A stretch of DNA of 64,000 nucleotides from the NCBI RefSeq assembly GCF_001989615.1, contig NZ_CP019067.1:3162001-3226000 (forward strand), read 5' to 3'. This stretch comes from Halorientalis sp. IM1011. Lineage in GTDB: Archaea > Halobacteriota > Halobacteria > Halobacteriales > Haloarculaceae. Below the pieces are notes generated by a model that saw only the letters and a list, made by a program, of their open reading frames with translations, was not told the DNA's origin and ran no database searches. The position numbers were made by a program, and so were the translations under genes. Numbering within the stretch: position 1 is the first letter of the stretch; every line of letters begins with the position of its first letter. Below, in pieces: positions 1 through 64,000 of this stretch.

Positions 1-427
1 TGCCGCCGACGATCAGCGCGACGCCGAACGGCCGTGCACCGCCGATCTGCGTGTACTGCTGGATGTGATCGGTGACGTCCTTGGTCAGCGTCTCGACGCC
101 GATGGGTTCGCCGTAGCGCAGCCGGTTGACCTGTGCGTTCCGGCGCGCGAAGTCGATCAACTGGCGCGCGTCGGCGACGTGACCGGCGCTCGCGATCCCG
201 ATGTGGTCGTCGGCCTTGTGTAACTTCTCGACGCTCGACCGCTCCATCAGCGGGGACCGAATACGCTTGTCGACCGCGAGGACGACGCCGTCGGCGGCGC
301 GGATGCCGATGGACGCCGTGCCGCGCTTGACGGCCTCGCGTGCGTACTCGACCTGATAGAGGCGACCGTCCGGGGAGAAGATGGTGATCCCCCGGTCGTA
401 GGCCTGCTGTTGTGATTGTCCCTGCAT
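1..427 (-). CDS. psmA: Proteasome alpha subunit, 5' part (runs off left edge)
   Basis: Outer-ring alpha subunit of the archaeal 20S proteasome, which gates entry to the proteolytic chamber and docks the regulatory ATPases. Only the first 142 codons are present; the gene continues beyond base 1. The N terminus has the conserved alpha signature [18 protein letters not shown], followed by a GTASIGI and AVDKRI stretch typical of the family. The ATG at 425-427 lies two bases after the rnp2 stop codon, so the gene is the third member of a methyltransferase-rnp2-psmA operon, a common archaeal pairing of RNase P and proteasome genes. Identification is secure; the missing C-terminal half cannot be judged. 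Confidence 0.96.
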
Positions 428-429
428 GG

Positions 430-906
430 TTACAAATCGAGTGTGGTCGCGCCCGCGAACGCCGATTCGAGTCGGACGTCGGCGCGGCCCTCCCGCACCA
501 CCGCCGTCCGCTCGGCGTCCTCGAAGACGACCGTGCTCTCGTCCGTGGATTCCGGATCTGCTCGTATATACTTTTCCTCACAGGCACGGACCGTCCCGCT
601 CACGCCCGCCACTCGCAGCCCCACGGGGTGGCCGTCGACGGCCTCGACCGCAGCGATCGCCGCCCGCGCCCGGTCGACCTCGTCGCGGCGCGTCCGCACC
701 GCCGCCCAGCCGTCGCCGTCCCCGAAGGAAAAGCGGACGACCGTCAGGTCCACGTCCGCGCTCGCCGCATCGCCGAGCAGGTTCTGGGCCGCGTACCAGA
801 GGTGGTGCTGAAAGTCCCCGCGGTCGACGTCGGCGTCCGGCCAGCCCTCGATGGCGACAGCGAGATAGCGCCACCGCGGCCGGAGGTGTTTCGGGAGGTG
901 TTTCAT
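430..906 (-). CDS. rnp2: Ribonuclease P protein component 2 (Pop5/Rpp14 family)
   Basis: Protein subunit of archaeal RNase P, which with the RNA subunit matures tRNA 5' ends. The 158-residue product begins [20 protein letters not shown] and carries the Pop5-type pattern of a first beta strand, then a helix around [15 protein letters not shown] and a strand [11 protein letters not shown]. Length fits archaeal Pop5 proteins plus a short haloarchaeal tail. Its ATG overlaps the upstream methyltransferase stop in an ATGA, and psmA starts two bases after its own stop, so the three are probably cotranscribed and translationally coupled. Family membership comes from pattern recognition, supported strongly by the psmA neighbour. 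Confidence 0.93.
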
Positions 907-1538
907 CGGTCCTGGGGCGTGACGGTTCGCTCGGCCGGGACACGTTCCGCGACCAGCACACCCACTTGCCCGTGGACCCGCTCGACCGTCGTCAGCGCGA
1001 ATCCGGCGTCGGTCAGCGCGTCGGCGAGCGTCCCGACCGTGGCCGGATCGTCCACCTCGGGCGTGTAGAATGGCTCGTCGGGGTCGGGTTCGTCGAAGAA
1101 CATCACGTCGCCCAGCACGAACCGGTCGGGATCGAGGTCCGCGATCACCTCGATCGCCTCGCGCTTCTCCTCGTCGCTGAGGTGGTGCATCGCGAAGTTC
1201 GTCGTCACCACGTCGACCGATTCGTCGACGTCCGGCTCGCGGAACCGTCCGGTCCCGAAGGAGGCGTTCTCGATGCCGCGCTCGGCTGCCTTCTCGCGTG
1301 CCTGCTCTAGCATCCCGTCGCTGATGTCACGGCCGATCACGCGTCCGGCCTCGGGCGCGATCTGCAGCGCGATGGCACCCGTGCCGGTCCCCAGGTCCAG
1401 CACGGTGTCGTCGGCGTCGGCCGCGGCGTGTTCGACGACCAGCCCCGCACAGGCGCGGTACTCCGGGGTCTCGTCGTCGTCGTACGCCTCGGCCTTCTCG
1501 TCGAACCGGGCGGCGTGTTCTTCGAGGCTCTTCTTCAT
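903..1538 (-). CDS. Class I SAM-dependent methyltransferase
   Basis: A 211-residue Rossmann methyltransferase. Motif I, VLDLGTGTGAIALQI (residues about 46-60), binds S-adenosylmethionine, and TTNFAMHHLSDEEK matches the post-III region of small-molecule or UbiE-like methyltransferases. The substrate is unknown. The ATG at 1536-1538 is chosen because the upstream extension of the frame is arginine-rich, non-haloarchaeal in composition and overlaps the promoter region. The stop overlaps the rnp2 start (ATGA). Its place ahead of rnp2 and psmA suggests an RNA- or translation-linked role, but that is inference. Confidence 0.88.
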   Translation of the reverse strand: MKKSLEEHAARFDEKAEAYDDDETPEYRACAGLVVEHAAADADDTVLDLGTGTGAIALQIAPEAGRVIGRDISDGMLEQAREKAAERGIENASFGTGRFREPDVDESVDVVTTNFAMHHLSDEEKREAIEVIADLDPDRFVLGDVMFFDEPDPDEPFYTPEVDDPATVGTLADALTDAGFALTTVERVHGQVGVLVAERVPAERTVTPQDR

Positions 1539-1662
1539 ACTCAGGCCAGGGCGGGCTCGCCAAAAAGTCCCTCGCTCACCGTGCCCCAGCGGCGGCCCGA
1601 CCGAACGAGTTAAAGCTGAGTTGGAGTAACTACGGTACCATGGAACGACGGGTGAGCCCGCC
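1539..1662. promoter_or_regulatory. Divergent promoter region between methyltransferase operon and cobT
   Basis: This 124-base gap separates two divergently transcribed operons and must hold both start regions. An AT-richer stretch at about 1609-1633 (gagttaaagctgag and following) is the only obvious TATA-like candidate for cobT. No B12-box resembling a cobalamin riboswitch was seen, although cobT and cbiA belong to cobamide synthesis. Confidence 0.4.
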
Positions 1663-1672
1663 GTGCGACTGA
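1640..1672 (+). CDS. Possible leader peptide of ten codons overlapping the cobT start
   Basis: An ATG at 1640 opens a reading frame of ten codons ([10 protein letters not shown]) that stops at TGA 1670-1672. It overlaps the GTG start of cobT (1663) and its stop shares one base with an in-frame cobT ATG at 1672. Translation of this mini-frame could couple to, or compete with, cobT initiation. Only the geometry supports it; it may be chance in a GC-rich genome. Confidence 0.2.
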
Positions 1673-2676
1673 TGCTCGTCGCGGGCACGACGCGGACGGC
1701 CCGTATCGAGGGAATCAGCGCGGCCGGCGCGGATCAGGGCCTGCTGGTTCACACGCCCAGCGCCGACGCAGAGATCGTCACCTACGGCGAGCCGATCCGC
1801 GCGCCGGTCGTCCCGGTGAGTCCGAGCGGCTGTCCCACACCGGCGGTCGTGACCCGCGCCGTCCGGGAACTGCTGAATCTGGACGTGACGGTCGTCGACG
1901 GGGGTCTCGCGGAGCCGACCGGTGCGCCGACGGTGACCGTCGGTGCCCGGCCCGGGAACGACATTCGCGAGCAGGATCCGGTGTCGACCGCGCCGGGCGT
2001 CCTCGCGGCGGCCCGCGAGTTCGGGCGATCGGTCCCCGACGACGAGGTGTACCTGGCCGAGACCGTCCCCGGCGGAACGACGACCGCACTGGGTGCCCTC
2101 CGCGCGCTCGGCGAGGACCCGGCGGTCTCCTCCTCGCTCCCCGAGAACCCGCTGGAACTCAAGCGGGAGGTGGTCGAGGAGGGGCTGGCCGCGAGTTCGC
2201 TCGGCCCGGGCGACGCGGCGGGCGAACCCCCAGTCGCGCTCCGGCGGATGGGCGACCCCGTACTGGCGACGGTCACCGGCCTGCTCGTGGGCCTGGTGGA
2301 GAACGATACTGCGATCACACTGGCCGGCGGGACCCAGATGCTGACCGCCGCCGCGCTGGCGCGCCACGCCGGCGTCGAGACCACGATCCGGCTGGCGACC
2401 ACCTCGTTCGTCGCCGACGACGAGAGCGTCGATCTGGAGGCGGCGGCCCGGGATCTCGACATCGACCTGACCGTCACCGATCCCGGCTTCGAGGCCCGCG
2501 ATCACCCTGCGATGGACGCCTACGTCGCCGGCGAGGCCAAAGAGGGCGTCGGCATGGGCGGCGCGCTTGCACTCGCCGACGCCGCCAGGATCCCGATGGC
2601 CGACGTTCGTGAGCAGATCGTCACCGTCTACGATCGCCTGCTGGACGGTGCGGAGACGACCGAACCCGAGGCATGA
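1663..2676 (+). CDS. cobT: Archaeal CobT-type nicotinate-nucleotide:base phosphoribosyltransferase
   Basis: Transfers phosphoribose from nicotinate mononucleotide to the lower-ligand base in cobamide (vitamin B12) synthesis. The 337-residue protein matches the archaeal CobT-like family: it starts [19 protein letters not shown], has a Gly-rich [19 protein letters not shown] stretch (about residues 219-237), and a C-terminal [15 protein letters not shown] motif. The GTG at 1663 is preferred because family members begin with the MRL-LVAGTT stretch; the ATG at 1672 is the alternative. Its stop overlaps the cbiA start (ATGA), so the two cobamide genes form a translationally coupled pair. Confidence 0.9.
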
Positions 2677-3983
2677 GAGGACTCGTCCTCGGCGGCACCA
2701 GTTCCGGCGTCGGCAAGACCGTCGCGACGCTGGCTGCCATCCGAGCGTTCGAGGATGCCGGGCACGCCGTCCAGCCAGCCAAGGCCGGCCCGGACTTCAT
2801 CGATCCGAGTCACCACGCCGTCGTCGCCGACCGCCCGTCCCGGACGCTGGATACGTGGCTCGAAGGCACCGACGGCCTCCGGCGCAACTACCGTCGCGGC
2901 GAGGGCGACCTCTGTCTCGTCGAGGGCGTCATGGGCCTGTACGACGGCGACGGCTCCAGCACGGCGATGGTCGCCGAGGCGCTGGACCTGCCTGTCGTCC
3001 TCGTCGTCGACGCGAAAGCCGGCATGGAGAGCGTCGCGGCGACGGCGCTGGGGTTCCGAGAGTACGCGGCCCGGATCGACCGCGATATCGACGTGGCCGG
3101 CGTGATCGCCCAGCGCGCCCACGGCGGCCGCCACGCCGACGGCATCCGCGACGCCTTGCCCGACGAACTCGACTACTTCGGCAGGATCCCGCCGACGCCC
3201 GAACTGGAGATTCCGGACCGTCACCTCGGGCTGGAGATGGGCGACGAATCACAGGTCGACGACAACGCGCTCGCGACCGCCGCCGATCACCTGCGCGTCG
3301 ACGCCCTGCTGGAGACGGCGCGGGCACCGCCCGAACCCGCTGGGGGAGTCGATACCCACGAAGGCACCACTGACGCCCGTATCGCCGTCGCCGAGGACGC
3401 CGCCTTCTGTTTCACCTATCCGGCGACGCTGGAACGGCTCCGCGACCGGGCCGAGGTGGTGACCTTCGCGCCGACCGCCGGTGACGACCTGCCCGATTGC
3501 GACGGTGTCTACCTCCCCGGCGGTTACCCCGAACTCCACGTCTCGGAACTGGCCGCGAGTCCGGCCCTCGACACCATCGGCGAGCGCGCCAGCGAGGGCC
3601 TGCCGATCCTCGGGGAGTGCGGTGGACTGATGACGCTCTCGGAGTCGCTGACCACCGCCGACGGCGAGACCGGCGAGATGGCCGGCGTCCTCCCCGCGGA
3701 AATCGAGATGCGGGACCGCTACCAGGCGCTCGACCACGTGGAGTTGCGGGCGACGGAGGAAACGCTCACCGCCGATTCCGGTGGGTTCCTTCGGGGGCAC
3801 GAATTTCACTACAGCGAGGCGTCGGTGGGCCGAGACGCTCGCTTCGCCTTCGAGATGGAACGGGGCGACGGGATCGACGGCGAGCGCGACGGGCTGACCG
3901 AGTACCGGACGCTCGGCACCTACGCCCACGTCCACGCCGAGAGCGGGGCGTTCGACCGGTTTCTGGACGCGGTCGAACTGTAG
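2673..3983 (+). CDS. cbiA: Cobyrinate a,c-diamide synthase
   Basis: Glutamine-dependent amidation of the a and c side chains of cobyrinate in cobamide synthesis. The 436-residue protein has the two expected domains. An N-terminal ATP-binding dethiobiotin-synthetase-like domain carries the P-loop GTSSGVGKT (residues 8-16) and [14 protein letters not shown]-terminal class I glutamine amidotransferase domain has the nucleophile in LGECGGLM (Cys316) and a GHEFHYSE histidine motif. Length fits the family. It overlaps cobT by four bases. A hydrogenobyrinate CobB role would look nearly identical; archaeal context favours CbiA. Confidence 0.95.
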
Positions 3984-4057
3984 CAACCGAGGTGCTTCGA
4001 CGCCCGGCTCGGTCGCTCAGGAGACCGACCCCGTGCTCGTTTCACCGGACTGTGACG

Positions 4058-4384
4058 TTACGAATCACGTCCATCCGTTCTGTGGCTCGAACCCTCGTCT
4101 GAACGCGTCCGCAGTTGCCGGACCAGATTCAGGTGCATGAGATGGAGGTGCATTCCGATGCCGAACAGCAACAGCCCCATGCCGACGAATATCAGCGGCA
4201 TGAGGATCGCATCGACGGCACTCGCGACGGAGTCGAGATTCGACGGCAATACCACGAGGACTGCGAGGACGAACGCGCCGAGGATCACGGCGAAACCGGC
4301 CTTGACGAGTCTGGAATATCGCCCGACCCGCTGGAGTCGGTCCTCGATCTCCGTCGTACTCGTGGAATCGTCGTCTGGGACCAT
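4058..4384 (-). CDS. Small two-helix membrane protein, function unknown
   Basis: A 108-residue protein with an acidic N terminus, two hydrophobic helices (about residues 26-48 and 56-83), and a basic, then polar tail. The second helix ends in GMHLHLMHLNL, rich in His and Met, which is suggestive because the gene 72 bases upstream on the same strand encodes a Cys-rich copper-storage-like protein. Metal handling is only an inference from that neighbour and those residues. No known family was recognised. Confidence 0.6.
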   Translation of the reverse strand: MVPDDDSTSTTEIEDRLQRVGRYSRLVKAGFAVILGAFVLAVLVVLPSNLDSVASAVDAILMPLIFVGMGLLLFGIGMHLHLMHLNLVRQLRTRSDEGSSHRTDGRDS

Positions 4385-4456
4385 CTATCTCTGAACGCGA
4401 TTCCGGGATGAATTGCGTGGGTGACAGGGTAGAGCCATTCCCATCCGGATTCCCGG

Positions 4457-4813
4457 TTATGCGTTCGCCATTTCCCGGCAGGTTTCGGCGCACTCCGGCA
4501 GGACCTCGGCACAGACCTGACAGTGCTCGGCGTCGTGGTTGCTACACTCCTCCGCGCAGGCCTCGCATGCCTCTGCACAGGCTTCTGCGAGCGTGGAACT
4601 GTACTCCGAGCCACGGGCCATGAATCGGGCGTGCAGCGACGTGAGGTCGGCGACGTCCCGACAGAGACGGGCGCACTCCTCCATGTCGGGATCGCCGAGA
4701 CACTCGTCGGCGCACCACTCACACACCTCGGTCGCCTCGTTGCAGTTCTCGATGCACTCGCGCTGTTCGTCGGTCAGGCTATCGATTTTGTCGACTGTTT
4801 CTGCAAGAGACAT
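4457..4813 (-). CDS. Cys-rich four-helix-bundle copper-storage-like protein (Csp/DUF326)
   Basis: A 118-residue cytosolic protein with about fifteen cysteines spaced along predicted helices: CIENCNEATEVCEWCADEC near residues 20-38, then EACAEACEACAEEC, and HCQVCAEVLPECAETC at the end. This matches the DUF326/Csp family, whose members line the core of a four-helix bundle with Cys to store many Cu(I) ions. The ATG at 4811-4813 gives the usual start MSLAETVDKI; the upstream open frame is non-coding in character. Cytosolic Csp3-type is likely as there is no signal peptide. Metal specificity is inferred from the family. Confidence 0.85.
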   Translation of the reverse strand: MSLAETVDKIDSLTDEQRECIENCNEATEVCEWCADECLGDPDMEECARLCRDVADLTSLHARFMARGSEYSSTLAEACAEACEACAEECSNHDAEHCQVCAEVLPECAETCREMANA

Positions 4814-4911
4814 TGCGTCCGGAATTCGTCGGACGTGAGCGTAAGTAGCATGCCTGCCTGTGCAGGGCGGGTCTACCCGCCACGAAAACATCGAGCGAAG
4901 CCGGACTCGGT

Positions 4912-5736
4912 TCAGTAGACCTCCTCGAGGAACTCCCGGATCGCGGCGTTGGCGGCGTCGGGGTTCTCGGTGTTCGAGGAGTGCCCTGCCTCGGGGATCA
5001 CCTCCATCCGGGCGTCGGGGAGCTGGTCGACCATCGGCTCGGCGCGTTCGGGTTCGATCGACACGTCCTCGGCACCGTGGGTGATCAGGACGGGCACGTC
5101 GATCTCGTCCAGTCGGTCCTCGACGCCGGGGCGGTGGAGCCAGGACTTGACCTCGTCGTGGACGGCCTCACCGGGGTAGGTCAGCCAGCGGTCCTTCCAG
5201 TGCTCGACGAGGTCGGTTCGCTCCTCGATGGAGGTCTGGCCGAACAGCATGTGGGAGACGGCTTCGGCCATCGGATCGGGTACGTCGCCCTCCGATTTCG
5301 CCGTTTCGACCATGTCGCCGTACTGCTCCCGTTCGGCCTCGTCGTGGGGCGTCGCCATGCTGTCGATCAGGACGATTCCGTCGAGCATATCGGGATATCT
5401 GAGCGCGAAGCGCAGCGCCATGAACCCGCCCATCGACATCCCCGCGAGGACACAGGAGTCGATATCTCTGGCGTCCATGAGAACCCGACAGTCGTCCGCC
5501 AGATCGTCCAGATCGTAGGGCCCCTGGAAGCGGTCGGTTCGGGCCCGGAGGTTGTAGGCGATGGTCCGATACTCGTCAGAGAGGGCCGAAAGCTGGGGTT
5601 CGAACATCGTCCAGTCCATCAGGGTCCCGTGGGCGAAGACGACGGCCGGTCCGGAGCCGCGCTCCTCGGAGACGGTCTCGGTGCGGTGGTGGTACAGCCG
5701 TGTCGCTGGATCCGGGTCCTCGGGCAGGTCTGACAT
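4912..5736 (-). CDS. Alpha/beta hydrolase
   Basis: A 274-residue alpha/beta-hydrolase fold protein. It has the oxyanion-hole region FAHGTLMDW (about residues 35-42), nucleophile elbow AGMSMGGF with Ser101, an acidic residue in THGAEDVSIEPE, and the catalytic His in PEAGHSSN near the C terminus. The order and spacing match the esterase/lipase/haloperoxidase-like branch; the substrate is unknown. The ATG at 5734-5736 is used because the longer frame has a non-haloarchaeal, Cys/Pro-rich N terminus. It is divergent from dacZ across a 156-base gap. Confidence 0.9.
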   Translation of the reverse strand: MSDLPEDPDPATRLYHHRTETVSEERGSGPAVVFAHGTLMDWTMFEPQLSALSDEYRTIAYNLRARTDRFQGPYDLDDLADDCRVLMDARDIDSCVLAGMSMGGFMALRFALRYPDMLDGIVLIDSMATPHDEAEREQYGDMVETAKSEGDVPDPMAEAVSHMLFGQTSIEERTDLVEHWKDRWLTYPGEAVHDEVKSWLHRPGVEDRLDEIDVPVLITHGAEDVSIEPERAEPMVDQLPDARMEVIPEAGHSSNTENPDAANAAIREFLEEVY

Positions 5737-5861
5737 GCCACGGACCACGGCGGCGGGGGATATAAGACCTGTCGCCCAGTCGTGGGGTCGTGGGCGTGGC
5801 GCTGTGAGTTCGTGCCTGGGGGTCTGACGGATGCAGGACGGGCGCACGACGAGGCCACAAC

Positions 5862-5869
5862 ATTTAATC
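5862..5869 (+). promoter_or_regulatory. TATA-like box of the dacZ-mscS operon
   Basis: The AT-rich stretch atttaatc lies about 25 bases before the dacZ ATG at 5893, in otherwise GC-rich sequence. That spacing is what a leaderless haloarchaeal transcript needs. Confidence 0.55.
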
Positions 5870-5892
5870 GGATCAGACGGATCCATACGGCA

Positions 5893-6705
5893 ATGAGCGA
5901 CTTGCGTGAGCTACTCGGGGGTCTCGTGTCCGACGTGGACGCCGTCTTCCTGTTTTCCCCGAGCAGTTCGTTCTACGAGGACTTCGAGGGCGAGGACGAC
6001 ACGCTGGTCGTGGTCGTCGCGCCCGACAACGCCGTCGGAGCCGAGGAGTTCGTCGAACTCCCGCTAGAGTTCAACGACGTGGCCAGTCGCGTCCGGTACG
6101 GTGTCGAGGGTGCGCTGGATCAGGACCTCGTCGACGACGGCGACGACATCGCCTGCGCCATCAAGACCTTCGACGAGGACATCGACACGGTGATGCGGGT
6201 CAAGGCCAGCAACTTCGATCCCTCCGGCGTCTACGGCCTCTTCGTCAACTCTCGGGCCGAACCAGCCGTCATCCGCGACGTGCTCGAAGTGGCCGTCGAA
6301 CTCGGGAAGAAAGGCCAGAAGGGCAAACCCGTCGGCGCGCTGTTCGTCGTCGGCGACGCCGGCAAGGTGATGAACAAGTCCCGCCCGCTCAGCTACAACC
6401 CCTTCGAGAAGTCCCACGTCCACGTCGGCGACCCCATCGTGAACGTGATGCTCAAGGAGTTCTCCCGGCTCGACGGCGCGTTCGTCATCTCCGATTCGGG
6501 GAAGATCGTCTCCGCGTACCGGTACCTCGAACCATCCGCGGAGGGTGTCGACATCCCGAAGGGGCTCGGCGCGCGGCACATGGCCGCGGGAGCGATCACC
6601 CGGGATACGAACGCCGTCGCGATCGTCCTCTCGGAGAGTGACGGACTGGTGCGGGCGTTCAAGGGCGGTGAACTGATCCTCGAACTCGATCCGGAGGAGT
6701 ACTGA
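5893..6705 (+). CDS. dacZ: Archaeal diadenylate cyclase DacZ
   Basis: Makes cyclic di-AMP from two ATP. The 270-residue protein has an N-terminal region of unknown fold and a C-terminal DisA-type nucleotidyl cyclase domain. The key motifs are LDGAFVISDSG (DGA, residues 194-196), the GARHMAAGAITRDT loop (residues 226-239, the RHxAA equivalent of bacterial RHR), and SESDGLVRAF near the end. The ATG at 5893 fits the family N terminus MSDLRELLGGL. The mscS-type gene follows with a one-base overlap (TGATG). This arrangement is known for haloarchaeal dacZ and points to c-di-AMP control of osmotic balance. Confidence 0.95.
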   Translation: MSDLRELLGGLVSDVDAVFLFSPSSSFYEDFEGEDDTLVVVVAPDNAVGAEEFVELPLEFNDVASRVRYGVEGALDQDLVDDGDDIACAIKTFDEDIDTVMRVKASNFDPSGVYGLFVNSRAEPAVIRDVLEVAVELGKKGQKGKPVGALFVVGDAGKVMNKSRPLSYNPFEKSHVHVGDPIVNVMLKEFSRLDGAFVISDSGKIVSAYRYLEPSAEGVDIPKGLGARHMAAGAITRDTNAVAIVLSESDGLVRAFKGGELILELDPEEY

Positions 6706-7484
6706 TGAGCGCTGCCGAGGCGGTACTGCAGTACCTGACGAGTTCCCCCTTTCTCGCCGCGAGCGCCATCTTCATCGTCGGACTGATCTCGGGCTACCTG
6801 CTCGGGGAGTTCGTCCGACGAGCGTTGCGAGCGCTCGGCCTGCCGGGCGTCGTCGAAGGGACGGCCTTCGAACGGAGTGCGCGCGGCCTGGGAACCTCGA
6901 CTGTCGGTCTGCTCTCGCAACTGGTCGCCTTCTCCGTGTATCTGGGAGCGACCATCGCAGCGCTGGACGTAGCCGGATTACTGGTGATGGCCGCCGTCCT
7001 GCCTTTCTTCGCCGCCTTTCTCCCGCAGGTGTTCATCGCCGTGCTGGCGGTCATCGCGGGACTGGTCGTCGGCGACAAGGCCGCCCTGCTGGTCAGCGAG
7101 CACCTCCGGGGCGTCAAACTCCCGGAGGCCGGCCTGATCCCGACGCTGGTCAAGTACAGCATCTTCTACATCGCCGCGCTCATCGCGCTGAACCAGCTCG
7201 GCGTCGCGACGCGGGCCCTGCTCATCCTGCTCGCCGCGTACGTCTTCGGCATCATCTTCCTCGGTGGGATCGCGTTCCGCGACCTGCTGTCGGCCGGCGC
7301 GGCCGGCGTCTACCTCCTCCTGAACGAACCCTACAGCATCGGCGACGAGATACGCGTCGGCGAGCGGACCGGCATCGTCCAGGAAGTCGACCTCTTCGTC
7401 ACCCACGTCGAGGACGACGGCACCGAGTACATCATCCCCAACCAGCAGATCCTCCGCGACGGGATCGTCCGCATTCGCGACTAG
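6705..7484 (+). CDS. Short MscS-family mechanosensitive channel
   Basis: A 259-residue membrane protein. Transmembrane helices are visible at about residues 18-36, 66-90, 95-125 and 145-190, followed by the MscS pore-to-beta junction FRDLLSAGAAGVYLLLNEP and the beta domain YSIGDEIRVGERTGIVQEV. It ends with TEYIIPNQQILRDGIV, so the C-terminal alpha/beta cage of canonical MscS is missing. It presumably releases solutes under membrane tension. The start codon overlaps the dacZ stop, implying coupled translation with the cyclase. The stop codon overlaps that of the convergent acyltransferase (CTAG). Confidence 0.9.
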   Translation: MSAAEAVLQYLTSSPFLAASAIFIVGLISGYLLGEFVRRALRALGLPGVVEGTAFERSARGLGTSTVGLLSQLVAFSVYLGATIAALDVAGLLVMAAVLPFFAAFLPQVFIAVLAVIAGLVVGDKAALLVSEHLRGVKLPEAGLIPTLVKYSIFYIAALIALNQLGVATRALLILLAAYVFGIIFLGGIAFRDLLSAGAAGVYLLLNEPYSIGDEIRVGERTGIVQEVDLFVTHVEDDGTEYIIPNQQILRDGIVRIRD

Positions 7485-8041
7485 ACGACCTCTGCCGGCA
7501 CGCCCGCGACCGTCGTCTCGGGCGGGACGTCCTCGGTCACCAGCGAATTGGCCGCGACCTGCGCTCCGGTACCGATCTCGACCCCAGGAAGAACCACCGC
7601 GCCCGCGCCGATCATCGCCCGCTCGCGAACGACGACCTCACCGGTCCTGTACTCGTCCTGCAGGAACTCGTGACAGAGTAGCGTGGCGTCGTAGCCGATG
7701 ATCGCCTGATCCTCGACGGTGACGAGTTCGGGCCAGAACACGTCCGGCGTCGATTCGAGGCCCCAGGACACCCCGTCGCCGACGGTGACGCCGATGCGGC
7801 GCAACAACCAGCTCTTCAGCCGCAGGCTCGGCGCGATCCGCGCGAGAACGATCACGACGTAGTTGCAACAGACCCGGAGGAAACTGCGCGCTTCCAGCCA
7901 GTGCTGGAGGGAGTTCTTCGGCCCGCTCGTCGCGTGGACTGTCGTTGCGGCGTGTCGCTCCGGCCTCTGGCCGTCGGTATCGGCGTCCCCGTCGCCCGTT
8001 CCGGTCCCCGAACCGGTCGCTGGATCGTCGGTCACGGCCAT
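7481..8041 (-). CDS. Hexapeptide-repeat (left-handed beta-helix) acyltransferase
   Basis: A 186-residue protein with an acidic N-terminal tail, a hydrophobic/basic segment around residues 40-65 (NYVVIVLARIAPSLRLKSWL), and a C-terminal left-handed beta-helix. The helix shows hexapeptide periodicity such as IGAGAVVLPGVEIGTGAQV and the terminal TTVAGVPAEVV typical of maltose/virginiamycin acetyltransferases. The acceptor is unknown; surface polysaccharide or lipid is plausible. The ATG at 8039-8041 is chosen over an upstream TTG. It is convergent with mscS, sharing a CTAG stop. Confidence 0.85.
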   Translation of the reverse strand: MAVTDDPATGSGTGTGDGDADTDGQRPERHAATTVHATSGPKNSLQHWLEARSFLRVCCNYVVIVLARIAPSLRLKSWLLRRIGVTVGDGVSWGLESTPDVFWPELVTVEDQAIIGYDATLLCHEFLQDEYRTGEVVVRERAMIGAGAVVLPGVEIGTGAQVAANSLVTEDVPPETTVAGVPAEVV

Positions 8042-8149
8042 CCATTCGACGGCGACCGACAAGAAAGGTACCCATCGTCCGTCCGTAGCCGGTGCCTATC
8101 CCGGGTATACACTGCATAGTAACCCGTCAGGGAGCCGTCGACACCATGG

Positions 8150-9268
8150 ATGGAGTCGACTGCTACCGCACGCGGCGAGCAGGAGTACGCGATCCGTCCG
8201 TTCGCGGCCGGCGACGAGTCGCGCTTTCTCGACCTCTACGAGACGGTCTGGGGCCACGGGCGGACGAGCGAGTGGTTCGACTGGCGGTTCCGGGCGAACC
8301 CGGCGGCCGACCGGGTTCGCATGATCCTCGCCGAGCGCGACAGGACGCTCGTCGGCGCGGAGGCTGTCCTCCCCTACCGTCTCCGGGTCGGCGACGAGAC
8401 GGTCTCCGCACTCCAGCCCGTCGACTGGATCGTCCACCCGGACCACCGCGGGGCTGGTCTGGCGACCCGGATGACCGAGTCCCGTATCGGACGCGACGGC
8501 GACGCCGCACTCTACTTCAACTTCCCCACACCGGCCCTGCGACCGTTGCTGTCGAAGTTCGGCTGGCGGACCGTCTCCCGACCGACGACCTACTACCGCG
8601 TCCAGGACCCGGCCGCGGTCGCGGCCCGCCGGGGTGACGGACGCACGACGCGAATCGCGGGTCGCCTCCTCGCGCCTCTCGTCCACGGATATCTCGACTA
8701 CCGGGACTGGCAGGCCGCGACACCCGACGACGTGGCCGTCGAGCGACTCGATGGCGTACCGGCGGCGACGCTCGCAGCCCTCTATAGTCGGGCCGTACCC
8801 GATCGGATCCACGTCGTCCGGGACGAACCCTACATCGACTGGCGCTTCTCGAATCCGAACTGGGACTGCCGGACGTACCTCGCTCGCCGTGACGGCCGTC
8901 TCGTCGGCGGTCTCGTCACCTGCTCGGACACGGTCGACGGTGTGACCACCACGCGGCTGGCCGACGCCCTCCCGCTTGTCGGGGGTTCCGACGACGTCTT
9001 CGCCGCAGTCGTCGCCGCAGTCGTCGCCGACACCCCGAGGGCGGCCGTCCTGACCGCGACGGCCGATCCGATCCCTGCCGAGGTCCTTGCCGACTTCGGC
9101 TTCCTCGCCGACGACACGGCCCCGCTGTCGCGGCTGGTGACTCGGTCCACTCACGTCACGAGGCCGTTGCCCTCGTCGGAATCGGGCGAGGGCTGGCGGC
9201 TCGGCGGCGTGGAGATCGACGACGCGGAAAACTGGTCCCTTTCGCCGTCCGATCAGGATATCGCCTAG
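8150..9268 (+). CDS. GNAT-family N-acetyltransferase with two domains
   Basis: A 372-residue protein. The N-terminal half is a GNAT domain: IRPFAAGDESRFLDLY at the start and WIVHPDHRGAGLATRMTE, the acetyl-CoA pyrophosphate loop, near residues 95-112. The second half repeats GNAT-like structure, with PYIDWRFSNPNWDCRTYLAR and a second fold resembling a degenerate copy, as in Eis-like or FemX-like tandem acetyltransferases. No substrate can be assigned. It ends convergent with purD, sharing the CTAG stop sequence 9265-9268. The start ATG at 8150 follows a close out-of-frame ATG at 8146. Confidence 0.85.
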   Translation: MESTATARGEQEYAIRPFAAGDESRFLDLYETVWGHGRTSEWFDWRFRANPAADRVRMILAERDRTLVGAEAVLPYRLRVGDETVSALQPVDWIVHPDHRGAGLATRMTESRIGRDGDAALYFNFPTPALRPLLSKFGWRTVSRPTTYYRVQDPAAVAARRGDGRTTRIAGRLLAPLVHGYLDYRDWQAATPDDVAVERLDGVPAATLAALYSRAVPDRIHVVRDEPYIDWRFSNPNWDCRTYLARRDGRLVGGLVTCSDTVDGVTTTRLADALPLVGGSDDVFAAVVAAVVADTPRAAVLTATADPIPAEVLADFGFLADDTAPLSRLVTRSTHVTRPLPSSESGEGWRLGGVEIDDAENWSLSPSDQDIA

Positions 9269-10554
9269 TCGCGCAACTCGGCCATGTGGTCGATGCGGCG
9301 CTTGACGAGGTCGGGTTTGCCGATGTCGTGGCGCACGCGTAGCCCCTCGGTACCGGCCCGCTGGAGGGCGTCCTCGGCGACCTCCTCGGCCTCGGTGATC
9401 GAGTCGTCGACGCCGACGACGGCGAACGACCGTGAGGTCGTCGTGTAGATGCCGTCGTCGCGCTCGTCGACGGAGGCGTAGAAGAGAAGCGCGTCACCCG
9501 CCGAGTCCGCGTCGATCTGCACTTTGGCCCCCGATTCGGGGTCGGTCGGGTAGCCGTCGGGGACGGCGTACTTACAGACGGTGGCCTGCCGCTGGAACTC
9601 CAGTTTCGGGAGTTTCTCGTCGTCGCGGGCCGCCGTGAGCACGTCGAGGAAGTCCGTGTTGAGGATCGGGAGTGTGTTCATCGCCTCGGGGTCGCCGAAG
9701 CGGGCGTTGAACTCGACGACCTTGATGCCCTCTGCAGTGAGCATGAACTGGCCGTAGAGGACGCCCTTGTAGCCGTCCAGTGCGTCGACGACGGCCCGGA
9801 GCACGTCCACGGCGTCGTGGTACTCGTCTTCGGTCATGAAGGGGAGTTCCAGCGAGCCGTCGCTGTAACTGCCCATGCCGCCGGTGTTGGGCCCCTCGTC
9901 GCCCTCGTAGGCGCGCTTGTGGTCCTGTACGGCGGGCGTGACGCGCAACTCGCCGTTGGCGACGAACGCCTGCACCGTGAACTCCTCGCCGATCAGTCGC
10001 TCTTCGAGGACGATCCGGTCGTAGTCCGAATCTCGGATGTACTCTTTGGCCTCCTCGGCGTCGACCTGATCGCCCATGACACGGACGCCCTTGCCGCCGG
10101 TGAGACCGGCGGGCTTGATCGCGAGGTCGCCGTCGTACTCGTCGACGTACTCGCAGGCGGCCTCGGCGTCCCGGAACTCCTCGAAGTCGGGACAGCCCGG
10201 CACGTCGTGTTTCTCCATGAACCGCCGCTGAAAGCCCTTGTCCGTCTCGATGCGGGCCTCCTCTTCCTGCGGGCCGAAGGTGTAGATCCCCGCCTCGTCG
10301 AGCGCGTCGGCGACACCCGCTTCGAGGGCTGCCTCGGGACCGATGACGGCGAGGTCGGCCTCGACCTCCTCGGCGTAGGAGACGACCGCGGGGGGCGTCG
10401 TCGTGTCGAGCGTCTCGAACCCTTCCGAGAGGTCGGCGATACCGGGGTTGCGGTTGCCGGCACAGGCGTACAGGTCGGCGTCGGAGTCGGCGAGCGCGCG
10501 AGCGATGGCGTGCTCGCGACCCCCGCCACCCACCAGCAGCACGGTCTCTGTCAT
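9265..10554 (-). CDS. purD: Phosphoribosylamine-glycine ligase (GAR synthetase)
   Basis: Second step of purine synthesis: ATP-dependent joining of glycine to phosphoribosylamine. The 429-residue protein starts TETVLLVGGGGREHAIA, the family N-terminal Rossmann signature. It has an ATP-grasp core with AIKPAGLTGGKGVRVM and a metal-binding FNARFGDPEAMNTLP motif. Length is as expected. It is monocistronic and divergent from the DUF255 gene. Its stop codon overlaps that of the convergent GNAT gene. Confidence 0.97.
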   Translation of the reverse strand: MTETVLLVGGGGREHAIARALADSDADLYACAGNRNPGIADLSEGFETLDTTTPPAVVSYAEEVEADLAVIGPEAALEAGVADALDEAGIYTFGPQEEEARIETDKGFQRRFMEKHDVPGCPDFEEFRDAEAACEYVDEYDGDLAIKPAGLTGGKGVRVMGDQVDAEEAKEYIRDSDYDRIVLEERLIGEEFTVQAFVANGELRVTPAVQDHKRAYEGDEGPNTGGMGSYSDGSLELPFMTEDEYHDAVDVLRAVVDALDGYKGVLYGQFMLTAEGIKVVEFNARFGDPEAMNTLPILNTDFLDVLTAARDDEKLPKLEFQRQATVCKYAVPDGYPTDPESGAKVQIDADSAGDALLFYASVDERDDGIYTTTSRSFAVVGVDDSITEAEEVAEDALQRAGTEGLRVRHDIGKPDLVKRRIDHMAELRD

Positions 10555-10658
10555 ACGAAAGCCCGCGAACTACGCTCACGTAAGCGTTGCCATACCCCGC
10601 CGTGGCAGCCGAATCCCGCGTCCCCGCCCTCAAGTACCCGGCCCGTCTAGCCCGTCCC

Positions 10659-12800
10659 ATGACCGACGCGGCCCCCACCGACCGCAACCGCCTCGACGGC
10701 GAGGAGAGCCCCTACCTCCGACAGCACGCGGACAACCCCGTCAACTGGCAACCGTGGGACGACGAAGCGCTGCTTGCGGCCCAGGCTCGCGACGACCCGA
10801 TCTTCCTCTCGATCGGCTACTCGGCCTGCCACTGGTGTCACGTCATGGAAGAAGAGTCCTTCGAGGACACCGAGATCGCCCGCAAGTTGAACGAGGACTT
10901 CGTCCCGATCAAGGTCGACCGTGAGGAACGCCCCGATCTGGACTCCATCTATCAGTCCATCTGCCAGATGACGCAAGGAACTGGCGGCTGGCCGCTCTCC
11001 GTGTTCCTGACGCCCGACGGCGACCCCTTCTTCGTCGGGACGTACTTCCCGCCCGAGTCCAAGCGCGGGATGCCAGGTTTCGGTGAGTTACTCTCGGACA
11101 TTCGGGAGAGCTGGGAGACCGATCGGGAGGGGATCGAACAGCGGGCCGAGAAGTGGACGAACGCGATCCGTGGCGAACTCGAAGAGACGCCCGAGGCGGC
11201 CGACGAGGCACCCGCCGAGACCCTCGATTCCGCGGCACAGGCGGCCCTCCGCGGGGCCGACCGCGACCACGGCGGCTGGGGCCGCGGCCAGAAGTTCCCC
11301 CAGGCCGGCCGCGTTCACGTCCTCCTGCGCGCCCACGACCGGACGGGCCGCGAGGAGTACGGAGAAGTCGCGACCGAAGCCCTCGACGCGATGATCGAGG
11401 GCGGCCTCTACGACCACGTCGGCGGCGGCTTCCACCGCTACTGCACGGACCGGGACTGGACGGTCCCCCACTTCGAGAAGATGCTGTACGACAACGCCGA
11501 GGTCCCCCGCGCACTGCTGGCGGGCTATCAGGCCACCGGTGACGACCGCTACCGCGAGTACGCGCTCGATACGCTCGATTTCGTCACGCGGGAACTCCAG
11601 CACCCCGACGGTGGCTTCTTCAGCACGCTCGACGCCCAGAGCGAGGGCGAGTCCGGCGAGCAGGAAGAGGGCGCGTTCTACGTCTGGACGCCAGAGGAAG
11701 TCCGCGAAGCCCTCGCGGAGACGGACTTCGACGCCGTGGACGCAGACACCGCCGCCGACATCTTCTGTGATCGCTACGGCGTCACCGAACCCGGTAACTT
11801 CGAGGGGAAGACGGTGCTGACCGTCGTGGCCGACATCGAGGACCTCGCCGAGGCCTACGACCTCGACGGAGAGACGGTCGAGACCGTCCTCGACCGGGCG
11901 AGGGAGGCCGCCTTCGAGGCCCGCGAGGATCGGCCGCGTCCTCGGCGCGACGAGAAGATCCTGGCCGGCTGGAACGGGCTGATGTGTTCGGCCTACGCCG
12001 AGGCCGGCCTCGTGGCCGGTCCCGAGGTCGCCGAGCCAGCCGTCGAGGCGCTGGAGTTTCTCCGGGAACACCTGTGGGACGCGGAGGAGCGCCGGCTCGC
12101 CCGGCGGTACAAGGACGGCGACGTGAGCGTCGACGGCTACCTCGAAGACTACGCCTTCCTCGCGCGTGGCGCGTTCGACCTGTACCAGGTTACGGCCGAC
12201 ACCGATCACCTCGCGTTCGCGCTGGAACTCGCGCGAGCCATCGAGGACACCTTCTGGGACGCCGAGGCGGCGACGCTGTACTTCACGCCTGCCGACGGCG
12301 AGGATCTGGTCGCACGACCGCAGGAACTCACCGACCAGTCGACGCCCTCCAGCGCCGGCGTGGCGGCCGACCTGTTGCTCGCATTGGATCACTTCGTCCC
12401 GCGGGAGGGTTTCGCCGACATCGCCGAGCGGGTGCTGGCCACGCACGGCAACGAGATCGAGTCCGGCCCGCTCCGGCACACGTCGCTCGTGTTGGCCGCC
12501 GACGGCTACGAACACGGCGGCTACGAACTCACCGTCGCCGCCGACGAACTACCCGAGGACTGGCGGGCCGCCGTCGGCGAGGCATACCTCCCGGGCCGTA
12601 TCCTATCCCGCCGGCCGCCGACTGCCGACGGACTGGCAGAGTGGCTCGACCGATTGAATCTGGACGAGGCCCCGCCGATCTGGGCCGACCGTGACGCACG
12701 CGACGGTGACCCTACAGTCTACGCCTGTCGGGCATTCACCTGTTCGCCGCCGCGCCACGATATCGGAGCGGCGCTGGAGTGGTTCGATACTGAGGCCTGA
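10659..12800 (+). CDS. DUF255 thioredoxin-domain protein (YyaL/SSP411 family)
   Basis: A 713-residue cytosolic protein. The N-terminal thioredoxin-like domain carries YLRQHADNPVNWQPW and SACHWCHVMEEESF (CxxC Cys57/Cys60), followed by DREERPDLD. The remaining 500 residues form an alpha/alpha-toroid resembling six-hairpin glycosidases or N-acylglucosamine epimerases, with HVGGGFHRYCTD and KILAGWNGLMCSAYAEAG as family markers. It is highly conserved across bacteria and archaea, yet its reaction is unknown. The ATG at 10659 gives the expected family N terminus; the longer open frame upstream is basic and Pro-rich. Confidence 0.93.
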   Translation: MTDAAPTDRNRLDGEESPYLRQHADNPVNWQPWDDEALLAAQARDDPIFLSIGYSACHWCHVMEEESFEDTEIARKLNEDFVPIKVDREERPDLDSIYQSICQMTQGTGGWPLSVFLTPDGDPFFVGTYFPPESKRGMPGFGELLSDIRESWETDREGIEQRAEKWTNAIRGELEETPEAADEAPAETLDSAAQAALRGADRDHGGWGRGQKFPQAGRVHVLLRAHDRTGREEYGEVATEALDAMIEGGLYDHVGGGFHRYCTDRDWTVPHFEKMLYDNAEVPRALLAGYQATGDDRYREYALDTLDFVTRELQHPDGGFFSTLDAQSEGESGEQEEGAFYVWTPEEVREALAETDFDAVDADTAADIFCDRYGVTEPGNFEGKTVLTVVADIEDLAEAYDLDGETVETVLDRAREAAFEAREDRPRPRRDEKILAGWNGLMCSAYAEAGLVAGPEVAEPAVEALEFLREHLWDAEERRLARRYKDGDVSVDGYLEDYAFLARGAFDLYQVTADTDHLAFALELARAIEDTFWDAEAATLYFTPADGEDLVARPQELTDQSTPSSAGVAADLLLALDHFVPREGFADIAERVLATHGNEIESGPLRHTSLVLAADGYEHGGYELTVAADELPEDWRAAVGEAYLPGRILSRRPPTADGLAEWLDRLNLDEAPPIWADRDARDGDPTVYACRAFTCSPPRHDIGAALEWFDTEA

Positions 12801-12868
12801 CGACCGCCCGCATCAACCGCTCCGCACTTCGGTACTGATCTCGGTTCGAGCGGACGACTGGCGCTGGC

Positions 12869-13849
12869 TCAATCCCACCAGTCGTCGTCATCGTCCTCTT
12901 TCTCATCATCGTCGTCGTCCCACCAGTCGTGGTCGTCGTCGCTCCCCTCGTCGTCATCGCCGCGATCCTCGTCTTCGTGTTTCTCGTCGTCGCGCTTCTC
13001 GTCGTCGTGGTCCTTCCCGCCGTCCTCCTCGCGGTCGTCCGTCTCGTCACCGTCCTCCCATTCGTCGCGTTTCTCCTCCCAGAAGTCCTCGTGATCCCGG
13101 CCGCTGAAGATGCTCTTGAAGAAGTTGGCACCTTCGTCCATCCACAGGGTGTGGCGTTCGGGATCGTCGAGTCGGCCCGAGAGCACCTGCCACTTCTCGA
13201 CCTCGCCCTCGTACTCCTCGCCGTAGAGTTCGGCCTCCTCGTTGAACGATGGGTCGATCCGGAAGTAGAGGTCGTCGTCGAGGGGCCCGTACGCCCCGCC
13301 GTCGTTGCGACCGCCCGCCCAGGTCCAGTGGACGGTCTGGTGCTTCCCGTCGGTCTCCCACTCGTCGTAGTTGCTCGACGCGTCGTAGTCGTCGTCCCTG
13401 ACGGTCCAGGACCCATCCTCGGGGAGGCCGAGGAACTCGAACGACGCCGCACCGCCGTCGTTGTCCCCGGTCCACTTCTCGTGGACGATCACCAGACTCA
13501 CGTCGCCGTCCGGGCCCTCGTAGAAGAACATCGTACAGGTGTTCTCGCGCTGGAGCGGCTTCGTCCCCGTCGAACTGTAGTGGGTTCTGTCCCAGCCGTA
13601 TAACTCCTCGACAGGGATCGACCCCTTCAGCGGTGTGAGCTTCAGGAACTTCTTCTCGAAGAACCACCGCTTCTGCAGGCAGTAGTAGGTCTTCTCGGAT
13701 TTACCGTCCGCGACTTCGTCGAGATCCGGTTCGTCGTGATCCTCACACCCCGCGACCGCGACGCCCGTCGACGCGAGCGCACCTGTTCCCGCCGCGAGTC
13801 CAGCGATGAACTGCCGCCTGTCCAGTCCCGCGTTCGTGTTCCGTCGCAT
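12869..13849 (-). CDS. Tat lipoprotein with acidic Asp/Trp-Trp C-terminal tail
   Basis: A 326-residue predicted surface lipoprotein. The N terminus LDRRQFIAGLAAGTGALAS is a twin-arginine signal and AVAGC supplies the lipobox Cys. The mature part includes WFFEKKFLKLTPLKGSIP, several Trp-rich beta-like segments (VHWTWAGG, FFYEGPDGDVSLVIVHEKW) and then a roughly 65-residue tail made almost only of Asp, Glu, Lys and His. Two DWWDD-type motifs sit in that tail, and the protein ends in DWWD. No known domain was recognised. The start at 13849 is set by the Tat signal. The tail could bind cations or a cell-surface partner; this is inference. Confidence 0.75.
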   Translation of the reverse strand: MRRNTNAGLDRRQFIAGLAAGTGALASTGVAVAGCEDHDEPDLDEVADGKSEKTYYCLQKRWFFEKKFLKLTPLKGSIPVEELYGWDRTHYSSTGTKPLQRENTCTMFFYEGPDGDVSLVIVHEKWTGDNDGGAASFEFLGLPEDGSWTVRDDDYDASSNYDEWETDGKHQTVHWTWAGGRNDGGAYGPLDDDLYFRIDPSFNEEAELYGEEYEGEVEKWQVLSGRLDDPERHTLWMDEGANFFKSIFSGRDHEDFWEEKRDEWEDGDETDDREEDGGKDHDDEKRDDEKHEDEDRGDDDEGSDDDHDWWDDDDDEKEDDDDDWWD

Positions 13850-14089
13850 TGGCCGGGCTACACCGACGCCCCCCTTCGTAATATTCCGGATAGAACAGGT
13901 CAGGTAGCCACATACGGATCCTTCGTGCCAGAGACACGGCCCAACGCGGCCGGACGGACCGCCGATACCGACAGTCACGTTCGGAATGCAGTCCGTTCCA
14001 CTCGTGGGGCCCGTCTTCGTGTCGGTAACTTGCAGGTCGGTAACCACCGGCTTCCCGACCGGAAACCGTTCGTAGGAATCGGATACGGC

Positions 14090-14500
14090 TCAGTTCGTCG
14101 TCGTGACCTGCCCGTCGAGTTCGTCGGCGAGGTAGACGGCGATCGGAACGTCTTCCTCCTCGACGAAGCGGGCGAGTTCCTCGCCCGTCTCGGTATCTTC
14201 GACCACGACAGTTGGGATGTACTCGATACCGTACTCCTCGACGCCGGGGCCGGTCTTCGAGCCGTCGTCCTCCTTCTCGGTCGGGTTGTGTTCGATCCGG
14301 TCCTCGGAAATCTCCGCTGCCTCAAGCGCCGCGCCGAAGGCCGGGAGCTGTGACCGGCAGTCCTTGCACCAGTCGCCGCCCCAGATCTTGAACACTACGT
14401 CGTCGTCGAGATCGCGCAGCGTCTCGACCGTCTCCTCGTAGGAGTCTTCGTCCCAGACCGGGTCCGGTTCCATCGTCGTCAGTCGTCCGTCGTCGCTCAT
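14090..14500 (-). CDS. Thioredoxin-fold protein with WCKDC active site
   Basis: A 136-residue thioredoxin-like protein with FKIWGGDWCKDCRSQLP; the CxxC cysteines are at residues 45 and 48. A cis-proline region, IEYIPTVVVED, comes later. The WCKDC version of the motif is typical of a small archaeal branch rather than classic WCGPC thioredoxin, so reductase partner and redox potential may differ. The ATG at 14498-14500 is preferred; the longer frame upstream is Ser/Arg-rich and overlaps the next gene. It lies 61 bases after the DUF488 gene on the same strand. Confidence 0.85.
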   Translation of the reverse strand: MSDDGRLTTMEPDPVWDEDSYEETVETLRDLDDDVVFKIWGGDWCKDCRSQLPAFGAALEAAEISEDRIEHNPTEKEDDGSKTGPGVEEYGIEYIPTVVVEDTETGEELARFVEEEDVPIAVYLADELDGQVTTTN

Positions 14501-14561
14501 ATCCCCACCAACGCAGTCACCGACCTTAACGGGTGTGTTCCCGACAGCTACCTGACGTCCC

Positions 14562-15014
14562 TCACGACTCTCCGTCCAGCCGCTGCTCCAGCATCTCGAC
14601 CAGCATGTGCCTGTGACACCGTTTGTCCTCACCCTCGAAGCAGACGAGGACGACGGTCTCACCGTCCCGAACCCGATCCGCCAGACCGTCTAGCGCTGCC
14701 TGTGCCTCCGCTGAGTCGCGGACGTGTTCGCGGTATCGCTCCTCGAATCCAACGTCGTCCCAGGCCTGATTGTGCGCTTCTTCGTCGCACAACCCCTGCA
14801 TCTTCAGGTCCTCGTGGCGCTGTTTGGTCTCCTCCAGCAGGTCCGCGGGCGGCCCCAGTGTCGGCCGGTTCTCGTCGACCTCGCCGTGGAACCACCCCGT
14901 GGGATGGCGGACGACACCGACGAACATTGTATCTCCCTCGAAGGAAACGAGGTCGTGCTGGAGCGCGGCGACGTAGGTCTCCTCGACCGCGCCGGCCCCC
15001 GAACTGCGTCCCAT
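14562..15014 (-). CDS. DUF488-like protein
   Basis: A 150-residue protein resembling the DUF488 family by its C-terminal pattern: ETVVLVCFEGEDKRCHRHML matches the VVLLCxE-CHR signature, and EVDENRPTLGPPADLLEE supplies the middle region. The function of DUF488 proteins is not established. The ATG at 15012-15014 is taken; the longer frame upstream overlaps the cysK promoter. It is divergent from cysK and upstream of the thioredoxin-fold gene on the same strand, which may be a two-gene operon. Confidence 0.75.
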   Translation of the reverse strand: MGRSSGAGAVEETYVAALQHDLVSFEGDTMFVGVVRHPTGWFHGEVDENRPTLGPPADLLEETKQRHEDLKMQGLCDEEAHNQAWDDVGFEERYREHVRDSAEAQAALDGLADRVRDGETVVLVCFEGEDKRCHRHMLVEMLEQRLDGES

Positions 15015-15146
15015 GCTATCGTCTCGGTCGGGTGCGAGCAAAAACCCGGCGGCGAACGGAGCGCACGAGGTCTCTGACCTCGACTCGAACGGGCGGAGCC
15101 CGTGAGAGCGTCCGCGACCGAGGCACGCCCTGCCGCCGGCAGTGGG

Positions 15147-15154
15147 CACTTAAG
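15147..15154 (+). promoter_or_regulatory. TATA-like box before cysK
   Basis: The stretch acttaagc in a GC-rich gap lies about 25-30 bases before the cysK ATG at 15178. The spacing suggests a leaderless transcript. Confidence 0.4.
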
Positions 15155-15177
15155 CCGGGGTTGCATAGCGGGGGCAA

Positions 15178-16179
15178 ATGCACTCGTCGATTCTGGAGAC
15201 CGTCGGCTCGCCGCTGGTGCAGGTGAAGTCGCCACCGGGCGCGACCGTCGCCGCGAAGATCGAGTCGAAGAACCCCGGCGGATCCGCCAAGGACCGTCCC
15301 GCACTTGCGATGATCGAGGCCGCAGAGGCCGACGGCGTGATCGAACCCGGCGACCACCTCGTCGAGCCCACGAGCGGCAACACCGGCATCGGCCTCTCGC
15401 TGGTCGCCGCCGCCAAGGGCTACGACATCACCATCGTCATGCCCGCCTCCAAGTCCGAGGAGCGACGCAACATCATGCAGGCCTACGGTGCGGACCTCGA
15501 ACTCGTCGAGGGCGAGATGGACGAGGCCAAGGAACGGGCCGACCGCCTCGAAGAAGAGGAGGGCATGGTACAGCTCCGCCAGTTCGAGAACCCCGCCAAC
15601 CCCGAGGCCCACTACCGCACCACCGGCCCCGAGATCATCGACCAGCTTGGCGACCGCACACCCGACGCGTTCGTCGCCGGCGTCGGTACCGGCGGCACCC
15701 TCTCCGGAACGGCTCGCCGACTGAAAGAGGAGTTCCCCGACATGGAGGTCGTCGCCGTCGAACCCGAGGACAACGCCGTCCTCTCGACCGGCGAATCGGG
15801 CTCCGACGACTTCCAGGGGATGGGCCCGGGCTTCGTCAGCGACAACCTCGACACCGACCTGCTCGATTCCGTCGAGACCGTCGGCATCGACGACGCCGAA
15901 GCGGAGTGTCGCCGCCTCGCACGCGAGGAGGGGATTCTGGTCGGCCAGTCCTCCGGCGGCACCAACCTCGTCGCCCGCCGCGTCGCCGAACGCCTCGCCG
16001 ACCCCGACGCAACCTGCCCGCCCTCGCCCGACGCGGGTGGCCCCGGTCCGGGGATCGTGATGGACGGCGACGCCCCCGCTGATCCCGGGAGCGCAGACTA
16101 CGCCGACTGCCCGCTCGTGCTCACCGTCTTCTGGGATTCCGGGGAGCGGTACATGTCGACCGGGATGTTCGGCAACTAA
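15178..16179 (+). CDS. cysK: Cysteine synthase-type PLP enzyme (O-acetylserine sulfhydrylase fold)
   Basis: A fold-type II PLP enzyme of 333 residues, expected to make cysteine from activated serine and sulfide. The PLP lysine is in SKNPGGSAKDRPA (Lys38), the substrate loop is PTSGNTGIGL, and the phosphate cup is GVGTGGTLSGTAR. The C terminus (LTVFWDSGERYMSTGMFGN) matches the DSGERYLST signature of CysK/CysM. A proline/glycine-rich insertion near residues 280-305 is haloarchaeal. CysM or cystathionine synthase activity is possible, as these cannot be told apart here. The stop TAA sits inside the inverted repeat of the 3' element that follows. Confidence 0.92.
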   Translation: MHSSILETVGSPLVQVKSPPGATVAAKIESKNPGGSAKDRPALAMIEAAEADGVIEPGDHLVEPTSGNTGIGLSLVAAAKGYDITIVMPASKSEERRNIMQAYGADLELVEGEMDEAKERADRLEEEEGMVQLRQFENPANPEAHYRTTGPEIIDQLGDRTPDAFVAGVGTGGTLSGTARRLKEEFPDMEVVAVEPEDNAVLSTGESGSDDFQGMGPGFVSDNLDTDLLDSVETVGIDDAEAECRRLAREEGILVGQSSGGTNLVARRVAERLADPDATCPPSPDAGGPGPGIVMDGDAPADPGSADYADCPLVLTVFWDSGERYMSTGMFGN

Positions 16180-16311
16180 ATTTTTACGTCGTCGGGTGGC
16201 GCGCTCCGCGCGCCACCACTCCTCGCAAAAATTTAGTACAAAAACTACCCGCGAGTCGCGCCCTGCGGGCGCGCTCGCGGTGAACCGCGCTCGCTCCGCT
16301 CGCGCGGATGC
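16176..16311. repeat. Dispersed 3' element, copy 1 (hairpin plus 63-bp core)
   Basis: It fills the gap between convergent cysK and the 191-residue hypothetical gene. In plus-strand order: an 11-base arm at 16176-16186 pairs with 16227-16237 (actaaattttt type). Nested inside is a perfect 10-bp hairpin, 16195-16204 with 16208-16217. Then comes a 63-bp core at 16249-16311. The core matches, in reverse complement and with one mismatch, a second copy at 39701-39734 plus 39796-39824. Both flanks share TTTTTGC-hairpin-TAAAAA geometry although the hairpin stems differ in sequence. It may be a bidirectional terminator or a REP-like non-autonomous repeat. Confidence 0.8.
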
Positions 16312-16341
16312 TCGTCCGACTGCAACCGCACCGCGACCGCC

Positions 16342-16917
16342 CTATCGCTGTTTCTCGCCGCCGAACTCGTCCTCGGCCACTCTGACGACGAGCGTGTCGG
16401 ACACGTCCCGTAGGTCGTACTCCGGGAGTTCCGGCCCAGTCCGGGCGGCGTACATAGGTTCGACCAGATCCGGGGCCGTCTCGACCGTCCCGCCGTCGGG
16501 GTCGTTGTCGTCGTCGCTGTCGCGGTCGTCGGACTCCGTCGATTCAACGGCGTCGGGCGGTCCCTCGTCGTCGCGGTCGGACTCGTACTCGACGCCGTAG
16601 ATCTTGAGGAAGCGTTCGGTCTCGTCGGGGGATACCTCGTCGTCACGGACGGCGGCGGCCAGATCGCGGGAGAGCCACTCGGTCTCGCTGACGCTCGGTT
16701 CGCGGAGGAACGCATCACGGGTGAACCGAACGAGATACCAGTTCAGATCGTTCAGGAGCGCGACGGCCGCGCCGAGGCTCACCGTCTCGACCACGACGGT
16801 GTTCTCGAACGGCTCCCGCAGGTCGTAGGTCGCGAGGGCGTTCCGGGCGGTTTCCCGGGAGAGCAACTCGTACCGGAGGTTCACCTCCGGGTCGCCGACG
16901 AGACAGACCTGTGTCAC
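16342..16917 (-). CDS. Conserved-looking haloarchaeal protein, function unknown (DUF5804-like)
   Basis: A 191-residue acidic cytosolic protein. The N-terminal 110 residues look folded (VCLVGDPEVNLRYELLSRET, AAVALLNDLNWYLVRF, SETEWLSRDLAAAVRDDEV). A low-complexity Asp/Glu/Ser linker follows, then a short C-terminal strand region (DVSDTLVVRVAEDEFGGEKQ). It resembles a haloarchaeal-only family I recall as DUF5804, but this is not certain. The GTG at 16915-16917 is preferred since MTQVCLVGD looks like a proper start; an ATG nine codons upstream is possible. Confidence 0.7.
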   Translation of the reverse strand: MTQVCLVGDPEVNLRYELLSRETARNALATYDLREPFENTVVVETVSLGAAVALLNDLNWYLVRFTRDAFLREPSVSETEWLSRDLAAAVRDDEVSPDETERFLKIYGVEYESDRDDEGPPDAVESTESDDRDSDDDNDPDGGTVETAPDLVEPMYAARTGPELPEYDLRDVSDTLVVRVAEDEFGGEKQR

Positions 16918-16978
16918 ACTCGCTGGAACAGAGGCGCGAGGCAAAGCGGTTTCGGCTCACCCGCCGCCGGAACTCGAT

Positions 16979-18181
16979 TCAGAACGTCGAGAGGTCGCCC
17001 TCGATCGCCCGCTCGGTGATCGAGGTCACGTCCGCCAGCCGCTCGTCGACGATCTCGGTCACGTCCGCCTCGATGTCGGCGACGGAGACGCCGTCCTCGG
17101 TGACGACGTGGGCGTCGGCGACGTGTGGCTCGTCGATGGGCCGTCCGATCTGACTGAGCAGGCGAATCTGGAGTTCCCGGATGCCGTCGACCTCGTCGAC
17201 GACGGCCTCGGCCACGTCCGTCGAGAGCAGGTTGTAGATCTTCCCGATGTGGTTGACGGCGTTTTTCCCGCTCGTCGCTTCCATACTCATCGGGCGGTTT
17301 GGCGTGATGAGGCCGTTCGCGCGATTCCCCCGGCCGACGGAGCCGTCGTCGCCCTGCTCGGCGGAGGTCCCGGTACAGGTCAGGTAGATCGCGCCGTCCT
17401 CGTAGTCGTCGGCGGTGTTGACGTGGACGGTGACGGAACGGTCCGTGATCGACCGGGCCAGGTCGCCGACGTACTCGCGGACGCCCTCGACGGCATCGCG
17501 GTACTCGTCGAGGTCGGCGACGTGTTCGTCTATCATCGCGGCGGCGACGGTCACGTCGACGTGGTCGCCCTCCCGCTTGCCCATCACCTTCACGTCCGGC
17601 CCGACCACGGGATTCTCCGCTGCGTACTCGCCGTTGAGTCGGTGCTCGGTCTCGTAGACGATCTTCTCGGTCTCGGTCAGGGGCGCGTGGCCGACCCCGA
17701 AGCTCGTGTCGTTGGCCATCGGCACCGCGCCGTCCTCGCCGAACACGTCTCGGAGGTCGCCGCTCCCTTCGCCGAGTTTCACGTCGATCACCACGTCCCG
17801 ACCCACGTCGAGCCGGGGGAGTTCCTCGTTGAGATACTCGCGGGCCGCCTCCAGCGCGATGGTCTCGGCCGGGATCTTGGTCCCCTCGTACTCCTTGGTC
17901 GCGCGGCCAACGATCAGCAGGTAGATCGGTTCCTGCACCTCGCCGCCGCCGAAGGCAGGCGCGGCGCTGCCCGCCACCAGCTGCGTCTCGTCGGTGTTGT
18001 AGTGCAGTGGTTTGCCCACGCGCTCGATGTAGGCCCTTGCGAGCGCCTGCGAGACGCGCTCGGCTACCCCGTCACAGATCGAGTCCGGATGCCCGATTCC
18101 CTTCCGCTCGACGATCTCCACTTCCTGATCTTCGACGGCGAGCCGGTTCGTCGGCTCGACGCGAATGTTCCGCTCGGTCAT
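16979..18181 (-). CDS. mat: S-adenosylmethionine synthetase, archaeal type
   Basis: Makes S-adenosylmethionine from methionine and ATP. The 400-residue protein belongs to the archaeal MAT family, which differs in sequence from bacterial MetK. It has the N-terminal substrate segment [20 protein letters not shown], the [13 protein letters not shown] region, [19 protein letters not shown] for phosphate/ATP binding, and [17 protein letters not shown]. Length fits the family. It supplies SAM to the many methyltransferases, including the one at 903-1538. Upstream on its strand is a TATA-like gttatag stretch and a purine-rich gggagggg just before the ATG. Confidence 0.96.
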
Positions 18182-18246
18182 TACCCCTCCCTTGGCAGGT
18201 GGGGATTCTATAACTTCCGGAAATGTCGATGCTGACAGAATTACCG

Positions 18247-18795
18247 TCAGGCATTACCATCGGCGAGGAGCATGCCGAGATACGAGGTTCGGATGCCGTC
18301 CTCTGGGTTCAGGGCGAGCGATTCGAGCAGGTCCTCGGCGGCCTCGCGTTCTGCCGGCACGTCTTCCTCGTGTTCACACTCGGTCTCGACCTCGACGAAC
18401 TCGCCGACCTCCGACACTGTATCGAGGGTGACGGTGAACTCCTCGATCCGGTATCGGGTGCGTTCCTTCTCGACCGTAGCGGCCGGCGAGAAGCCGAGGG
18501 ATTCGAAGATCGCCTGCACGCGTTCGCGATCCGCCACTTTCGACTCGATCTCCTCACGGGTCTTGGACGCTTGCTCGACGAGCGGCCCCTTGTAGGTCAG
18601 TTCGGTCACCGCACCGTCGGCGTCGCGTTCTTCCCGGAGCCGCAGCGCCTCGTCGGTCTCGGCGAAGTCCCGGTGGGGTGCGTCGAAGTAGGTGTCGACC
18701 TGTTCGACGGTACCCAGTGGTTCGGCGTCGAGTTCGTCCAATCGAGCGCGGACGGCCTCGTGATCGGCGCGGACCTTGACCTCCACCTCGTACAT
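18247..18795 (-). CDS. CYTH-domain protein (class IV adenylate cyclase CyaB-like)
   Basis: A 182-residue single-domain CYTH protein. The signature ExExK is at the N terminus (MYEVEVKVRA, Glu3, Glu5, Lys7). Further acidic/basic strand motifs line the tunnel: VDTYFDAPHRDF, ALRLREERD, LTYKGPL, and GEFVEVETE near the end. CYTH proteins act on triphosphates, as thiamine triphosphatase, tripolyphosphatase or adenylate cyclase IV; the archaeal role is not known. The frame remains open far upstream through the antisense of the FKBP gene, but ATG 18795 gives the true family start. Confidence 0.9.
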   Translation of the reverse strand: MYEVEVKVRADHEAVRARLDELDAEPLGTVEQVDTYFDAPHRDFAETDEALRLREERDADGAVTELTYKGPLVEQASKTREEIESKVADRERVQAIFESLGFSPAATVEKERTRYRIEEFTVTLDTVSEVGEFVEVETECEHEEDVPAEREAAEDLLESLALNPEDGIRTSYLGMLLADGNA

Positions 18796-18912
18796 ACCCC
18801 TCGATTCGCGGGGTACGACTAAAACGACGGGATTCCGACCGATTCTCGCCGACCTGTCTGCGGCCCGGGTCGAAACGTTGTGCTTATAGGCGTAACCCAT
18901 GACCTTCACGGT

Positions 18913-19902
18913 ATGAGTGACGAAGCCGAGGCCGACGAGGCCGAACAGGCCGATGACGTAGCCGAGAGTGAGGAGACAGCTGAATCCGAACAGTCCGGAC
19001 TCCAGGCGGGCGACTTCGTGGAACTGGACTACACTGCCCGCACCGTCGAAGAGGGCATGATCGTCGACACGACCTACCCCGAGGTCGCCGAGGAAGAGGG
19101 TCTGGACGAGGAAGACCGCGAGTTCGAGCCCCGAACGCTCGTGCTCGGCGAGGGCTTCCTCTTCGAGGCCGTCGAGGACGACATCATCGGCGGCGAGGTC
19201 GGCGACAACGGGACCGTCGAGATCCCCGCCGCCGAGGCGTTCGGCGAGTTCGACGAGGACGACGTTCGGACCGTGAGCGTCAACAAGATCCCCGAGGACG
19301 ACCAGTACCCCGGCGCACAGGTTCAGGTCGACGGCCAGCAGGGCCGCGTCGAGACCCTCGTCGGCGGCCGCGCCCGCGTCGACTTCAACCACCCGCTCGC
19401 GGGTGAGGACATCGAGTACGACTACGAGGTCGTCGGCGAGGTCGACGACCAGCTCGAACAGGCCCAGAGCCTCTTCGACATGTACCTCGGGATGGATCTG
19501 GAGATGTGGATCCAGACCGACGAGGTCGAGGAAGAGGAACTCGTCCAGCCCGACGAGGAGGGTGACGAGGACGAAGAACCCGAGCCCGAGACGGAGGTCG
19601 TCGAGGTCGAGAAGGAGACCCTCTACATCGAGGCCAACCCGCAGCTCAGCATGAACCAGCAGTGGATGATGCAGAAACAACAGATCTGTCAGCAGGTCAC
19701 GGATCTGCTCGGTCTCGATCGCGTGATCATCCAGGAGATCATCGACGGCTCCGGGATGGGCATGGGCATGGGCGGCATGATGGGCGGCATGGGCGGCGGC
19801 CCCGGCGGCGAGGACATCGAGGAAGCCCTCGAAGACGCCGACGTCGACGCCGACGAGATCATGGAAGAGATCGAAGGCGCTGCCGAAGAAGCCAACGAGT
19901 AA
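18913..19902 (+). CDS. FKBP-type peptidyl-prolyl isomerase (SlyD-like) with Gly/Met tail
   Basis: A 329-residue cytosolic prolyl isomerase/chaperone. After an acidic leader (1-28), the FKBP domain begins GDFVELDYTARTVEEGMIVD. An insert-in-flap domain follows (GEFDEDDVRTVSVNKIPED), then the archaeal C-terminal domain (about 185-278). Residues 279-299 form a Gly/Met-only stretch, GMGMGMGGMMGGMGGG, resembling the GGM tail of GroEL and thermosome subunits. The last 30 residues are an acidic helix. The tail is unusual for an FKBP and hints at handling of unfolded clients. A TATA-like gcttatagg lies about 25 bases before the ATG. Confidence 0.93.
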   Translation: MSDEAEADEAEQADDVAESEETAESEQSGLQAGDFVELDYTARTVEEGMIVDTTYPEVAEEEGLDEEDREFEPRTLVLGEGFLFEAVEDDIIGGEVGDNGTVEIPAAEAFGEFDEDDVRTVSVNKIPEDDQYPGAQVQVDGQQGRVETLVGGRARVDFNHPLAGEDIEYDYEVVGEVDDQLEQAQSLFDMYLGMDLEMWIQTDEVEEEELVQPDEEGDEDEEPEPETEVVEVEKETLYIEANPQLSMNQQWMMQKQQICQQVTDLLGLDRVIIQEIIDGSGMGMGMGGMMGGMGGGPGGEDIEEALEDADVDADEIMEEIEGAAEEANE

Positions 19903-20027
19903 CCTCCCGACCCGACACACCGTTCTTTCTTTCCCAATCCGACAGCCCCCCGCTCGGGGCCTGGTAGCTCAAAGGAGTCTTTGACTCTCGACAAGGGATT
20001 CATCCCACGCCCCTCGACGGTCAGGTG

Positions 20028-20714
20028 ATGCGACGACGAACCTACCTCGTGGGCTGCAGTACCGCCCTGACCGCAGGACTGGCCGGCTGTACCGGCTCCA
20101 GCGACGAATCGAGCCCCGACGACTCCCCCGCCGACGACCCGTCGGACACCGACCGGCCCGACGGCACCGACACGCCCCACACCGATCCCGAGTATCCGAT
20201 CGGACTCGCGAACCCCTCCTTCGAGGACGGACTCGACGGCTGGTGGATCGGGAAAGACCTGCCCGAGATACCCGGCGGCGGGGGAACGGTCGACCACGGG
20301 ACCGAAGTCGTCACGGAGCGTGCCAGCGACGGCGAGCAGGCGGTCGAGTTCTACATCTCCGGTGTCGCAGACGACGGGACCATCTGGGTCGAACAGGAGA
20401 TGGACTTCTCCGGCGTCAAGACAGTGACCGTCGACGCCTACAGCGAGATGCGCTCGGCGAACATCCTCTCGGAGGTGGCCTTCTTCGCCGGCGAGAAGCC
20501 CGAGGGCGGCCTGCAGGAGCGCGACTTCGACCGAAGCGAGGACGTGCAGGACCACGAGGGCTGGAAGACCTACGAATATTCGGTCACAGAGCTGTCTGGG
20601 ACCGGCACCCTCGCGGTCGGCATGAACGTGATCTGGGAGACCGACGTGCGCTCCGTGTTCGACAACGTGCAGACTGTCGTGGCCGACAGGGAAACCGAGA
20701 CCACCCGATCGTAG
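20028..20714 (+). CDS. Tat lipoprotein with CBM-like beta-sandwich domain
   Basis: A 228-residue predicted surface lipoprotein. The N terminus MRRRTYLVGCSTALTAG has twin arginines, and LAGC provides the lipobox Cys. An Asp/Pro/Ser/Thr linker (residues 25-60) comes next, then a beta-sandwich-like domain starting GLANPSFEDGLDGWWIG. The opening (LxNPSFExGLxGW) is the familiar start of carbohydrate-binding modules and similar jelly rolls. Binding of a surface glycan is plausible but not shown. ATG 20028 is preferred to the adjacent GTG 20025. Confidence 0.8.
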   Translation: MRRRTYLVGCSTALTAGLAGCTGSSDESSPDDSPADDPSDTDRPDGTDTPHTDPEYPIGLANPSFEDGLDGWWIGKDLPEIPGGGGTVDHGTEVVTERASDGEQAVEFYISGVADDGTIWVEQEMDFSGVKTVTVDAYSEMRSANILSEVAFFAGEKPEGGLQERDFDRSEDVQDHEGWKTYEYSVTELSGTGTLAVGMNVIWETDVRSVFDNVQTVVADRETETTRS

Positions 20715-20743
20715 TCCAGCGAGAGTCGGATCGCCGTGCGAGA

Positions 20744-21070
20744 CTAGAACTGGTAGCGTCGGTCGTCTTTCTGCTGTTGCTGTGGGAACTGGCCGCCGGT
20801 CATCTCCTCGAAGGTCATCCCGGAGAGGTACTCGTCGTAGGTCACGTCGTAGGCGTTCCGGAGGTGGAAATCGAGGTTGCCGGTCTCGACGGCGGTCTGG
20901 AACTGCATGTGGACGGCCCGCCGGAGCAACTCGCCCACGTCGTCGGGCTCCATCGCTGCGACGAGCATCGCGAGTTCGTTGCGCGTCTCCCGGTCCAGGT
21001 CCACGTCGATGGATTCGCCGAGTTCCGAGTAGTTCTCCTCTACGTCGTCTTTGAGGTCGTCGAGGCTCAT
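20744..21070 (-). CDS. Small acidic protein, function unknown
   Basis: A 108-residue, mostly helical protein: MSLDDLKDDVEENYSELGES, RETRNELAMLVAAMEPDDVG, ELLRRAVHMQFQTAVETGNL, and a Gln-rich C terminus QFPQQQQKDDRRYQF. It looks conserved-haloarchaeal in composition but no family was recognised. ATG 21068-21070 is chosen; the longer open frame overlaps the mutY promoter. It is divergent from mutY and convergent with the lipoprotein gene. Confidence 0.65.
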   Translation of the reverse strand: MSLDDLKDDVEENYSELGESIDVDLDRETRNELAMLVAAMEPDDVGELLRRAVHMQFQTAVETGNLDFHLRNAYDVTYDEYLSGMTFEEMTGGQFPQQQQKDDRRYQF

Positions 21071-21183
21071 GGCGGGGACGTGGCGGCTGCCGAGGAAACC
21101 GCTTTCGACTGGGCGTGCGCCGTGGATCGACCGGCCGCCACGAACCGCCACGCGTAAGCGGGGGTCGTCCCTACGTCGCGCCG

Positions 21184-22107
21184 ATGAGTGAGGAGGCCCC
21201 CGCGGCGCTCTCCGGGGTCGACGTGCCCGCCGTCCGGACGGCGCTGATCGAGTGGTACGAGGCCGACCACAGGGACTATCCCTGGCGGCAGACCGAGAAC
21301 CCCTACGAGATCCTGGTCTCGGAAGTGATGAGCCAGCAGACCCAGCTCGACCGCGTGGTCGACGCCTGGGAGGACTTTCTTTCCCGGTGGCCGACGGTCG
21401 AGGACCTCGCCGCGGCCGACCGGGCGGACGTGGTCGGGTTCTGGACCGGCCACAGTCTCGGGTACAACAACCGCGCGAAGTACCTCCACGAGGCCGCAGA
21501 ACAGGTCGTCTCCGACTACGACGGCGAGTTCCCCGAAGATCCCGACGAACTCTCGGAACTGATGGGTGTCGGCCCCTACACCGCCAACGCAGTGGCCTCC
21601 TTCGCCTTCAACAACGGCGACGCCGTCGTCGACACGAACGTCAAACGCGTCCTCTATCGGGCCTTCGACGTGGACGACGACGACAGCGCGTTCGAGCGGG
21701 CGGCCCGGGAACTCATGCCGGCGGGTGAGTCCCGCGTGTGGAACAACGCGATCATGGAACTGGGTGGTGTGGCCTGCGAGAAGACCCCCTCCTGCGACGC
21801 GGCGGGGTGTCCCTGGCGGGAGTTCTGCCACGCCTACGAAACCGGTGACTTCACCGCGCCCGACGTCCCGACCCAACCCGACTTCGAGGGGAGTCGTCGG
21901 CAGTTCCGTGGGCGGGTGGTCCGCGTACTGGGTGAACACGACGAACTGTCGCTGGACGAACTGGGGCCGCGAATCCGGGTCGATTACGCCCCCGACGGCG
22001 AGTACGGCCGCGAGTGGCTTCGAGGCCTGCTGGACGACCTGGCAGACGACGGCATCGTGCAAGTCCGCGAACAGGGTGGGACGACGCTCGCGACACTCGA
22101 ACAGTGA
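21184..22107 (+). CDS. mutY: A/G-specific adenine glycosylase MutY
   Basis: Removes adenine mispaired with 8-oxoguanine. The 307-residue protein has the catalytic Glu region ILVSEVMSQQTQLDRV, the helix-hairpin-helix MGVGPYTANAVASFAF and the catalytic Asp in VVDTNVKRVLYRAF. Four cysteines that could hold the [4Fe-4S] cluster follow in CEKTPSCDAAGCPWREFC. Their spacing is C-x5-C-x4-C-x5-C, not the textbook C-x6-C-x2-C-x5-C. The C-terminal MutT-like recognition domain of bacterial MutY is replaced by a short winged region (residues about 235-307). Confidence 0.94.
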   Translation: MSEEAPAALSGVDVPAVRTALIEWYEADHRDYPWRQTENPYEILVSEVMSQQTQLDRVVDAWEDFLSRWPTVEDLAAADRADVVGFWTGHSLGYNNRAKYLHEAAEQVVSDYDGEFPEDPDELSELMGVGPYTANAVASFAFNNGDAVVDTNVKRVLYRAFDVDDDDSAFERAARELMPAGESRVWNNAIMELGGVACEKTPSCDAAGCPWREFCHAYETGDFTAPDVPTQPDFEGSRRQFRGRVVRVLGEHDELSLDELGPRIRVDYAPDGEYGREWLRGLLDDLADDGIVQVREQGGTTLATLEQ

Positions 22108-22170
22108 CAGCCTGTCGCCGTGCCGGCGACTCCGAATCGACGCTCGAAGTCGCCAGTGCGCTTACAACCA

Positions 22171-22187
22171 GGGACCACCTAGGTCCC
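22171..22187 (+). other. Small hairpin immediately before a start codon
   Basis: GGGACC (22171-22176) pairs with GGTCCC (22182-22187) around a five-base loop, ending three bases before the ATG at 22190. A similar GGGAC...GTCCC pair sits before the acyl-CoA ligase start (23193-23209). If the transcripts are leaderless, these lie outside the mRNA and would be DNA dyads, so function is uncertain. Confidence 0.3.
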
Positions 22188-22189
22188 GT

Positions 22190-22555
22190 ATGGTCTTTTC
22201 ACCCGGGAACGATGGCGGTCACGACGACGGGAGAGACCGGTCGTCGGTCGAGGACGGCGTGGACGCGCTGGCGAGGCGACTCGGCCGCCTCGCCGCCGTC
22301 ATCCCTTGGTCGCTGGACGACGCCGTCGTGTTCCGGGACGACGAACAGGTCGTCCTCGCGCGGCCCGCGGGTGGCCCCGGTCCGGCCGGCCCGACGGTAG
22401 GTCCTGCACCAGCGGCGGTGGACGACGAGGCCGACGTGCTGATCGTCGCTGCCGACGACGGAGGTCTGGCCGTCGAACACCGCGAGCCCGGGGCTGTCGA
22501 TTTCGACTCGCTGGCGCGGGTACCCGGGGGTCTGGAAGGTGCGACTCGCGAGTGA
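22190..22555 (+). CDS. Small acidic protein, function unknown
   Basis: A 121-residue protein with no recognised domain. The middle has LARRLGRLAAVIPWSLDDAV and FRDDEQVVLARPAGGPG, then DVLIVAADDGGLAVEHRE, suggesting a small alpha/beta fold. A TATA-like gcttacaac about 25 bases upstream supports the ATG at 22190. Its TGA stop abuts the stop of the convergent VanZ-like gene, forming TGATCA. Expression is plausible but unproven. Confidence 0.6.
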   Translation: MVFSPGNDGGHDDGRDRSSVEDGVDALARRLGRLAAVIPWSLDDAVVFRDDEQVVLARPAGGPGPAGPTVGPAPAAVDDEADVLIVAADDGGLAVEHREPGAVDFDSLARVPGGLEGATRE

Positions 22556-22999
22556 TCAGGCGTCGGGTTCCCGTTCCGACAAAAACGAAGCTACCGGGCG
22601 GAACTGCAGGTACGACTCGACTGCGTACCAGACGACGACCAGCGCGGCCCCGATGGCGTTGGCGTAGGCGTCCCCGACGCTGAAAAACCGGTTCGGGATC
22701 GTCCACTGCCAGAGTTCGATACCGATGCCGTACAGCACAGTCACGCAGAACACGCTCGCGGCGAGGTGGGTGCGCGGCCGATCGGAGTCCGCGAGAGCGT
22801 ACGCAAGCGCGTAGGCGATGGCCCCGTACGCGAGGAAGTGTCGCCACTTGTCGAGTGGAATAATCTCGACCTTGCCCGGAACGATGGGTTCGGGCGGCGG
22901 CGCGACCACCACCGACGTGACGAAGACGAAGGCGGCGACGATAGCCACACCGAGCCACCGGAGCCACGCCGGAACGAGCGGAACCGGGACCCGTCGCAT
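22556..22999 (-). CDS. VanZ-like membrane protein
   Basis: A 147-residue integral membrane protein with four hydrophobic segments. It has the VanZ-family signature KWRHFLAYGAIAYALAYAL after the first helix and a GIGIELWQWTIPNRFFSVGD motif, matching the ExxQxFxxxRxxSxxD pattern region of VanZ proteins. VanZ-like proteins occur widely and their role outside teicoplanin resistance is unknown. ATG 22997-22999 is selected; the longer frame upstream is Arg/Pro-rich and unlikely. Confidence 0.8.
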   Translation of the reverse strand: MRRVPVPLVPAWLRWLGVAIVAAFVFVTSVVVAPPPEPIVPGKVEIIPLDKWRHFLAYGAIAYALAYALADSDRPRTHLAASVFCVTVLYGIGIELWQWTIPNRFFSVGDAYANAIGAALVVVWYAVESYLQFRPVASFLSEREPDA

Positions 23000-23213
23000 A
23001 CCTCGGGTCGCGCCCGACCGAGGCAAAAATCCAGCGGTCGGACGCGGCCCGTCAGGGCGACCGCCCTGGGACGGATCCATGGGGCGACGCGCCGGGCGGT
23101 CACCGGATCGGAGCCGCGTTCCGCCGACCATCGTTCACATGAGTAACCTTTTATGAGAGGTGGGCCAGTCATTCCCGAACGTATTATTGTGTGGGACTGC
23201 GTGGGTCCCGCCA

Positions 23214-25205
23214 ATGACCACAACGGAGGAGTTGTTGCAACTGGAGCGGGAGTACACGGACGAAGTTACCGGCTCGGGGACGATTCCCGAGTTGTTCGAG
23301 GCGAGCGTCGAGCGGCACACTGATCTGCCCGCCCAGCAGTACAAGGGTGGCGTCTACGACCGGTCGCTGACCGACGACGTGATCCCCGAACCGGCCGAGG
23401 GCGAGTGGGGGCTGTTGACCTACGAGCGGATGGCCGAAATCGTCCGGTACCTGGCGGCTGGATTCCGTGAACTCGGAATGGACAGCGGTGACCGCGTGGG
23501 GCTGTTCTCGAACACGCGGATGGAGTGGGCACAGGCCGACTTCGCGCTGCTCGCAGCGGGCGGCGTCGTCACGACAATCTACACTGAATCCTCGCCCCGG
23601 CAGGTCCGGTATCTTCTGAACGATCCCGGTGCGACGGGCGTCGTCGTCGAGAACGAGGAACTGCTGGCCCGGGTGCTGGACGTGAAAGAGGACACCGACG
23701 TGGAGTTCGTCGTCCTCGTCGACGGCGTCGACGTCTACGACGAGAACGACGACATCTACACGCTCGCGGAGGTCTACGAACTCGGCCGCGAGGCCTTCGA
23801 CGAGTCGACCTACCGATCCTGGATCGACCAGCAGTCACCCGAGGACCTCGCCAGCCTGATCTACACCTCCGGGACGACGGGCAAGCCGAAGGGCGTCCAG
23901 TTGACCCACGCGAACTTCCGGGCCAACGTCAGCCAGATCCGCAAGCGGTTCGGCCCGCGTCCCGACAAGGACGAGGACACACCGGTCCTCGACTCGGACG
24001 TGAAGACCCTCTCCTTCCTCCCGCTGGCGCACGTCTTCGAGCGGACCGCCGGCCACTTCTCGATGTTCGGTGCCGGTGCGACCGTCGCCTACGCCGAGAG
24101 CCCGGACACGGTGCAGGAGGACATGAAGGCCGTCGAGCCGTCGACGGCCACGAGCGTCCCGCGGGTCTACGAGCGTGTCTTCGACGCCATGCGCGAACAG
24201 GCCGCCTCCTCGGACCTCAAGGAGAAGATCTTCCAGCGCGCCCTGGAGATCGGCAAGGAGTACGGCCGGACCGAGAACCCGAGCCGGCGGCTCAAACTGG
24301 AGTACTACGTCGCGAACAAACTCGTCTTCCAGCAGGTCAAAGATCAGCTCGGCGGCAACATCGACTACTTCGTCAGCGGCGGCGGCAGTCTCAACAAGGA
24401 ACTCGCGGAGCTGTTCCGCGGGATGGGCCTGGAGATCTTCGAGGGGTATGGCCTCACCGAGACCTCGCCGGTCGTCTCGACCAATCCAGCCGAGGACCCC
24501 CGGCCCGGGACGCTCGGCCCGCCGGTAGCCGGGATGGACATCCACCTCGACGACAGCGTCATCGGCCCGGACCGAAAGGAGAAGGCCGACGGCGAAATCG
24601 GCGAGTTGCTCCTGAAGGGGCCGAACGTCACGCAGGGGTACTGGAACAGACCCGAGGAGACCGAGGACGCCTTCACGACCCTGTCCGACGACGCGGACGA
24701 CGACCCGTGGTTCCGGACCGGCGACATAATCGAGCAGACCGAGGACGGCTATCTGGTCTATCACGACCGGCTGAAACAGTTGCTCGTCCTCTCGACCGGG
24801 AAGAACGTCGCCCCGGGTCCCATCGAGGACGCCTTCGCGACGAGCGAGCGCGTCGATCAGGTGATGGTCATGGGCGACAACCAGAAGTTCATCAGCGCGC
24901 TGATCGTGCCGAATCTGGAGGCGGTCGAGCGGTGGGCCGACGAGGAGGGGATCGACCTCCCCGAGGACCCCGACGACGTGTGTGACGACGAGCGCGTCCG
25001 CGAGTGGGTGCAGGAGGCCGTCGACGAGGTCAACGAGCAGTTCGAGAAACACGAGACGATCAAGCGGTTCGAACTGGTCCACGTCGAGTGGACGCCCGAG
25101 AACGACATGCTCACCTCTTCGATGAAGCTCAAACGCCGGAACATCCGCGATCACTTCTTCCACAAGGTCGAGGCCATCTACGGCGAGGAAGCCAGCGCGG
25201 ACTAG
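23214..25205 (+). CDS. Long-chain acyl-CoA synthetase (AMP-forming)
   Basis: A 663-residue adenylate-forming enzyme that probably activates fatty acids to acyl-CoA. It has the P-loop YTSGTTGKPKGVQLTH (about residues 217-232), the A5 motif GYGLTETSPVVS, the A7 TGD in WFRTGDIIEQTEDGYL, and the A8 hinge YHDRLKQLLVLSTGKNVAPG. Size and the N-terminal region (GLLTYERMAEIVRYLAAG) match the long-chain ligase branch. A TATA-like gtattatt lies about 26 bases before the ATG. Its stop overlaps the convergent redoxin-fold gene (CTAG). It may feed the acyl-CoA dehydrogenase at 29.6-30.8 kb. Confidence 0.92.
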   Translation: MTTTEELLQLEREYTDEVTGSGTIPELFEASVERHTDLPAQQYKGGVYDRSLTDDVIPEPAEGEWGLLTYERMAEIVRYLAAGFRELGMDSGDRVGLFSNTRMEWAQADFALLAAGGVVTTIYTESSPRQVRYLLNDPGATGVVVENEELLARVLDVKEDTDVEFVVLVDGVDVYDENDDIYTLAEVYELGREAFDESTYRSWIDQQSPEDLASLIYTSGTTGKPKGVQLTHANFRANVSQIRKRFGPRPDKDEDTPVLDSDVKTLSFLPLAHVFERTAGHFSMFGAGATVAYAESPDTVQEDMKAVEPSTATSVPRVYERVFDAMREQAASSDLKEKIFQRALEIGKEYGRTENPSRRLKLEYYVANKLVFQQVKDQLGGNIDYFVSGGGSLNKELAELFRGMGLEIFEGYGLTETSPVVSTNPAEDPRPGTLGPPVAGMDIHLDDSVIGPDRKEKADGEIGELLLKGPNVTQGYWNRPEETEDAFTTLSDDADDDPWFRTGDIIEQTEDGYLVYHDRLKQLLVLSTGKNVAPGPIEDAFATSERVDQVMVMGDNQKFISALIVPNLEAVERWADEEGIDLPEDPDDVCDDERVREWVQEAVDEVNEQFEKHETIKRFELVHVEWTPENDMLTSSMKLKRRNIRDHFFHKVEAIYGEEASAD

Positions 25206-25681
25206 AGGTCCGCCACGGCCGCCTCCACGTCCTCGTGGGGGAGCGGGCCGATCCACTCGTCGGCGACGTAGGCGAACTCGACTTCGAGATCGGGATCGAC
25301 GACGAACACCGAGCGCCACGGCGTCGAGACGTTGGACATGTGATCGCGGTCGGTCAGCAGGTCCAGCGACTCGGAAACTTCGCCGTTCACGTCGGCGAAC
25401 ATACGGAAGGGCGGGCGGCCGAGCCAGCGGAGGAAATCGTTCTGGGCGTAGGGACCGTCGCGGCTGACTCCGAGGACGGGCACCTCGTCGAACTCGTCCC
25501 AGCCGTACTTCTGGAAGCGCTTCCACCAGTTCTGCGCGATAGCGCTGTAGACGAAGCCCGTGGAGACGAGGACGGCACCGCGCTCGCCCACGGCGTCGGA
25601 GAGAGTGGTCGACCGGAACGTCTCGCCGTCACAGCACAGTGCCTCGAAGTCGGGGAGTTCGTCGCCCTCGGTGGGTGGCAT
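25202..25681 (-). CDS. Redoxin-fold protein lacking the peroxidatic cysteine
   Basis: A 159-residue protein of the AhpC/redoxin fold: DELPDFEALCCDGETFRST, VLVSTGFVYSAIAQNWWKRF, VPVLGVSRDGPYAQNDFLRW and PWRSVFVVDPDLEVEFAY. Where active peroxiredoxins have a PxxxTxxC loop, it reads TGFVYSAIAQ, so the peroxidatic Cys is absent; the only cysteines are the pair at residues 16-17. Peroxidase activity is therefore unlikely, and the fold may serve another role. It is convergent with the acyl-CoA ligase and divergent from a glutaredoxin-like gene. Confidence 0.82.
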   Translation of the reverse strand: MPPTEGDELPDFEALCCDGETFRSTTLSDAVGERGAVLVSTGFVYSAIAQNWWKRFQKYGWDEFDEVPVLGVSRDGPYAQNDFLRWLGRPPFRMFADVNGEVSESLDLLTDRDHMSNVSTPWRSVFVVDPDLEVEFAYVADEWIGPLPHEDVEAAVADL

Positions 25682-25793
25682 ATCCCTGGAGAGACGCGGC
25701 GGTTACAAAAATCCCGGCGGACGGTTGGACGGCTCGATCGTGACACCGGCTCGGGGCCGCAGGTTTTTGCCACAGCCCTCCCAATCCAGTCGT

Positions 25794-26033
25794 ATGACGA
25801 TGACACTCTATCGGCTGGAGGGCTGTCCGTACTGCGAACTCGTCGTCGACCGCCTCGACGAACTGGACATCGACTACGAATCGGTCTGGGTCGAGGGACT
25901 ACACTCCCGCCGTAACGAAGTCAAGCGGATTTCGGGCCAGCGCCAGGTCCCGGTCGTCGTCGACGAGGACCGTGGCATCACGATGGCCGAGTCGGACCGC
26001 ATCCTCGAATATCTCGATCGGAGCTACGCCTGA
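25794..26033 (+). CDS. Glutaredoxin-like / GST N-terminal domain protein
   Basis: A 79-residue protein of the glutaredoxin fold: TLYRLEGCPYCELVVDRLDE with CPYC at residues 11-14, then RQVPVVVDEDRG (the cis-Pro TVP equivalent) and MAESDRILEYLDRSYA. The last stretch is typical of the N-terminal domain of glutathione transferases. Haloarchaea commonly use gamma-glutamylcysteine in place of glutathione, so its thiol partner is probably that; this is family knowledge. The start at 25794 is clear. The gene is divergent from the redoxin-fold gene. Confidence 0.87.
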   Translation: MTMTLYRLEGCPYCELVVDRLDELDIDYESVWVEGLHSRRNEVKRISGQRQVPVVVDEDRGITMAESDRILEYLDRSYA

Positions 26034-26045
26034 TCGAGATCGCGG

Positions 26046-26444
26046 TCAGTCCAGACTGTGCGGGTCGAGGCCGGGGTCCTCGACGGCCGGCGCGCCGATC
26101 GCGAGGATCACGCCCTCGTCGTCGCCGACGTATCGATGGCCGTGGCCGATCTCCGGACCGGCCGCCCAGAACGCGCCCGGTCCGACCTCCATCGTCTCGG
26201 TCTCGCCCGAGCGACCGAGTTTCAGTGAGAACTCGCCCTCGATCACGTAGTAGAGTTCTTCCTGCTCACCGTGGGCGTGGTAGTTGATCTCCTCGCCGGG
26301 CTCGAAGTACCACAGCGTCACGTGGAGGTTGTCCAGCCCCATCGTCCGGCCGACGGGCCGGATGTCCAGATCCGGCGGCACGCCCTCCACTTCCGACAGG
26401 TCTGTGACCGGTACGTCCTCTGTGTCGAGCACTTCGTACTCCAT
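26046..26444 (-). CDS. Single-domain cupin protein
   Basis: A 132-residue small cupin. Motif 1 is YFEPGEEINYHAHGEQEELY, with metal ligand candidates His, His and Glu, and YYVIEGEFSL; motif 2 is PGAFWAAGPEIGHGHRYVG. The fold and ligands suit a metal-binding isomerase, dioxygenase or sensor, but the substrate is unknown. ATG 26442-26444 is used. It lies 66 bases beyond the sir2 gene on the same strand and could share its transcript. Confidence 0.87.
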   Translation of the reverse strand: MEYEVLDTEDVPVTDLSEVEGVPPDLDIRPVGRTMGLDNLHVTLWYFEPGEEINYHAHGEQEELYYVIEGEFSLKLGRSGETETMEVGPGAFWAAGPEIGHGHRYVGDDEGVILAIGAPAVEDPGLDPHSLD

Positions 26445-26510
26445 ACCGGGGGAACACACGCCCGGTCTCCCCAAAAGCGTAGGGGGCGAGACCGGTCCGT
26501 TAGCAGGCCC

Positions 26511-27275
26511 TCACTCCTCGACCACGCGGCGCAGTCGCGGCAGTGCCTCGGTCACGTCCGCACGGAAGTCGTAGTCGGCCCGCCCCGAGAGCGGTGTGGA
26601 TTCGAGGTTGACCAGCACCAGTGTCGCCCCCTGCTCGGCGGCGACCCGTGGCAGCGACGCCGCTGGTTCGACGGTCAGTGAGGACCCCACCGCGAGGAAC
26701 ACGTCGGCCTCTTCGGCTCTGGTCTGCGATCGCATCAGCGCGTGTTCGGGCAACTGCTCCCCGAACAGGACGGTGTCGGGCTTGAGCGTCCCGTTACAGT
26801 CCTCACAGGTGGGCGGTAGCTCACCGTCCCGCGCTCGCTCCATCGCCGGATCGGCGTCGCTCCGCTGGCCGCAGTCCCGACAGACGACCCGCGCGGCCGA
26901 GCCGTGGATCTCGATCACGTTCTCGGAACCGGCCGTCTGGTGGAGGCCGTCGATGTTCTGGGTGACGACGGTGTCGAGGTAGCCCGCCGATTCGAGGTCG
27001 GCGAGGGCCTCGTGAGCGGCGTTGGGTGCCACGTCACCGTCGTCGAACGCTTCCGACTGCAGATCCACCCGGTCGTCCCAGAACCCGGCGGGATCGGCCC
27101 GAAACCGATCGATGTGGAAGTCCATCGGGTCGTTGCGTTCCCAGATACCGTCCTCACCGCGGAAGTCCGGGATACCCGACGCGGTGCTGACGCCCGCTCC
27201 GGTCAGCGCGACCACGGACTCGGCGTCACGGATTGCCCCGGCCACCGCCCGTAGGTCCGACTCGTCGACGCTCAT
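26511..27275 (-). CDS. Sir2-family NAD-dependent protein deacylase
   Basis: A 254-residue sirtuin that removes acyl groups from lysines using NAD. The NAD-binding GAGVSTASGIPDFRG (residues 26-40), TQNIDGLHQTAG, and catalytic His in IEIHGSAARVVC are all present. Two Cys pairs (CRDC and CEDC) hold the structural zinc. GSSLTVEPAASLPRVA completes the Rossmann core. Typical length for a prokaryotic sirtuin. It is divergent from the small protein at 27399. Confidence 0.95.
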   Translation of the reverse strand: MSVDESDLRAVAGAIRDAESVVALTGAGVSTASGIPDFRGEDGIWERNDPMDFHIDRFRADPAGFWDDRVDLQSEAFDDGDVAPNAAHEALADLESAGYLDTVVTQNIDGLHQTAGSENVIEIHGSAARVVCRDCGQRSDADPAMERARDGELPPTCEDCNGTLKPDTVLFGEQLPEHALMRSQTRAEEADVFLAVGSSLTVEPAASLPRVAAEQGATLVLVNLESTPLSGRADYDFRADVTEALPRLRRVVEE

Positions 27276-27398
27276 GCTACCATCTCGGGCCGCCTGTGGG
27301 ATTAAAATCTCCGTCTCTTGGACGGATCGAGTTCCGCCGATACCCGGGTACCCTCGAAAATTTGGCTGGTTACTTATCAGGCTGTGTGAGATAATACC

Positions 27399-27620
27399 AT
27401 GTTAATGGCTACCGAACCCGTCGACGACCACGACAGTCCGGAAACCGGCTTGGATGCGTGCATGTCCGAGTTGACGGCCGAGATCGACCGCCTCTGGGAA
27501 GATCAACACGACGGGGCCGACCTGTCGGCCGGTGGGAACGGAACCGGGGACGGGAATCGCGAGGCTGGTAGTGAGACCCCTGCGGCGGTGATCGACGCAG
27601 TCGTCGACTCGCCGTCGTGA
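27399..27620 (+). CDS. Small acidic protein of 73 residues, function unknown
   Basis: A short frame encoding MLMATEPVDDHDSPETGLDA, a helix-like CMSELTAEIDRLWEDQ and a Gly/Asn/Asp-rich tail. The composition is that of a haloarchaeal soluble protein, and a TATA-like ttacttatc lies about 25 bases before the ATG, suggesting a leaderless transcript. No homologue is recognised. It may be a real small protein, though the tail looks disordered. Confidence 0.5.
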   Translation: MLMATEPVDDHDSPETGLDACMSELTAEIDRLWEDQHDGADLSAGGNGTGDGNREAGSETPAAVIDAVVDSPS

Positions 27621-27708
27621 GCCAGTCAGTCAGTCGTCGACGAGGCGGTCGCGGCGGCGGAATCGGGGGACGACGGCAACCCGCAGACAGACCAGCTGTC
27701 CATGTAAC

Positions 27709-27978
27709 TCAGAGGGACCGGTGTTCGATCTCGGGATCGATGTCGGCGGCGGCCAGATCCTGCCGGATACGCTCGCGTAACGGTGTCGGCACGGTGTCGC
27801 GACTTACAGGGACGGCGATGTCACCGTCGGGTGACACCTTCCAGTAGATTACGCACTCGCTCGGTTCGTAGTACTCGATGCTGTACCGGTCACCGCCGCC
27901 GTCGTAGTGAACGCGCGCCGCGGCGTTCTCGACGCGCCAGCCCTCCTGCTCGGCCAGTCGATCCAGAACTCCCGTCAT
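27709..27978 (-). CDS. Small protein, function unknown
   Basis: An 89-residue protein with VLDRLAEQEGWRVENAAARV, then RYSIEYYEPSECVIYWKVSP and RIRQDLAAADIDPEIEHRSL. The alternating hydrophobic pattern suggests a small alpha/beta fold. No family was recognised. ATG 27976-27978 is preferred. The following 228 bases up to the UspA gene hold no gene; a purine-rich stretch (28060-28095) and a ttatatgc motif (28173-28180) were seen there without an obvious target. Confidence 0.6.
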   Translation of the reverse strand: MTGVLDRLAEQEGWRVENAAARVHYDGGGDRYSIEYYEPSECVIYWKVSPDGDIAVPVSRDTVPTPLRERIRQDLAAADIDPEIEHRSL

Positions 27979-28206
27979 GAAGGGCCCTACGCGGCCCACG
28001 GGCTAGTGGTTTCGGTCACGGACAGGTCTGCCGGGAAGAGACAGTCACCTCGGGAGCGTGTGAGGAGGGGGGAGCGGAAAGAGGGAGAAAACCGGTTCGG
28101 GATTGGGAGCGAACCGCATCTGATTCAACGAACCGATTGTGGTTGAGTTTTCTTCACGATATCATCGGTCAGTTATATGCCCCCGCGTTCATCCGGGCGG
28201 AGCGAG

Positions 28207-28656
28207 CTAGTCAGCGTGGCGAACGATGTGGACGTCGTAGCGAGGGTCCTCCGAGACGGGGCTCCCGACGCTCGTGACGGGGGTCGAGACGCGGCCGGCG
28301 TTCTCGCTGCCGATGAACACGATGGAGGCGTCCACGTCGTCGGCGACGTGTCTGATCGTTCGCGTGATGTCGTCGATGACGGTCGCGGTCATCGAGTCGC
28401 TGGTCTCGGGGTGTTCACAGCGGTAGGTGGCGTTGGGGGCCACCTCTTGCACCGTCCGTTCGAACTCATCGGAGACAGCCGTCGGGTCGTAGGTCTCGCC
28501 GGCCTCGATCCAGCCGCGTTCCTGGGCGAACGCCTCGTCGTCCGGGATGATGGTCAGCGCCACGACCTCCTCGCCGCGGTAGTCGGCGAACTCGCTCGCT
28601 CGCTTGAGCGCGGATCGGGACAGGTCGGATCCGTCGAACGGGACCAGAAGCGTCAT
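28207..28656 (-). CDS. Universal stress protein (UspA fold)
   Basis: A 149-residue UspA-domain protein: LLVPFDGSDLSRSALKRASE at the N terminus, VVALTIIPDDEAFAQERG, and a C-terminal ADDVDASIVFIGSENAGRVS. The usual nucleotide-binding GxxGxxxxGS loop is changed here to SENAGRVSTPVTSVGSPVS, so ATP binding is uncertain. A second UspA gene lies 0.4 kb away. ATG 28654-28656 is used. Confidence 0.88.
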   Translation of the reverse strand: MTLLVPFDGSDLSRSALKRASEFADYRGEEVVALTIIPDDEAFAQERGWIEAGETYDPTAVSDEFERTVQEVAPNATYRCEHPETSDSMTATVIDDITRTIRHVADDVDASIVFIGSENAGRVSTPVTSVGSPVSEDPRYDVHIVRHAD

Positions 28657-28756
28657 GCGGTCCCGTTCTCTAGCCCGCGTCTTAACGCCCGGGGAGCCGG
28701 CAACGCCGCCCGAACCGCTCCGGACATTGATACCCCTCCGTGACCTTCCCGCTGCC

Positions 28757-29005
28757 ATGGAGACGCTGGGTGACGGCGACGGCCCCATCGACGTGCACGA
28801 CTACCGGCACGGCCTCAAACTCCTGAAAGAGACCCGCGAGACGAGCCACTGGGCCAACAAGAGGGGGTACGCCTGTCCCGCCTGCGGGAAGCCCTTCGAG
28901 CAACTGTTCATCTCGGAGAAGACCGACAACACGTTCACCCCCTCGTCGGTGACGCCCTTTTGCATCCGACACGAGCCGGATCGTATCCTCATGTTCAGAC
29001 ACTGA
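28757..29005 (+). CDS. Small zinc-ribbon-like protein (family often labelled flagella cluster protein)
   Basis: An 82-residue protein with DVHDYRHGLKLLKETRETSH, then GYACPACGKPFEQLFISEKT (CPAC) and PFCIRHEPDRILMF, whose Cys and His could complete a zinc site. It resembles a small haloarchaeal family that databases have called flagella cluster protein; here no archaellum genes are nearby, so that label says little. ATG 28757 gives METLGDGDGPIDVHDY. Confidence 0.75.
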   Translation: METLGDGDGPIDVHDYRHGLKLLKETRETSHWANKRGYACPACGKPFEQLFISEKTDNTFTPSSVTPFCIRHEPDRILMFRH

Positions 29006-29014
29006 TGGCGCCGA

Positions 29015-29464
29015 TCACTCGCTCACGTCGGTTTTCACGACGGTCGCGGGACGGGTCGTCAACCGGAGCACGCGGTTGGTGACGCTCCCGAGCAGCGTCC
29101 GGTACTCCTCGGGTCGCCGCTTTGTCCCGAGCACGACCAGATCCGCGTCGCTCTCCTCGGCGTAGTCCACGATGGTTTCGGCCGGTTGGCCGTGTCGAAG
29201 TTCCTCTACGACCTCGACGCCCGCGTCGGAGGCATCGGCCCTGATCGCTGCCAGTCGTTCCTGGCCCACCTCTTCCAGTCCGTGCTCGGGACCCTCGCGC
29301 TCGTCGACGTACTCGTCGCCGCTGTAGGCGGTGACGACGCTCTCGTCGACGACGTAGAGCACGTGGAGTACGGCGTCGTTGGCCGCTGCGAGTTCGATGG
29401 CATGTCTCTCGGCGTCGTCTGACGCGACTGTCGCATCCGTCGCGAGCAAGATTCTGTCGTACAT
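29015..29464 (-). CDS. Universal stress protein UspA, ATP-binding type
   Basis: A 149-residue UspA protein with the conserved start YDRILLATDATVASDDAERH, the strand VLHVLYVVDES, and ADLVVLGTKRRPEEYRTLLG followed by SVTNRVLRLTTRPATVVK. The GxxxR...GS-type loop resembles the ATP-binding subgroup more than the neighbouring UspA at 28207. Stress signalling is inferred from the family. It is convergent, 9 bases from the zinc-ribbon gene. Confidence 0.92.
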   Translation of the reverse strand: MYDRILLATDATVASDDAERHAIELAAANDAVLHVLYVVDESVVTAYSGDEYVDEREGPEHGLEEVGQERLAAIRADASDAGVEVVEELRHGQPAETIVDYAEESDADLVVLGTKRRPEEYRTLLGSVTNRVLRLTTRPATVVKTDVSE

Positions 29465-29588
29465 ACAGATAGAGATCGGGTAGCTATCGAGTTAAAATCG
29501 CTTCGTGATTCTCACTGTCCGGGAGGACCGCCCGTCCGCGACCGCTCGAAACGTCCGTCCGTGGCCGGCGAATTACGGGCGATCCTGC

Positions 29589-30809
29589 TTACGACACGCC
29601 GAGCTGTTTGGCGACGGTGTTGAGCTGGATCTCGTCGGTGCCCTCCACCACGCGCAGGATCCGGGCGACGTGGAGGTGGTCCATGAACGGGTTGTCCTCC
29701 GAGAGCCCGTTCGCGCCGTGGACCTGCACCACGTCGTCGGCGATGTCGAAGTAGACGTTCGACGCGAAATATTTGAAGATCGAAGCCTCCTCGATGGCCT
29801 GTTCGCCCTCGTCCATCAGCCAGGCGAGTTTCAGTCCGGCGGCATCGGCGGCGAAGTTCCGTGCCCGTCCCTCCGCGAGTTTGTGGGAGATGCCCTGGAA
29901 CTTCCCGATCGGCCGGCCGAACGCCTCCCGCTCGTTGGCGTATTCGACACCCTGCTCGATGAGGTGCTCGGCGTACCCAACTGCCTCCGCCCCGAGTTCG
30001 AGCCGCCCGAGCGAGAGGAAGTCCATGGCGTTGTAGAAGGCGGTGTCGGGCTGGCCGAGCACCCGGTCCTCACCGAGGCGCACGTCGTCGAAGATAAGTT
30101 CGGCCTGCATGCCCTTCATTCCGACCGCGTTGTTCATCGACCCCAGTTCGAACTCGTCGGCCTCGACGACGAAGCAGGTGATCCCGCCGTAGCGCCCGGC
30201 CTCCTCCTGGGGTGTCGTTCGCGCGAACACCTGCACGAAGTCGGCGTAGGGGGCGTTCGTGATCCACTGTTTCTGGCCGTTCAGTACCCACTCGTCGCCG
30301 TCCTTTCGAGCCCGGGTATCCATACTCGGTGAGTCCGACCCCACGCCGGGCTCTGTCTGGGCGAAGGCGGTCGATTTCTCGCCGGCGACGGCCGGCTCCA
30401 GATACTTCTCGACCTGCTCGCCCTCGGCTTGCAACAGGAGCGGCTTGGGGCCCTCCGGACCCGCGAGGACGTACTCGGTCAGGCCGATGCCGTGGCTGGC
30501 GACGTGTTTCTTCGCCCGGTACCAGGTGACGTTCGAGACGTCGTCCCCGCCGGCCTCCTCGGGGAGGTTCATCGCGTAGAAGCCCGCGTCGGCGCTTTTC
30601 TTCCGGATCCGCTCGATAGCGTCGACGACCTCCGGGACGAGCCGTCCGTCCTCCTCGTGGCGTAACTGCGGGTTCGACCACGTTTCGCCCAGTTCGTCTC
30701 TGACGGGTTCGACCTCTTGCTCGAGGAACTCGCTCAGACTGTCGAGGATGAGCCGGGTCTCCTCACCCGTTCCGAAGTCGACCGACGAGGCCGTGCCTTG
30801 TGTTGCCAT
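29589..30809 (-). CDS. Acyl-CoA dehydrogenase
   Basis: FAD-dependent alpha,beta-dehydrogenation of acyl-CoA, the first oxidative step of beta-oxidation or amino-acid catabolism. The 406-residue protein has the FAD/substrate motif AFAQTEPGVGSDSPSM, GQKQWITNAPYADFVQVFAR, and the C-terminal catalytic Glu in VVEGTDEIQLNTVAKQLG. Length fits the family. ATG 30807-30809 gives MATQGTASSVDFGTG. It stands alone, downstream of the giant surface gene on the same strand (135-base gap). Confidence 0.93.
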   Translation of the reverse strand: MATQGTASSVDFGTGEETRLILDSLSEFLEQEVEPVRDELGETWSNPQLRHEEDGRLVPEVVDAIERIRKKSADAGFYAMNLPEEAGGDDVSNVTWYRAKKHVASHGIGLTEYVLAGPEGPKPLLLQAEGEQVEKYLEPAVAGEKSTAFAQTEPGVGSDSPSMDTRARKDGDEWVLNGQKQWITNAPYADFVQVFARTTPQEEAGRYGGITCFVVEADEFELGSMNNAVGMKGMQAELIFDDVRLGEDRVLGQPDTAFYNAMDFLSLGRLELGAEAVGYAEHLIEQGVEYANEREAFGRPIGKFQGISHKLAEGRARNFAADAAGLKLAWLMDEGEQAIEEASIFKYFASNVYFDIADDVVQVHGANGLSEDNPFMDHLHVARILRVVEGTDEIQLNTVAKQLGVS

Positions 30810-30944
30810 AGCCCAACGGTACGCCCGCCCCCGCTTGAATCCACCGCCTCGTGAGAGGGGCGGCGTTATCATCGGCCCCGCCGCGGTGTACTCATCGCAA
30901 CCGTCGGCAGTCCGATCTCAGGTCCCGAATGCCCGGGTCTCGGC

Positions 30945-33900
30945 TCACCCGGGCGTGGCCGGCGTCACGACTTCCATCTGCTCTGTTTCTTCGGGTTCTT
31001 CGGGTTCTTCGGGTTCTTCGGGTTCCTCTGGTTCTTCTGGCTCTTCGGGTTCCTCTGGTTCCTCCGGCTCTTCAGGTTCTTCAGGCTCCTCCGGTTCTTC
31101 GGGTTCTTCCGGCTCTTCGGGTTCTTCAGGCTCTTCAGGCTCTTCGGGTTCTTCCGGCTCTTCGGGTTCCTCTGGTTCCTCCGGCTCTTCAGGTTCTTCA
31201 GGCTCTTCGGGTTCTTCAGGCTCTTCTGGTTCTTCGGGCTCCTCTGTCTCTTCAGGTTCTTCAGTTTCGTCGGTCTCGTTGGGCTCTTCGGTCGTCGGGC
31301 CTTCGACTGAGATGGTCGCGACTCGTTCACCGTTTATCTGGACGATCCGGCCGTCGGTCGACTCGGCAGTCAGTTCGTACGTCCCGGGATCCAGATCGAT
31401 GGAGTTCGACTCGGTGGCCGCCACGTCGAGCGTCACGTTCTCGCCCTCCTCCGGCGAAGCGGTCACCGTTACTTCCTCCTCGTTCGGATTGTCGACGGTC
31501 AACGTCCCGTCGTCGACCGAGGCGTCCAGGCTCTCGAGGGCCGCCTCGATGGTCACCTCTGTCTCTGACTCGCCGTCGATAGTGACCGGGCGGTCCTCGG
31601 CCGTTCCAGTCACCGTGTACGACCCCGGTTCGAGCTCCTGGGTGACCTCCGCACCGGCTTCCACGTCGAAGGACACGTTCTCCCCCGATTCCGGTGTTGC
31701 GACGACGGTCGCATCGATCTCGCCGGGGTTCTCGATAGCGAGGACGTTGTCGGTCGTTGTAACGGCGAGGTCGAGCGGCTCGACCTCCTCCACCGTTACT
31801 TCGATCTCGGACTCGCCGTCGATGGGCACCGGCTCTCCTTCACCGGTCGCGGCCTCGACTGTGTAGGTGCCCGGCTCCAGCGTGGTCGTCGTCTCGTCGC
31901 CGGCCAGCACCTCTAGTGTCTGAATCGTGCCGCTCTCGTTACTTATCCTGACGAGTCTGAGCTCCTCGCTGGGGTTCTCGACCGTCAGTTCCTGGCCCGA
32001 CAGACTCGTTTCGAGGGACTCGAACTCCTCGACGGGCTGTACCTCGACGTCGAGTTCGTCCTCGCCGTTCAGCGTGACGGGGCGCTCGCTCTCGCTCTCG
32101 CCGGTGAGCGTGTAGTTGCCGGGATCGACCGTCTCGGTGACCGTCTCGCCCGGTTCCACGGTGACCGACACGTCCGCGTCGGTCGCGCTCACAGTGACGA
32201 CCGCGTCGCTCGGGTTGGCGACCGTCAGATTTTGGTCTTGGACGGTGACGTCGAGGTCGATGGATTCTGGTTGTTCCTCCTCGACGGTGAACTCGAAGGC
32301 CTCGTCGCCGTCGATCAGGACCGATCGGTTATCGTCGCTCTCGGCCGTCACGGTGTAATTACCCGGATCGAACGACTCGGTAGCCGTCTCGCCGGCCGGT
32401 ACGTCGATCGTCTGGTTCTCACCGTCTTCGGGCTCGACGGTCGCCGTGACGGAGGCGTTACTCGGGTTCTCGAGGGTGAGCGTGTCGTTCTCCACGGACG
32501 CGTTCAGCTCGATCGGTTCCTCGGGCTCGTCTTCCTCGACCGTGACGTTGTACGACTCCTCGCCGTTTAGCAGGACCGTCCGGTTCGTCTCGGGTTCTGT
32601 CTCACCGGTGAGGGTGTAGTTGCCCGGGGCGAGGCCCTGTGTCGCCGTTTCGCCTCCTGCCACGTCGAAGGTCTGTTCCTCGCCAGTCGCGTTCGTGGCC
32701 GTGACCACGACACCAGTGTCGCTGGGATTCTCGACGAGGATGTTTTCGTTCTCCACCGCCACGGCCAGTTCGATCGGCTCCCCGGGCTCGGCTTCCTCGA
32801 CGGTGAACTCGAAGGCCTCGTTGCCGTCGATCAGGACCTCTCGGTCGTCGTCGCTCTCGGCCGTCACGGTGTAGTTGCCCGGCTCGAAAGTCTCGCTGAC
32901 CGTCTCGTTAGCCGGCACTTCGACGGACCGGTTCTCGCCGTCTTCGGGCTCGACGGTCGCCGTGACGGAGGCGTTACTCGGGTTCTCGAGGGTGAGCGTG
33001 TCGTTCTCGACCGACGCGTCGAGGTCGAGCGCCGAGACCGCTTCCGTACGAACGGGCACGTAGACACCGCTCTCGGACAGCGTGGCTTGGAGTGCGTCAC
33101 CCTCGTCGGTCACCGACCCGTTGGCCACGCGCTCCCACTCGCTGCCGTCGAAGCGCAGAAGGTCGACCTGTGCGGCGTCCGTTCCAGCTTCTAGCGGGAC
33201 GGTGACCGAAACCTGATTCTGGACGTTGGACACGTTGAAACCCGACTGGACGGCGGTCGCATTGTCGGGGAGATCCGGCAGCGACTCGTTGTCGACCGTG
33301 TCCAGAGTCACGGGTTCGCCGGTGAACTCGAACCTGGCCGCCGGCTCGAGGAACAGATCGGTCGCGTCGTAGGGCTCCGGTCCCAGGGAATCGTCGAAGC
33401 CGACCTCAGGCCCGGGGTGACCACGGACGGTGACGTTCTGTAACCGCTGGTCGTCCGCGCCCCGGAACCTGAATCCGAGTTCTCCGTTGTCCGTTATCCG
33501 GGAATCCTGGAACTGGTTCGCACCGCTGTCGGTCAGCCCGATACCGTCCCCGGCGTTCCCGTCGGCCGTCACCGCCTCGAAGGTGTTGTTCGAGATCACG
33601 GACCCGTACAGTCCGTCGCCGCCGTTGTTCGCGACTCGGATCTCGGTGAACTCGCTGTCGGAGGCCTGATCCCAGAGGTGGATCCCGTAATTTCCGTTAT
33701 CGGTCGCCGTGACGTCGGTGAACGACAGGTCCGTGCTCTCCCAGACCGTGATGCCGACACCGTCGGTACCGCTTGCGGTCACGTTCTCGACCGTCGATCC
33801 GTCGGCGTTGACCAGGAAAATCCCGTCTCCGACGTTGTCGGTGACCGCGACGTCTTCGATCGTCCCCTGGACACCGATGTCGTCGCTGAAGTTACTGAAG

Positions 33901-36900
33901 TAGACACCGGTCCCCCAGTTCTCGGCTTCGAGGTTCCGGATCGTGACGTTTTCGATCTCGTCGATCTCCGGGCCGTACACCGCCACGCCGATACTGTCGT
34001 TGCTCCCGGCACCCGAGACGGTGTTGCCGTTCCCGCTGAGGGTCACGTCACTCGACGCGATCCGGATGCAGGTTCCCTCGGTGTCCGAGGAGATGTCCGA
34101 GGTGAGTTCGTACTCGCCCGACTGGTCTATCACGGTGCAGGAGTCGATCTGCCGCGTCGGAGCCGCTGGCTGGATGGTTACCGTGAAGGTATCCTGTCCT
34201 TCGAAGGTGACGGTTTGGTCGCCCTCCATGGGTTCGCCCGTGAGGGTGTAGTTACCCGGATCGAACGCTGCGGTGACGGCCTCCCCCGCGGGAACCTCGA
34301 ATGTCCCGTTCTCGCCGGTTTCGGGCGCGGCCGTCACGGTGACCCCGGTCTCGCTGGGGTTCTCGACGGTGACGTTTTGGCCCTCGACGGACACGTTCAG
34401 GTCGATATCGCCCGGCTCGGGGCCTGTGACCGAGAACTCGAACGTCTCGTTCCCGTCGATTGTGACGGTCCGGTTCTCGTCGGACTCAGCGGTCACGGTG
34501 TAGTTCCCGGCCGGGAACGTCTCGGTCACCGACGCACCCGCGGGGACGTCGAACGTCTGCTCCTCGCCGTCCTCACCGGCCACGGTTGCCGTGACCGAGG
34601 CGTTGCTCGGATTTTCGAGGGTCAGGTTCCCCGCGTCTACCGACGCGGCGAGGTCGATGGCCGGCCCGGGTTCCTCCGCAGGTTCGACGGTGAACTCGAA
34701 CGCCTCGTCGCCGTTGATCGTGACCGTCCGGTTCTCGTCGGCGGCCACGGTCACGGTGTACTCCCCGGGATCGAACGACTCCTCGACGGTCTCGCCGGCC
34801 GCCACGTCGAGCGTCTGCTCTTCGCCCTCCTCGTCGGTCACCGTGGCGGTGACGGAGGCGTTCCCGGGGTTCTCGATGGAGAGGGTCCCGTTCGTCACCG
34901 TCGCGTTCAGGTCGATCGGCCCGGGTTCGTCGGGCTGGTCGGGCCCGTCCTCGACGGTCAACTCGTACTCGTCCTCACCTTCGACGGGGAGGGTGCTCCC
35001 GTCCTCGCCCTCCGCGGTGAGGACGTAGGTCCCCGGATCGAACCGCTGGGTGACGTCCCAGTTCGACGGCACGTCGAAGGTCCGGACCGTCTCACCGTCC
35101 TGACTGGCGGTCACGGTGACCCGCTGGTCGTTCGGGTTCTGGACCGTGACCGACTGTCCGTCGACGGTCACGTCCAGACTCAGGTCCTCGGGCCCGACGC
35201 CGATTCGGAGTTCAGTCCGGCCACCGACCTCGACGTCTTCGCCGTCGGCGGTCTGGGCGGTGAGCGTGTACAGCCCAGGTTCGAGGTCGACAGTCCGCTG
35301 CTCGCCGGCCGACAGCGTCTCGGACTGCACCTCGCCGTCCTCGGTGGTGATCGTCACGGTCACGGCCTCGTCGTTCGGGTTCGCGAGGAAGACGCCGTCG
35401 TCACGACCGTCCGCGAACAGGCTTCGCAGGTCGGGTTCGTCGTCGGGGGCCGCCTCATCGTCGTCGGGCCGGTCGGCCGTCCCGCGTGCGTAGTTGATGA
35501 TCGTCTGCTCGTTGGTGATGTCGATATCAGCGACGATCGACGCCGTGTCGGCGGCGGCCCGCTCGGTGACCACCTGGATCTGTTCGACACTCACCTGCTG
35601 GCGCTGGCTGAGCGAGACGGCTCCCTCACAGGCCCCCTTCGCGGCGGACTGGATCTGTGAGACGCTGGCCGACTGGTACTGGGTGAGCGCGCCACCGGCC
35701 GCGCTCCGCGCGATGACCTGCACCTGAACGATATTCACCTGCTGGATCTGGATCACGGCACCGCTGCCGGCTCCTCTCGCGGCGGCCTGAATCTGTTCGA
35801 CGTTTACGATCTGTTCCTGGGCGGCCGTGCTGGCGGCTCCCTCGGCCGCGCCGAACGACGCCTGTTGTATCTGGACGACGTTCACCTGCTGGATCTGGGT
35901 CAGCGAGCCCTCGGCGGCCCCCGAGGCGGCCGACTGGATCTGGGTGATCGTCGCGGACTGGTACTGCGAGATGGCTCCGCCTGCGGCCCCCGAGGCGGCC
36001 GACTGTATCTGGGTGACGGAGACCCGCTGGCTCTGGGTCAGTGACCCCTCGGTCCCGCCCCGTGCGGCGGCCTGGATCTGCGTGACTTCGGCCTGCTGGC
36101 GCTGGACGATCGAACCCTTGGCACCGCCCATGGCGGCTTCCTGGACCTTCTTCGCGTCGGCCTCGTCACCGCTCGCTCCGCCGGCAGCGCCGCCGAAGGC
36201 CGCGGCCTGGACCTGTCTGACGCTGACCGTCTGGTTCTGGACGAGCGAGCCGTAGGCCGCTCCCTGGGCCGCCTCCTGGATCTGTGAGACGCGGACCGCC
36301 TGGCGCTGGGTGACGTTCGCCCCCTGCGTGTCGGTTTCGTTGGGCTGCTCGTCTTGCTCCTCACTATCGTCGTCGGCCGTCTCGTCACACGCGCCCGCGG
36401 CCGCCCCGGCCGCGGCGTACTGGATCTGGGTGACGTTCACCCGCTGTGACTGGGCGACCGCGCCGTGGGCCCCGCCGTAGCTCGCGCTCTGCATCTGGGT
36501 GGCGGTGGCGTTCTGGGCCTGCGTCAGCGACCCCACCGTCCCGCCGAAGACCCCGGCCTGGACCTGCGTGACGTTCGCTCGCTGGCTCTGGACGAGCGCG
36601 CCGTGGGCGGCCCCTTTGGCGGCGGATCGGATCTCGTCGGCACTCGCGTCGTGATCTTGACTCGCCGCCCGGACGGCTGCCTCGACGGCTGCCTGGCGTT
36701 CCTCCTCGGATATCGAGACGCCCTGCTGTTCCGCCAGTTCGGCACCGGCCCGGGCTCCTTCCCGTGCGGCTTCCGTCTCCGCTTGGCCGACTTGTGCCGT
36801 TCCGTTCGCGCCGGGACTGTTCTCGGCTTCGACCACTCCCTCGCCGGCCGTCGCGCTCGCGAGTTCGTCCAGTTCCGTCGCAATTTGATCACTCCCGTTC

Positions 36901-37025
36901 GCCTGTGCGACCGACGCGTCGTCCGCCGCGGGCCCGCTCGCGCCAGCAGCGACACTGGCGAGGCCGGCCAGCGAAGCGACGAGTACGACGACGAGGACGA
37001 ACTGCCGATCGGGGCGACGGGTCAT
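30945..37025 (-). CDS. Giant secreted repeat protein (Gln/Gly/Ala repeats, beta-sandwich repeats, beta-helix, Glu-Pro stalk)
   Basis: A 2026-residue predicted secreted protein. Residues 1-28 form a signal peptide (RRPDRQFVLVVVLVASLAG). Residues 136-500 hold about fourteen 23-residue repeats of type VxVxQIQxAAxGAAxGxxxQ. Residues 545-955 and 1332-1910 hold twelve repeats of about 80 residues, each with LENPSNASVTATVxxEDGE, FDPGNYTVTAES and DGxEAFEFTV, like small Ig/PEGA-type sandwiches. Residues 959-1225 form a right-handed beta-helix (CTVIDQSGEYELTSDISS, NVTIRNLEAENWGTGVYF). Residues 1912-2011 are about thirty EEP units, and the last bases encode VVTPATPG with no membrane anchor. NxS/T sites are abundant. 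The role may be adhesion or matrix; this is inference. Confidence 0.88.
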   Translation of the reverse strand: MTRRPDRQFVLVVVLVASLAGLASVAAGASGPAADDASVAQANGSDQIATELDELASATAGEGVVEAENSPGANGTAQVGQAETEAAREGARAGAELAEQQGVSISEEERQAAVEAAVRAASQDHDASADEIRSAAKGAAHGALVQSQRANVTQVQAGVFGGTVGSLTQAQNATATQMQSASYGGAHGAVAQSQRVNVTQIQYAAAGAAAGACDETADDDSEEQDEQPNETDTQGANVTQRQAVRVSQIQEAAQGAAYGSLVQNQTVSVRQVQAAAFGGAAGGASGDEADAKKVQEAAMGGAKGSIVQRQQAEVTQIQAAARGGTEGSLTQSQRVSVTQIQSAASGAAGGAISQYQSATITQIQSAASGAAEGSLTQIQQVNVVQIQQASFGAAEGAASTAAQEQIVNVEQIQAAARGAGSGAVIQIQQVNIVQVQVIARSAAGGALTQYQSASVSQIQSAAKGACEGAVSLSQRQQVSVEQIQVVTERAAADTASIVADIDITNEQTIINYARGTADRPDDDEAAPDDEPDLRSLFADGRDDGVFLANPNDEAVTVTITTEDGEVQSETLSAGEQRTVDLEPGLYTLTAQTADGEDVEVGGRTELRIGVGPEDLSLDVTVDGQSVTVQNPNDQRVTVTASQDGETVRTFDVPSNWDVTQRFDPGTYVLTAEGEDGSTLPVEGEDEYELTVEDGPDQPDEPGPIDLNATVTNGTLSIENPGNASVTATVTDEEGEEQTLDVAAGETVEESFDPGEYTVTVAADENRTVTINGDEAFEFTVEPAEEPGPAIDLAASVDAGNLTLENPSNASVTATVAGEDGEEQTFDVPAGASVTETFPAGNYTVTAESDENRTVTIDGNETFEFSVTGPEPGDIDLNVSVEGQNVTVENPSETGVTVTAAPETGENGTFEVPAGEAVTAAFDPGNYTLTGEPMEGDQTVTFEGQDTFTVTIQPAAPTRQIDSCTVIDQSGEYELTSDISSDTEGTCIRIASSDVTLSGNGNTVSGAGSNDSIGVAVYGPEIDEIENVTIRNLEAENWGTGVYFSNFSDDIGVQGTIEDVAVTDNVGDGIFLVNADGSTVENVTASGTDGVGITVWESTDLSFTDVTATDNGNYGIHLWDQASDSEFTEIRVANNGGDGLYGSVISNNTFEAVTADGNAGDGIGLTDSGANQFQDSRITDNGELGFRFRGADDQRLQNVTVRGHPGPEVGFDDSLGPEPYDATDLFLEPAARFEFTGEPVTLDTVDNESLPDLPDNATAVQSGFNVSNVQNQVSVTVPLEAGTDAAQVDLLRFDGSEWERVANGSVTDEGDALQATLSESGVYVPVRTEAVSALDLDASVENDTLTLENPSNASVTATVEPEDGENRSVEVPANETVSETFEPGNYTVTAESDDDREVLIDGNEAFEFTVEEAEPGEPIELAVAVENENILVENPSDTGVVVTATNATGEEQTFDVAGGETATQGLAPGNYTLTGETEPETNRTVLLNGEESYNVTVEEDEPEEPIELNASVENDTLTLENPSNASVTATVEPEDGENQTIDVPAGETATESFDPGNYTVTAESDDNRSVLIDGDEAFEFTVEEEQPESIDLDVTVQDQNLTVANPSDAVVTVSATDADVSVTVEPGETVTETVDPGNYTLTGESESERPVTLNGEDELDVEVQPVEEFESLETSLSGQELTVENPSEELRLVRISNESGTIQTLEVLAGDETTTTLEPGTYTVEAATGEGEPVPIDGESEIEVTVEEVEPLDLAVTTTDNVLAIENPGEIDATVVATPESGENVSFDVEAGAEVTQELEPGSYTVTGTAEDRPVTIDGESETEVTIEAALESLDASVDDGTLTVDNPNEEEVTVTASPEEGENVTLDVAATESNSIDLDPGTYELTAESTDGRIVQINGERVATISVEGPTTEEPNETDETEEPEETEEPEEPEEPEEPEEPEEPEEPEEPEEPEEPEEPEEPEEPEEPEEPEEPEEPEEPEEPEEPEEPEEPEEPEEPEEPEEPEEPEEPEETEQMEVVTPATPG
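30978..31292 (-). repeat. 9-bp tandem minisatellite encoding the Glu-Glu-Pro stalk
   Basis: About thirty tandem units of a 9-base repeat (gaagarccn on the coding strand) at the 3' end of the giant gene encode EEP triplets, with occasional EET. The unit is a codon multiple, so slippage would change stalk length in frame. Third-base variation (ggg/ggc/gga, ttc/tct) between units shows that the array is not all recent. Confidence 0.9.
32422..33008 (-). repeat. Exact 71-bp direct duplication between two beta-sandwich repeats
   Basis: Bases 32422-32492 and 32938-33008 are identical over 71 bases, 516 bases (172 codons, two repeat units) apart within the giant gene. They encode the same part of the units at residues about 1333-1410 and 1504-1582. 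Other units differ at the nucleotide level, so this is a recent duplication or gene conversion. Confidence 0.85.
35526..36620 (-). repeat. Gln-Ile-Gln/Gly-Ala 23-residue repeat region of the giant protein
   Basis: Coding region of residues 136-500. Units align as a short strand-like V-x-V-x-Q-I-Q followed by a small-residue stretch S-A-A-x-G-A-A-x-G-x-x-x-Q-x-Q. Two units are interrupted, one by an acidic linker (about residues 213-236) and one by GASGDEADAKK. The repeats carry very little charge in a haloarchaeal protein, which is exceptional. They recall the spacing of Gln and Gly in curli-type amyloid repeats, but no direct family match is claimed. Confidence 0.85.
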
Positions 37026-37096
37026 CCGTCCCTCCGTGGCGTGGGCCGGTCGAGTTCTGGCGATCGATGCGTCCGTGTCGGTACGTTGACGTCCAT
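37022..37096 (-). CDS. Possible 24-codon leader frame overlapping the giant gene start
   Basis: ATG 37094-37096 opens a frame of 24 codons (MDVNVPTRTHRSPELDRPTP and four more). It ends in a TGA whose bases overlap the ATG of the giant gene (37023-37025). Such an overlap allows translational coupling. Codon use and composition (basic, Pro/Arg/Thr) are not convincing for a functional peptide, so this is a weak call resting on geometry. Confidence 0.2.
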   Translation of the reverse strand: MDVNVPTRTHRSPELDRPTPRRDG

Positions 37097-37466
37097 GTGA
37101 AAGTCCCCCTGTGTACGGTAATGCCGCGTCTCCCCCACGTACTCCGAAGCCACTAGTAAAGCCGATAGACCGTTTCGAGACTCCCGCTCGATACGCCACT
37201 GGCCGAAACTTCTCACAACAGTTGCCCACTGGCACAGGCCGACCGTACACGCGTCAATCGTCGTGACGGACATCGTACCGAACAGTTCCCGTGACTCAGG
37301 AACGGATTCGGTAATTCACACCGAGCGACGGTGGAATCCGACCCCGACGCACGGTTCCAGGTAGGTAACGACGGCTTCACGACGGTAGGTCGATCCTTGG
37401 GCCGAACCGCTGTCAGGTGCGACGGTCGTGGCTCACGCTTTTGTCACTGGCCCGTGGACTCCCTCC
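37026..37466. other. 441-base divergent intergenic region
   Basis: It separates the giant gene (minus) from the CaiB gene (plus). For the minus strand there is a TATA-like tttactag at about 37154-37161, giving a predicted 5' leader of roughly 100 bases that contains the small frame at 37022-37096. For the plus strand a cttttgtc stretch at 37438-37445 lies about 25 bases before the CaiB ATG. The middle (37200-37380) is less GC-rich than the genes and holds no open frame of credible coding character, no RNA gene and no clear repeat. Confidence 0.6.
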
Positions 37467-38633
37467 ATGCGACTCGATGGAGTACGCGTGCTCGACCTCT
37501 CTCGATTGCTGCCCGGCCCATACGCGACGCAACTGCTCGCCGACGCCGGCGCGGACGTGATCAAGGTCGAGGACACGGACGCTGGCGACTACGCGCGGAT
37601 CCTCCCGCCCTACACGGAGACGGGCGTCGGTGCAATCTTCGACGCCGTCAACCGCGGGAAACGAAGCGTCGCTCTCGACCTCAAGTCCGCCCGTGGCCGC
37701 GAGGCCTTCCTCGATATGGCCGCCGAGGCCGACGTGGTGTTCGAGCAGTTCCGCCCCGGCGTCGTCGACCGCCTCGGCGTCGACTACGCGGCCGTCCGCG
37801 AGGTCAACGAAGACGTTATCTACTGCTCGCTCTCGGGGTTCGGACAGGACGGTCCCCACGCCGACCGTGTCGGGCACGACCTCAACTACGTCGGCATGGC
37901 CGGCCTGCTCGACATGACCCGGGCGGACGAGGACAGCACGCCACAGATGCCGGGCTACCCCGTCGGCGACATGGCCGGCGGCCTCTTCGCCGCCTTCTCC
38001 GTCGTCGGAGCCTTGCTCTCGCGGGAACTGGGCAACACCGGCGGGGAGTACGTCGACGTGGCGATGACCGACGTGGTGGCCTCCTTCTCGCAGGCCGTTT
38101 CCCACGACGCGCTCACCGGCGCTGACCCTCGCCCCGGCGAGACGGAACTCTCCGGCGGCCTGCCCTGGTACGACACCTACGAGACCGCCGACGGAAAGTA
38201 CGTCACGCTCGCAGCCCTCGAACCCAAGTTCTGGGAGACCTTCTGTGAGGCGGTCGGCCGTCCGGACCTCACCGATGCGCACATGACTGGTGATCCGGCC
38301 GAACGCGAGGCCGTCCGTGAAGAACTCGAAACCCTGTTCGCCGAACGGACCCGCGACGAGTGGGAGTCGGAACTGGGAGACACCGAGGCGATGGTCGCGC
38401 CGGTCAGATCGCCGGCCGAAGCGCTCGACAGCGAGGCCGCGGACGCCCGGGACCTGATCGACCGCTCCGGGACTATCCCACGGGTTACCTTCCCTGCCCA
38501 GTCCACGGCGGAACCGGAGGGGGTAGCCGGCTCCCCACCAAGCCACGGCGAACACACCGACGACGTGCTCGAAGCCGTGGGCTACGACGCGGACCGGATC
38601 GCGGCGCTCCGCGAGGACGGCGTGATCGAGTAG
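37467..38633 (+). CDS. CaiB/BaiF-family (class III) CoA transferase
   Basis: Moves CoA between carboxylic acids. The 388-residue protein begins MRLDGVRVLDLSRLLPGPYA and has VIKVEDTDAGDYAR, NRGKRSVALDLKSARGREAF and VFEQFRPGVVDRLGVDY, all standard for the family. The expected catalytic Asp is in RVGHDLNYVGMAGLLDM, and PVGDMAGGLFAAFSVVGALL follows. Alpha-methylacyl-CoA racemase is in the same family and cannot be ruled out. The neighbouring LLM, SDR and acyl-CoA ligase genes suggest a catabolic acyl-CoA route. Confidence 0.93.
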   Translation: MRLDGVRVLDLSRLLPGPYATQLLADAGADVIKVEDTDAGDYARILPPYTETGVGAIFDAVNRGKRSVALDLKSARGREAFLDMAAEADVVFEQFRPGVVDRLGVDYAAVREVNEDVIYCSLSGFGQDGPHADRVGHDLNYVGMAGLLDMTRADEDSTPQMPGYPVGDMAGGLFAAFSVVGALLSRELGNTGGEYVDVAMTDVVASFSQAVSHDALTGADPRPGETELSGGLPWYDTYETADGKYVTLAALEPKFWETFCEAVGRPDLTDAHMTGDPAEREAVREELETLFAERTRDEWESELGDTEAMVAPVRSPAEALDSEAADARDLIDRSGTIPRVTFPAQSTAEPEGVAGSPPSHGEHTDDVLEAVGYDADRIAALREDGVIE

Positions 38634-38704
38634 TCGGACGACGAATCGAGACGCGGACGCGACCGGAGGGAGCTTTTTGTACCGGGGCGGCGATTGCGAA
38701 GACC

Positions 38705-39685
38705 ATGCAACCGGGCCTGCTCTTGCCGCCCGCGGACGTGATGGATCCGACCGGCGTCGCGACCACCGCCGAACAGCTGGGCTACGGCTCCGTCTGGATG
38801 CCGGAACTCTGGGGGAGCGACGCGTTCGTCCAGCTCTCGGCGGTCGCCGAGGCTACCGAGGAAGTACGGCTGGGGACCGCCATCGCCAACGTGTTCTCCC
38901 GCTCCCCGGCCGTTCTCGCGATGGCCGCCGCCACCGTGGACCGCTACGCCGACGGCCGGATGGTACTGGGAACCGGTGTCAGCACCGCCAAGGCCATCGA
39001 GGACCTCCACGGCATCGACTACGAGAACCCGGTCCGCCGGGCCCACGAGACCATCGCCGTCGCCCAGCGGTACCTCTCGACCGACGAGGAGCGTGTTTCC
39101 TACGACGGAAAAATGATTCAGGTCGAGGATTTCGAGCCACTGGGTCGGGACGTCCCGGTCTACCACGCGGCGCTCGGGCCGGCCAACCGCCGGGTCGTCG
39201 CCCGGCTCGCCGACGGCTGGATCCCCCACAACGTCCCCTTCCCGGACCTGCCCGAGGCCTTCGCGGACATCGAGGAGACGGCTGACGAAGCGGGACGGGA
39301 CGCGAGCGAGATCACCGTCGCGCCGTACGTCCCGTCGGCGGTCAGCGACGAGGACCCGGACGCGGCCCGCGACGCGATCCGGGGTCACGTCGCCTACTAC
39401 GTCGGGAGCGGCGAGGGCTATCGGAAGGCAGTCGCCCAGCGGTTCCCGGACGGTGCGGAGGCGGTCGCCGACGCGTGGCGGTCGGGCGACCGAGGTGACG
39501 CCTCGGACGCAGTGACCGACGAGATGGTCGACGCGCTCGGGGTAGCCGGCACGACGGAGCAGGCCCGCGACCGACTGGACGAACTGCAGGACGGGATCGT
39601 CGATCTGCCGATGATCACGGTGCCCCGGCAGGCCGCCGGAGAGATGGCGATGGACACGATTCAGGCGCTCGCGCCCGATCAGTAA
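38705..39685 (+). CDS. LLM-class F420-dependent oxidoreductase
   Basis: A 326-residue TIM-barrel enzyme of the luciferase-like monooxygenase class, which in archaea normally uses coenzyme F420. Markers are TAEQLGYGSVWMPELWGSDA near the N terminus, VRLGTAIANVFSRSPAVLAM, and GRMVLGTGVSTAKAIEDLHG for cofactor binding. The substrate is unknown. It follows the CaiB gene by 71 bases on the same strand and is paralogous to the gene at 50133. The 3' end runs into copy 2 of the dispersed element. Confidence 0.9.
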   Translation: MQPGLLLPPADVMDPTGVATTAEQLGYGSVWMPELWGSDAFVQLSAVAEATEEVRLGTAIANVFSRSPAVLAMAAATVDRYADGRMVLGTGVSTAKAIEDLHGIDYENPVRRAHETIAVAQRYLSTDEERVSYDGKMIQVEDFEPLGRDVPVYHAALGPANRRVVARLADGWIPHNVPFPDLPEAFADIEETADEAGRDASEITVAPYVPSAVSDEDPDAARDAIRGHVAYYVGSGEGYRKAVAQRFPDGAEAVADAWRSGDRGDASDAVTDEMVDALGVAGTTEQARDRLDELQDGIVDLPMITVPRQAAGEMAMDTIQALAPDQ

Positions 39686-39700
39686 ACGAGTGGAAGGCTA

Positions 39701-39893
39701 GCATCCGCGCGAGCGGAGCGAGCGCAGTTCACCGAAAGACGCGATGCGTCTTTCGAGCCATCGTTCGTTCCCTTCGGTCACTCACGAAGACACCGCGAGC
39801 GCGCCCGCAGGGCGCGACTCGCGGAGAGTTTTTCACGCACGTTTTTGCAACGGGGGGTTCGCCCCCGGCGAACCCCCCCGCAGTAAAAAGGTG
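39701..39893. repeat. Dispersed 3' element, copy 2 (63-bp core with 61-bp insert, plus hairpin)
   Basis: It fills the gap between the convergent LLM and SDR genes. The core is split: 39701-39734 and 39796-39824 match copy 1 (16249-16311) in reverse complement with a single mismatch. Between them lies a 61-base segment bounded by CACCG direct repeats (39730-39734 and 39791-39795) and starting with a palindrome, 39734-39742 with 39746-39754. After the core come GTTTTT and TTTTTGC, then a perfect 12-bp hairpin (39852-39863 with 39867-39878) and TAAAAA, the same layout as copy 1. Confidence 0.85.
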
Positions 39894-40676
39894 CTAGTAC
39901 GTGAACAGGTCGACGCCGCCGGTGACGCCCATGACCTGACCGGTGATGTACTCGGCCTGCTCGGAGGAGAGGTAGGCGACGAGGTTGGAGACGTCCTCCT
40001 CGCTGCCGAGTTTGTCCATCGGCGTGGCGCGGGCGATGTCGGCCCAGTGTTCGTTGATGTTCTCGAGCTGGTCGTGGGGCAGTTCGGCGAGGTCGCCGAC
40101 GACGATGGTCGGTGCGAGGATGTTCGAGGTGACGCCCTCGGGTGCACCCTCCAGGGCGAGCGTCTTGCCGAAGCCGATGAGGCCGGCCTTCGTGGTGGAG
40201 TAGGAGATCTGGCCGTACCCGCCTTCCCAGCCGGCGAGCGATGACATGGTGATGATGCGGCCCCAGCCCCGGTCACACATGTTGGGGAAGATCTCGCGGG
40301 TGATGTTGTAGGTGCCCGTCAGGTTGACCGAGATGTCTCGGTCCCAGATGCTGGGGTCGAGGTCGCCGGCCGTACCAACGGCGTCCACGAGGCCGGCGTT
40401 GTTCACGAGGATGTCGACGCCGCCGGTCGCGTCCTGCAGGTCGTCGACGACCTCACTGACCTGATCGCGGTCGGTGAGGTCACACTCGATGGCGATGGCC
40501 TCACCGTCGTTGTCGGCCTCGTTGATATCGTCGGCGACGTCCTGCGCGCCGTCCTCGTCGACGTCGAGGACGACCACTTCTGCGCCCTCCGCTGCGAGTG
40601 TCTTGCAGTCCTCTTCACCGATGCGGCCCGCACCCCCCGTCACGAGGGCCGTCTTGTCGTCAAGTCCGAAGTCCAT
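39894..40676 (-). CDS. Short-chain dehydrogenase/reductase
   Basis: A 260-residue NAD(P)-dependent SDR. It has the nucleotide loop ALVTGGAGRIGEEDCKTLA (TGxxxxxG), the acidic VVLDVDED after the second strand (suggesting NAD preference), NNAGLVDAVG, and catalytic Ser and YSTTKAGLIGFGKTLALEG. The C terminus has EYITGQVMGVTGGVDLFTY. Resemblance to FabG or 3-hydroxyacyl-CoA dehydrogenases suits the acyl-CoA context. The stop codon lies three bases from the shared 3' element. Confidence 0.92.
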   Translation of the reverse strand: MDFGLDDKTALVTGGAGRIGEEDCKTLAAEGAEVVVLDVDEDGAQDVADDINEADNDGEAIAIECDLTDRDQVSEVVDDLQDATGGVDILVNNAGLVDAVGTAGDLDPSIWDRDISVNLTGTYNITREIFPNMCDRGWGRIITMSSLAGWEGGYGQISYSTTKAGLIGFGKTLALEGAPEGVTSNILAPTIVVGDLAELPHDQLENINEHWADIARATPMDKLGSEEDVSNLVAYLSSEQAEYITGQVMGVTGGVDLFTY

Positions 40677-40801
40677 TGCATCTGGCTGTTCCGAACACAC
40701 TTTGTTAACAGTTCCTCCTCATAAGGGAGGGGGGTTTATCAGTCGACCCGACAGACCCGTCGAAAAACGGTGGTAGCGGGACGCTCGTACGACCCGTCGA
40801 A

Positions 40802-41527
40802 CTACTCGACGCCGACGATCGAAAGGAGTGTTCGGTGGTCCTCGATGGCGAAGTCGATGGCGTCCTCTTCGACGACGCGGTGGCCGTCCCTGTCCAGTTC
40901 TTCGGCGCGCTCGAAGGCGGTGCCGTTGTAGGCAACGGTGTCGAGGCCGGCCGCTTTGCCACCCTGCATGTCGTGGTCGTAGCGGTCGCCGACCATCAGC
41001 GAGCGGGCGGGGTCGACGTCGGACCTGTCGAGTGCGTCGTCGAACATCCGCTGGTCGGGTTTCTTGTAGCCGACGGCCTCTGAGGTGGTCACGCCGTCGA
41101 AGGCGTCGTCGACGCCGAACTGGTCGAGCATCCGGTGGGCCTCGGCCGTGTCGATGTCCGAGACGATGCCCAGATACAGGCCTGCGTCGTCCAGCGCCCG
41201 GATCGTCTCGACGACGTTCGGTTCGGTCTCCATGGCGGCCTTCGTGGCGGTCTCGAACCCGGGCTCCCACTCCTCGCGGTCGATGTCGCCGTCGACGATG
41301 GCCTGGAAGGCCTTCTGATACCCTTCGCTGGCGGACATGTACTCGGTGCCCTCGGCGGATTTGAAGTGATCGCCGAGGGCCTCCCGCCAGGTCTCCAGTG
41401 CGGGGCCGTGGTCGAGGCCGCGCTCGGCGGCGAACTCCTCCAGATAATCGACGTAGCCCTGCCGGATCGAGGGGAGCGAGACGATGACGCCGCCGATGTC
41501 GAAGAAGACGGCCTCGTACTCGGTCAT
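40802..41527 (-). CDS. HAD-superfamily hydrolase
   Basis: A 241-residue HAD phosphatase/dehalogenase-like protein. Motif I is AVFFDIGGVIVSL (the second Asp of the usual DxD is replaced by Gly), motif II is GIVSDIDTAEAHRML, motif III includes GYKKPDQRMF and motif IV is LMVGDRYDHDMQGGKAAGL. The DxG form of motif I (FFDIGG) is common in this branch (YjjG/haloacid dehalogenase types). The substrate is unknown. Its ATG overlaps the stop of the MBL gene (ATGA), so the two are coupled. Confidence 0.88.
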   Translation of the reverse strand: MTEYEAVFFDIGGVIVSLPSIRQGYVDYLEEFAAERGLDHGPALETWREALGDHFKSAEGTEYMSASEGYQKAFQAIVDGDIDREEWEPGFETATKAAMETEPNVVETIRALDDAGLYLGIVSDIDTAEAHRMLDQFGVDDAFDGVTTSEAVGYKKPDQRMFDDALDRSDVDPARSLMVGDRYDHDMQGGKAAGLDTVAYNGTAFERAEELDRDGHRVVEEDAIDFAIEDHRTLLSIVGVE

Positions 41528-42513
41528 GCGACCTCGTAGCGACGGACGCCGTGTTCGTCCGTCTCGCCTGTCAGCTCGCCCTCTCGTTCGAGGTGGGCGA
41601 GCGCGCTGGCTGTCTCGATGACCAGGTACTCCATGTTTCGGTCGCCCGAGCGCTGGAAGGCGATGTCGACGGCCGTCGAGCCGCTGCCGTCCGCCAGCGC
41701 CTCTCGGGTCCGGTCGAGCAGCCGATCCAGACTCTCGCGGTCCCGTTCGACGGCGTCCGCGAAGTCGGTGTGAGGCGCGTCGTGGCCGGTGAACACGCGA
41801 TCCACGTCGATTTCTCCCAGTGTGTCGAGTGCGGTGTAGAAGGCGTCGATGGCTTCCTCGTAGCCGTCGTCGAAGCCCGTGTGCATCGCCACGGGACGGA
41901 ATGTACCGAGCGCCATGTCCCCCGAGAAGAGGACGCGTTCGCCGTCCAGATCGGTCAGGTAGCAGAGGTGGTCGGCCTGGTGGCCCGGTGTGTGAACCGT
42001 CTCGACGGTGAGCGGGCCGATGTCGACGGTCTCGCCGCGGCCGAGCCAGTGGTCGACGGCCGCGCTCGGGAGGAGACTGCTGTCGCGTTTCAGCGAGTCG
42101 ACGGACATCTTCACCGCTTCGTCGAGATACTCGCCCTGCACGCCGGCCTTCTGCGCGTTCTCCCGGACCGTCGCTTCCAGCCCCTCTGGTTCGCGCTCGA
42201 ATCGTTCCCGGACGGTCGCGGGTGCGTACACTTCGGGATCGGCGGCGTCGATGACTGCCTGCACCTGTCCGATGTGGTCGGTGTGGGGGTGGGTGACGAC
42301 CAGGTGGTCGATGTCCGCGAGTTCGTGACCGTGATCGTCGAGATCCGCGATCAACTCGTCGCGAGCCTGCTCGCCCGCCATCCCGGCGTCGAACAGGATC
42401 GGTTCGGCACAGTCCACGAAGTACGCCGCCACGTTCTCGGGCGGCCAGTCCACGCTACACTCCAGCCGATGGACCGTCGTCGTCTCCTGCATGTGGGTTC
42501 CTCGCTCGTTCAT
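41524..42513 (-). CDS. Metallo-beta-lactamase-fold hydrolase
   Basis: A 329-residue MBL-fold protein. The zinc motif THPHTDHIGQ (HxHxDH) is intact, with later ligands in HTPGHQADHLCYLTD, FSGDMALG and TGHDAPHTDF. The C-terminal 70 residues (AFQRSGDRNMEYLVIETASA) look like a helical lactonase/glyoxalase-II-like cap. Two starts are possible. ATG 42513 has a TATA-like tttatct about 26 bases upstream and would be leaderless; ATG 42492 (MQETTTVHR) has a gagg stretch before it. It is coupled to the HAD gene. Confidence 0.88.
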   Translation of the reverse strand: MNERGTHMQETTTVHRLECSVDWPPENVAAYFVDCAEPILFDAGMAGEQARDELIADLDDHGHELADIDHLVVTHPHTDHIGQVQAVIDAADPEVYAPATVRERFEREPEGLEATVRENAQKAGVQGEYLDEAVKMSVDSLKRDSSLLPSAAVDHWLGRGETVDIGPLTVETVHTPGHQADHLCYLTDLDGERVLFSGDMALGTFRPVAMHTGFDDGYEEAIDAFYTALDTLGEIDVDRVFTGHDAPHTDFADAVERDRESLDRLLDRTREALADGSGSTAVDIAFQRSGDRNMEYLVIETASALAHLEREGELTGETDEHGVRRYEVA

Positions 42514-42538
42514 TTTCAGAATAGGAGAGTCTTCCGAC

Positions 42539-42545
42539 AGATAAA
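42539..42545 (-). promoter_or_regulatory. TATA-like box upstream of the MBL-HAD pair
   Basis: On the minus strand tttatct ends 25 bases before ATG 42513, the position needed for a leaderless start. The surrounding 155-base gap (42514-42668) is AT-rich and holds a second tttattta stretch near 42615-42622 that could serve as an alternative. Confidence 0.4.
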
Positions 42546-42668
42546 CGTTGCCCTAGAACACAACGATGGAAACCAATCACTGCCGAAATACCAACAGAAC
42601 CAGTTATTTGAGGCCGTTTATTTAACGAGTTACGAATTGGGGGGTAGTGGCGGGGTCGAGATACCGTG

Positions 42669-44246
42669 TTACTCGTCGTCCCGGAGTTTGTACTTTTGGA
42701 TCTTGCCGCTGGTCGTCCGGGGGAGGCTGTCGACGAACTCGACCTCGCGGGGGTGTTTGTACTCGGCCAGTTCGTCGAGGGCGAACTGTTTGATCGCCTC
42801 GGCGGTCACGTCCTCGCCGGGTTCGATTTCGGGGCGGGGGACGACGTAGGCCACGGGGACTTCGTTGCGGCGCTGGTCGTCGACGCCGACGACGGCGGCC
42901 TCGGCCACCGCGTCGTGTTCGGTCAGCAGTTCCTCGACCTCGCTGGGGTAGACGTTGTAGCCGGCGGTGACGATGACGTGTTTCTTCCGGTCGACGATCT
43001 CGTAGTAGTTGTCTCGGTCGCGTCGGGCCACGTCGCCGGTCCGGAGGTACCCGCGGTCGGTGAACGCTTCTTCGGTCGCATCGGGCATGTCGTGGTAGCC
43101 GGTCATCACCTGCGGGCCACGCACCAGCAACTCCCCTTCCTCGCCAGGCATCACCTCCTCGCCCGACTCGTCGACGATCTTCGAGTCAGTCATCTGGAGG
43201 GGTTGCCCGACGGTGCCTTCCCTGTGACCGAACGCGGTCTGGTTCTCGGTGTGGGTCGCCCCGCAGGTCTCGGTCAGCCCGTACCCCTCCGTCACGTCGA
43301 CGCCAGCGGTGTCCTCGAACTCCCGCTGGACCGCCACGGACATCTTCGCGCCGCCCTCCGCCGCCACTTCCAGACTCGTCAGGTCGTGGTCGCCGAAGGC
43401 CTCGTCGGTGACCATGTCGACGTACATCGTCGTGACGCCGACGAAGTGGGTGATCCCCAGATCCTCGATGGTCGCCATCGCCTCGGCGGGGTCCCACCGC
43501 ATCGCGCTTCGGAGGTGGAGGGATCCACCAAAAAGGAGGGGTTGCCACCCACAGTGGACGAAGCCCGTGATGTGGTACATGGGCAGCCAGATCAGGCTCT
43601 TGAGTTCGGCTGGCGTCAGCGGTGCCTTCTCGTCGTCCTCGACCAGCATGTCGACGCCCTGAGCGCGGACGTTCCGGTGGGTCAACTGCACGCCTTTGGG
43701 TTGCCCCGTCGTCCCGCTGGTGTAGGGCTGGAGCGCTACGTCCTCGCCGTCGCGCTCGACGTGGGTCGGCTCACCCGCCACGTCGTCGACGTGGTGGTCG
43801 TCGTCGGGCACCTGTCCGCGGTCGCCGGCTGTGATCACTACCGGGTCCACGTCGGTCTCCGCCAGCGCGTCGTCGACCGTACTCCGGAGCCACCAGTGGG
43901 TGACGATAGCGTCGGCGTCGGTGTCTTCCAGCTGGTGGACCATCTCCCGGGGCTTGTACTGCGGGTTCATGAACGAGACCGGCGTCCCGGCTTTCAGCCC
44001 GCCGAGCGAAGCCACGACGTACGCCGGACAGTTCGGCAGGTAGAGGACGATCCGGTCGCCCGGTTCCAGTCCCAGATCGTGGAGGCCCCCGGCGAAGGCC
44101 GCCGACCGGTCGCGCAATTCGGCGTGCGAGAGCGTTTCGTCGTCGTGTTCGATCGCAGTCAGATCGCCGTTCACGTCGGCCGTCCGGTCGTGCAGTCCGG
44201 CCGCGTTCCCCTCCAGGGGACGCTCCCCGAGATCCTGTATGTCCAT
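42669..44246 (-). CDS. Medium/long-chain acyl-CoA synthetase (AMP-forming)
   Basis: A 525-residue adenylate-forming ligase, shorter than the one at 23214. It has the P-loop YTSGTTGQPKGVQLTHRNV, the A5 motif EGYGLTETCGATHT, TGD in YLRTGDVARRDRDNYY, the hinge DRKKHVIVTAGYNVYPSEVE, and the C-terminal LPRTTSGKIQKYKL with the catalytic Lys. That final motif and length resemble fatty-acid or aromatic acyl-CoA ligases of catabolic clusters. It heads a minus-strand run with the MBL, HAD and SDR genes, though gaps of 155 and 125 bases mean several promoters are likely. Confidence 0.92.
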   Translation of the reverse strand: MDIQDLGERPLEGNAAGLHDRTADVNGDLTAIEHDDETLSHAELRDRSAAFAGGLHDLGLEPGDRIVLYLPNCPAYVVASLGGLKAGTPVSFMNPQYKPREMVHQLEDTDADAIVTHWWLRSTVDDALAETDVDPVVITAGDRGQVPDDDHHVDDVAGEPTHVERDGEDVALQPYTSGTTGQPKGVQLTHRNVRAQGVDMLVEDDEKAPLTPAELKSLIWLPMYHITGFVHCGWQPLLFGGSLHLRSAMRWDPAEAMATIEDLGITHFVGVTTMYVDMVTDEAFGDHDLTSLEVAAEGGAKMSVAVQREFEDTAGVDVTEGYGLTETCGATHTENQTAFGHREGTVGQPLQMTDSKIVDESGEEVMPGEEGELLVRGPQVMTGYHDMPDATEEAFTDRGYLRTGDVARRDRDNYYEIVDRKKHVIVTAGYNVYPSEVEELLTEHDAVAEAAVVGVDDQRRNEVPVAYVVPRPEIEPGEDVTAEAIKQFALDELAEYKHPREVEFVDSLPRTTSGKIQKYKLRDDE

Positions 44247-44308
44247 GCCACCCGATACCGTACACCGGAAATAAAAGCTACCGTCGGTCCCCTCCGGACC
44301 TTTTTCCG

Positions 44309-45475
44309 TCAGCCCCGGAGGGCCTCGACGGGGCGTTCGTTTGCCGCGCGCCAAGCGGGGTAGGCACCCGCGATGAGGCTGGTGAGGATTCCGAACGCGA
44401 CCGCGCCGCCCAGATAGAGCAGCGACTCCGACGTGAACGCGAAGGGGCTCCCGAGGAAGACGGCGTTGGCGGCCAGCACGACCAGCAGCGCCAGCGCGAT
44501 GCCGATGCCCGCGCCGAGGGCCCCGAGCATCGCGGCCTCGACCAGCAGGATCCACAGGATGTCGACCTTCGAGTAGCCGACCGCCCGGAGGACACCGATC
44601 TCCTCGCGTCGCTTGGTCACCGACATCAACATCGTGTTGGCGATCGAGACTCCGGCGACCAGTAGCGACAGCGAGCCCAGCCCCGCCAGGAACAGGTTGA
44701 TCCCGTCGACGATCGACCGGAACAGGCGGACGAGCGACGTGAGTTCGAAGACGAGCAGTTGGTCCTTCCGACCGTTGAACTCCGACCGCAGGGCCGTGGC
44801 CGCCGCTTCGGCCTCGTCGACCGACTGGGTCGTCACCCGGACCTGACTGTAGGTGCGGTCACCCGTCTCCTCGATCGGGAGGAACACCTCGTCGACGCCG
44901 AAGGCCGCGCTCTCGGCCAGCACGGCTGTCACGCGGTAGGGCCGAGTCTCGGCGACCTCGCCGTCGTCGGCCTCCGGAGCCAGCATGATTCGATCGCCGG
45001 GTTCGAGGCCGTGGTCCGCGGCGAACTCGTTCGAGACGACGGCGCTTCGCCGCCAGTTCGTCGGAATCTCCCCCGCCGCGACCTCGTAGAGCAGCCGTGG
45101 ATCGTCGAGATACGTCACCGAGACGCTCAATCGGCGGTTAGATCGTATCCGGTACTCCATCGATCGGGACTCCGTGGCCACGATACCGGCACCCCCCACC
45201 GTCTCCTCGATCCGCAGCAGGTCCGTCCGGTCGAAATTCGACTCGTCCTTGTCGAACCCCGGCGAGACGTAGACGTTCGTCGCGCCCTGCTCCTGGATCC
45301 GGTCGAGTTGACTCTGCTTGAACGCCGCGCCGCCGGCCCCGATAGCCGCGATCGCCACGACGCCGATCGTGATCGCCGCGGCCGCCAGCAGCGACCGCGT
45401 GCGTGCCCGGGAGATGTTCCGCCGAGCGATGACGATCGACGGGAACCGGCCTGTAATCCGTCGGAGCCAGCTCAC
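44309..45475 (-). CDS. MacB/FtsX-type ABC transporter permease (second of two)
   Basis: A 388-residue permease with the MacB topology: an N-terminal helix after IARRNISRARTRSLLAAAAI, a large extracytoplasmic domain (residues about 50-260), then three helices (SLLVAGVSIANTMLMSVTKR, VEAAMLGALGAGIGIALALL, AVAFGILTSLIAGAYPAWRA). The REEIGVLRAVGYSK loop is the ATPase-contact region. The GTG at 45473-45475 is the start. It is the last gene of a four-gene operon, 37 bases after the first permease, so the exporter is probably a heterodimer. Confidence 0.92.
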   Translation of the reverse strand: MSWLRRITGRFPSIVIARRNISRARTRSLLAAAAITIGVVAIAAIGAGGAAFKQSQLDRIQEQGATNVYVSPGFDKDESNFDRTDLLRIEETVGGAGIVATESRSMEYRIRSNRRLSVSVTYLDDPRLLYEVAAGEIPTNWRRSAVVSNEFAADHGLEPGDRIMLAPEADDGEVAETRPYRVTAVLAESAAFGVDEVFLPIEETGDRTYSQVRVTTQSVDEAEAAATALRSEFNGRKDQLLVFELTSLVRLFRSIVDGINLFLAGLGSLSLLVAGVSIANTMLMSVTKRREEIGVLRAVGYSKVDILWILLVEAAMLGALGAGIGIALALLVVLAANAVFLGSPFAFTSESLLYLGGAVAFGILTSLIAGAYPAWRAANERPVEALRG

Positions 45476-45512
45476 GGCCGGGCACCTCCGCCGGGGTGGT
45501 CGATTCGGACCA

Positions 45513-46694
45513 TCAGTCCAGCGCCTCCACGGGTCGTTTGTTGGCCGCCTTCCACGCCGGGTACAGCCCCGCGAGCAGCGCGGTCACGATGCCAAAGGCG
45601 ACGCCGATCCCGACGTATCGGAGCCCCGCGGCGGTGAACGCCAGCGGGTCCCCGAGCAGGAGCTGGTTGATCGCCATGCCGATGCCGAGCGCGATGGGGA
45701 CGCCGATGGCCGCCCCGATGACGCCGAGGATCGTCGACTCGGCGACGAGCAGGCTGACGACTGCCCGCCTGGGGTAGCCGTACGCCCGGAGGACGCCGAT
45801 CTCGCTCTCGCGCTCGATGGCCGCCATCAGCATGGTGTTGGCGATGGTGACCGCGGCGACCAGCAGCGAGATCGCACCGACGCCGATCAAAAACTGGTTG
45901 ATCGTGCCGAAAAACTCCGTGAACTGCTCGCGTTGCTCCTGGACCTGCTCGACACGGACCACCTCCTCCCGGACGTTGAACTCGCTCTCGATGGCCCGTG
46001 TCGCGGCGTCGACGGAACCGGTCGTCGTGTCGACCCGGACGATGGCCTGCTCGTAGCCGTCGCTCTCGAACTGCGAGGCCGGAACGAACACCGTCTGATC
46101 CGCCCCCAGCGGGGCAGAGAACCCCTGAGGCTCGAGAACGGCGGAAATCTCGAAGCTCCGGTCGAACTCGTCGGTGACGTTGATCCGCAACCGGTCGCCC
46201 GGTTCGAGGTCGTTCTGCTCTGCGACCCGCGAGCCGATCACGATCGTCCGACGCCAGTTGTCCGGGATCGTCCCGTTCCGGGCCTCGTAGAACTCGCCCG
46301 GGTTCTCGAGCCCCTTCACCTGCGCCTGAAAGAGGAGCGTCCCGGACTGGGTCTGGACGTACGCCCCGAGCGGTTCGTGGACGGGCAATACCGTTGCGCT
46401 GCCGGCGGCCTGCCTGATACGGTCGATGTCTCCGTCCGAGAGTTCGGTATTCGTGATGTTGCCGTCCTCGACGGTCACGTCGGGTTCCACCGTCGCCGTC
46501 CCACCGAAGCCCTCGTAGGCCTCCAGTTGATCCTGTTTGAACGCCTCGCCGCCCGTGCCGATGGCACCGATGGCGACGACGCCGATGACGACGGCCGTGA
46601 CGGCGAGTCCCGAACGGAGGGTCGCACGCGAGAGGTTCCGCCGGGCCAGCGACAGCGTCGGGAACCGACCGGCGAGCCAGCGGATCGGGTTCAC
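45513..46694 (-). CDS. MacB/FtsX-type ABC transporter permease (first of two)
   Basis: A 393-residue permease paralogous to its downstream neighbour. It has LARRNLSRATLRSGLAVTAV at the N terminus, a large outer domain, and helices around LIGVGAISLLVAAVTIANTM, ILGVIGAAIGVPIALGIGM and VAFGIVTALLAGLYPAWKAA. It carries the same RESEIGVLRAYGYPRR coupling loop. The GTG at 46692-46694 overlaps the ATPase stop (GTGA), which implies translational coupling. This class of exporter moves lipoproteins, peptides or antibiotics, or extracts surface proteins; the cargo is unknown. Confidence 0.92.
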   Translation of the reverse strand: MNPIRWLAGRFPTLSLARRNLSRATLRSGLAVTAVVIGVVAIGAIGTGGEAFKQDQLEAYEGFGGTATVEPDVTVEDGNITNTELSDGDIDRIRQAAGSATVLPVHEPLGAYVQTQSGTLLFQAQVKGLENPGEFYEARNGTIPDNWRRTIVIGSRVAEQNDLEPGDRLRINVTDEFDRSFEISAVLEPQGFSAPLGADQTVFVPASQFESDGYEQAIVRVDTTTGSVDAATRAIESEFNVREEVVRVEQVQEQREQFTEFFGTINQFLIGVGAISLLVAAVTIANTMLMAAIERESEIGVLRAYGYPRRAVVSLLVAESTILGVIGAAIGVPIALGIGMAINQLLLGDPLAFTAAGLRYVGIGVAFGIVTALLAGLYPAWKAANKRPVEALD

Positions 46695-47506
46695 GGCTCG
46701 GGATCCCCCTCGAAGTTCGCTCGCCGATCGTCGGTCTCCCGCACCAGCCCGTCGATGAGGGTCACGACGCGGTCGGCGGCCTCGGCAACGTAGTCGTCGT
46801 GGGTCACGGTGACGACGGCGACGTCCTCGTCACGGCGGAGTTCGTCGAACAGTTCGAGGATTTGGTCACCGGTGTCCCGGTCGAGGTTCCCGGTCGGCTC
46901 GTCGGCCAGCAGGATGTCGGGATCGTTGATCAAAGAGCGTGCGATGGCGACGCGCTGTTTCTGCCCGCCCGACAGTTCGTCGGGGTAGTGGTCGAGGCGG
47001 TCGCCCAGCCCCACGCGTTCGAGCAACTCCCGCGCCCGCTCGCGAGTCTTCGTCGGCGTCCGGTCGAGCATCCGCGGCATCTCGACGTTCTCTACGGCCG
47101 TGAGTGTCGGGATCAGGTAGAAGCTCTGGAAGACGAACCCGATCGTCTCCTTGCGCTTGCGGGTCCGCTCGCGGTCCGTGAACGTCGACACGTCCTGGCC
47201 GCGCAGGCGAACGTCGCCGCTGGTGGCCACGTCCAGCAGGCCGAGCAGGTTCAGGAGTGTGGACTTTCCGCTCCCGGAGGGGCCGACGACCGCCACGAAG
47301 TCGGCTGGTGCGATGCCGAAGTCGACACCTTTCAGCGCGCGGACGATCTGGCCGCCCGTCTCGTACTCCTTGACCACGTCGGTCCCGCGGATGATGGCGT
47401 CGGTCGTGACGGACCCGTCGGTCCTCCCGCCGGGTTCGGATCCGGTGGCCTCGTGCCACCCGTCCACGCCGGTCTCGTCGTCGGGGTCGGGTGCCACAGC
47501 GGTCAC
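46691..47506 (-). CDS. MacB/LolD-type ABC transporter ATPase
   Basis: A 271-residue ATPase with Walker [10 protein letters not shown] (residues 75-83), signature [16 protein letters not shown], Walker [14 protein letters not shown] and a switch His in [12 protein letters not shown]. The GNLDRDTG continuation is typical of the LolD/MacB group. An acidic, Gly-rich N-terminal extension of about 35 residues precedes the domain. It starts with GTG at 47504-47506, overlapping the surface-protein stop, and its own stop overlaps the permease start. Confidence 0.95.
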
Positions 47507-49017
47507 CCCCGTCTGCGGTAGAGCACGACCGCCGCGATCAGGGCGACGATTACGACGATCGGCACGATCGGAAGCCCACCCTGCTGTGGCGAGCGGTCCG
47601 GCGTCGCGGCCTCAGTGACTGGAATCTCTGTCGTGTAGTTGCGTCGCACGCCGTCGACCACGTAACTCACTTCCACCGGGACCGAGGAGACGTTGCCCGT
47701 GACCGAGGGCGAGAGCGTGAACGACGAGAAGTCGCTCGCGTCGACCGACCCGACGAAGTACTTCTTGCGCCCGACGTTCTCGGCCTCGCCCGTCGAGACG
47801 ATGACCGACTCCACCTCGTCGGAGCCGACGTTGCTCGCGGTTGCCGTTATCTCGACAGTACCGCCCTGTGCGACCGCGTCCACGCCGGTGAGTTCGATGG
47901 TTCCGGGGTTCGGTGGCGCGTCGAACGCCGCCTGGAACCGCTCGGTCACCTGTTTGCGGGCGCCGTCGTCGGTGTAGTTGAGCGTCACCGACACCGGGTA
48001 GGTGCCGCTCTCGTCGACACGGGCCGGGAACTGGAAGTCCGTCGTCTCGCCAACGGTCAGCCGGGAAGTGACCCGCTCGCTCGCGGCGAACGTCGCGGTC
48101 GGGGAGTCGACGGAGACCTCCACCTGGCTCAGGTCACCTTCCAGCCCGTTCGCGACGGTCACGTTGACCGGTCGGGTCGTGCCGGGCAGTCCCTCGGCGA
48201 CGGAGAGGGCCAGTTGCGGCCCGTCGACGGCCTCGGACCCGCTCGCCGCGCCGAGGCGTCTCGTCCGTTCGAGCGTCTGGGTCTGGCCCATCGAGTTCGT
48301 GTATTCGAGCGTCGCCGTGATCGAACCCGCGTCGCCGTCCGGGACCGACCCGGAGTAGCTGAACGTCCGCTTGGTGCCGGGTTCGAGTTTGGCGTCGAGA
48401 CGCTCCGGATCCTCGAACCGGACGTTCCGCCCGTCGACGGAGAGGTTGAGGTTCCGGATCGCCTCGGACTGGCCGTTCGAGACGTTGACCGCGATCTCAC
48501 GGTGGGAGCCGACCGATCCCGCCACGTCGATGCGCATCTTCGGCCCGCTCTCGGTGACGGAGATTACGATGGGATATTTGAGCCTCACATATTCGCTGAC
48601 GCCAGTCGGATTGACGTCCGCCACGACAGTGACTTCCAATTTTTTGACTCCGGGTTCGTCGAACTCCGTCGTTATCGGTATCTCAGAACTTCCCCCGGGA
48701 CTGAGACTGCCGAGGTCGCTAATGCTCCCTATCCGCTCCCCGCTTCCTTTGTGAGTGAGGTAGGCGGTTCGTATTTCAGCAACTCCGTTACTACTCTGAG
48801 AGTTGGCGACGGTCGTGGATATTTTAACGAGACTGTCTGCAGACGGTTGCTCTGGTGTGACGCTAACGCCGTCGATATACGGGTCCGGTGTGGTTGTTTG
48901 GGTACTGTTCGCCGTGTTCGCAGTCGCGAGCGGTGCGCTGGCCGCGGAGGCGACCAGCAACACTGCGACCACCGCCGTCGTGACCGCCGGGAGCGGCCGT
49001 CGAACGGCGGGGCTCAT
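47503..49017 (-). CDS. Secreted CARDB-like surface protein with C-terminal membrane anchor
   Basis: A 504-residue protein with a Sec signal (PAVTTAVVAVLLVASAASAP), three or more CARDB/COG1361-type beta-sandwich modules (for example PGTKRTFSYSGSVPDGDAGS, LPGTTRPVNVTVANGLEGDL, GGTVEITATASNVGSDEVES) and a C-terminal anchor GGLPIVPIVVIVALIAAVVL followed by YRRRG. This is the common layout of haloarchaeal surface proteins encoded beside MacB-type exporters. It is the first gene of the operon. It may be an extracytoplasmic adaptor or partner of the two permeases; this is inference from gene order. Confidence 0.9.
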   Translation of the reverse strand: MSPAVRRPLPAVTTAVVAVLLVASAASAPLATANTANSTQTTTPDPYIDGVSVTPEQPSADSLVKISTTVANSQSSNGVAEIRTAYLTHKGSGERIGSISDLGSLSPGGSSEIPITTEFDEPGVKKLEVTVVADVNPTGVSEYVRLKYPIVISVTESGPKMRIDVAGSVGSHREIAVNVSNGQSEAIRNLNLSVDGRNVRFEDPERLDAKLEPGTKRTFSYSGSVPDGDAGSITATLEYTNSMGQTQTLERTRRLGAASGSEAVDGPQLALSVAEGLPGTTRPVNVTVANGLEGDLSQVEVSVDSPTATFAASERVTSRLTVGETTDFQFPARVDESGTYPVSVTLNYTDDGARKQVTERFQAAFDAPPNPGTIELTGVDAVAQGGTVEITATASNVGSDEVESVIVSTGEAENVGRKKYFVGSVDASDFSSFTLSPSVTGNVSSVPVEVSYVVDGVRRNYTTEIPVTEAATPDRSPQQGGLPIVPIVVIVALIAAVVLYRRRG

Positions 49018-49169
49018 GACTGCGACCTCGGAGGGGTAGGACAGTTGGGGACCATCGTCCTATGCCATCGAGTCACACTTCTTGCCATTAGAACTTTTTT
49101 ACTTGACATCGATCGCGGGGAAATTCGGAACCTGGAGTTTCGACCCACGCCACTCCCGGGACGTGCAGT

Positions 49170-49177
49170 TTTATTAA
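49170..49177 (+). promoter_or_regulatory. TATA-like box of the SDR gene
   Basis: The stretch tttattaa predicts a transcription start near 49200, about ten bases before the ATG of a nine-codon leader frame at 49211 and 37 bases before the SDR ATG at 49237. Confidence 0.5.
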
Positions 49178-49210
49178 CAGTGAGGTAGAACGCGGCATTG
49201 TTGATTAACA

Positions 49211-49240
49211 ATGGTAACTGAAACGGAGGCGGTACGATGA
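49211..49240 (+). CDS. Possible nine-codon leader frame before the SDR gene
   Basis: ATG 49211 opens MVTETEAVR and stops at TGA 49238-49240, overlapping the SDR start as ATGA. It contains the SDR ribosome-binding site. Near-leaderless initiation here followed by re-initiation at the SDR start is possible. Support is geometric only. Confidence 0.3.
   Translation: MVTETEAVR
49225..49229 (+). promoter_or_regulatory. Strong Shine-Dalgarno sequence of the SDR gene
   Basis: GGAGG ends seven bases before the ATG at 49237. Clear Shine-Dalgarno sites are uncommon in this window, where most genes look leaderless, so it fixes this start well. Confidence 0.7.
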
Positions 49241-50010
49241 GAGAGCAGTTCGCGGTCGAGGGACAGACGGCGATTATCACGGGTGCGTCACAGGGAATCG
49301 GTCGCTCCATCGCGGAGCGGTTCGCCGACGACGGTGCCGACGTGGTCATCTGCTCGCGCGAGCAGGAGAAAGTCGACGAGGTGGCCGAGGGCATCAACGC
49401 CGAGGACGGCGGCGAGTGCCTCGCCATCGAGTGTGACGTGACCGACCGCGACGCGGTCGACGCGCTGGTCGAGGCGACCGTCGAGGAGTTCGGCAGCGTG
49501 GACATCCTCGTCAACAACGCCGGTGCCTCCTTCATGGCCAACTTCGAGGGCATCAGCGAGAACGGCTGGAAGACCATCGTGGACATCAACCTCCACGGCA
49601 CCTACCACTGCACGCAGGCCGCGGGCGAGGTCATGCGCGAGGGCGACGGCGGCGTGATCGTCAACTTCTCCAGCGTGGCCGGCAATCGCGGCGCGCCGTT
49701 CATGAGCCACTACGCCGCGGCGAAAGCCGCCGTCTCGAACCTCACGTCGACGCTCGCCTACGAGTGGGCCGACGACGATGTCCGGGTGAACTGCATCGCG
49801 CCCGGGTTCGTCGCAACGCCCGGCGTCGAGAGCCAGATGGGCGTCAGCGCCGACGACATCGACCGCTCGGAGGTCGACCGCCAGATCGGCGTCGAGGAAG
49901 AGATCGCCGACCTGGCCCAGTTCCTCGCCAGCGAGGCCTCGTCGTACATCACCGGCGAGACCATCACGGCGAAGGGCGTCCCGGACATCATGGAAGATCC
50001 GGACATCTAA
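49237..50010 (+). CDS. Short-chain dehydrogenase/reductase
   Basis: A 257-residue SDR with the nucleotide loop AIITGASQGIGRSIAERF, NNAGASFMANFEGI, catalytic Ser in VNFSSVAGNRG and YAAAKAAVSNLTSTLAYEW. NCIAPGFVATPGVES and SSYITGETITAKGVPDI near the C terminus resemble FabG-like or 2,3-dihydroxy dehydrogenase-type enzymes. VICSRE after the second strand suggests NADP preference, unlike the NAD-type SDR at 39894. It is followed 122 bases later by an LLM gene on the same strand. Confidence 0.92.
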   Translation: MREQFAVEGQTAIITGASQGIGRSIAERFADDGADVVICSREQEKVDEVAEGINAEDGGECLAIECDVTDRDAVDALVEATVEEFGSVDILVNNAGASFMANFEGISENGWKTIVDINLHGTYHCTQAAGEVMREGDGGVIVNFSSVAGNRGAPFMSHYAAAKAAVSNLTSTLAYEWADDDVRVNCIAPGFVATPGVESQMGVSADDIDRSEVDRQIGVEEEIADLAQFLASEASSYITGETITAKGVPDIMEDPDI

Positions 50011-50132
50011 ACCTGAAACACTCACTTCGATTTTTCGTCGTGGTCCCGGAGCCGCGCCGTTAGCCTTGCCTCGCGGTCGAGCGGGCACACCGAGGCGGCA
50101 ACTTATTTCCCGGTCCCGTCCGGTGACGGGGT

Positions 50133-51134
50133 ATGGCACGTGACGTATTCTTGCCGGTCGCGGCACAGCCGAGCGTGGAGACGCTCGTCGAACAGGCACA
50201 GACCGCCGAGGAACTGGGATACGGCCGCGCGTGGCTCCCCGAGACGTGGGGCCGGGACGCGGTAACGACACTGACGAGCATCGCCCACGGCACCGAGGAG
50301 ATCGGCATCGGCACCTCGATCATGCCGATCTACTCTCGATCCGCCGCCCTCATCGGCCAGACCGCCGCCACCCTCCAGGAAGTCTCCGACGGCCGCTTCA
50401 GGCTGGGCCTCGGCCCCTCCGGCCCAATCGTCATCGAGAACTGGCACGGCAAGGACTTCGCCAACCCGCTAAAGTACACTCGCGAGACGGTCGAAGTCGT
50501 CAAGCAGGTCCTCTCGGGCGAGCGGGTCAGTTACGACGGCGAGTACTACGACCTAGACGGATTCCGCCTGCGCTGTGACCCGCCCGAAAATCCACCGGGG
50601 ATCGACGCCGCCGGGATGGGGCCGAAATCGGTCGAACTCGCAGGGCGCTTCGCCGACGGCTGGCACGCCCTGATGCTCACGAAAGACGGCATCCGCGACC
50701 GGATGGACGACTTCGACCACGGCGCTGAACTGGGCGATCGGGACCGGAGCGACCAGGAGATCACCCTCTCGCTGACCTGCTGTGTCGACGAGGACCGTGA
50801 ACGTGCCCGCCGACTCGTCAAACAGCATATCTGCTTCTATATCGGCGGCATGGGCACGTTCTACCGGGACGCACTGGCCCGGCAGGGTTACGAGGATCTG
50901 GCTAACCGCATCCACGACAACTGGGACGACGGCGACCGAGAACGAATGGTCGCCGAGTTCCCCGACGACCTGCTCGACGAACTCGCCGTCGCAGGAACGC
51001 CCGACGAGTGTCGCGACCGCATCGACGAGTTCGAGGCCATCGACGGCGTGAGTTCCGCCTCCGTATCCTTCCCCCGCGCGGCCGAGCAGGCAGACATCCA
51101 GCGAACAATCGAGGCGCTCGCGCCGGCCAACTGA
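50133..51134 (+). CDS. LLM-class F420-dependent oxidoreductase
   Basis: A 333-residue TIM-barrel oxidoreductase resembling the haloarchaeal subfamily known from NP1902A. It has TAEELGYGRAWLPETWGRDA, GIGTSIMPIYSRSAALIGQT, GRFRLGLGPSGPIVIENWHG and LKYTRETVEVVKQVLSGERV. The layout is shared with the paralogue at 38705, including the ending of type IEALAPAN. The substrate is not known. A GC-rich dyad after its stop (gggagagag with ctctctcc, about 51136-51179) may act as terminator. Confidence 0.9.
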   Translation: MARDVFLPVAAQPSVETLVEQAQTAEELGYGRAWLPETWGRDAVTTLTSIAHGTEEIGIGTSIMPIYSRSAALIGQTAATLQEVSDGRFRLGLGPSGPIVIENWHGKDFANPLKYTRETVEVVKQVLSGERVSYDGEYYDLDGFRLRCDPPENPPGIDAAGMGPKSVELAGRFADGWHALMLTKDGIRDRMDDFDHGAELGDRDRSDQEITLSLTCCVDEDRERARRLVKQHICFYIGGMGTFYRDALARQGYEDLANRIHDNWDDGDRERMVAEFPDDLLDELAVAGTPDECRDRIDEFEAIDGVSSASVSFPRAAEQADIQRTIEALAPAN

Positions 51135-51261
51135 CGGGAGAGAGACGATCGACCCGATCTATTTTCGGTGCTCTCTCCGGGAAATCGATCGCCGTCAGAC
51201 TCCACAGATATACCACTGTTAACCATTCTTGATTTAGCTATAACACTTCTTCTATGAAAGG

Positions 51262-51270
51262 CTATATATG
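51262..51270 (+). promoter_or_regulatory. TATA box of the TAXI-TRAP operon
   Basis: ctatatatg lies in an AT-rich 100-base region and ends about 24 bases before the ATG at 51294, the expected position for a leaderless transcript. It is the clearest TATA match in the window. Confidence 0.65.
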
Positions 51271-51293
51271 GTGTAAACGTTAATTCGGTTCCC

Positions 51294-52355
51294 ATGCGTG
51301 AAAACTCGACTTTAGATGCCGTCGACAGACGGTCGTTTATGAAGCGTTCGCTCGGTACCGCGGGACTCGTCGGTGCGGCCGGCCTCGCCGGATGTTTCGG
51401 GGACGGCGGTAGCGGGAGCGGTGAGGCTCCGGGTGCCGACGGCGAGATGATCATGACCACGTCGACACAGGACACGTCGGCGTATACGATGAGTACGGTC
51501 ATCGCGAACGTCGTGAGCCAGAACAACGACGAGGTGAACGTGCAGGCCCAGCCCAGCGAGGGGACAAACGCCAACATCGGTCGGCTCAGCCAGGACCAGT
51601 CCGACATCGTCTACATCCAGAACTGGACGGCGAGTAAGCTCGCCAACGAGGAAGAGCCGTTCGGAAACCTCGATTTCACCCCGGTCCAGACGTTCCACCT
51701 GTACGACCTGGCCTGGTTCCTCTGTTCGGCCAACGACGACTGGACGAGCATCGAAGACATCGGTTCCGGTGACCGCGTCTCGCCGACCCCGAGCGGTTCC
51801 GGGACGGCGGAGATGCTCGAATACGCGCTCGGGTTCGCCACGGACGAGTACGAACGCATCAGCATCGGATACGGCTCACAGGGGAGTGCGATGAGCGAAG
51901 GTCGGCTCGACGCCGGTGCCGGGACGTTCATCAACCTCTCAGTGGAGCCGAGCTGGGTCCAGCAGATGAAGAGTACGGTCGACCTGCGCCTGCTTCAGTT
52001 CCCCAGTGACGTGGTCTCGGAACTGGAGGAGGACCCATCCATCATCATGAGCGAGGTTGACACAACGCAGTTCGAGGGCTACGGCTACGCCCCCGACACC
52101 CTGAACACGCCGGCGCTCGCGTACAACTTCGTCACCCGGGACGACTTCGACTACGACACCCTCTACTCGTTCCTGGAGACCCTGTGGGCCAACCGCGACG
52201 GTCTGGGCGAGGAGAACGCCCTGCTCGGTCGGATGGAAGAGGGCGAGTTCTGGATGGAGAACGGCTACACCACCCTCCCGTTCCACCCCGCCGCGGCCGA
52301 CTTCTACAAGGAACAGGGCATCTGGAACGACGAGTACGAGATCGCCGAACAGTAG
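51294..52355 (+). CDS. TAXI-family TRAP transporter solute-binding lipoprotein
   Basis: A 353-residue extracytoplasmic binding protein. VDRRSFMKRSLGTAGLVGAA is a Tat signal and LAGC the lipobox, so it should be anchored outside the membrane. The mature part fits TAXI proteins: TQDTSAYTMSTVIANVVSQN, VNVQAQPSEGTNANIGRLSQ, RVSPTPSGSGTAEMLEYALG, and a C-terminal WMENGYTTLPFHPAAADFYK. It presents a substrate, often glutamate-like or an organic acid, to the permease encoded 44 bases downstream. Confidence 0.93.
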   Translation: MRENSTLDAVDRRSFMKRSLGTAGLVGAAGLAGCFGDGGSGSGEAPGADGEMIMTTSTQDTSAYTMSTVIANVVSQNNDEVNVQAQPSEGTNANIGRLSQDQSDIVYIQNWTASKLANEEEPFGNLDFTPVQTFHLYDLAWFLCSANDDWTSIEDIGSGDRVSPTPSGSGTAEMLEYALGFATDEYERISIGYGSQGSAMSEGRLDAGAGTFINLSVEPSWVQQMKSTVDLRLLQFPSDVVSELEEDPSIIMSEVDTTQFEGYGYAPDTLNTPALAYNFVTRDDFDYDTLYSFLETLWANRDGLGEENALLGRMEEGEFWMENGYTTLPFHPAAADFYKEQGIWNDEYEIAEQ

Positions 52356-52399
52356 CGACCTGACCGGTTGCCGCCGTACCCACGCTTTCGATACTTACG

Positions 52400-54769
52400 A
52401 TGACCGATACCACGTCAGAACCCGAGAGTTGGTCGCCACGTGAGGACCTCCGCGCATTCCGCGACCGGGGGATCGCCGAACAAGTACTGCTCGTCCTGAT
52501 CACGCTCATCGGCGTCGCCTTGACCGCCGTGACGGTATATTTCGCCTGGGCCAGGCCGATCGTCCGGACCAAGTTCGCCGTCGGCTTTTTCGGTGCCGGC
52601 ATCGCCCTGTACTACCTGTCACAGGCGCTCCGAATCGTCGAGGACCCGACGGACCGGACCGACGCGATGCTGTGGTCCGACTGGTTGTCGGACCGCCCCT
52701 ACCGCCTCGTCAGGTTCGCCGATGGGGGCCTCTGCGTCGCGCTGGCAGCGGCCGCCGCAGCCGCCAGCTACCACGTCTTTACCAGCTACTCGCGTCTCGA
52801 TAGCTCCGCGTTGATCGCGGGCTTTCAGAACGTCGACCTGTACGTCGGGCTGGTCATCGTCTTCCTGGCGATCGACGCTACCCGGCGGGCCTACGGCTGG
52901 TCCATCGCCCTCGTCGCCATGGGCTCGGTGCTGTACGCCTACTTCGGCAACCTGATGCCGGGCTTCCTCCAGCACCCGGGGTTCGATCTGACCGGGGTAG
53001 CGACCTACGGCGCGGTCCGGCTCACCGGCGCGTTCGGCTTCATCATGGAGATCGGCGCGACCTGGGTCGCCATCTTCATCATGTTCGCCGGCCTCGCTCG
53101 CGAGTTCGGCGCGCTCGACGTCATCCTCGGTCTCGGCCAGAAACTCGGGAAGAACCTCAAGAGCGGGGTCGTCCACGTCGCGATTATCTCCAGCATGGCC
53201 ATGGGATCGATCACCGGGAGCGCGGCGGCCAACGCCGCGACCACCGGCTCGTTCACCATCCCGATGATGAAGGATCAGGGCGTCCGGAAGGACTTCGCGG
53301 CCGCCATCGAGAGCGTCGCCTCCTCCGGCGGGCAGATCATGCCGCCGGTGATGGGCGTCGCCGCGTTCCTGATGGCCGACATCCTGGGTGTGGCCTACGT
53401 CCGGGTCATCCAGGCGGCGATCATCCCGGCACTGCTGTTTTACTTCTCGGTCGGCGTCGCCGTCCAGTTCGCGGTCCTGCGCTACGGTTGGACCACCGAG
53501 AACACGGACGGGCCGGGCATCCTGGCCTCGCTGTTCAGCCGCGGATCGCTCCTGAAGTCGCTGTACGCGCTGGTGGTCGTGGGCGCGTTCTATCTGGTCC
53601 GGGTCGTTCTCGAACAGGCCATCCTCCAGGCGGCTGCGGCCGCTCTGGCGGCGCTGGTGGCAGCCCGCCTGCTCCAGGCCGTGGTGCTGGGGAAAGAGGA
53701 CCGCGGCGTGGCCGCGGACTTCGCGACCGCGGTGGCGGGCTTCTTCGACGGCACGCACTTCGCGATCCCGATGTCGGTGCTGATCTACACGCTCGTCGTC
53801 ATGCAACTCTCGCCGATGGCGGCGGGGCTGTACACCACGCTGACGCTGATCGGGACGATGATCCTCGGGGAGCCGATTACGACGCTTGCCCGCTCACTCG
53901 GCGGCGTCGCCGACGATGCCGACGACACTCCGATAGCGAGTGTCTCGGTCGAAACTGCAGTCAAACGGGCGCTGATCACGCTCGTCGAGGCCGTCTACAC
54001 GACGCTCAAAGGGTTCCGTCGCGGGGCGATGGACATGGCCCCCCTGGTGGGCGTCCTCGCCGCGATGGGCGTCATCATCAGCATGCTCACCCAGACCGGG
54101 CTGACCTCCGAGATCAGCGTCCGGATGGTCGCGCTGGGCGGGGGTGTCCTGCTGGTCGTCCTCATCCTGGCGATGATCACCAGCATCCTCTTCGGTCTCG
54201 GGATGCCGACGCCGGCGGCGTACATCCTCGTGGCGACGCTGCTGGTCTCGCCGCTGGTCAATCTGGGCGTCACCGAGATCACCGCGCACCTGTTCGTGTT
54301 CTACTTCGCGATGCTGTCGGCGATCACGCCGCCGGTCGCGGTCGGCGTGGCCGTCGGCTCGCGGATCGCCAACAGCGGGTTCATGACTGCCGCGAAGCAG
54401 GCGATGAAGATCGGTGCGGCCGGGTTCCTGATCCCGTACGCGCTGGTCGTCAACGACAGCCTCGTCAACTGGACGCTGACCGGAACGCCGATCGCGGTGT
54501 TCTGCGTGTTCGTCGGCGTCATCGCCCTCACCGCGGTGACCATCGGGTTCGACGGCCGCCACGTCCTCGGCATCCCGCACCGCGCCGTCTACCTGCTGCT
54601 CGCCTCGACCGCGCTCTTCGCACCCGCGCTGACCGGGTACGTCGGGGCGAGCGTGGCGACGCTCCTCCAGATCGCCGCGGCCGGCGTCGCGCTGGCCGGG
54701 CTGGCACTCGTCCAGATGGACCGACTTCCGACGGCCGTTTCGCCCGCCCAGCGAGCGGGAGACCGCTGA
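52400..54769 (+). CDS. TRAP transporter fused permease (DctQM type)
   Basis: A 789-residue membrane protein fusing the small 4-TM subunit and the large DctM-type subunit, as is usual with TAXI binding proteins. The DctM part includes GAFGFIMEIGATWVAIFIMF, the MGSITGSAAANAATTGSFTI Gly/Ala-rich hairpin, SSGGQIMPPVMGVAAFLMAD, and a second inverted half with LFGLGMPTPAAYILVATLLV and AMLSAITPPVAVGVAVGSRI. Transport is sodium-coupled in known family members. It shares an operon with the TAXI gene and precedes the ThDP enzyme by 133 bases. Confidence 0.95.
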   Translation: MTDTTSEPESWSPREDLRAFRDRGIAEQVLLVLITLIGVALTAVTVYFAWARPIVRTKFAVGFFGAGIALYYLSQALRIVEDPTDRTDAMLWSDWLSDRPYRLVRFADGGLCVALAAAAAAASYHVFTSYSRLDSSALIAGFQNVDLYVGLVIVFLAIDATRRAYGWSIALVAMGSVLYAYFGNLMPGFLQHPGFDLTGVATYGAVRLTGAFGFIMEIGATWVAIFIMFAGLAREFGALDVILGLGQKLGKNLKSGVVHVAIISSMAMGSITGSAAANAATTGSFTIPMMKDQGVRKDFAAAIESVASSGGQIMPPVMGVAAFLMADILGVAYVRVIQAAIIPALLFYFSVGVAVQFAVLRYGWTTENTDGPGILASLFSRGSLLKSLYALVVVGAFYLVRVVLEQAILQAAAAALAALVAARLLQAVVLGKEDRGVAADFATAVAGFFDGTHFAIPMSVLIYTLVVMQLSPMAAGLYTTLTLIGTMILGEPITTLARSLGGVADDADDTPIASVSVETAVKRALITLVEAVYTTLKGFRRGAMDMAPLVGVLAAMGVIISMLTQTGLTSEISVRMVALGGGVLLVVLILAMITSILFGLGMPTPAAYILVATLLVSPLVNLGVTEITAHLFVFYFAMLSAITPPVAVGVAVGSRIANSGFMTAAKQAMKIGAAGFLIPYALVVNDSLVNWTLTGTPIAVFCVFVGVIALTAVTIGFDGRHVLGIPHRAVYLLLASTALFAPALTGYVGASVATLLQIAAAGVALAGLALVQMDRLPTAVSPAQRAGDR

Positions 54770-54902
54770 TCGCTCGCCACCCCGGGCGGCCGTCTCAGTC
54801 TTAACAGTTTTTCACGTGGGGTCCTCGCCCCAAACGGTTGGCAACCCCTGTCACTCGGAAGTTAACTATTTTAGTGGTGCCCGTCGCAGGGACAGTATCT
54901 CC

Positions 54903-56597
54903 ATGTCAGAGTATACGGGTTCGGATCTGTTCGTCGACGCGCTGGAGCAGTACGGCGTCGAACACGTCTTCGGCAACCCGGGAACGACGGAACTGCCGGT
55001 CCTGGACGCGATCAGCCGGAGCGAGCTCAGGTACGTCCTGGGGCTCCACGAGGACATCGCTGTCGGGATGGCCTCGGGCTACGCCAGCACGCGTCGCTAC
55101 CACGCTCACCACGACGAGACTGTCATGCCGGCAGGCGTCGTCAACCTCCACATCACGCCCGGACTGGCCCACGGCACCGGGAACACCTACGCCGCCCAGT
55201 TCGCGGGCACGCCGCTGGTCATCACCGCCGGCAACCACGAACGGGACTTCCGCCACGAGGAACCCCTGCTCCACGGCGACCTCGAAGCGATGGTCGACCA
55301 GTTCACGAAGTGGTCCGACGAGGTACTGGACGTGTCGGCGCTCCCCACCATGCTCCGCCGGGCGTTCCGCGTCGCGCTGACGCCGCCGACCGGACCGGTC
55401 TTCCTCGGCCTGCCACAGGACGTGATGCTGTCGGAAACCGACCCCGAGGCCATAGAACCCCTCGGCCCCATCCCGAACGCCGGCCGGGGCGACGCAGGCC
55501 AGATCGAGCGGGCGGCAGACCTGCTCGCGGAGGCCGACGATCCGGTCCTCGTGCTCGGCGACCACGTCGCTCGCTCGGGGTCCGATGCCGTCGACGCGGC
55601 CGTCGACTTCGCCGAGGCTGCGGGCGCGCGGGTCCACGCCGAGATTCTCGCCTGCGAGGTGAACTTCCCCGGTGACCACCCGCAGTGGATCTCCCACATC
55701 CCGCCCAACGAGGGCGTCGCGAGCATGCTCATGGACACCGACACGCTCGTGTTCGTCGGCACGTCCACCCACACGACCCTCCTGAACCACGAGAACGCCC
55801 TCGTGGACAGCGACACCACCTGCATCCACATCTCTGACGACGCCTGGGAGGTCGGAAAGAACCAGCCCGCACAGGCCGCCGTCGTCGGCGACCCCGGCCT
55901 CGTGATGGAACAACTGGCCGACCGCCTCGAAGACCGGATCGACGACGACGAGCGTCAGCGCCGGATCGACAGCGTCGAGACCACCAAGCAGGCCCTGGCC
56001 AGTACGATCCAGTCCATGAGCGAGGACGAGACGCCGGAGGGAGAGACGCGCGCCTCCAAGGCCGAACTCGTCGACGCCCTCAAGGAGACCGCGCCGGACG
56101 CCTACGTCGTCGACGAGGGCGTCACCTCGAAGTACCCGCTCCTGATCCGCTGGGAGATGGAGGCCGAGCAGATGATCTCGAACAAGGGCGGCGGCCTGGG
56201 CTACGGCCTCCCTGCCTCCGTCGGCGCGGCGCTCGCTGAAGAGATGCAGGACGACCCCCGCGACGTGGTCGGGTACGTCGGCGACGGCTCGTACCTGTAC
56301 TACCCGCACTCGATCTACACCGCAGCGCGCCACGATCTCGACCTCACGGTCGTGATCCCCGACAACCGCAACTACCGCATCCTCAAGGACAACACCATCC
56401 AGATCTTCGGCGGCGACGACGAGGACCACGACTACGTGGGCATGGACTTCGAACCGCCCGTCGACCTGGTCAAGAACGCAGAGAGCCACGGTGCGCGCGG
56501 CCACCGCGTCGAGACGGCCGACGAGATCGAGGACACCTTCGCCGACGCGCTGGACCGCGAGGGCACGGACGTACTCGACGTGCTCGTCCACGACTAG
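54903..56597 (+). CDS. Thiamine-diphosphate enzyme, benzoylformate-decarboxylase-like
   Basis: A 564-residue enzyme of the acetolactate synthase/benzoylformate decarboxylase superfamily. The N-terminal domain has VFGNPGTTELPVLDAI and the ThDP-activating Glu50 in YVLGLHEDIAVGMASGYA. The C-terminal ThDP domain has GDGSYLYYPHSIYTAARHDL (GDG at 460-462) and VVIPDNRNYRIL with the Mg-binding Asn. Such enzymes decarboxylate 2-oxo acids. Being just downstream of a TRAP operon and near an FAD 2-hydroxyacid dehydrogenase, it may process an imported 2-oxo or 2-hydroxy acid; this is inference. An AT-rich actatttta lies about 35 bases upstream. Confidence 0.9.
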   Translation: MSEYTGSDLFVDALEQYGVEHVFGNPGTTELPVLDAISRSELRYVLGLHEDIAVGMASGYASTRRYHAHHDETVMPAGVVNLHITPGLAHGTGNTYAAQFAGTPLVITAGNHERDFRHEEPLLHGDLEAMVDQFTKWSDEVLDVSALPTMLRRAFRVALTPPTGPVFLGLPQDVMLSETDPEAIEPLGPIPNAGRGDAGQIERAADLLAEADDPVLVLGDHVARSGSDAVDAAVDFAEAAGARVHAEILACEVNFPGDHPQWISHIPPNEGVASMLMDTDTLVFVGTSTHTTLLNHENALVDSDTTCIHISDDAWEVGKNQPAQAAVVGDPGLVMEQLADRLEDRIDDDERQRRIDSVETTKQALASTIQSMSEDETPEGETRASKAELVDALKETAPDAYVVDEGVTSKYPLLIRWEMEAEQMISNKGGGLGYGLPASVGAALAEEMQDDPRDVVGYVGDGSYLYYPHSIYTAARHDLDLTVVIPDNRNYRILKDNTIQIFGGDDEDHDYVGMDFEPPVDLVKNAESHGARGHRVETADEIEDTFADALDREGTDVLDVLVHD

Positions 56598-56613
56598 ATC
56601 GGTTAGAGACGCG

Positions 56614-57675
56614 CTACAGATACGCCATTACCATCTGGATCGCCTTCGGGAGGATCAGACCGATCAGGATCTGCATCCACATCGTGAACGTGGTCGGGTA
56701 CTCCTGGGTTTTCGTCACGTACTCTATCCGTCGGTTCGTCTCATTGTATCGGTCCTCGTCGGCGATTTCGAACGTGTCCAGGTCGAAGGGGTCCACGACG
56801 GACGAACGGAGTTCCCGGTCGAGTCGGGTGAGTTCTTCCCGTTTGGTCCGTTTCATGAACCAATGGATCTGTGACAGCCCGTAGATCATGGTCACGATCG
56901 AGAGCACCCAGACGAGCGTAAACAGCAGGTTCGTGACCACCCCGGGGTCGGGATACGTGGAGCCGGTGAGTGGATCGACGATCGCGGGCCCGTAGAGCAC
57001 GACGAGGAATCCGACTAACCCGACGACGAGGAAGTAGTACGTGGTCTTCATGAGTTCGCCCGCTGGACGAAGCCCACCGAGACCTTCCGGATCGAGGAAA
57101 TTGAGTCGAAAGTCGGACCGCCTGACCTTCCGCGGGAACACGAGCATGATACCGACGTAGGTCGCGAGAAACTCCGAGAAGATGACTCCGTACCCGAACG
57201 GGATCACTACCGCGACCCCGAGCAGCTCCGCGACACCGCCGATCTCCGTAATAGTCCCCGCTCCGACGTTGATACCGAATTGCCAGAGTCCGTATCCCAG
57301 GAAAAGTAGATAGAGGAATGCTCGAAACGAATGCGGTGCCAGGGTATCGAACCGGTCCGGATCGGTTGTCCGCGCTGCGACATCGATCTCCTCCAGTACC
57401 GCCCTGTAACGGTCGTGAAGAAATATCACGACGAAAGACGCGAACAGAACCAGGACTGGTTGGATTACCCATGTCGGGTTGACGAAGAACGTGGCCGTGT
57501 ACCCCGTCAACTCCTTGATGCCTTGGAGAACGATCAGATCGAGTACGAACACCCCGATCCCCCAACAGATGAGTGGGTGCGGGATCCACGGCATGCGCTC
57601 TTTCAGGCGGTCGAATCCGAGTCCGAAGGCTACCCGTTCGAATAGCGTGTCCGCAGCTCTCACGTCCCGAGACAT
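56614..57675 (-). CDS. Multi-helix membrane protein, function unknown
   Basis: A 353-residue membrane protein with about seven or eight hydrophobic segments: PHPLICWGIGVFVLDLIVLQ, WVIQPVLVLFASFVVIFLHD, HSFRAFLYLLFLGYGLWQFG, LLGVAVVIPFGYGVIFSEFL, TTYYFLVVGLVGFLVVLYG, TNLLFTLVWVLSIVTMIYGL and a C-terminal MWMQILIGLILPKAIQMVM. Two cytoplasmic loops are charged (RAVLEEIDVAARTTDPDRFD and MKRTKREELTRLDRELRSS). The codons are visibly richer in A/T than in the neighbours, suggesting later acquisition. No family was recognised. It is convergent with the ThDP gene. Confidence 0.72.
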   Translation of the reverse strand: MSRDVRAADTLFERVAFGLGFDRLKERMPWIPHPLICWGIGVFVLDLIVLQGIKELTGYTATFFVNPTWVIQPVLVLFASFVVIFLHDRYRAVLEEIDVAARTTDPDRFDTLAPHSFRAFLYLLFLGYGLWQFGINVGAGTITEIGGVAELLGVAVVIPFGYGVIFSEFLATYVGIMLVFPRKVRRSDFRLNFLDPEGLGGLRPAGELMKTTYYFLVVGLVGFLVVLYGPAIVDPLTGSTYPDPGVVTNLLFTLVWVLSIVTMIYGLSQIHWFMKRTKREELTRLDRELRSSVVDPFDLDTFEIADEDRYNETNRRIEYVTKTQEYPTTFTMWMQILIGLILPKAIQMVMAYL

Positions 57676-57840
57676 ACACCCCCACTCTTGTCGCACAGTG
57701 AAATTTCTTTCCTCGGTGCTAACATTTCCAGAGTCCGAGGATCGGATTTCCCGGGAGTCGGGCTTCGACGGGTACGAGCACTCACCACGTCCGGATCGGT
57801 CCGTGAGAACCACCGTGCTGGAGAACGGCTTCTGACGCTC

Positions 57841-59271
57841 TCAGTCGTCGGTCGGCTCGGCCTGCACCCGCTCACCTTTCGCCGTCTCTGGGAAGATCTT
57901 CCCCGGATTCAGCGTGTCCTTCGGATCGAGCGCCCGTTTGATCGCGCGCATCGCCTCGACGCTCTCCTCGCCGTGTTCGGAGACGAGGAACTTCCGCTTC
58001 CCGCGACCGACGCCGTGTTCCCCGGTGCAGGTCCCACCCATCTCGATCGCCCGTTCGACGATGTCCGTGTAGACTTCCTCGCCGGCGGCGATCGTTTCGG
58101 GCTCACTCAGGTTCACCATGACCGAGTAGTGGACGTTGCCGTCCCCGGCGTGGCCGAAGCAGGGGACGACGATGTCGTCCTCGGCCCCGCGGTCCTTTGC
58201 GTAGCGGATGATCTCGGGGAGTTTACTGATCGGGACAGTGATGTCGCCGGGGTGGAGCGGCTGGAGGTCTGGCTCCCACATCTGGATCGCGAAGGCCAGT
58301 TCGCTGCGGGCCTTCCAGAGTTTGTCCATCTCCTCTTCCCCGGCCATCTCGAAGCGCTCCACGTCGTGACCCTCGAAGATCGACCGGCAGTAGTCGATCT
58401 CCTCTTCGATGCCGTGGTTGGCGTGGAACTCCAGAAAGACCATCGGGTCCGCGGGCAGGTCGGCGTCGTCGTCGGCGTAGTCGGCGGCGATCTCGGCGCT
58501 CACGTCGTCGACGAGTTCGATCTTCGCCACGTCCACGCCGGACTGGATGGCGTCCATGACCGCCTCGGCCGCGTCGTCGAGCGCCGGGAAGATCGCCCGC
58601 CCGCCCCGTATCTGCTGGGGCCGGCCTTCCAGTTCCAGCGTCGCTCGCGTCACGACACCGAGAGTCCCCTCGCTGCCGATCAGCACCTCCTTGAGGTTGT
58701 AGCCGCTGGAGGTCTTGACGGCCTTCGAGCCGGCCGTGATAACCGACCCGTCCGCGAGGACGGCCTCAAGCTCTAGCACCCAGTCGGCGATCTCCCCGTA
58801 CTTGACCGTCTGCATCCCGCTGGCGTCGTTGGCAATCATGCCGCCGATGGTGGAGATGTCCCCCGAGGAAGGCAGCGGCGGGAAGAAGAGGCCGTTCCCG
58901 GCGGCCTCCTCGTCGATCACGTCCCCCATCACGCCCGGTTGCACGTCGATCTGGAAGTCGTCGGGGCGCACGTCCAGCACCTCGTCCATCTCCGTCAGGT
59001 CCATGCTGATACCCTCGAACTCGGGGACGGGGTTGCCCTCCAGACTCGTCCCGGCGGCGTATGGGGTCACCGGCACGCCGCGCTCGTTCGCGGCCGACAG
59101 GACCGCCGACACGTCTTCGGTCGACTCGGGCCAGACGACGGCGTCGGGCTTGACGCTCGTGCCCGCGCTGTCCGAGGCCCAGTCGCCGGCGTGGTTGTCC
59201 CGATCCGAGTCGCCGAACGACACCTGCTCGTCGGGGAGTACGTCCGTCAGAAACGAACAGTCGTGTGGCAT
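57841..59271 (-). CDS. FAD-linked 2-hydroxyacid dehydrogenase (D-lactate/glycolate oxidase GlcD type)
   Basis: A 476-residue flavoenzyme of the VAO/PCMH fold. It has the PP-loop TPYAAGTSLEGNPVPEFEG (from residue 69), GGMIANDASGMQTVKYGEIA, EVLIGSEGTLGVVTRATLEL, and the C-terminal cap with VPCFGHAGDGNVHYSVMVN and GGTCTGEHGVGRGKRKFLVS. These match D-lactate dehydrogenase and glycolate oxidase subunit GlcD. No partner Fe-S subunit follows. The start at 59271 is placed by the TATA-like box 24 bases upstream. It likely oxidises a 2-hydroxy acid to a 2-oxo acid. Confidence 0.92.
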   Translation of the reverse strand: MPHDCSFLTDVLPDEQVSFGDSDRDNHAGDWASDSAGTSVKPDAVVWPESTEDVSAVLSAANERGVPVTPYAAGTSLEGNPVPEFEGISMDLTEMDEVLDVRPDDFQIDVQPGVMGDVIDEEAAGNGLFFPPLPSSGDISTIGGMIANDASGMQTVKYGEIADWVLELEAVLADGSVITAGSKAVKTSSGYNLKEVLIGSEGTLGVVTRATLELEGRPQQIRGGRAIFPALDDAAEAVMDAIQSGVDVAKIELVDDVSAEIAADYADDDADLPADPMVFLEFHANHGIEEEIDYCRSIFEGHDVERFEMAGEEEMDKLWKARSELAFAIQMWEPDLQPLHPGDITVPISKLPEIIRYAKDRGAEDDIVVPCFGHAGDGNVHYSVMVNLSEPETIAAGEEVYTDIVERAIEMGGTCTGEHGVGRGKRKFLVSEHGEESVEAMRAIKRALDPKDTLNPGKIFPETAKGERVQAEPTDD

Positions 59272-59294
59272 TGTATTACACCCGCGTCCGATGC

Positions 59295-59302
59295 GGTATA
59301 AA
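59295..59302 (-). promoter_or_regulatory. TATA-like box of the FAD dehydrogenase gene
   Basis: On the minus strand tttatacc ends 23 bases before the ATG at 59271, fitting a leaderless transcript. The divergent MDR gene (59434) has a gatttacaaa stretch about 25-30 bases before its own ATG. Confidence 0.55.
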
Positions 59303-59433
59303 GCTACGTCGTTCAACCCACTGGGGGCGCGCGCCACTCGTTCGTCAGTTCGAACCGACTCGACAACTCTCCACGTCAGCAAAGTTCTCGCAAACCGGGT
59401 GGATTTACAAAGTGCGGTTTCCAATGTAAGCTC

Positions 59434-60405
59434 ATGAAGGTAGCTGAGGTAACAGAGTTCGGCGGAAACGAGAACATAGCGGTCGAAGAGCGGGAGAAAC
59501 CGGAGCCCGGATCGGGCGAGGTCCGGATCGAGGTGAAGGCCGCGGGGATCAACTTCGCGGACATCATGCAGCGTCGCGGCGACTATCAGGGCGGCCCCGA
59601 GCCGCCGTACGTCCCCGGGATGGAGGTCGCGGGCGTCGTCGACGCCGTCGGCGACGGTGTCGGCCGCGAGGTCGGCGACGAGGTGATGGGGTTCGTCGAA
59701 GAGGGTGGCTACGCCGAGTACGCCATCGCCAACGCCGCGGGCCTGTTCGACCTCCCCGAGAACATGTCCTTCGAGGAGGGTGCGGGCTTCTCCGTCCAGT
59801 TCCTCACCGCCCACAACTGCCTGTTCGAGTGGGGCGACATGACCGAGGACGAGTCGGTGTTGATCCACGCCGCCGCGGGCGGGGTCGGGACCGCCGCCGT
59901 CCAGCTCGCCAGCAACGCCGGTGCCGACGTGTTCGGCACGGCGAGCACCGAGGAGAAACTCGACCTGGCCGAAGAACTCGGCTGTGACCACCCGATCCAG
60001 TACACCGAGGAGGACTTCGTCGAACAGGTGAACGACATCACGGACGGCGACGGTGTCGACCTCGTACTCGACGGTATCGGCAGCGAGACGACCACCGAGA
60101 GCCTGAAGGCGCTGACCCACTTCGGCCGGATGGTGTCCTTCGGCGCGGCCTCGGGCGAGCCGGGCCAGCCCAACACCGCCGACCTGCTCTTCAACAACCA
60201 CACGATCATCGGCTACCACCTCGGACAGGCCATGTACCGCGACCCCGGTCGCGTGTTCCAGGCCGTCCCGAAACTCACCGAGCAACTGGAGACGGGCGAC
60301 CTCGAAGTGATCGTCGGGACGAGTTTCGATCTCGACGACGCCGCCGAGGCCCACCAGTACATCGAGGACCGCAAGTCCAGCGGCAAGGTCGTCCTGACGC
60401 CCTGA
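59434..60405 (+). CDS. Quinone-oxidoreductase-type MDR enzyme
   Basis: A 323-residue zinc-free medium-chain dehydrogenase/reductase. Landmarks are MKVAEVTEFGGNENIAVEE, INFADIMQRRGDYQGGPEPP, YVPGMEVAGVVDAVGDGV, the NADPH-binding AAAGGVGTAAVQLASNAGAD, and the C-terminal YIEDRKSSGKVVLTP. The absence of the zinc Cys set and the INFxDxxxRxG motif point to the quinone oxidoreductase (QorA-like) branch. The substrate could be a quinone or an enone such as an enoyl thioester. Divergent from the FAD dehydrogenase gene. Confidence 0.92.
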   Translation: MKVAEVTEFGGNENIAVEEREKPEPGSGEVRIEVKAAGINFADIMQRRGDYQGGPEPPYVPGMEVAGVVDAVGDGVGREVGDEVMGFVEEGGYAEYAIANAAGLFDLPENMSFEEGAGFSVQFLTAHNCLFEWGDMTEDESVLIHAAAGGVGTAAVQLASNAGADVFGTASTEEKLDLAEELGCDHPIQYTEEDFVEQVNDITDGDGVDLVLDGIGSETTTESLKALTHFGRMVSFGAASGEPGQPNTADLLFNNHTIIGYHLGQAMYRDPGRVFQAVPKLTEQLETGDLEVIVGTSFDLDDAAEAHQYIEDRKSSGKVVLTP

Positions 60406-60477
60406 GCCGCTGGTCCGGTAGTGTCACTGCCCGAAGGCACCAGTACCATTAGGGAGGGTCAGTCCCTAGCCGGGACG

Positions 60478-61173
60478 ATGACCCGCGAAGCCGTCCGGGA
60501 CGGGTTCACGGAGTTCGCCGAGGACATCGTCGACACCGCCTACGAGGAGTTCGACGTGGTTGCGGTGTTGCGTGGTGAGTCGGGAGCCAGCGGTCGGCTC
60601 GTCAGCAAACTTCTGAAACGAGATCGCCGCCTCGACCAGCGCGTCGTCCGCCCGGAGCTACAGGACTACCGACGGCGGATCCTCGCCCAGTTCGAACCGG
60701 TACTGGCCTACGCCGCCGACGGGAACGGAGATTTCGTCGACTACCGGGACCGCGTCCGCGAGGCCGACGTGTACCTCGCCCACCTCCGGACGTCCGTTCG
60801 CGGTGACCGCCGCCAGGCCATCGAACGGGCCCAACTCGACAGACAGCGTCAGCTGGCCGAGGCTGCCCGGCCGCTGGTCGAGTCGCCCGAGTCCGAGTTC
60901 TGGGCCGCCGCCGTCGACACCCTCGATCGGGAGCAGGTCCGCGACCTCGTCCAGACCCACTTCACGTTCACCGACCCGTTGCGGGAGTACCCTGACGCCT
61001 TCGTCTTCGAGACCGAGATCGACCCGGGCGACGTGGTCGGCGGTCCGCTGGCCAGTCGGCTCCCCTCGGTGACTGTCGAGTACACGGACGAAGTGATTCG
61101 GGTGCTCCAACTGGCCGAAGCCACCGTGGTCGAGCGGGCGCTGACAGAACTAGAGCAGCGGTTCGACGACTGA
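60478..61173 (+). CDS. Mainly helical protein, function unknown
   Basis: A 231-residue soluble protein without a recognised domain. It has amphipathic helices (GFTEFAEDIVDTAYEEFDVV, LVSKLLKRDRRLDQRVVRPE, RQAIERAQLDRQRQLAEAAR) and ends EVIRVLQLAEATVVERALTE. ATG 60478 is preferred; a GTG 19 codons upstream is in frame. A nearby stagnant neighbour is mptE, convergent, with the two stop codons abutting (TGATCA). Composition is normal for a haloarchaeon, so it is probably a lineage-specific conserved gene. Confidence 0.7.
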   Translation: MTREAVRDGFTEFAEDIVDTAYEEFDVVAVLRGESGASGRLVSKLLKRDRRLDQRVVRPELQDYRRRILAQFEPVLAYAADGNGDFVDYRDRVREADVYLAHLRTSVRGDRRQAIERAQLDRQRQLAEAARPLVESPESEFWAAAVDTLDREQVRDLVQTHFTFTDPLREYPDAFVFETEIDPGDVVGGPLASRLPSVTVEYTDEVIRVLQLAEATVVERALTELEQRFDD

Positions 61174-61851
61174 TCACCACGGCACCGAGAGCCCGTCCCG
61201 CCGGCCGTCCAGCACGTCGAACCGCTCTTCCCTGCGTCGTTCGAGCCAGTAGAGCAATCGCTCTGCCCAGCGGAGCTTCCGCCGCTTTTCCGCGTCTACG
61301 TCCGGGTCGTCGAAGTCCCAGCCCACGAACACCAGTTCGGTCGCGTCGAAGTGGTCGGCGAGGAAGGCCGCCCGGTCGCCGTCGGTGAACCCGCCGAAGT
61401 TCTCGACCGGTCCCGCCGGCTCGGCCTGCGTCGTCGGGAGCACCTGCTCGTCGTCGAACGTCGGCACCCACCCCCGGACGGCCGCTACGTTGTCGCCGTG
61501 GGCGTGGGTTGCGACGGGAACACCCTCTTCGGTCAGCTCCCGGGCAGTCTCGGGATTCTTGTCCAAATCGGTGACCATGCAGTCCACGGTAATTCCCTCG
61601 TCTCGGAGAGTATCTGCGGCCGTCGACGCAGCGATCACGGCGTCAGCGTCGGCTGCTCGGTCGGTCTCGGTCGCCAGCGACGGTCCAGCCCCCGCTATCG
61701 CGACGCGCCGGCCGGCGAAATCCAGTCCCGAGAGGTCGAAGGGGCCCACCAGTTCGGCGAGTACGTCCCGTCCGTGTTCGTCACCGTGACGGTCGTAGCC
61801 GAAATCGTCGAGGATGGCCGCGTAGGCGGGTTCCCAGGTCGCAAACTCCAT
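61174..61851 (-). CDS. mptE: 6-hydroxymethylpterin diphosphokinase, archaeal MptE type
   Basis: Adds diphosphate to 6-hydroxymethyl-7,8-dihydropterin ahead of dihydropteroate synthesis. The 225-residue protein belongs to the DUF115-like archaeal MptE family, unrelated to bacterial FolK. It has AGAGPSL (residues 53-59), a DCMVTDLDKNP motif (about residues 90-100) and THAHGDNVAAVRGW, and ends FVGWDFDDPDVDAEKRRKLR. A TATA box lies 22 bases upstream. It sits next to the dihydropteroate-synthase-like gene, which fits a pterin pathway unit. Confidence 0.9.
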   Translation of the reverse strand: MEFATWEPAYAAILDDFGYDRHGDEHGRDVLAELVGPFDLSGLDFAGRRVAIAGAGPSLATETDRAADADAVIAASTAADTLRDEGITVDCMVTDLDKNPETARELTEEGVPVATHAHGDNVAAVRGWVPTFDDEQVLPTTQAEPAGPVENFGGFTDGDRAAFLADHFDATELVFVGWDFDDPDVDAEKRRKLRWAERLLYWLERRREERFDVLDGRRDGLSVPW

Positions 61852-61873
61852 ACTAACTGCTCACCGGTTGGAT

Positions 61874-61884
61874 CCTATATAAAT
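61874..61884 (-). promoter_or_regulatory. TATA box of mptE
   Basis: Minus-strand atttatatagg is a strong haloarchaeal TATA match, ending 22 bases before the ATG at 61851. The rest of the 178-base gap to folP has a ggtacc/cccgggtgcc GC-rich patch and T-rich runs (ttttctctt, about 61974-61982) that could end transcription of folP. Confidence 0.65.
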
Positions 61885-62029
61885 CGAGGTGAGCCGAAGT
61901 GGCACAACCTGGTACCCCTACCCGGGTGCCCTTTCGGCCTTCACCCCCCTGTTTTGGCGCATCTGGTATAAGTTTTCTCTTCGTCAGACTTCTCTGCCGG
62001 GTGTGGTCGATCACTATCTTAAGCACTGC

Positions 62030-63166
62030 TTACTGTTCGGATAGCCCATCCATAACACCGGAGAGAGCGGTCGAGACGGCCTCCGGTTCGTCGACGCCCC
62101 TGGCTAGCCGCCGGAGCGCTCCGTCCGTCCCCACGAGCAAGAGCGCACCGTCCGCCCCCTCGGCCGCCGTAACGCCGTATTTGCCGCTCTCGTTCAGGAG
62201 TCGGTCCCGGGCTGGTGTATCCAGCCCGGACACCTCGAACGTCCGGACGACGGCGTCCTCGGCGTAGGCCGTGTCGATCCCGAGCCGATCGAGGTGGCGA
62301 CGAGCCTCGCCTGCTGTGGTCACGTCGAGTTCTTCGACTGTGGGTGTCCGGACGCGGTCGCGAGCGAACGCCTCGCCGACCAGGGCGGCGTCACGGGTCT
62401 CTTTCACGTCGTGGGTCCGGATCACGTGTGCGCCGCGCTCGACGGCCATGGACGTGGCCGCGAGGCTGACGGGCAGGGCCTCCTCGGTCGACCGGCCGGC
62501 GATCTCCCGCAGGAAGTTCTTGCGGTTGATCGAGACCAGAAGGGGGTAGCCGTAGCCGCGGAACTCCCGGAGTCGGCGGAAGGTCTCGCGGTCGTCGTCG
62601 GTGGTCTTGTCCTCGCTCCAGCCGCCGAACGCGGGATCGAGGATCGTCTTGTCGGTGAACCCGTTCAGTTCGAGGGCGTCGTAGATGTCGTCTACTTCCT
62701 CGATGGCTCCCGGTCGCTCCAGATCCGGCGGACTGGCCATCTTCGCGACGGCCACGTCGTAGTCGGCACAGACCTCGGGCAGCTCCGGGTCGGCGAACCC
62801 GCAGATGTCGTTGACCATGTCGAACCCCCGGTCCAGTGCGGCTTCGGCGACCTCGTGGTAGCGGGTCTCGATGGAGAAGACGGCGTCGCCGGAGACGCTC
62901 TCGATGGTCTCGACGGCGGTGTCCAGGCGATCGAGTTCCTGTTCGGCCGAGAGTACGCCGAACTTTTTGTTCGCCGACTCCAACCCCACGTCGACGATGT
63001 CGGCCCCTTCGCCGATGAGTTCTTCGTCGACGTATTCGGCGGCGTCGCCGGGGTCGTCGTAGACGCTGGGGTCGTACGGCGACTCGCTGGAGACGTTGAG
63101 CACGCCCATGATGCGGGGCGGATAGTCGTCACCGATGCCCAGCCCGGCCGCGTCGACGTTGCGCAT
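62030..63166 (-). CDS. folP: Dihydropteroate synthase-like protein with extra C-terminal domain
   Basis: A 378-residue protein whose first 265 residues form a TIM barrel of the dihydropteroate synthase family. The MGVLNVSSESPYDPS loop (from residue 20) replaces the usual MGILNVTPDSFSDGG, EGADIVDVGLESANKKFG replaces the GA-IIDIGGESTRPG signature, and RTHDVKETRDAALVGEA ends the barrel. The substrate loops therefore differ from bacterial FolP, and a C-terminal domain of about 110 residues (ARRHLDRLGIDTAYAEDAVV onward) is added. It probably joins p-aminobenzoate to the pterin made by mptE, but a related archaeal reaction is possible. Confidence 0.85.
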   Translation of the reverse strand: MRNVDAAGLGIGDDYPPRIMGVLNVSSESPYDPSVYDDPGDAAEYVDEELIGEGADIVDVGLESANKKFGVLSAEQELDRLDTAVETIESVSGDAVFSIETRYHEVAEAALDRGFDMVNDICGFADPELPEVCADYDVAVAKMASPPDLERPGAIEEVDDIYDALELNGFTDKTILDPAFGGWSEDKTTDDDRETFRRLREFRGYGYPLLVSINRKNFLREIAGRSTEEALPVSLAATSMAVERGAHVIRTHDVKETRDAALVGEAFARDRVRTPTVEELDVTTAGEARRHLDRLGIDTAYAEDAVVRTFEVSGLDTPARDRLLNESGKYGVTAAEGADGALLLVGTDGALRRLARGVDEPEAVSTALSGVMDGLSEQ

Positions 63167-63314
63167 GGGGGAGCGTCGGGCGACGGCACCAAAAGCGAAC
63201 GGTTCGCGACCGACCTCACGGATCGATTAGTACGCTGCAACCGATTCGGTCACACCGAAAGTCGCGCTAACCCCACAAAAAGCCCTCAAAGCGGTGCAAA
63301 CAAGTTGGGATAGG

Positions 63315-64000
63315 ATGGCGACGCTCGTAGACCACGTCCGGGCCACGATCGACGTCTCCCGGCAGGAGAACCTCACGATACTCGCCGCGAGCCTCGCGTA
63401 CTACGCGTTCGTCTCGGTCGTGCCGATTCTCCTGCTCGTGATTTCGGTCGGGTCGGTGATCGGGGGCCAGGCGTTTACCCGAGAAATCACCAGCACTCTC
63501 TCCGTGTATCTCTCCTCGGCAGGGCAGCAGATCGTCGCCGAGGTGCTGAACAGCACCGCCCACAACGTGGGTGCTGGCCTCCTGGGGATACTCGTGCTGG
63601 TCTGGGGAGCGCTGAAGGTCTTCCGCGGGATGAAGGTCGCCTTCGTCGAGATCTACGACGCCGAGCCGGAGGTGTCGCTGGTAAAACAGGTGAAAGACGG
63701 GCTGGCAGTGGCGGTGACTGTCGGTCTGGCCGTGGTCGCGATGGTAGGCATCAGTGCCCTCCGGAACGTTGCGCCGATTCTGTCGGGCAACACCACTTTC
63801 GTCGTCGTGAGTGTCGCCGGGCTTCTGGCCGGGCTGATCTGTCTTTTCTTCCCGCTGTATTACGTGCTCCCGCCGGACGACGTCTCCTTGCGGACCGTGC
63901 TTCCGGGGACGGTGCTGGCGGCGGTGAGCTGGATCTGCCTCCAGATGGTGTTCCGAATCTACGTCGGGCGTGCGGAGAAGTACGCGGTGCTGGGGGTACT
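63315..64000 (+). CDS. YihY/BrkB-family membrane protein, 5' part (runs off right edge)
   Basis: The first 228 codons of an integral membrane protein; the gene continues past the window. The start MATLVDHVRATIDVSRQENL is followed by the family motif ASLAYYAFVSVVPILLLVIS, then helices LGILVLVWGALKVFRGMKVA, LAVAVTVGLAVVAMVGISAL and FVVVSVAGLLAGLICLFFPL, and the YYVLPPDDVSLRTVLPG loop. YihY/BrkB proteins are widespread and their molecular function is unsettled. It is divergent from folP across a 148-base gap with no other feature. Confidence 0.9.
   Translation, partial: MATLVDHVRATIDVSRQENLTILAASLAYYAFVSVVPILLLVISVGSVIGGQAFTREITSTLSVYLSSAGQQIVAEVLNSTAHNVGAGLLGILVLVWGALKVFRGMKVAFVEIYDAEPEVSLVKQVKDGLAVAVTVGLAVVAMVGISALRNVAPILSGNTTFVVVSVAGLLAGLICLFFPLYYVLPPDDVSLRTVLPGTVLAAVSWICLQMVFRIYVGRAEKYAVLGV

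Follow-up and report, generated by a model that had tools for sequence, protein, structure and literature searches.

What is the large secreted protein encoded near the middle of the window (the whole 64,000-nucleotide stretch of DNA analyzed here, from Halorientalis sp. IM1011), and is its domain order as singular as a first-pass annotation had implied? The 2026-residue open reading frame begins with ATG, contains no internal stop, and reads as a signal peptide, a repeat block here termed QIQ, five beta-sandwiches, a right-handed beta-helix, seven further sandwiches, and a Glu-Glu-Pro stalk (Table 1). This is the domain list that the annotation had given, and ORF reading, HMM, Pfam, and AlphaFold2 (AF2) analyses agree on it. 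The N-terminus (MTRRPDRQFVLVVVLVASLAGLASVAAGASG) resembles a Sec-type signal peptide, consistent with the secreted or surface nature proposed earlier, and a lipobox scan found no lipobox within it. Phage and plasmid origins of the gene were both rejected: the search returned no phage match, and plasmid copies exist, none of which covers 80% of the query.

Table 1. Features of the mosaic gene and its conserved flanks; positions are those of the window.
Feature	Residues	Position	Strand	Basis
Acyl-CoA dehydrogenase, conserved flank, outside mosaic protein; likely start ATG 30809		29589..30809	-	Synteny
Secreted mosaic protein, whole gene	2026 aa	30945..37025	-	ORF reading
Acidic (Glu-Glu-Pro)n stalk and tail TEQMEVVTPATPG, no TM anchor	1913-2026	30948..31289	-	Sequence reading
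Sandwich repeats 6-12	1334-1912	31290..33026	-	HMM; repeat 6 folded by AF2
Additional beta domain after beta-helix	1246-1333	33027..33290	-	Relatives alignment, AF2
Right-handed beta-helix	959-1245	33291..34151	-	Pfam, HMM, AF2, PDB fold search
Sandwich repeats 1-5, PLC C-terminal-like / FnIII-like	535-958	34152..35423	-	Pfam, HMM, AF2
QIQ block of 23-aa repeats, one helix each; antiparallel alpha-solenoid predicted; family unnamed	81-519	35469..36785	-	Family HMM, AF2, coupling
Signal peptide, Sec type	~1-29	36939..37025	-	Read from sequence
CoA-transferase III, conserved flank, outside mosaic protein		37428..38633	+	Synteny

The QIQ block is clearly repetitive: autocorrelation yields 30% identity at lag 23 and 25.5% at lag 46, against a maximum of 17% at any lag in 500 shuffles. 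The repeats noted in the first-pass annotation are thus borne out, but not the length of 365 residues assigned to them, as the family HMM spans residues 81-519. The AF2 model (pLDDT 85, pTM 0.80) contains 18 ordered helices; two of the five models were poor (pLDDT 50 and 41). In a coupling analysis, repeat positions 1-16 show coupling at i,i+4 (0.045, vs. 0.004 at i+2), positions 14-22 show i,i+2 coupling, and adjacent repeats show no in-register (same-position) coupling. The conservation pattern has a two-residue period that runs from position 14 into the following repeat, as far as its position 5 (L-x-Q-x-Q-x-V-x-V-x-Q-x-Q-x-A), and the commonest change in repeat length is +3, giving a spacing of 26. 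From the AF2 model and the separate coupling analysis, the block is predicted to be an antiparallel alpha-solenoid of 23-residue helices. Its closest Foldseek neighbors—TALE and designed helical repeats such as 8ugc, with TM-scores of at most 0.27 normalized by query—share the helix-turn-helix stacking of repeats; unlike them, QIQ is extracellular, has a 23-residue one-helix unit, and shows no sequence match to them. Searches of Pfam, NCBIfam, and the PDB likewise returned no match for the block.

The remaining modules have recognizable relatives. Twelve sandwiches of ~84 residues, five N-terminal and seven C-terminal to the beta-helix, match Pfam PLipase_C_C (PF05506; E=1e-24; 87.6 bits as repeats, vs. 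a curated cut-off of 24.4), and those folded by AF2 have ~7 strands each. Phospholipase C-type structures are among the fold matches of the beta part, but the protein differs from phospholipase C in repeating the domain 12 times and in having no phospholipase domain; a Pfam search of the whole protein found no catalytic phospholipase family. The beta-helix is all-beta in AF2, matches Beta_helix (2.6e-17) and NosD (6e-14) in Pfam, and carries a Cys pair (963, 986) invariant among the relatives aligned. In the PDB, the folds most similar to the beta part belong to AlgE4 and AlgG, alongside tailspikes; RbmA, a biofilm-associated protein domain, and an adhesin extender are also among its structural neighbors. 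The helix shares its right-handed fold with NosD/CASH, AlgE4, AlgG, and tailspikes, but is set between sandwich arms and lacks the DPH motif, the catalytic motif of the alginate C-5 epimerases AlgE/AlgG. The stalk contains 29 EEP triplets. Structure prediction therefore returned repeats rather than disorder, with ordered helices for QIQ and ordered beta domains across residues 791-1420.

Searching haloarchaea block by block, as had been proposed, places the QIQ domain in 120 of the 392 Halobacteriales genomes sampled (about a third), with no occurrence outside Halobacteriales in a phylum sample. Natrinema gari, a tractable relative, is among the carriers, as is Haladaptatus with a distant QIQ block. 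A profile scan of genome contigs recovered 62 QIQ loci; a single-sequence scan of the same contigs gave no match. The A1 profile, in which the window sequence is itself one of eight rows, matched that sequence's own genome at E=4e-175. Across families, QIQ identity is 49-60%, whereas the sequence C-terminal to it differs: sandwich arms, a beta-helix, TSP3 repeats, or DUF7282/CARDB, and a stalk that is either charged or of Thr/Pro type. In the tree built from QIQ, the distribution of the beta-helix requires seven gains or losses, at least four of them forced by strong branches. These sequence comparisons indicate that C-terminal modules are swapped between species and that QIQ is the only part common to all members. 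The implied uniqueness of the combination must be given up, because at least seven further genomes, Halosimplex and Haloarcula among them, show QIQ, sandwiches, and beta-helix in this order. The 1742-residue protein of Halosimplex pelagicum, for example, is collinear with the window protein over residues 125-1495 (40% identity). This protein and those of Halosimplex aquaticum, Haloarcula rara, and Haloarculaceae H-GB1-1 share the order of signal, QIQ, sandwiches, and beta-helix, with or without more sandwiches; they differ in having 3-8 sandwiches by HMM, as opposed to 12, and a stalk that, where present, is Thr/Pro-rich rather than Glu-Glu-Pro. All four are uncharacterized as far as found. 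The architecture is thus a recurrent one, but not that of a characterized family: annotated QIQ relatives are labeled "hypothetical protein," and the literature searched yielded no characterized member and no paper on the family, adhesion and matrix work included.

Variation is also evident at the locus itself. The syntenic site, flanked by CoA transferase and acyl-CoA dehydrogenase genes, holds proteins of 706, 808, 1013, and 2026 residues in four Halorientalis species, with 1, 1, 6, or 12 sandwiches and a beta-helix number of 0 or 1, and is empty in four other members of the genus. The gene stands apart from secretion and adhesion genes, as originally observed; its neighbors encode acyl-CoA dehydrogenase, CoA-transferase III, Usp, Sir2, and others. 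The Natrialbaceae copy examined adjoins bioY/cbiQ-ECF genes, DUF7545, and DUF5799, and between it and the Halorientalis copies no operon partner is conserved across families save a weak Usp-type match. Many clusters in the synteny comparison proved to be antisense shadows of real genes, and not additional genes.

The abundance of NxS/T sites stressed earlier withstands a shuffled control (52 sequons vs. 16 expected), 33 of the 52 lying within sandwich blocks, and the same genome encodes AglB/STT3. It also encodes archaeosortase A (ArtA) and at least 13 PGF-CTERM proteins. Like these S-layer-type ArtA substrates, the protein has a Sec-type signal, sequons, and a low-complexity stalk near the C-terminus; unlike them, it has neither a PGF motif nor a C-terminal TM segment, and its tail ends in TPATPG* without a hydrophobic stretch. 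The possibility that a frameshift within the EEP tract conceals a PGF-CTERM was ruled out, as no TM-coding frame follows. An ancestor held by a C-terminal TM segment, with QIQ as its distal binding tip, might nonetheless have lost its anchor, leaving a window copy that stops where the anchor would begin and is shed. The copy at the same locus in H. pallida, in which a stalk and PPATPG precede a TM segment, is consistent with such a loss, as is the C-terminal membrane anchor in 10 of 77 relatives. However, no TM remnant was seen by eye in three frames 3' of the stop codon, an unanchored acidic stalk likewise terminates the proteins of two further Halorientalis members, and the unanchored state is that of the majority (67 of 77); we consider a lost anchor unlikely.

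Less likely still is a secreted polysaccharide-active enzyme, in which a catalytic beta-helix epimerase or lyase (AlgE4/AlgG-like) would be accompanied by carbohydrate-binding sandwiches and kept near the cell by QIQ. The fold and Pfam matches of the beta part suit an enzyme of this kind, but a motif scan found DPH nowhere in the protein, which contains only five His residues in all; the sole Tyr/His segment of the beta-helix (NYGIHLWD) is not kept in relatives, and three syntenic orthologues lack the beta-helix entirely. The least probable alternative, in our judgment, recasts the QIQ block as a curli-like beta-solenoid amyloid with Gln ladders, misread as helices by AF2. The strand-like alternation of conservation and the i,i+2 coupling at positions 14-22 point that way; against it stand the i,i+4 coupling of positions 1-16, the missing same-position coupling that in-register strand stacking would entail, the prevalence of +3 length changes, and the 18 helices of the AF2 model.

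The reading that we favor, with moderate confidence, is that the protein is a secreted, putatively N-glycosylated surface or matrix protein or adhesin of a QIQ-defined haloarchaeal family, with QIQ as the constant module, probably one for assembly or docking, and exchangeable beta-modules. In its favor count the constancy of QIQ beside changing C-terminal parts, the solenoid prediction, the biofilm- and adhesin-type structural neighbors of the beta part, the sequon enrichment together with AglB, and the rarity of anchors in a family whose genome here encodes ArtA. Following export by the Sec-type signal, the QIQ solenoid would perform the job common to the family, namely to self-assemble or to dock onto the cell surface; the sandwiches may act as spacers, and the beta-helix may be a non-catalytic glycan-binding head that determines what is bound. 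Such a division of labor would therefore make the protein an adhesin or matrix scaffold, its specificity altered through module exchange. Members without a membrane anchor—most of the family, the window protein included—would be either retained by QIQ contacts or released. Against this reading, anchored relatives such as that of H. pallida would put QIQ at the outer tip, which suits a binding tip and an assembling base equally; the two poor AF2 models of QIQ and the scarcity of shared neighboring genes also weigh against it. More speculatively, and with rather low probability, QIQ could be an undescribed, haloarchaea-specific extracellular alpha-solenoid that polymerizes or docks to the S-layer with swappable adhesive heads, providing surface display without an anchor.

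Large modular adhesin-like proteins are an already known kind; the uniting QIQ domain, however, has no Pfam or NCBIfam entry and no solved relative. QIQ is a domain that annotators can name, and it looks like the element shared across a system of secreted proteins whose C-terminal parts are exchanged from species to species. The family also offers a testable target for haloarchaeal surface biology, as most of its members are unanchored even though the same cells use archaeosortase.

A single ORF without internal stops, on the minus strand from 37025 down to 30945, encodes the 2026-residue window protein. Nothing else like it is encoded in the 3.78-Mb genome, where the remaining matches are weak ones to the beta-helix. 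Family matches and repeat positions bear out the block order proposed in the first-pass annotation (see table), in which an N-terminal domain of 23-residue repeats (QIQ) precedes beta-sandwich units of about 84 residues (Pfam PLipase_C_C) and a stalk of Glu-Glu-Pro (EEP) triplets. The protein's 437 acidic against 60 basic residues reflect the strong acidic excess expected for a halophile protein. The abundance of NxS/T sites claimed there also holds—52 versus 16 in shuffles—although the sites cluster in the sandwiches and are not independent there, since the repeats have been copied; a gene for the oligosaccharyltransferase AglB/STT3 is present in the genome. An antisense ORF with SGS repeats (372 aa; 30748-31866, plus strand) mirrors the EEP stalk and is probably not a gene.

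Blocks of the window protein and QIQ proteins at the shared Halorientalis locus
Feature	Residues or length	Content
Signal peptide	N-terminus
QIQ block	81-519
Sandwich repeats 1-5	starts 535, 616, 705, 791, 875
Beta-helix	959-1245	small beta domain behind
Sandwich repeats 6-12	starts 1334, 1419, 1506, 1590, 1670, 1752, 1832
Acidic stalk	C-terminal to repeats 6-12	29 EEP triplets
Genome G005	706 aa	one sandwich
H. pallida	808 aa	one sandwich, TM anchor
H. salina	1013 aa	six sandwiches
Window protein	2026 aa	twelve sandwiches, beta-helix

No Pfam model, NCBIfam model or PDB sequence covers the QIQ block in searches of all three. Compared with itself, the block scores highest at lags of 23 and 46 residues, well beyond shuffles, and alignment with seven relatives from several families gives 49-60% identity and about 80 invariant columns, which marks a conserved domain rather than drifting low-complexity sequence. 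Structure prediction and profile searches by block had both been proposed in the first-pass annotation. For QIQ, AlphaFold2 (AF2; 40 family members) returned 18 helices, mostly of about 17 residues with short connecting loops, at pLDDT 85.4 and pTM 0.80, with two of five models poor. Gln/Ala/Gly repeats whose conservation alternates might also point to a curli-like beta-solenoid, so that fold was tested independently of AlphaFold, by covariation among 675 distinct repeat units. At repeat positions 1-16 covariation was greatest at i,i+4 (0.045 versus 0.004 at i+2), and 6-10, 8-12 and 7-11 were among the strongest within-repeat pairs; positions 14-22 coupled at i+2, as would be expected of an extended linker. 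Adjacent repeats had no same-position coupling in this set, and their strongest pairs include 13-6, 8-10, 6-11 and 10-7, which would match antiparallel helices, the summed antiparallel-diagonal signal being weak. The most frequent change in repeat spacing is +3, about one helical turn. The predicted helical fold is thus reasonably supported, with no close solved counterpart: Foldseek against the PDB recovers generic helical repeats only (TALE, designed proteins; TM <=0.27).

The beta modules were modelled with AF2 from five sequences (residues 791-1420), all five models reaching pLDDT 80-85. The prediction shows sandwiches of seven strands, a long right-handed beta-helix and one additional beta domain (pLDDT 85, pTM 0.52), the low pTM indicating that these domains are not fixed in relation to one another. 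The structures nearest the beta-helix are AlgE4, AlgG and tailspikes; phospholipase C-type, FnIII, RbmA and adhesin-extender structures are among the other matches. DPH is the catalytic motif of alginate epimerases, and its absence from the window protein in a motif scan makes binding likelier than catalysis. Cys 963 and 986, located where the beta-helix begins, are invariant in the five aligned proteins and would suit an extracellular disulfide.

The QIQ profile matches 120 of 392 Halobacteriales genomes (35 of 95 genera); a sample of 295 genomes from across the phylum gave 13 matches, every one within Halobacteriales, and a contig scan found 62 loci, all of them haloarchaeal. Almost every protein taken from these loci has a hydrophobic signal-like N-terminus, the start codon having been picked with the signal in view. 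Plasmid-borne relatives are labelled 'hypothetical protein' in collections. For most matching Natrialbaceae genomes a single QIQ protein is listed, some 1300-1700 aa long; in Natronorubrum texcoconense there is a second one, of 505 aa (L081:6860-8374), whose Tat-signal-like N-terminus (LSRRTLL) is unlike the remaining family. In one family (f17: G062, G134, G194, G211, G215) some genomes show four or five matches, partly on separate contigs, which suggests paralogues.

What follows QIQ varies: DUF7282 and CARDB in the scanned Natrialbaceae member (L039), whose gene adjoins bioY/cbiQ-type ECF transporter and DUF7545/DUF5799 genes; TSP3 repeats and sandwiches in Halobaculum and Halorarius, the latter (L069:6692-12085) also with a CAP domain and C-terminal TM; a short Thr-rich tail in Haladaptatus and Halomicrococcus; and sandwiches, with or without a beta-helix, in Haloarculaceae. 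The domain combination, thought unfamiliar, is not singular. The Halosimplex pelagicum protein is collinear with window residues 125-1495 (39.7% identity), its sandwiches flanking the beta-helix on both sides, and H. aquaticum, Haloarcula rara, Haloarculaceae H-GB1-1 and three more genomes of the family share the window protein's order as far as the beta-helix. On the QIQ-domain tree, beta-helix presence requires seven changes, at least four forced by well-supported branches.

In Halorientalis the gene lies between the same acyl-CoA dehydrogenase and CoA-transferase genes, and encodes proteins of very different size (see table). In G002, G004, G006 and G007 these two genes lie next to each other, with about 20-136 bp between them, and the site is empty; in G001 an acyl-CoA synthetase-like ORF, identified by eye, takes its place. 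Comparison of the stretches on either side of the window gene (30873-30944 and 37026-37427) with loci L151-L155 shows that the gene occurs or is missing as a whole between the two conserved genes. The likely start of the neighbouring dehydrogenase is ATG 30809 (MATQG), which agrees with its relatives, rather than 30872. Together, the varied proteins, empty sites and beta-helix changes establish the N-terminal QIQ domain as the constant part, the remainder as exchanged, and the whole gene as accessory.

Of the 77 relatives whose C-terminus is complete, the window protein counted, just 10 close with a hydrophobic segment, and a PGF motif is absent from all of them; no hydrophobic reading frame lies downstream of the window gene's stop codon. 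The genome nonetheless encodes archaeosortase A and 13 PGF-CTERM proteins above cut-off, so the usual anchoring route exists and is unused by the window protein. It would then be either held at the surface by its QIQ domain or released.

Its parts, helical prediction, module exchange and missing anchor come from computation; as to its biological role, which is inferred, we favour an adhesin or matrix scaffold. Such a scaffold would comprise a constant solenoid, spacer arms, an optional beta-helix head and a charged stalk, and docking, self-assembly and glycan binding are likewise inferred. The protein is real and interesting, as first supposed, but less singular, and at its core lies an unnamed domain family.
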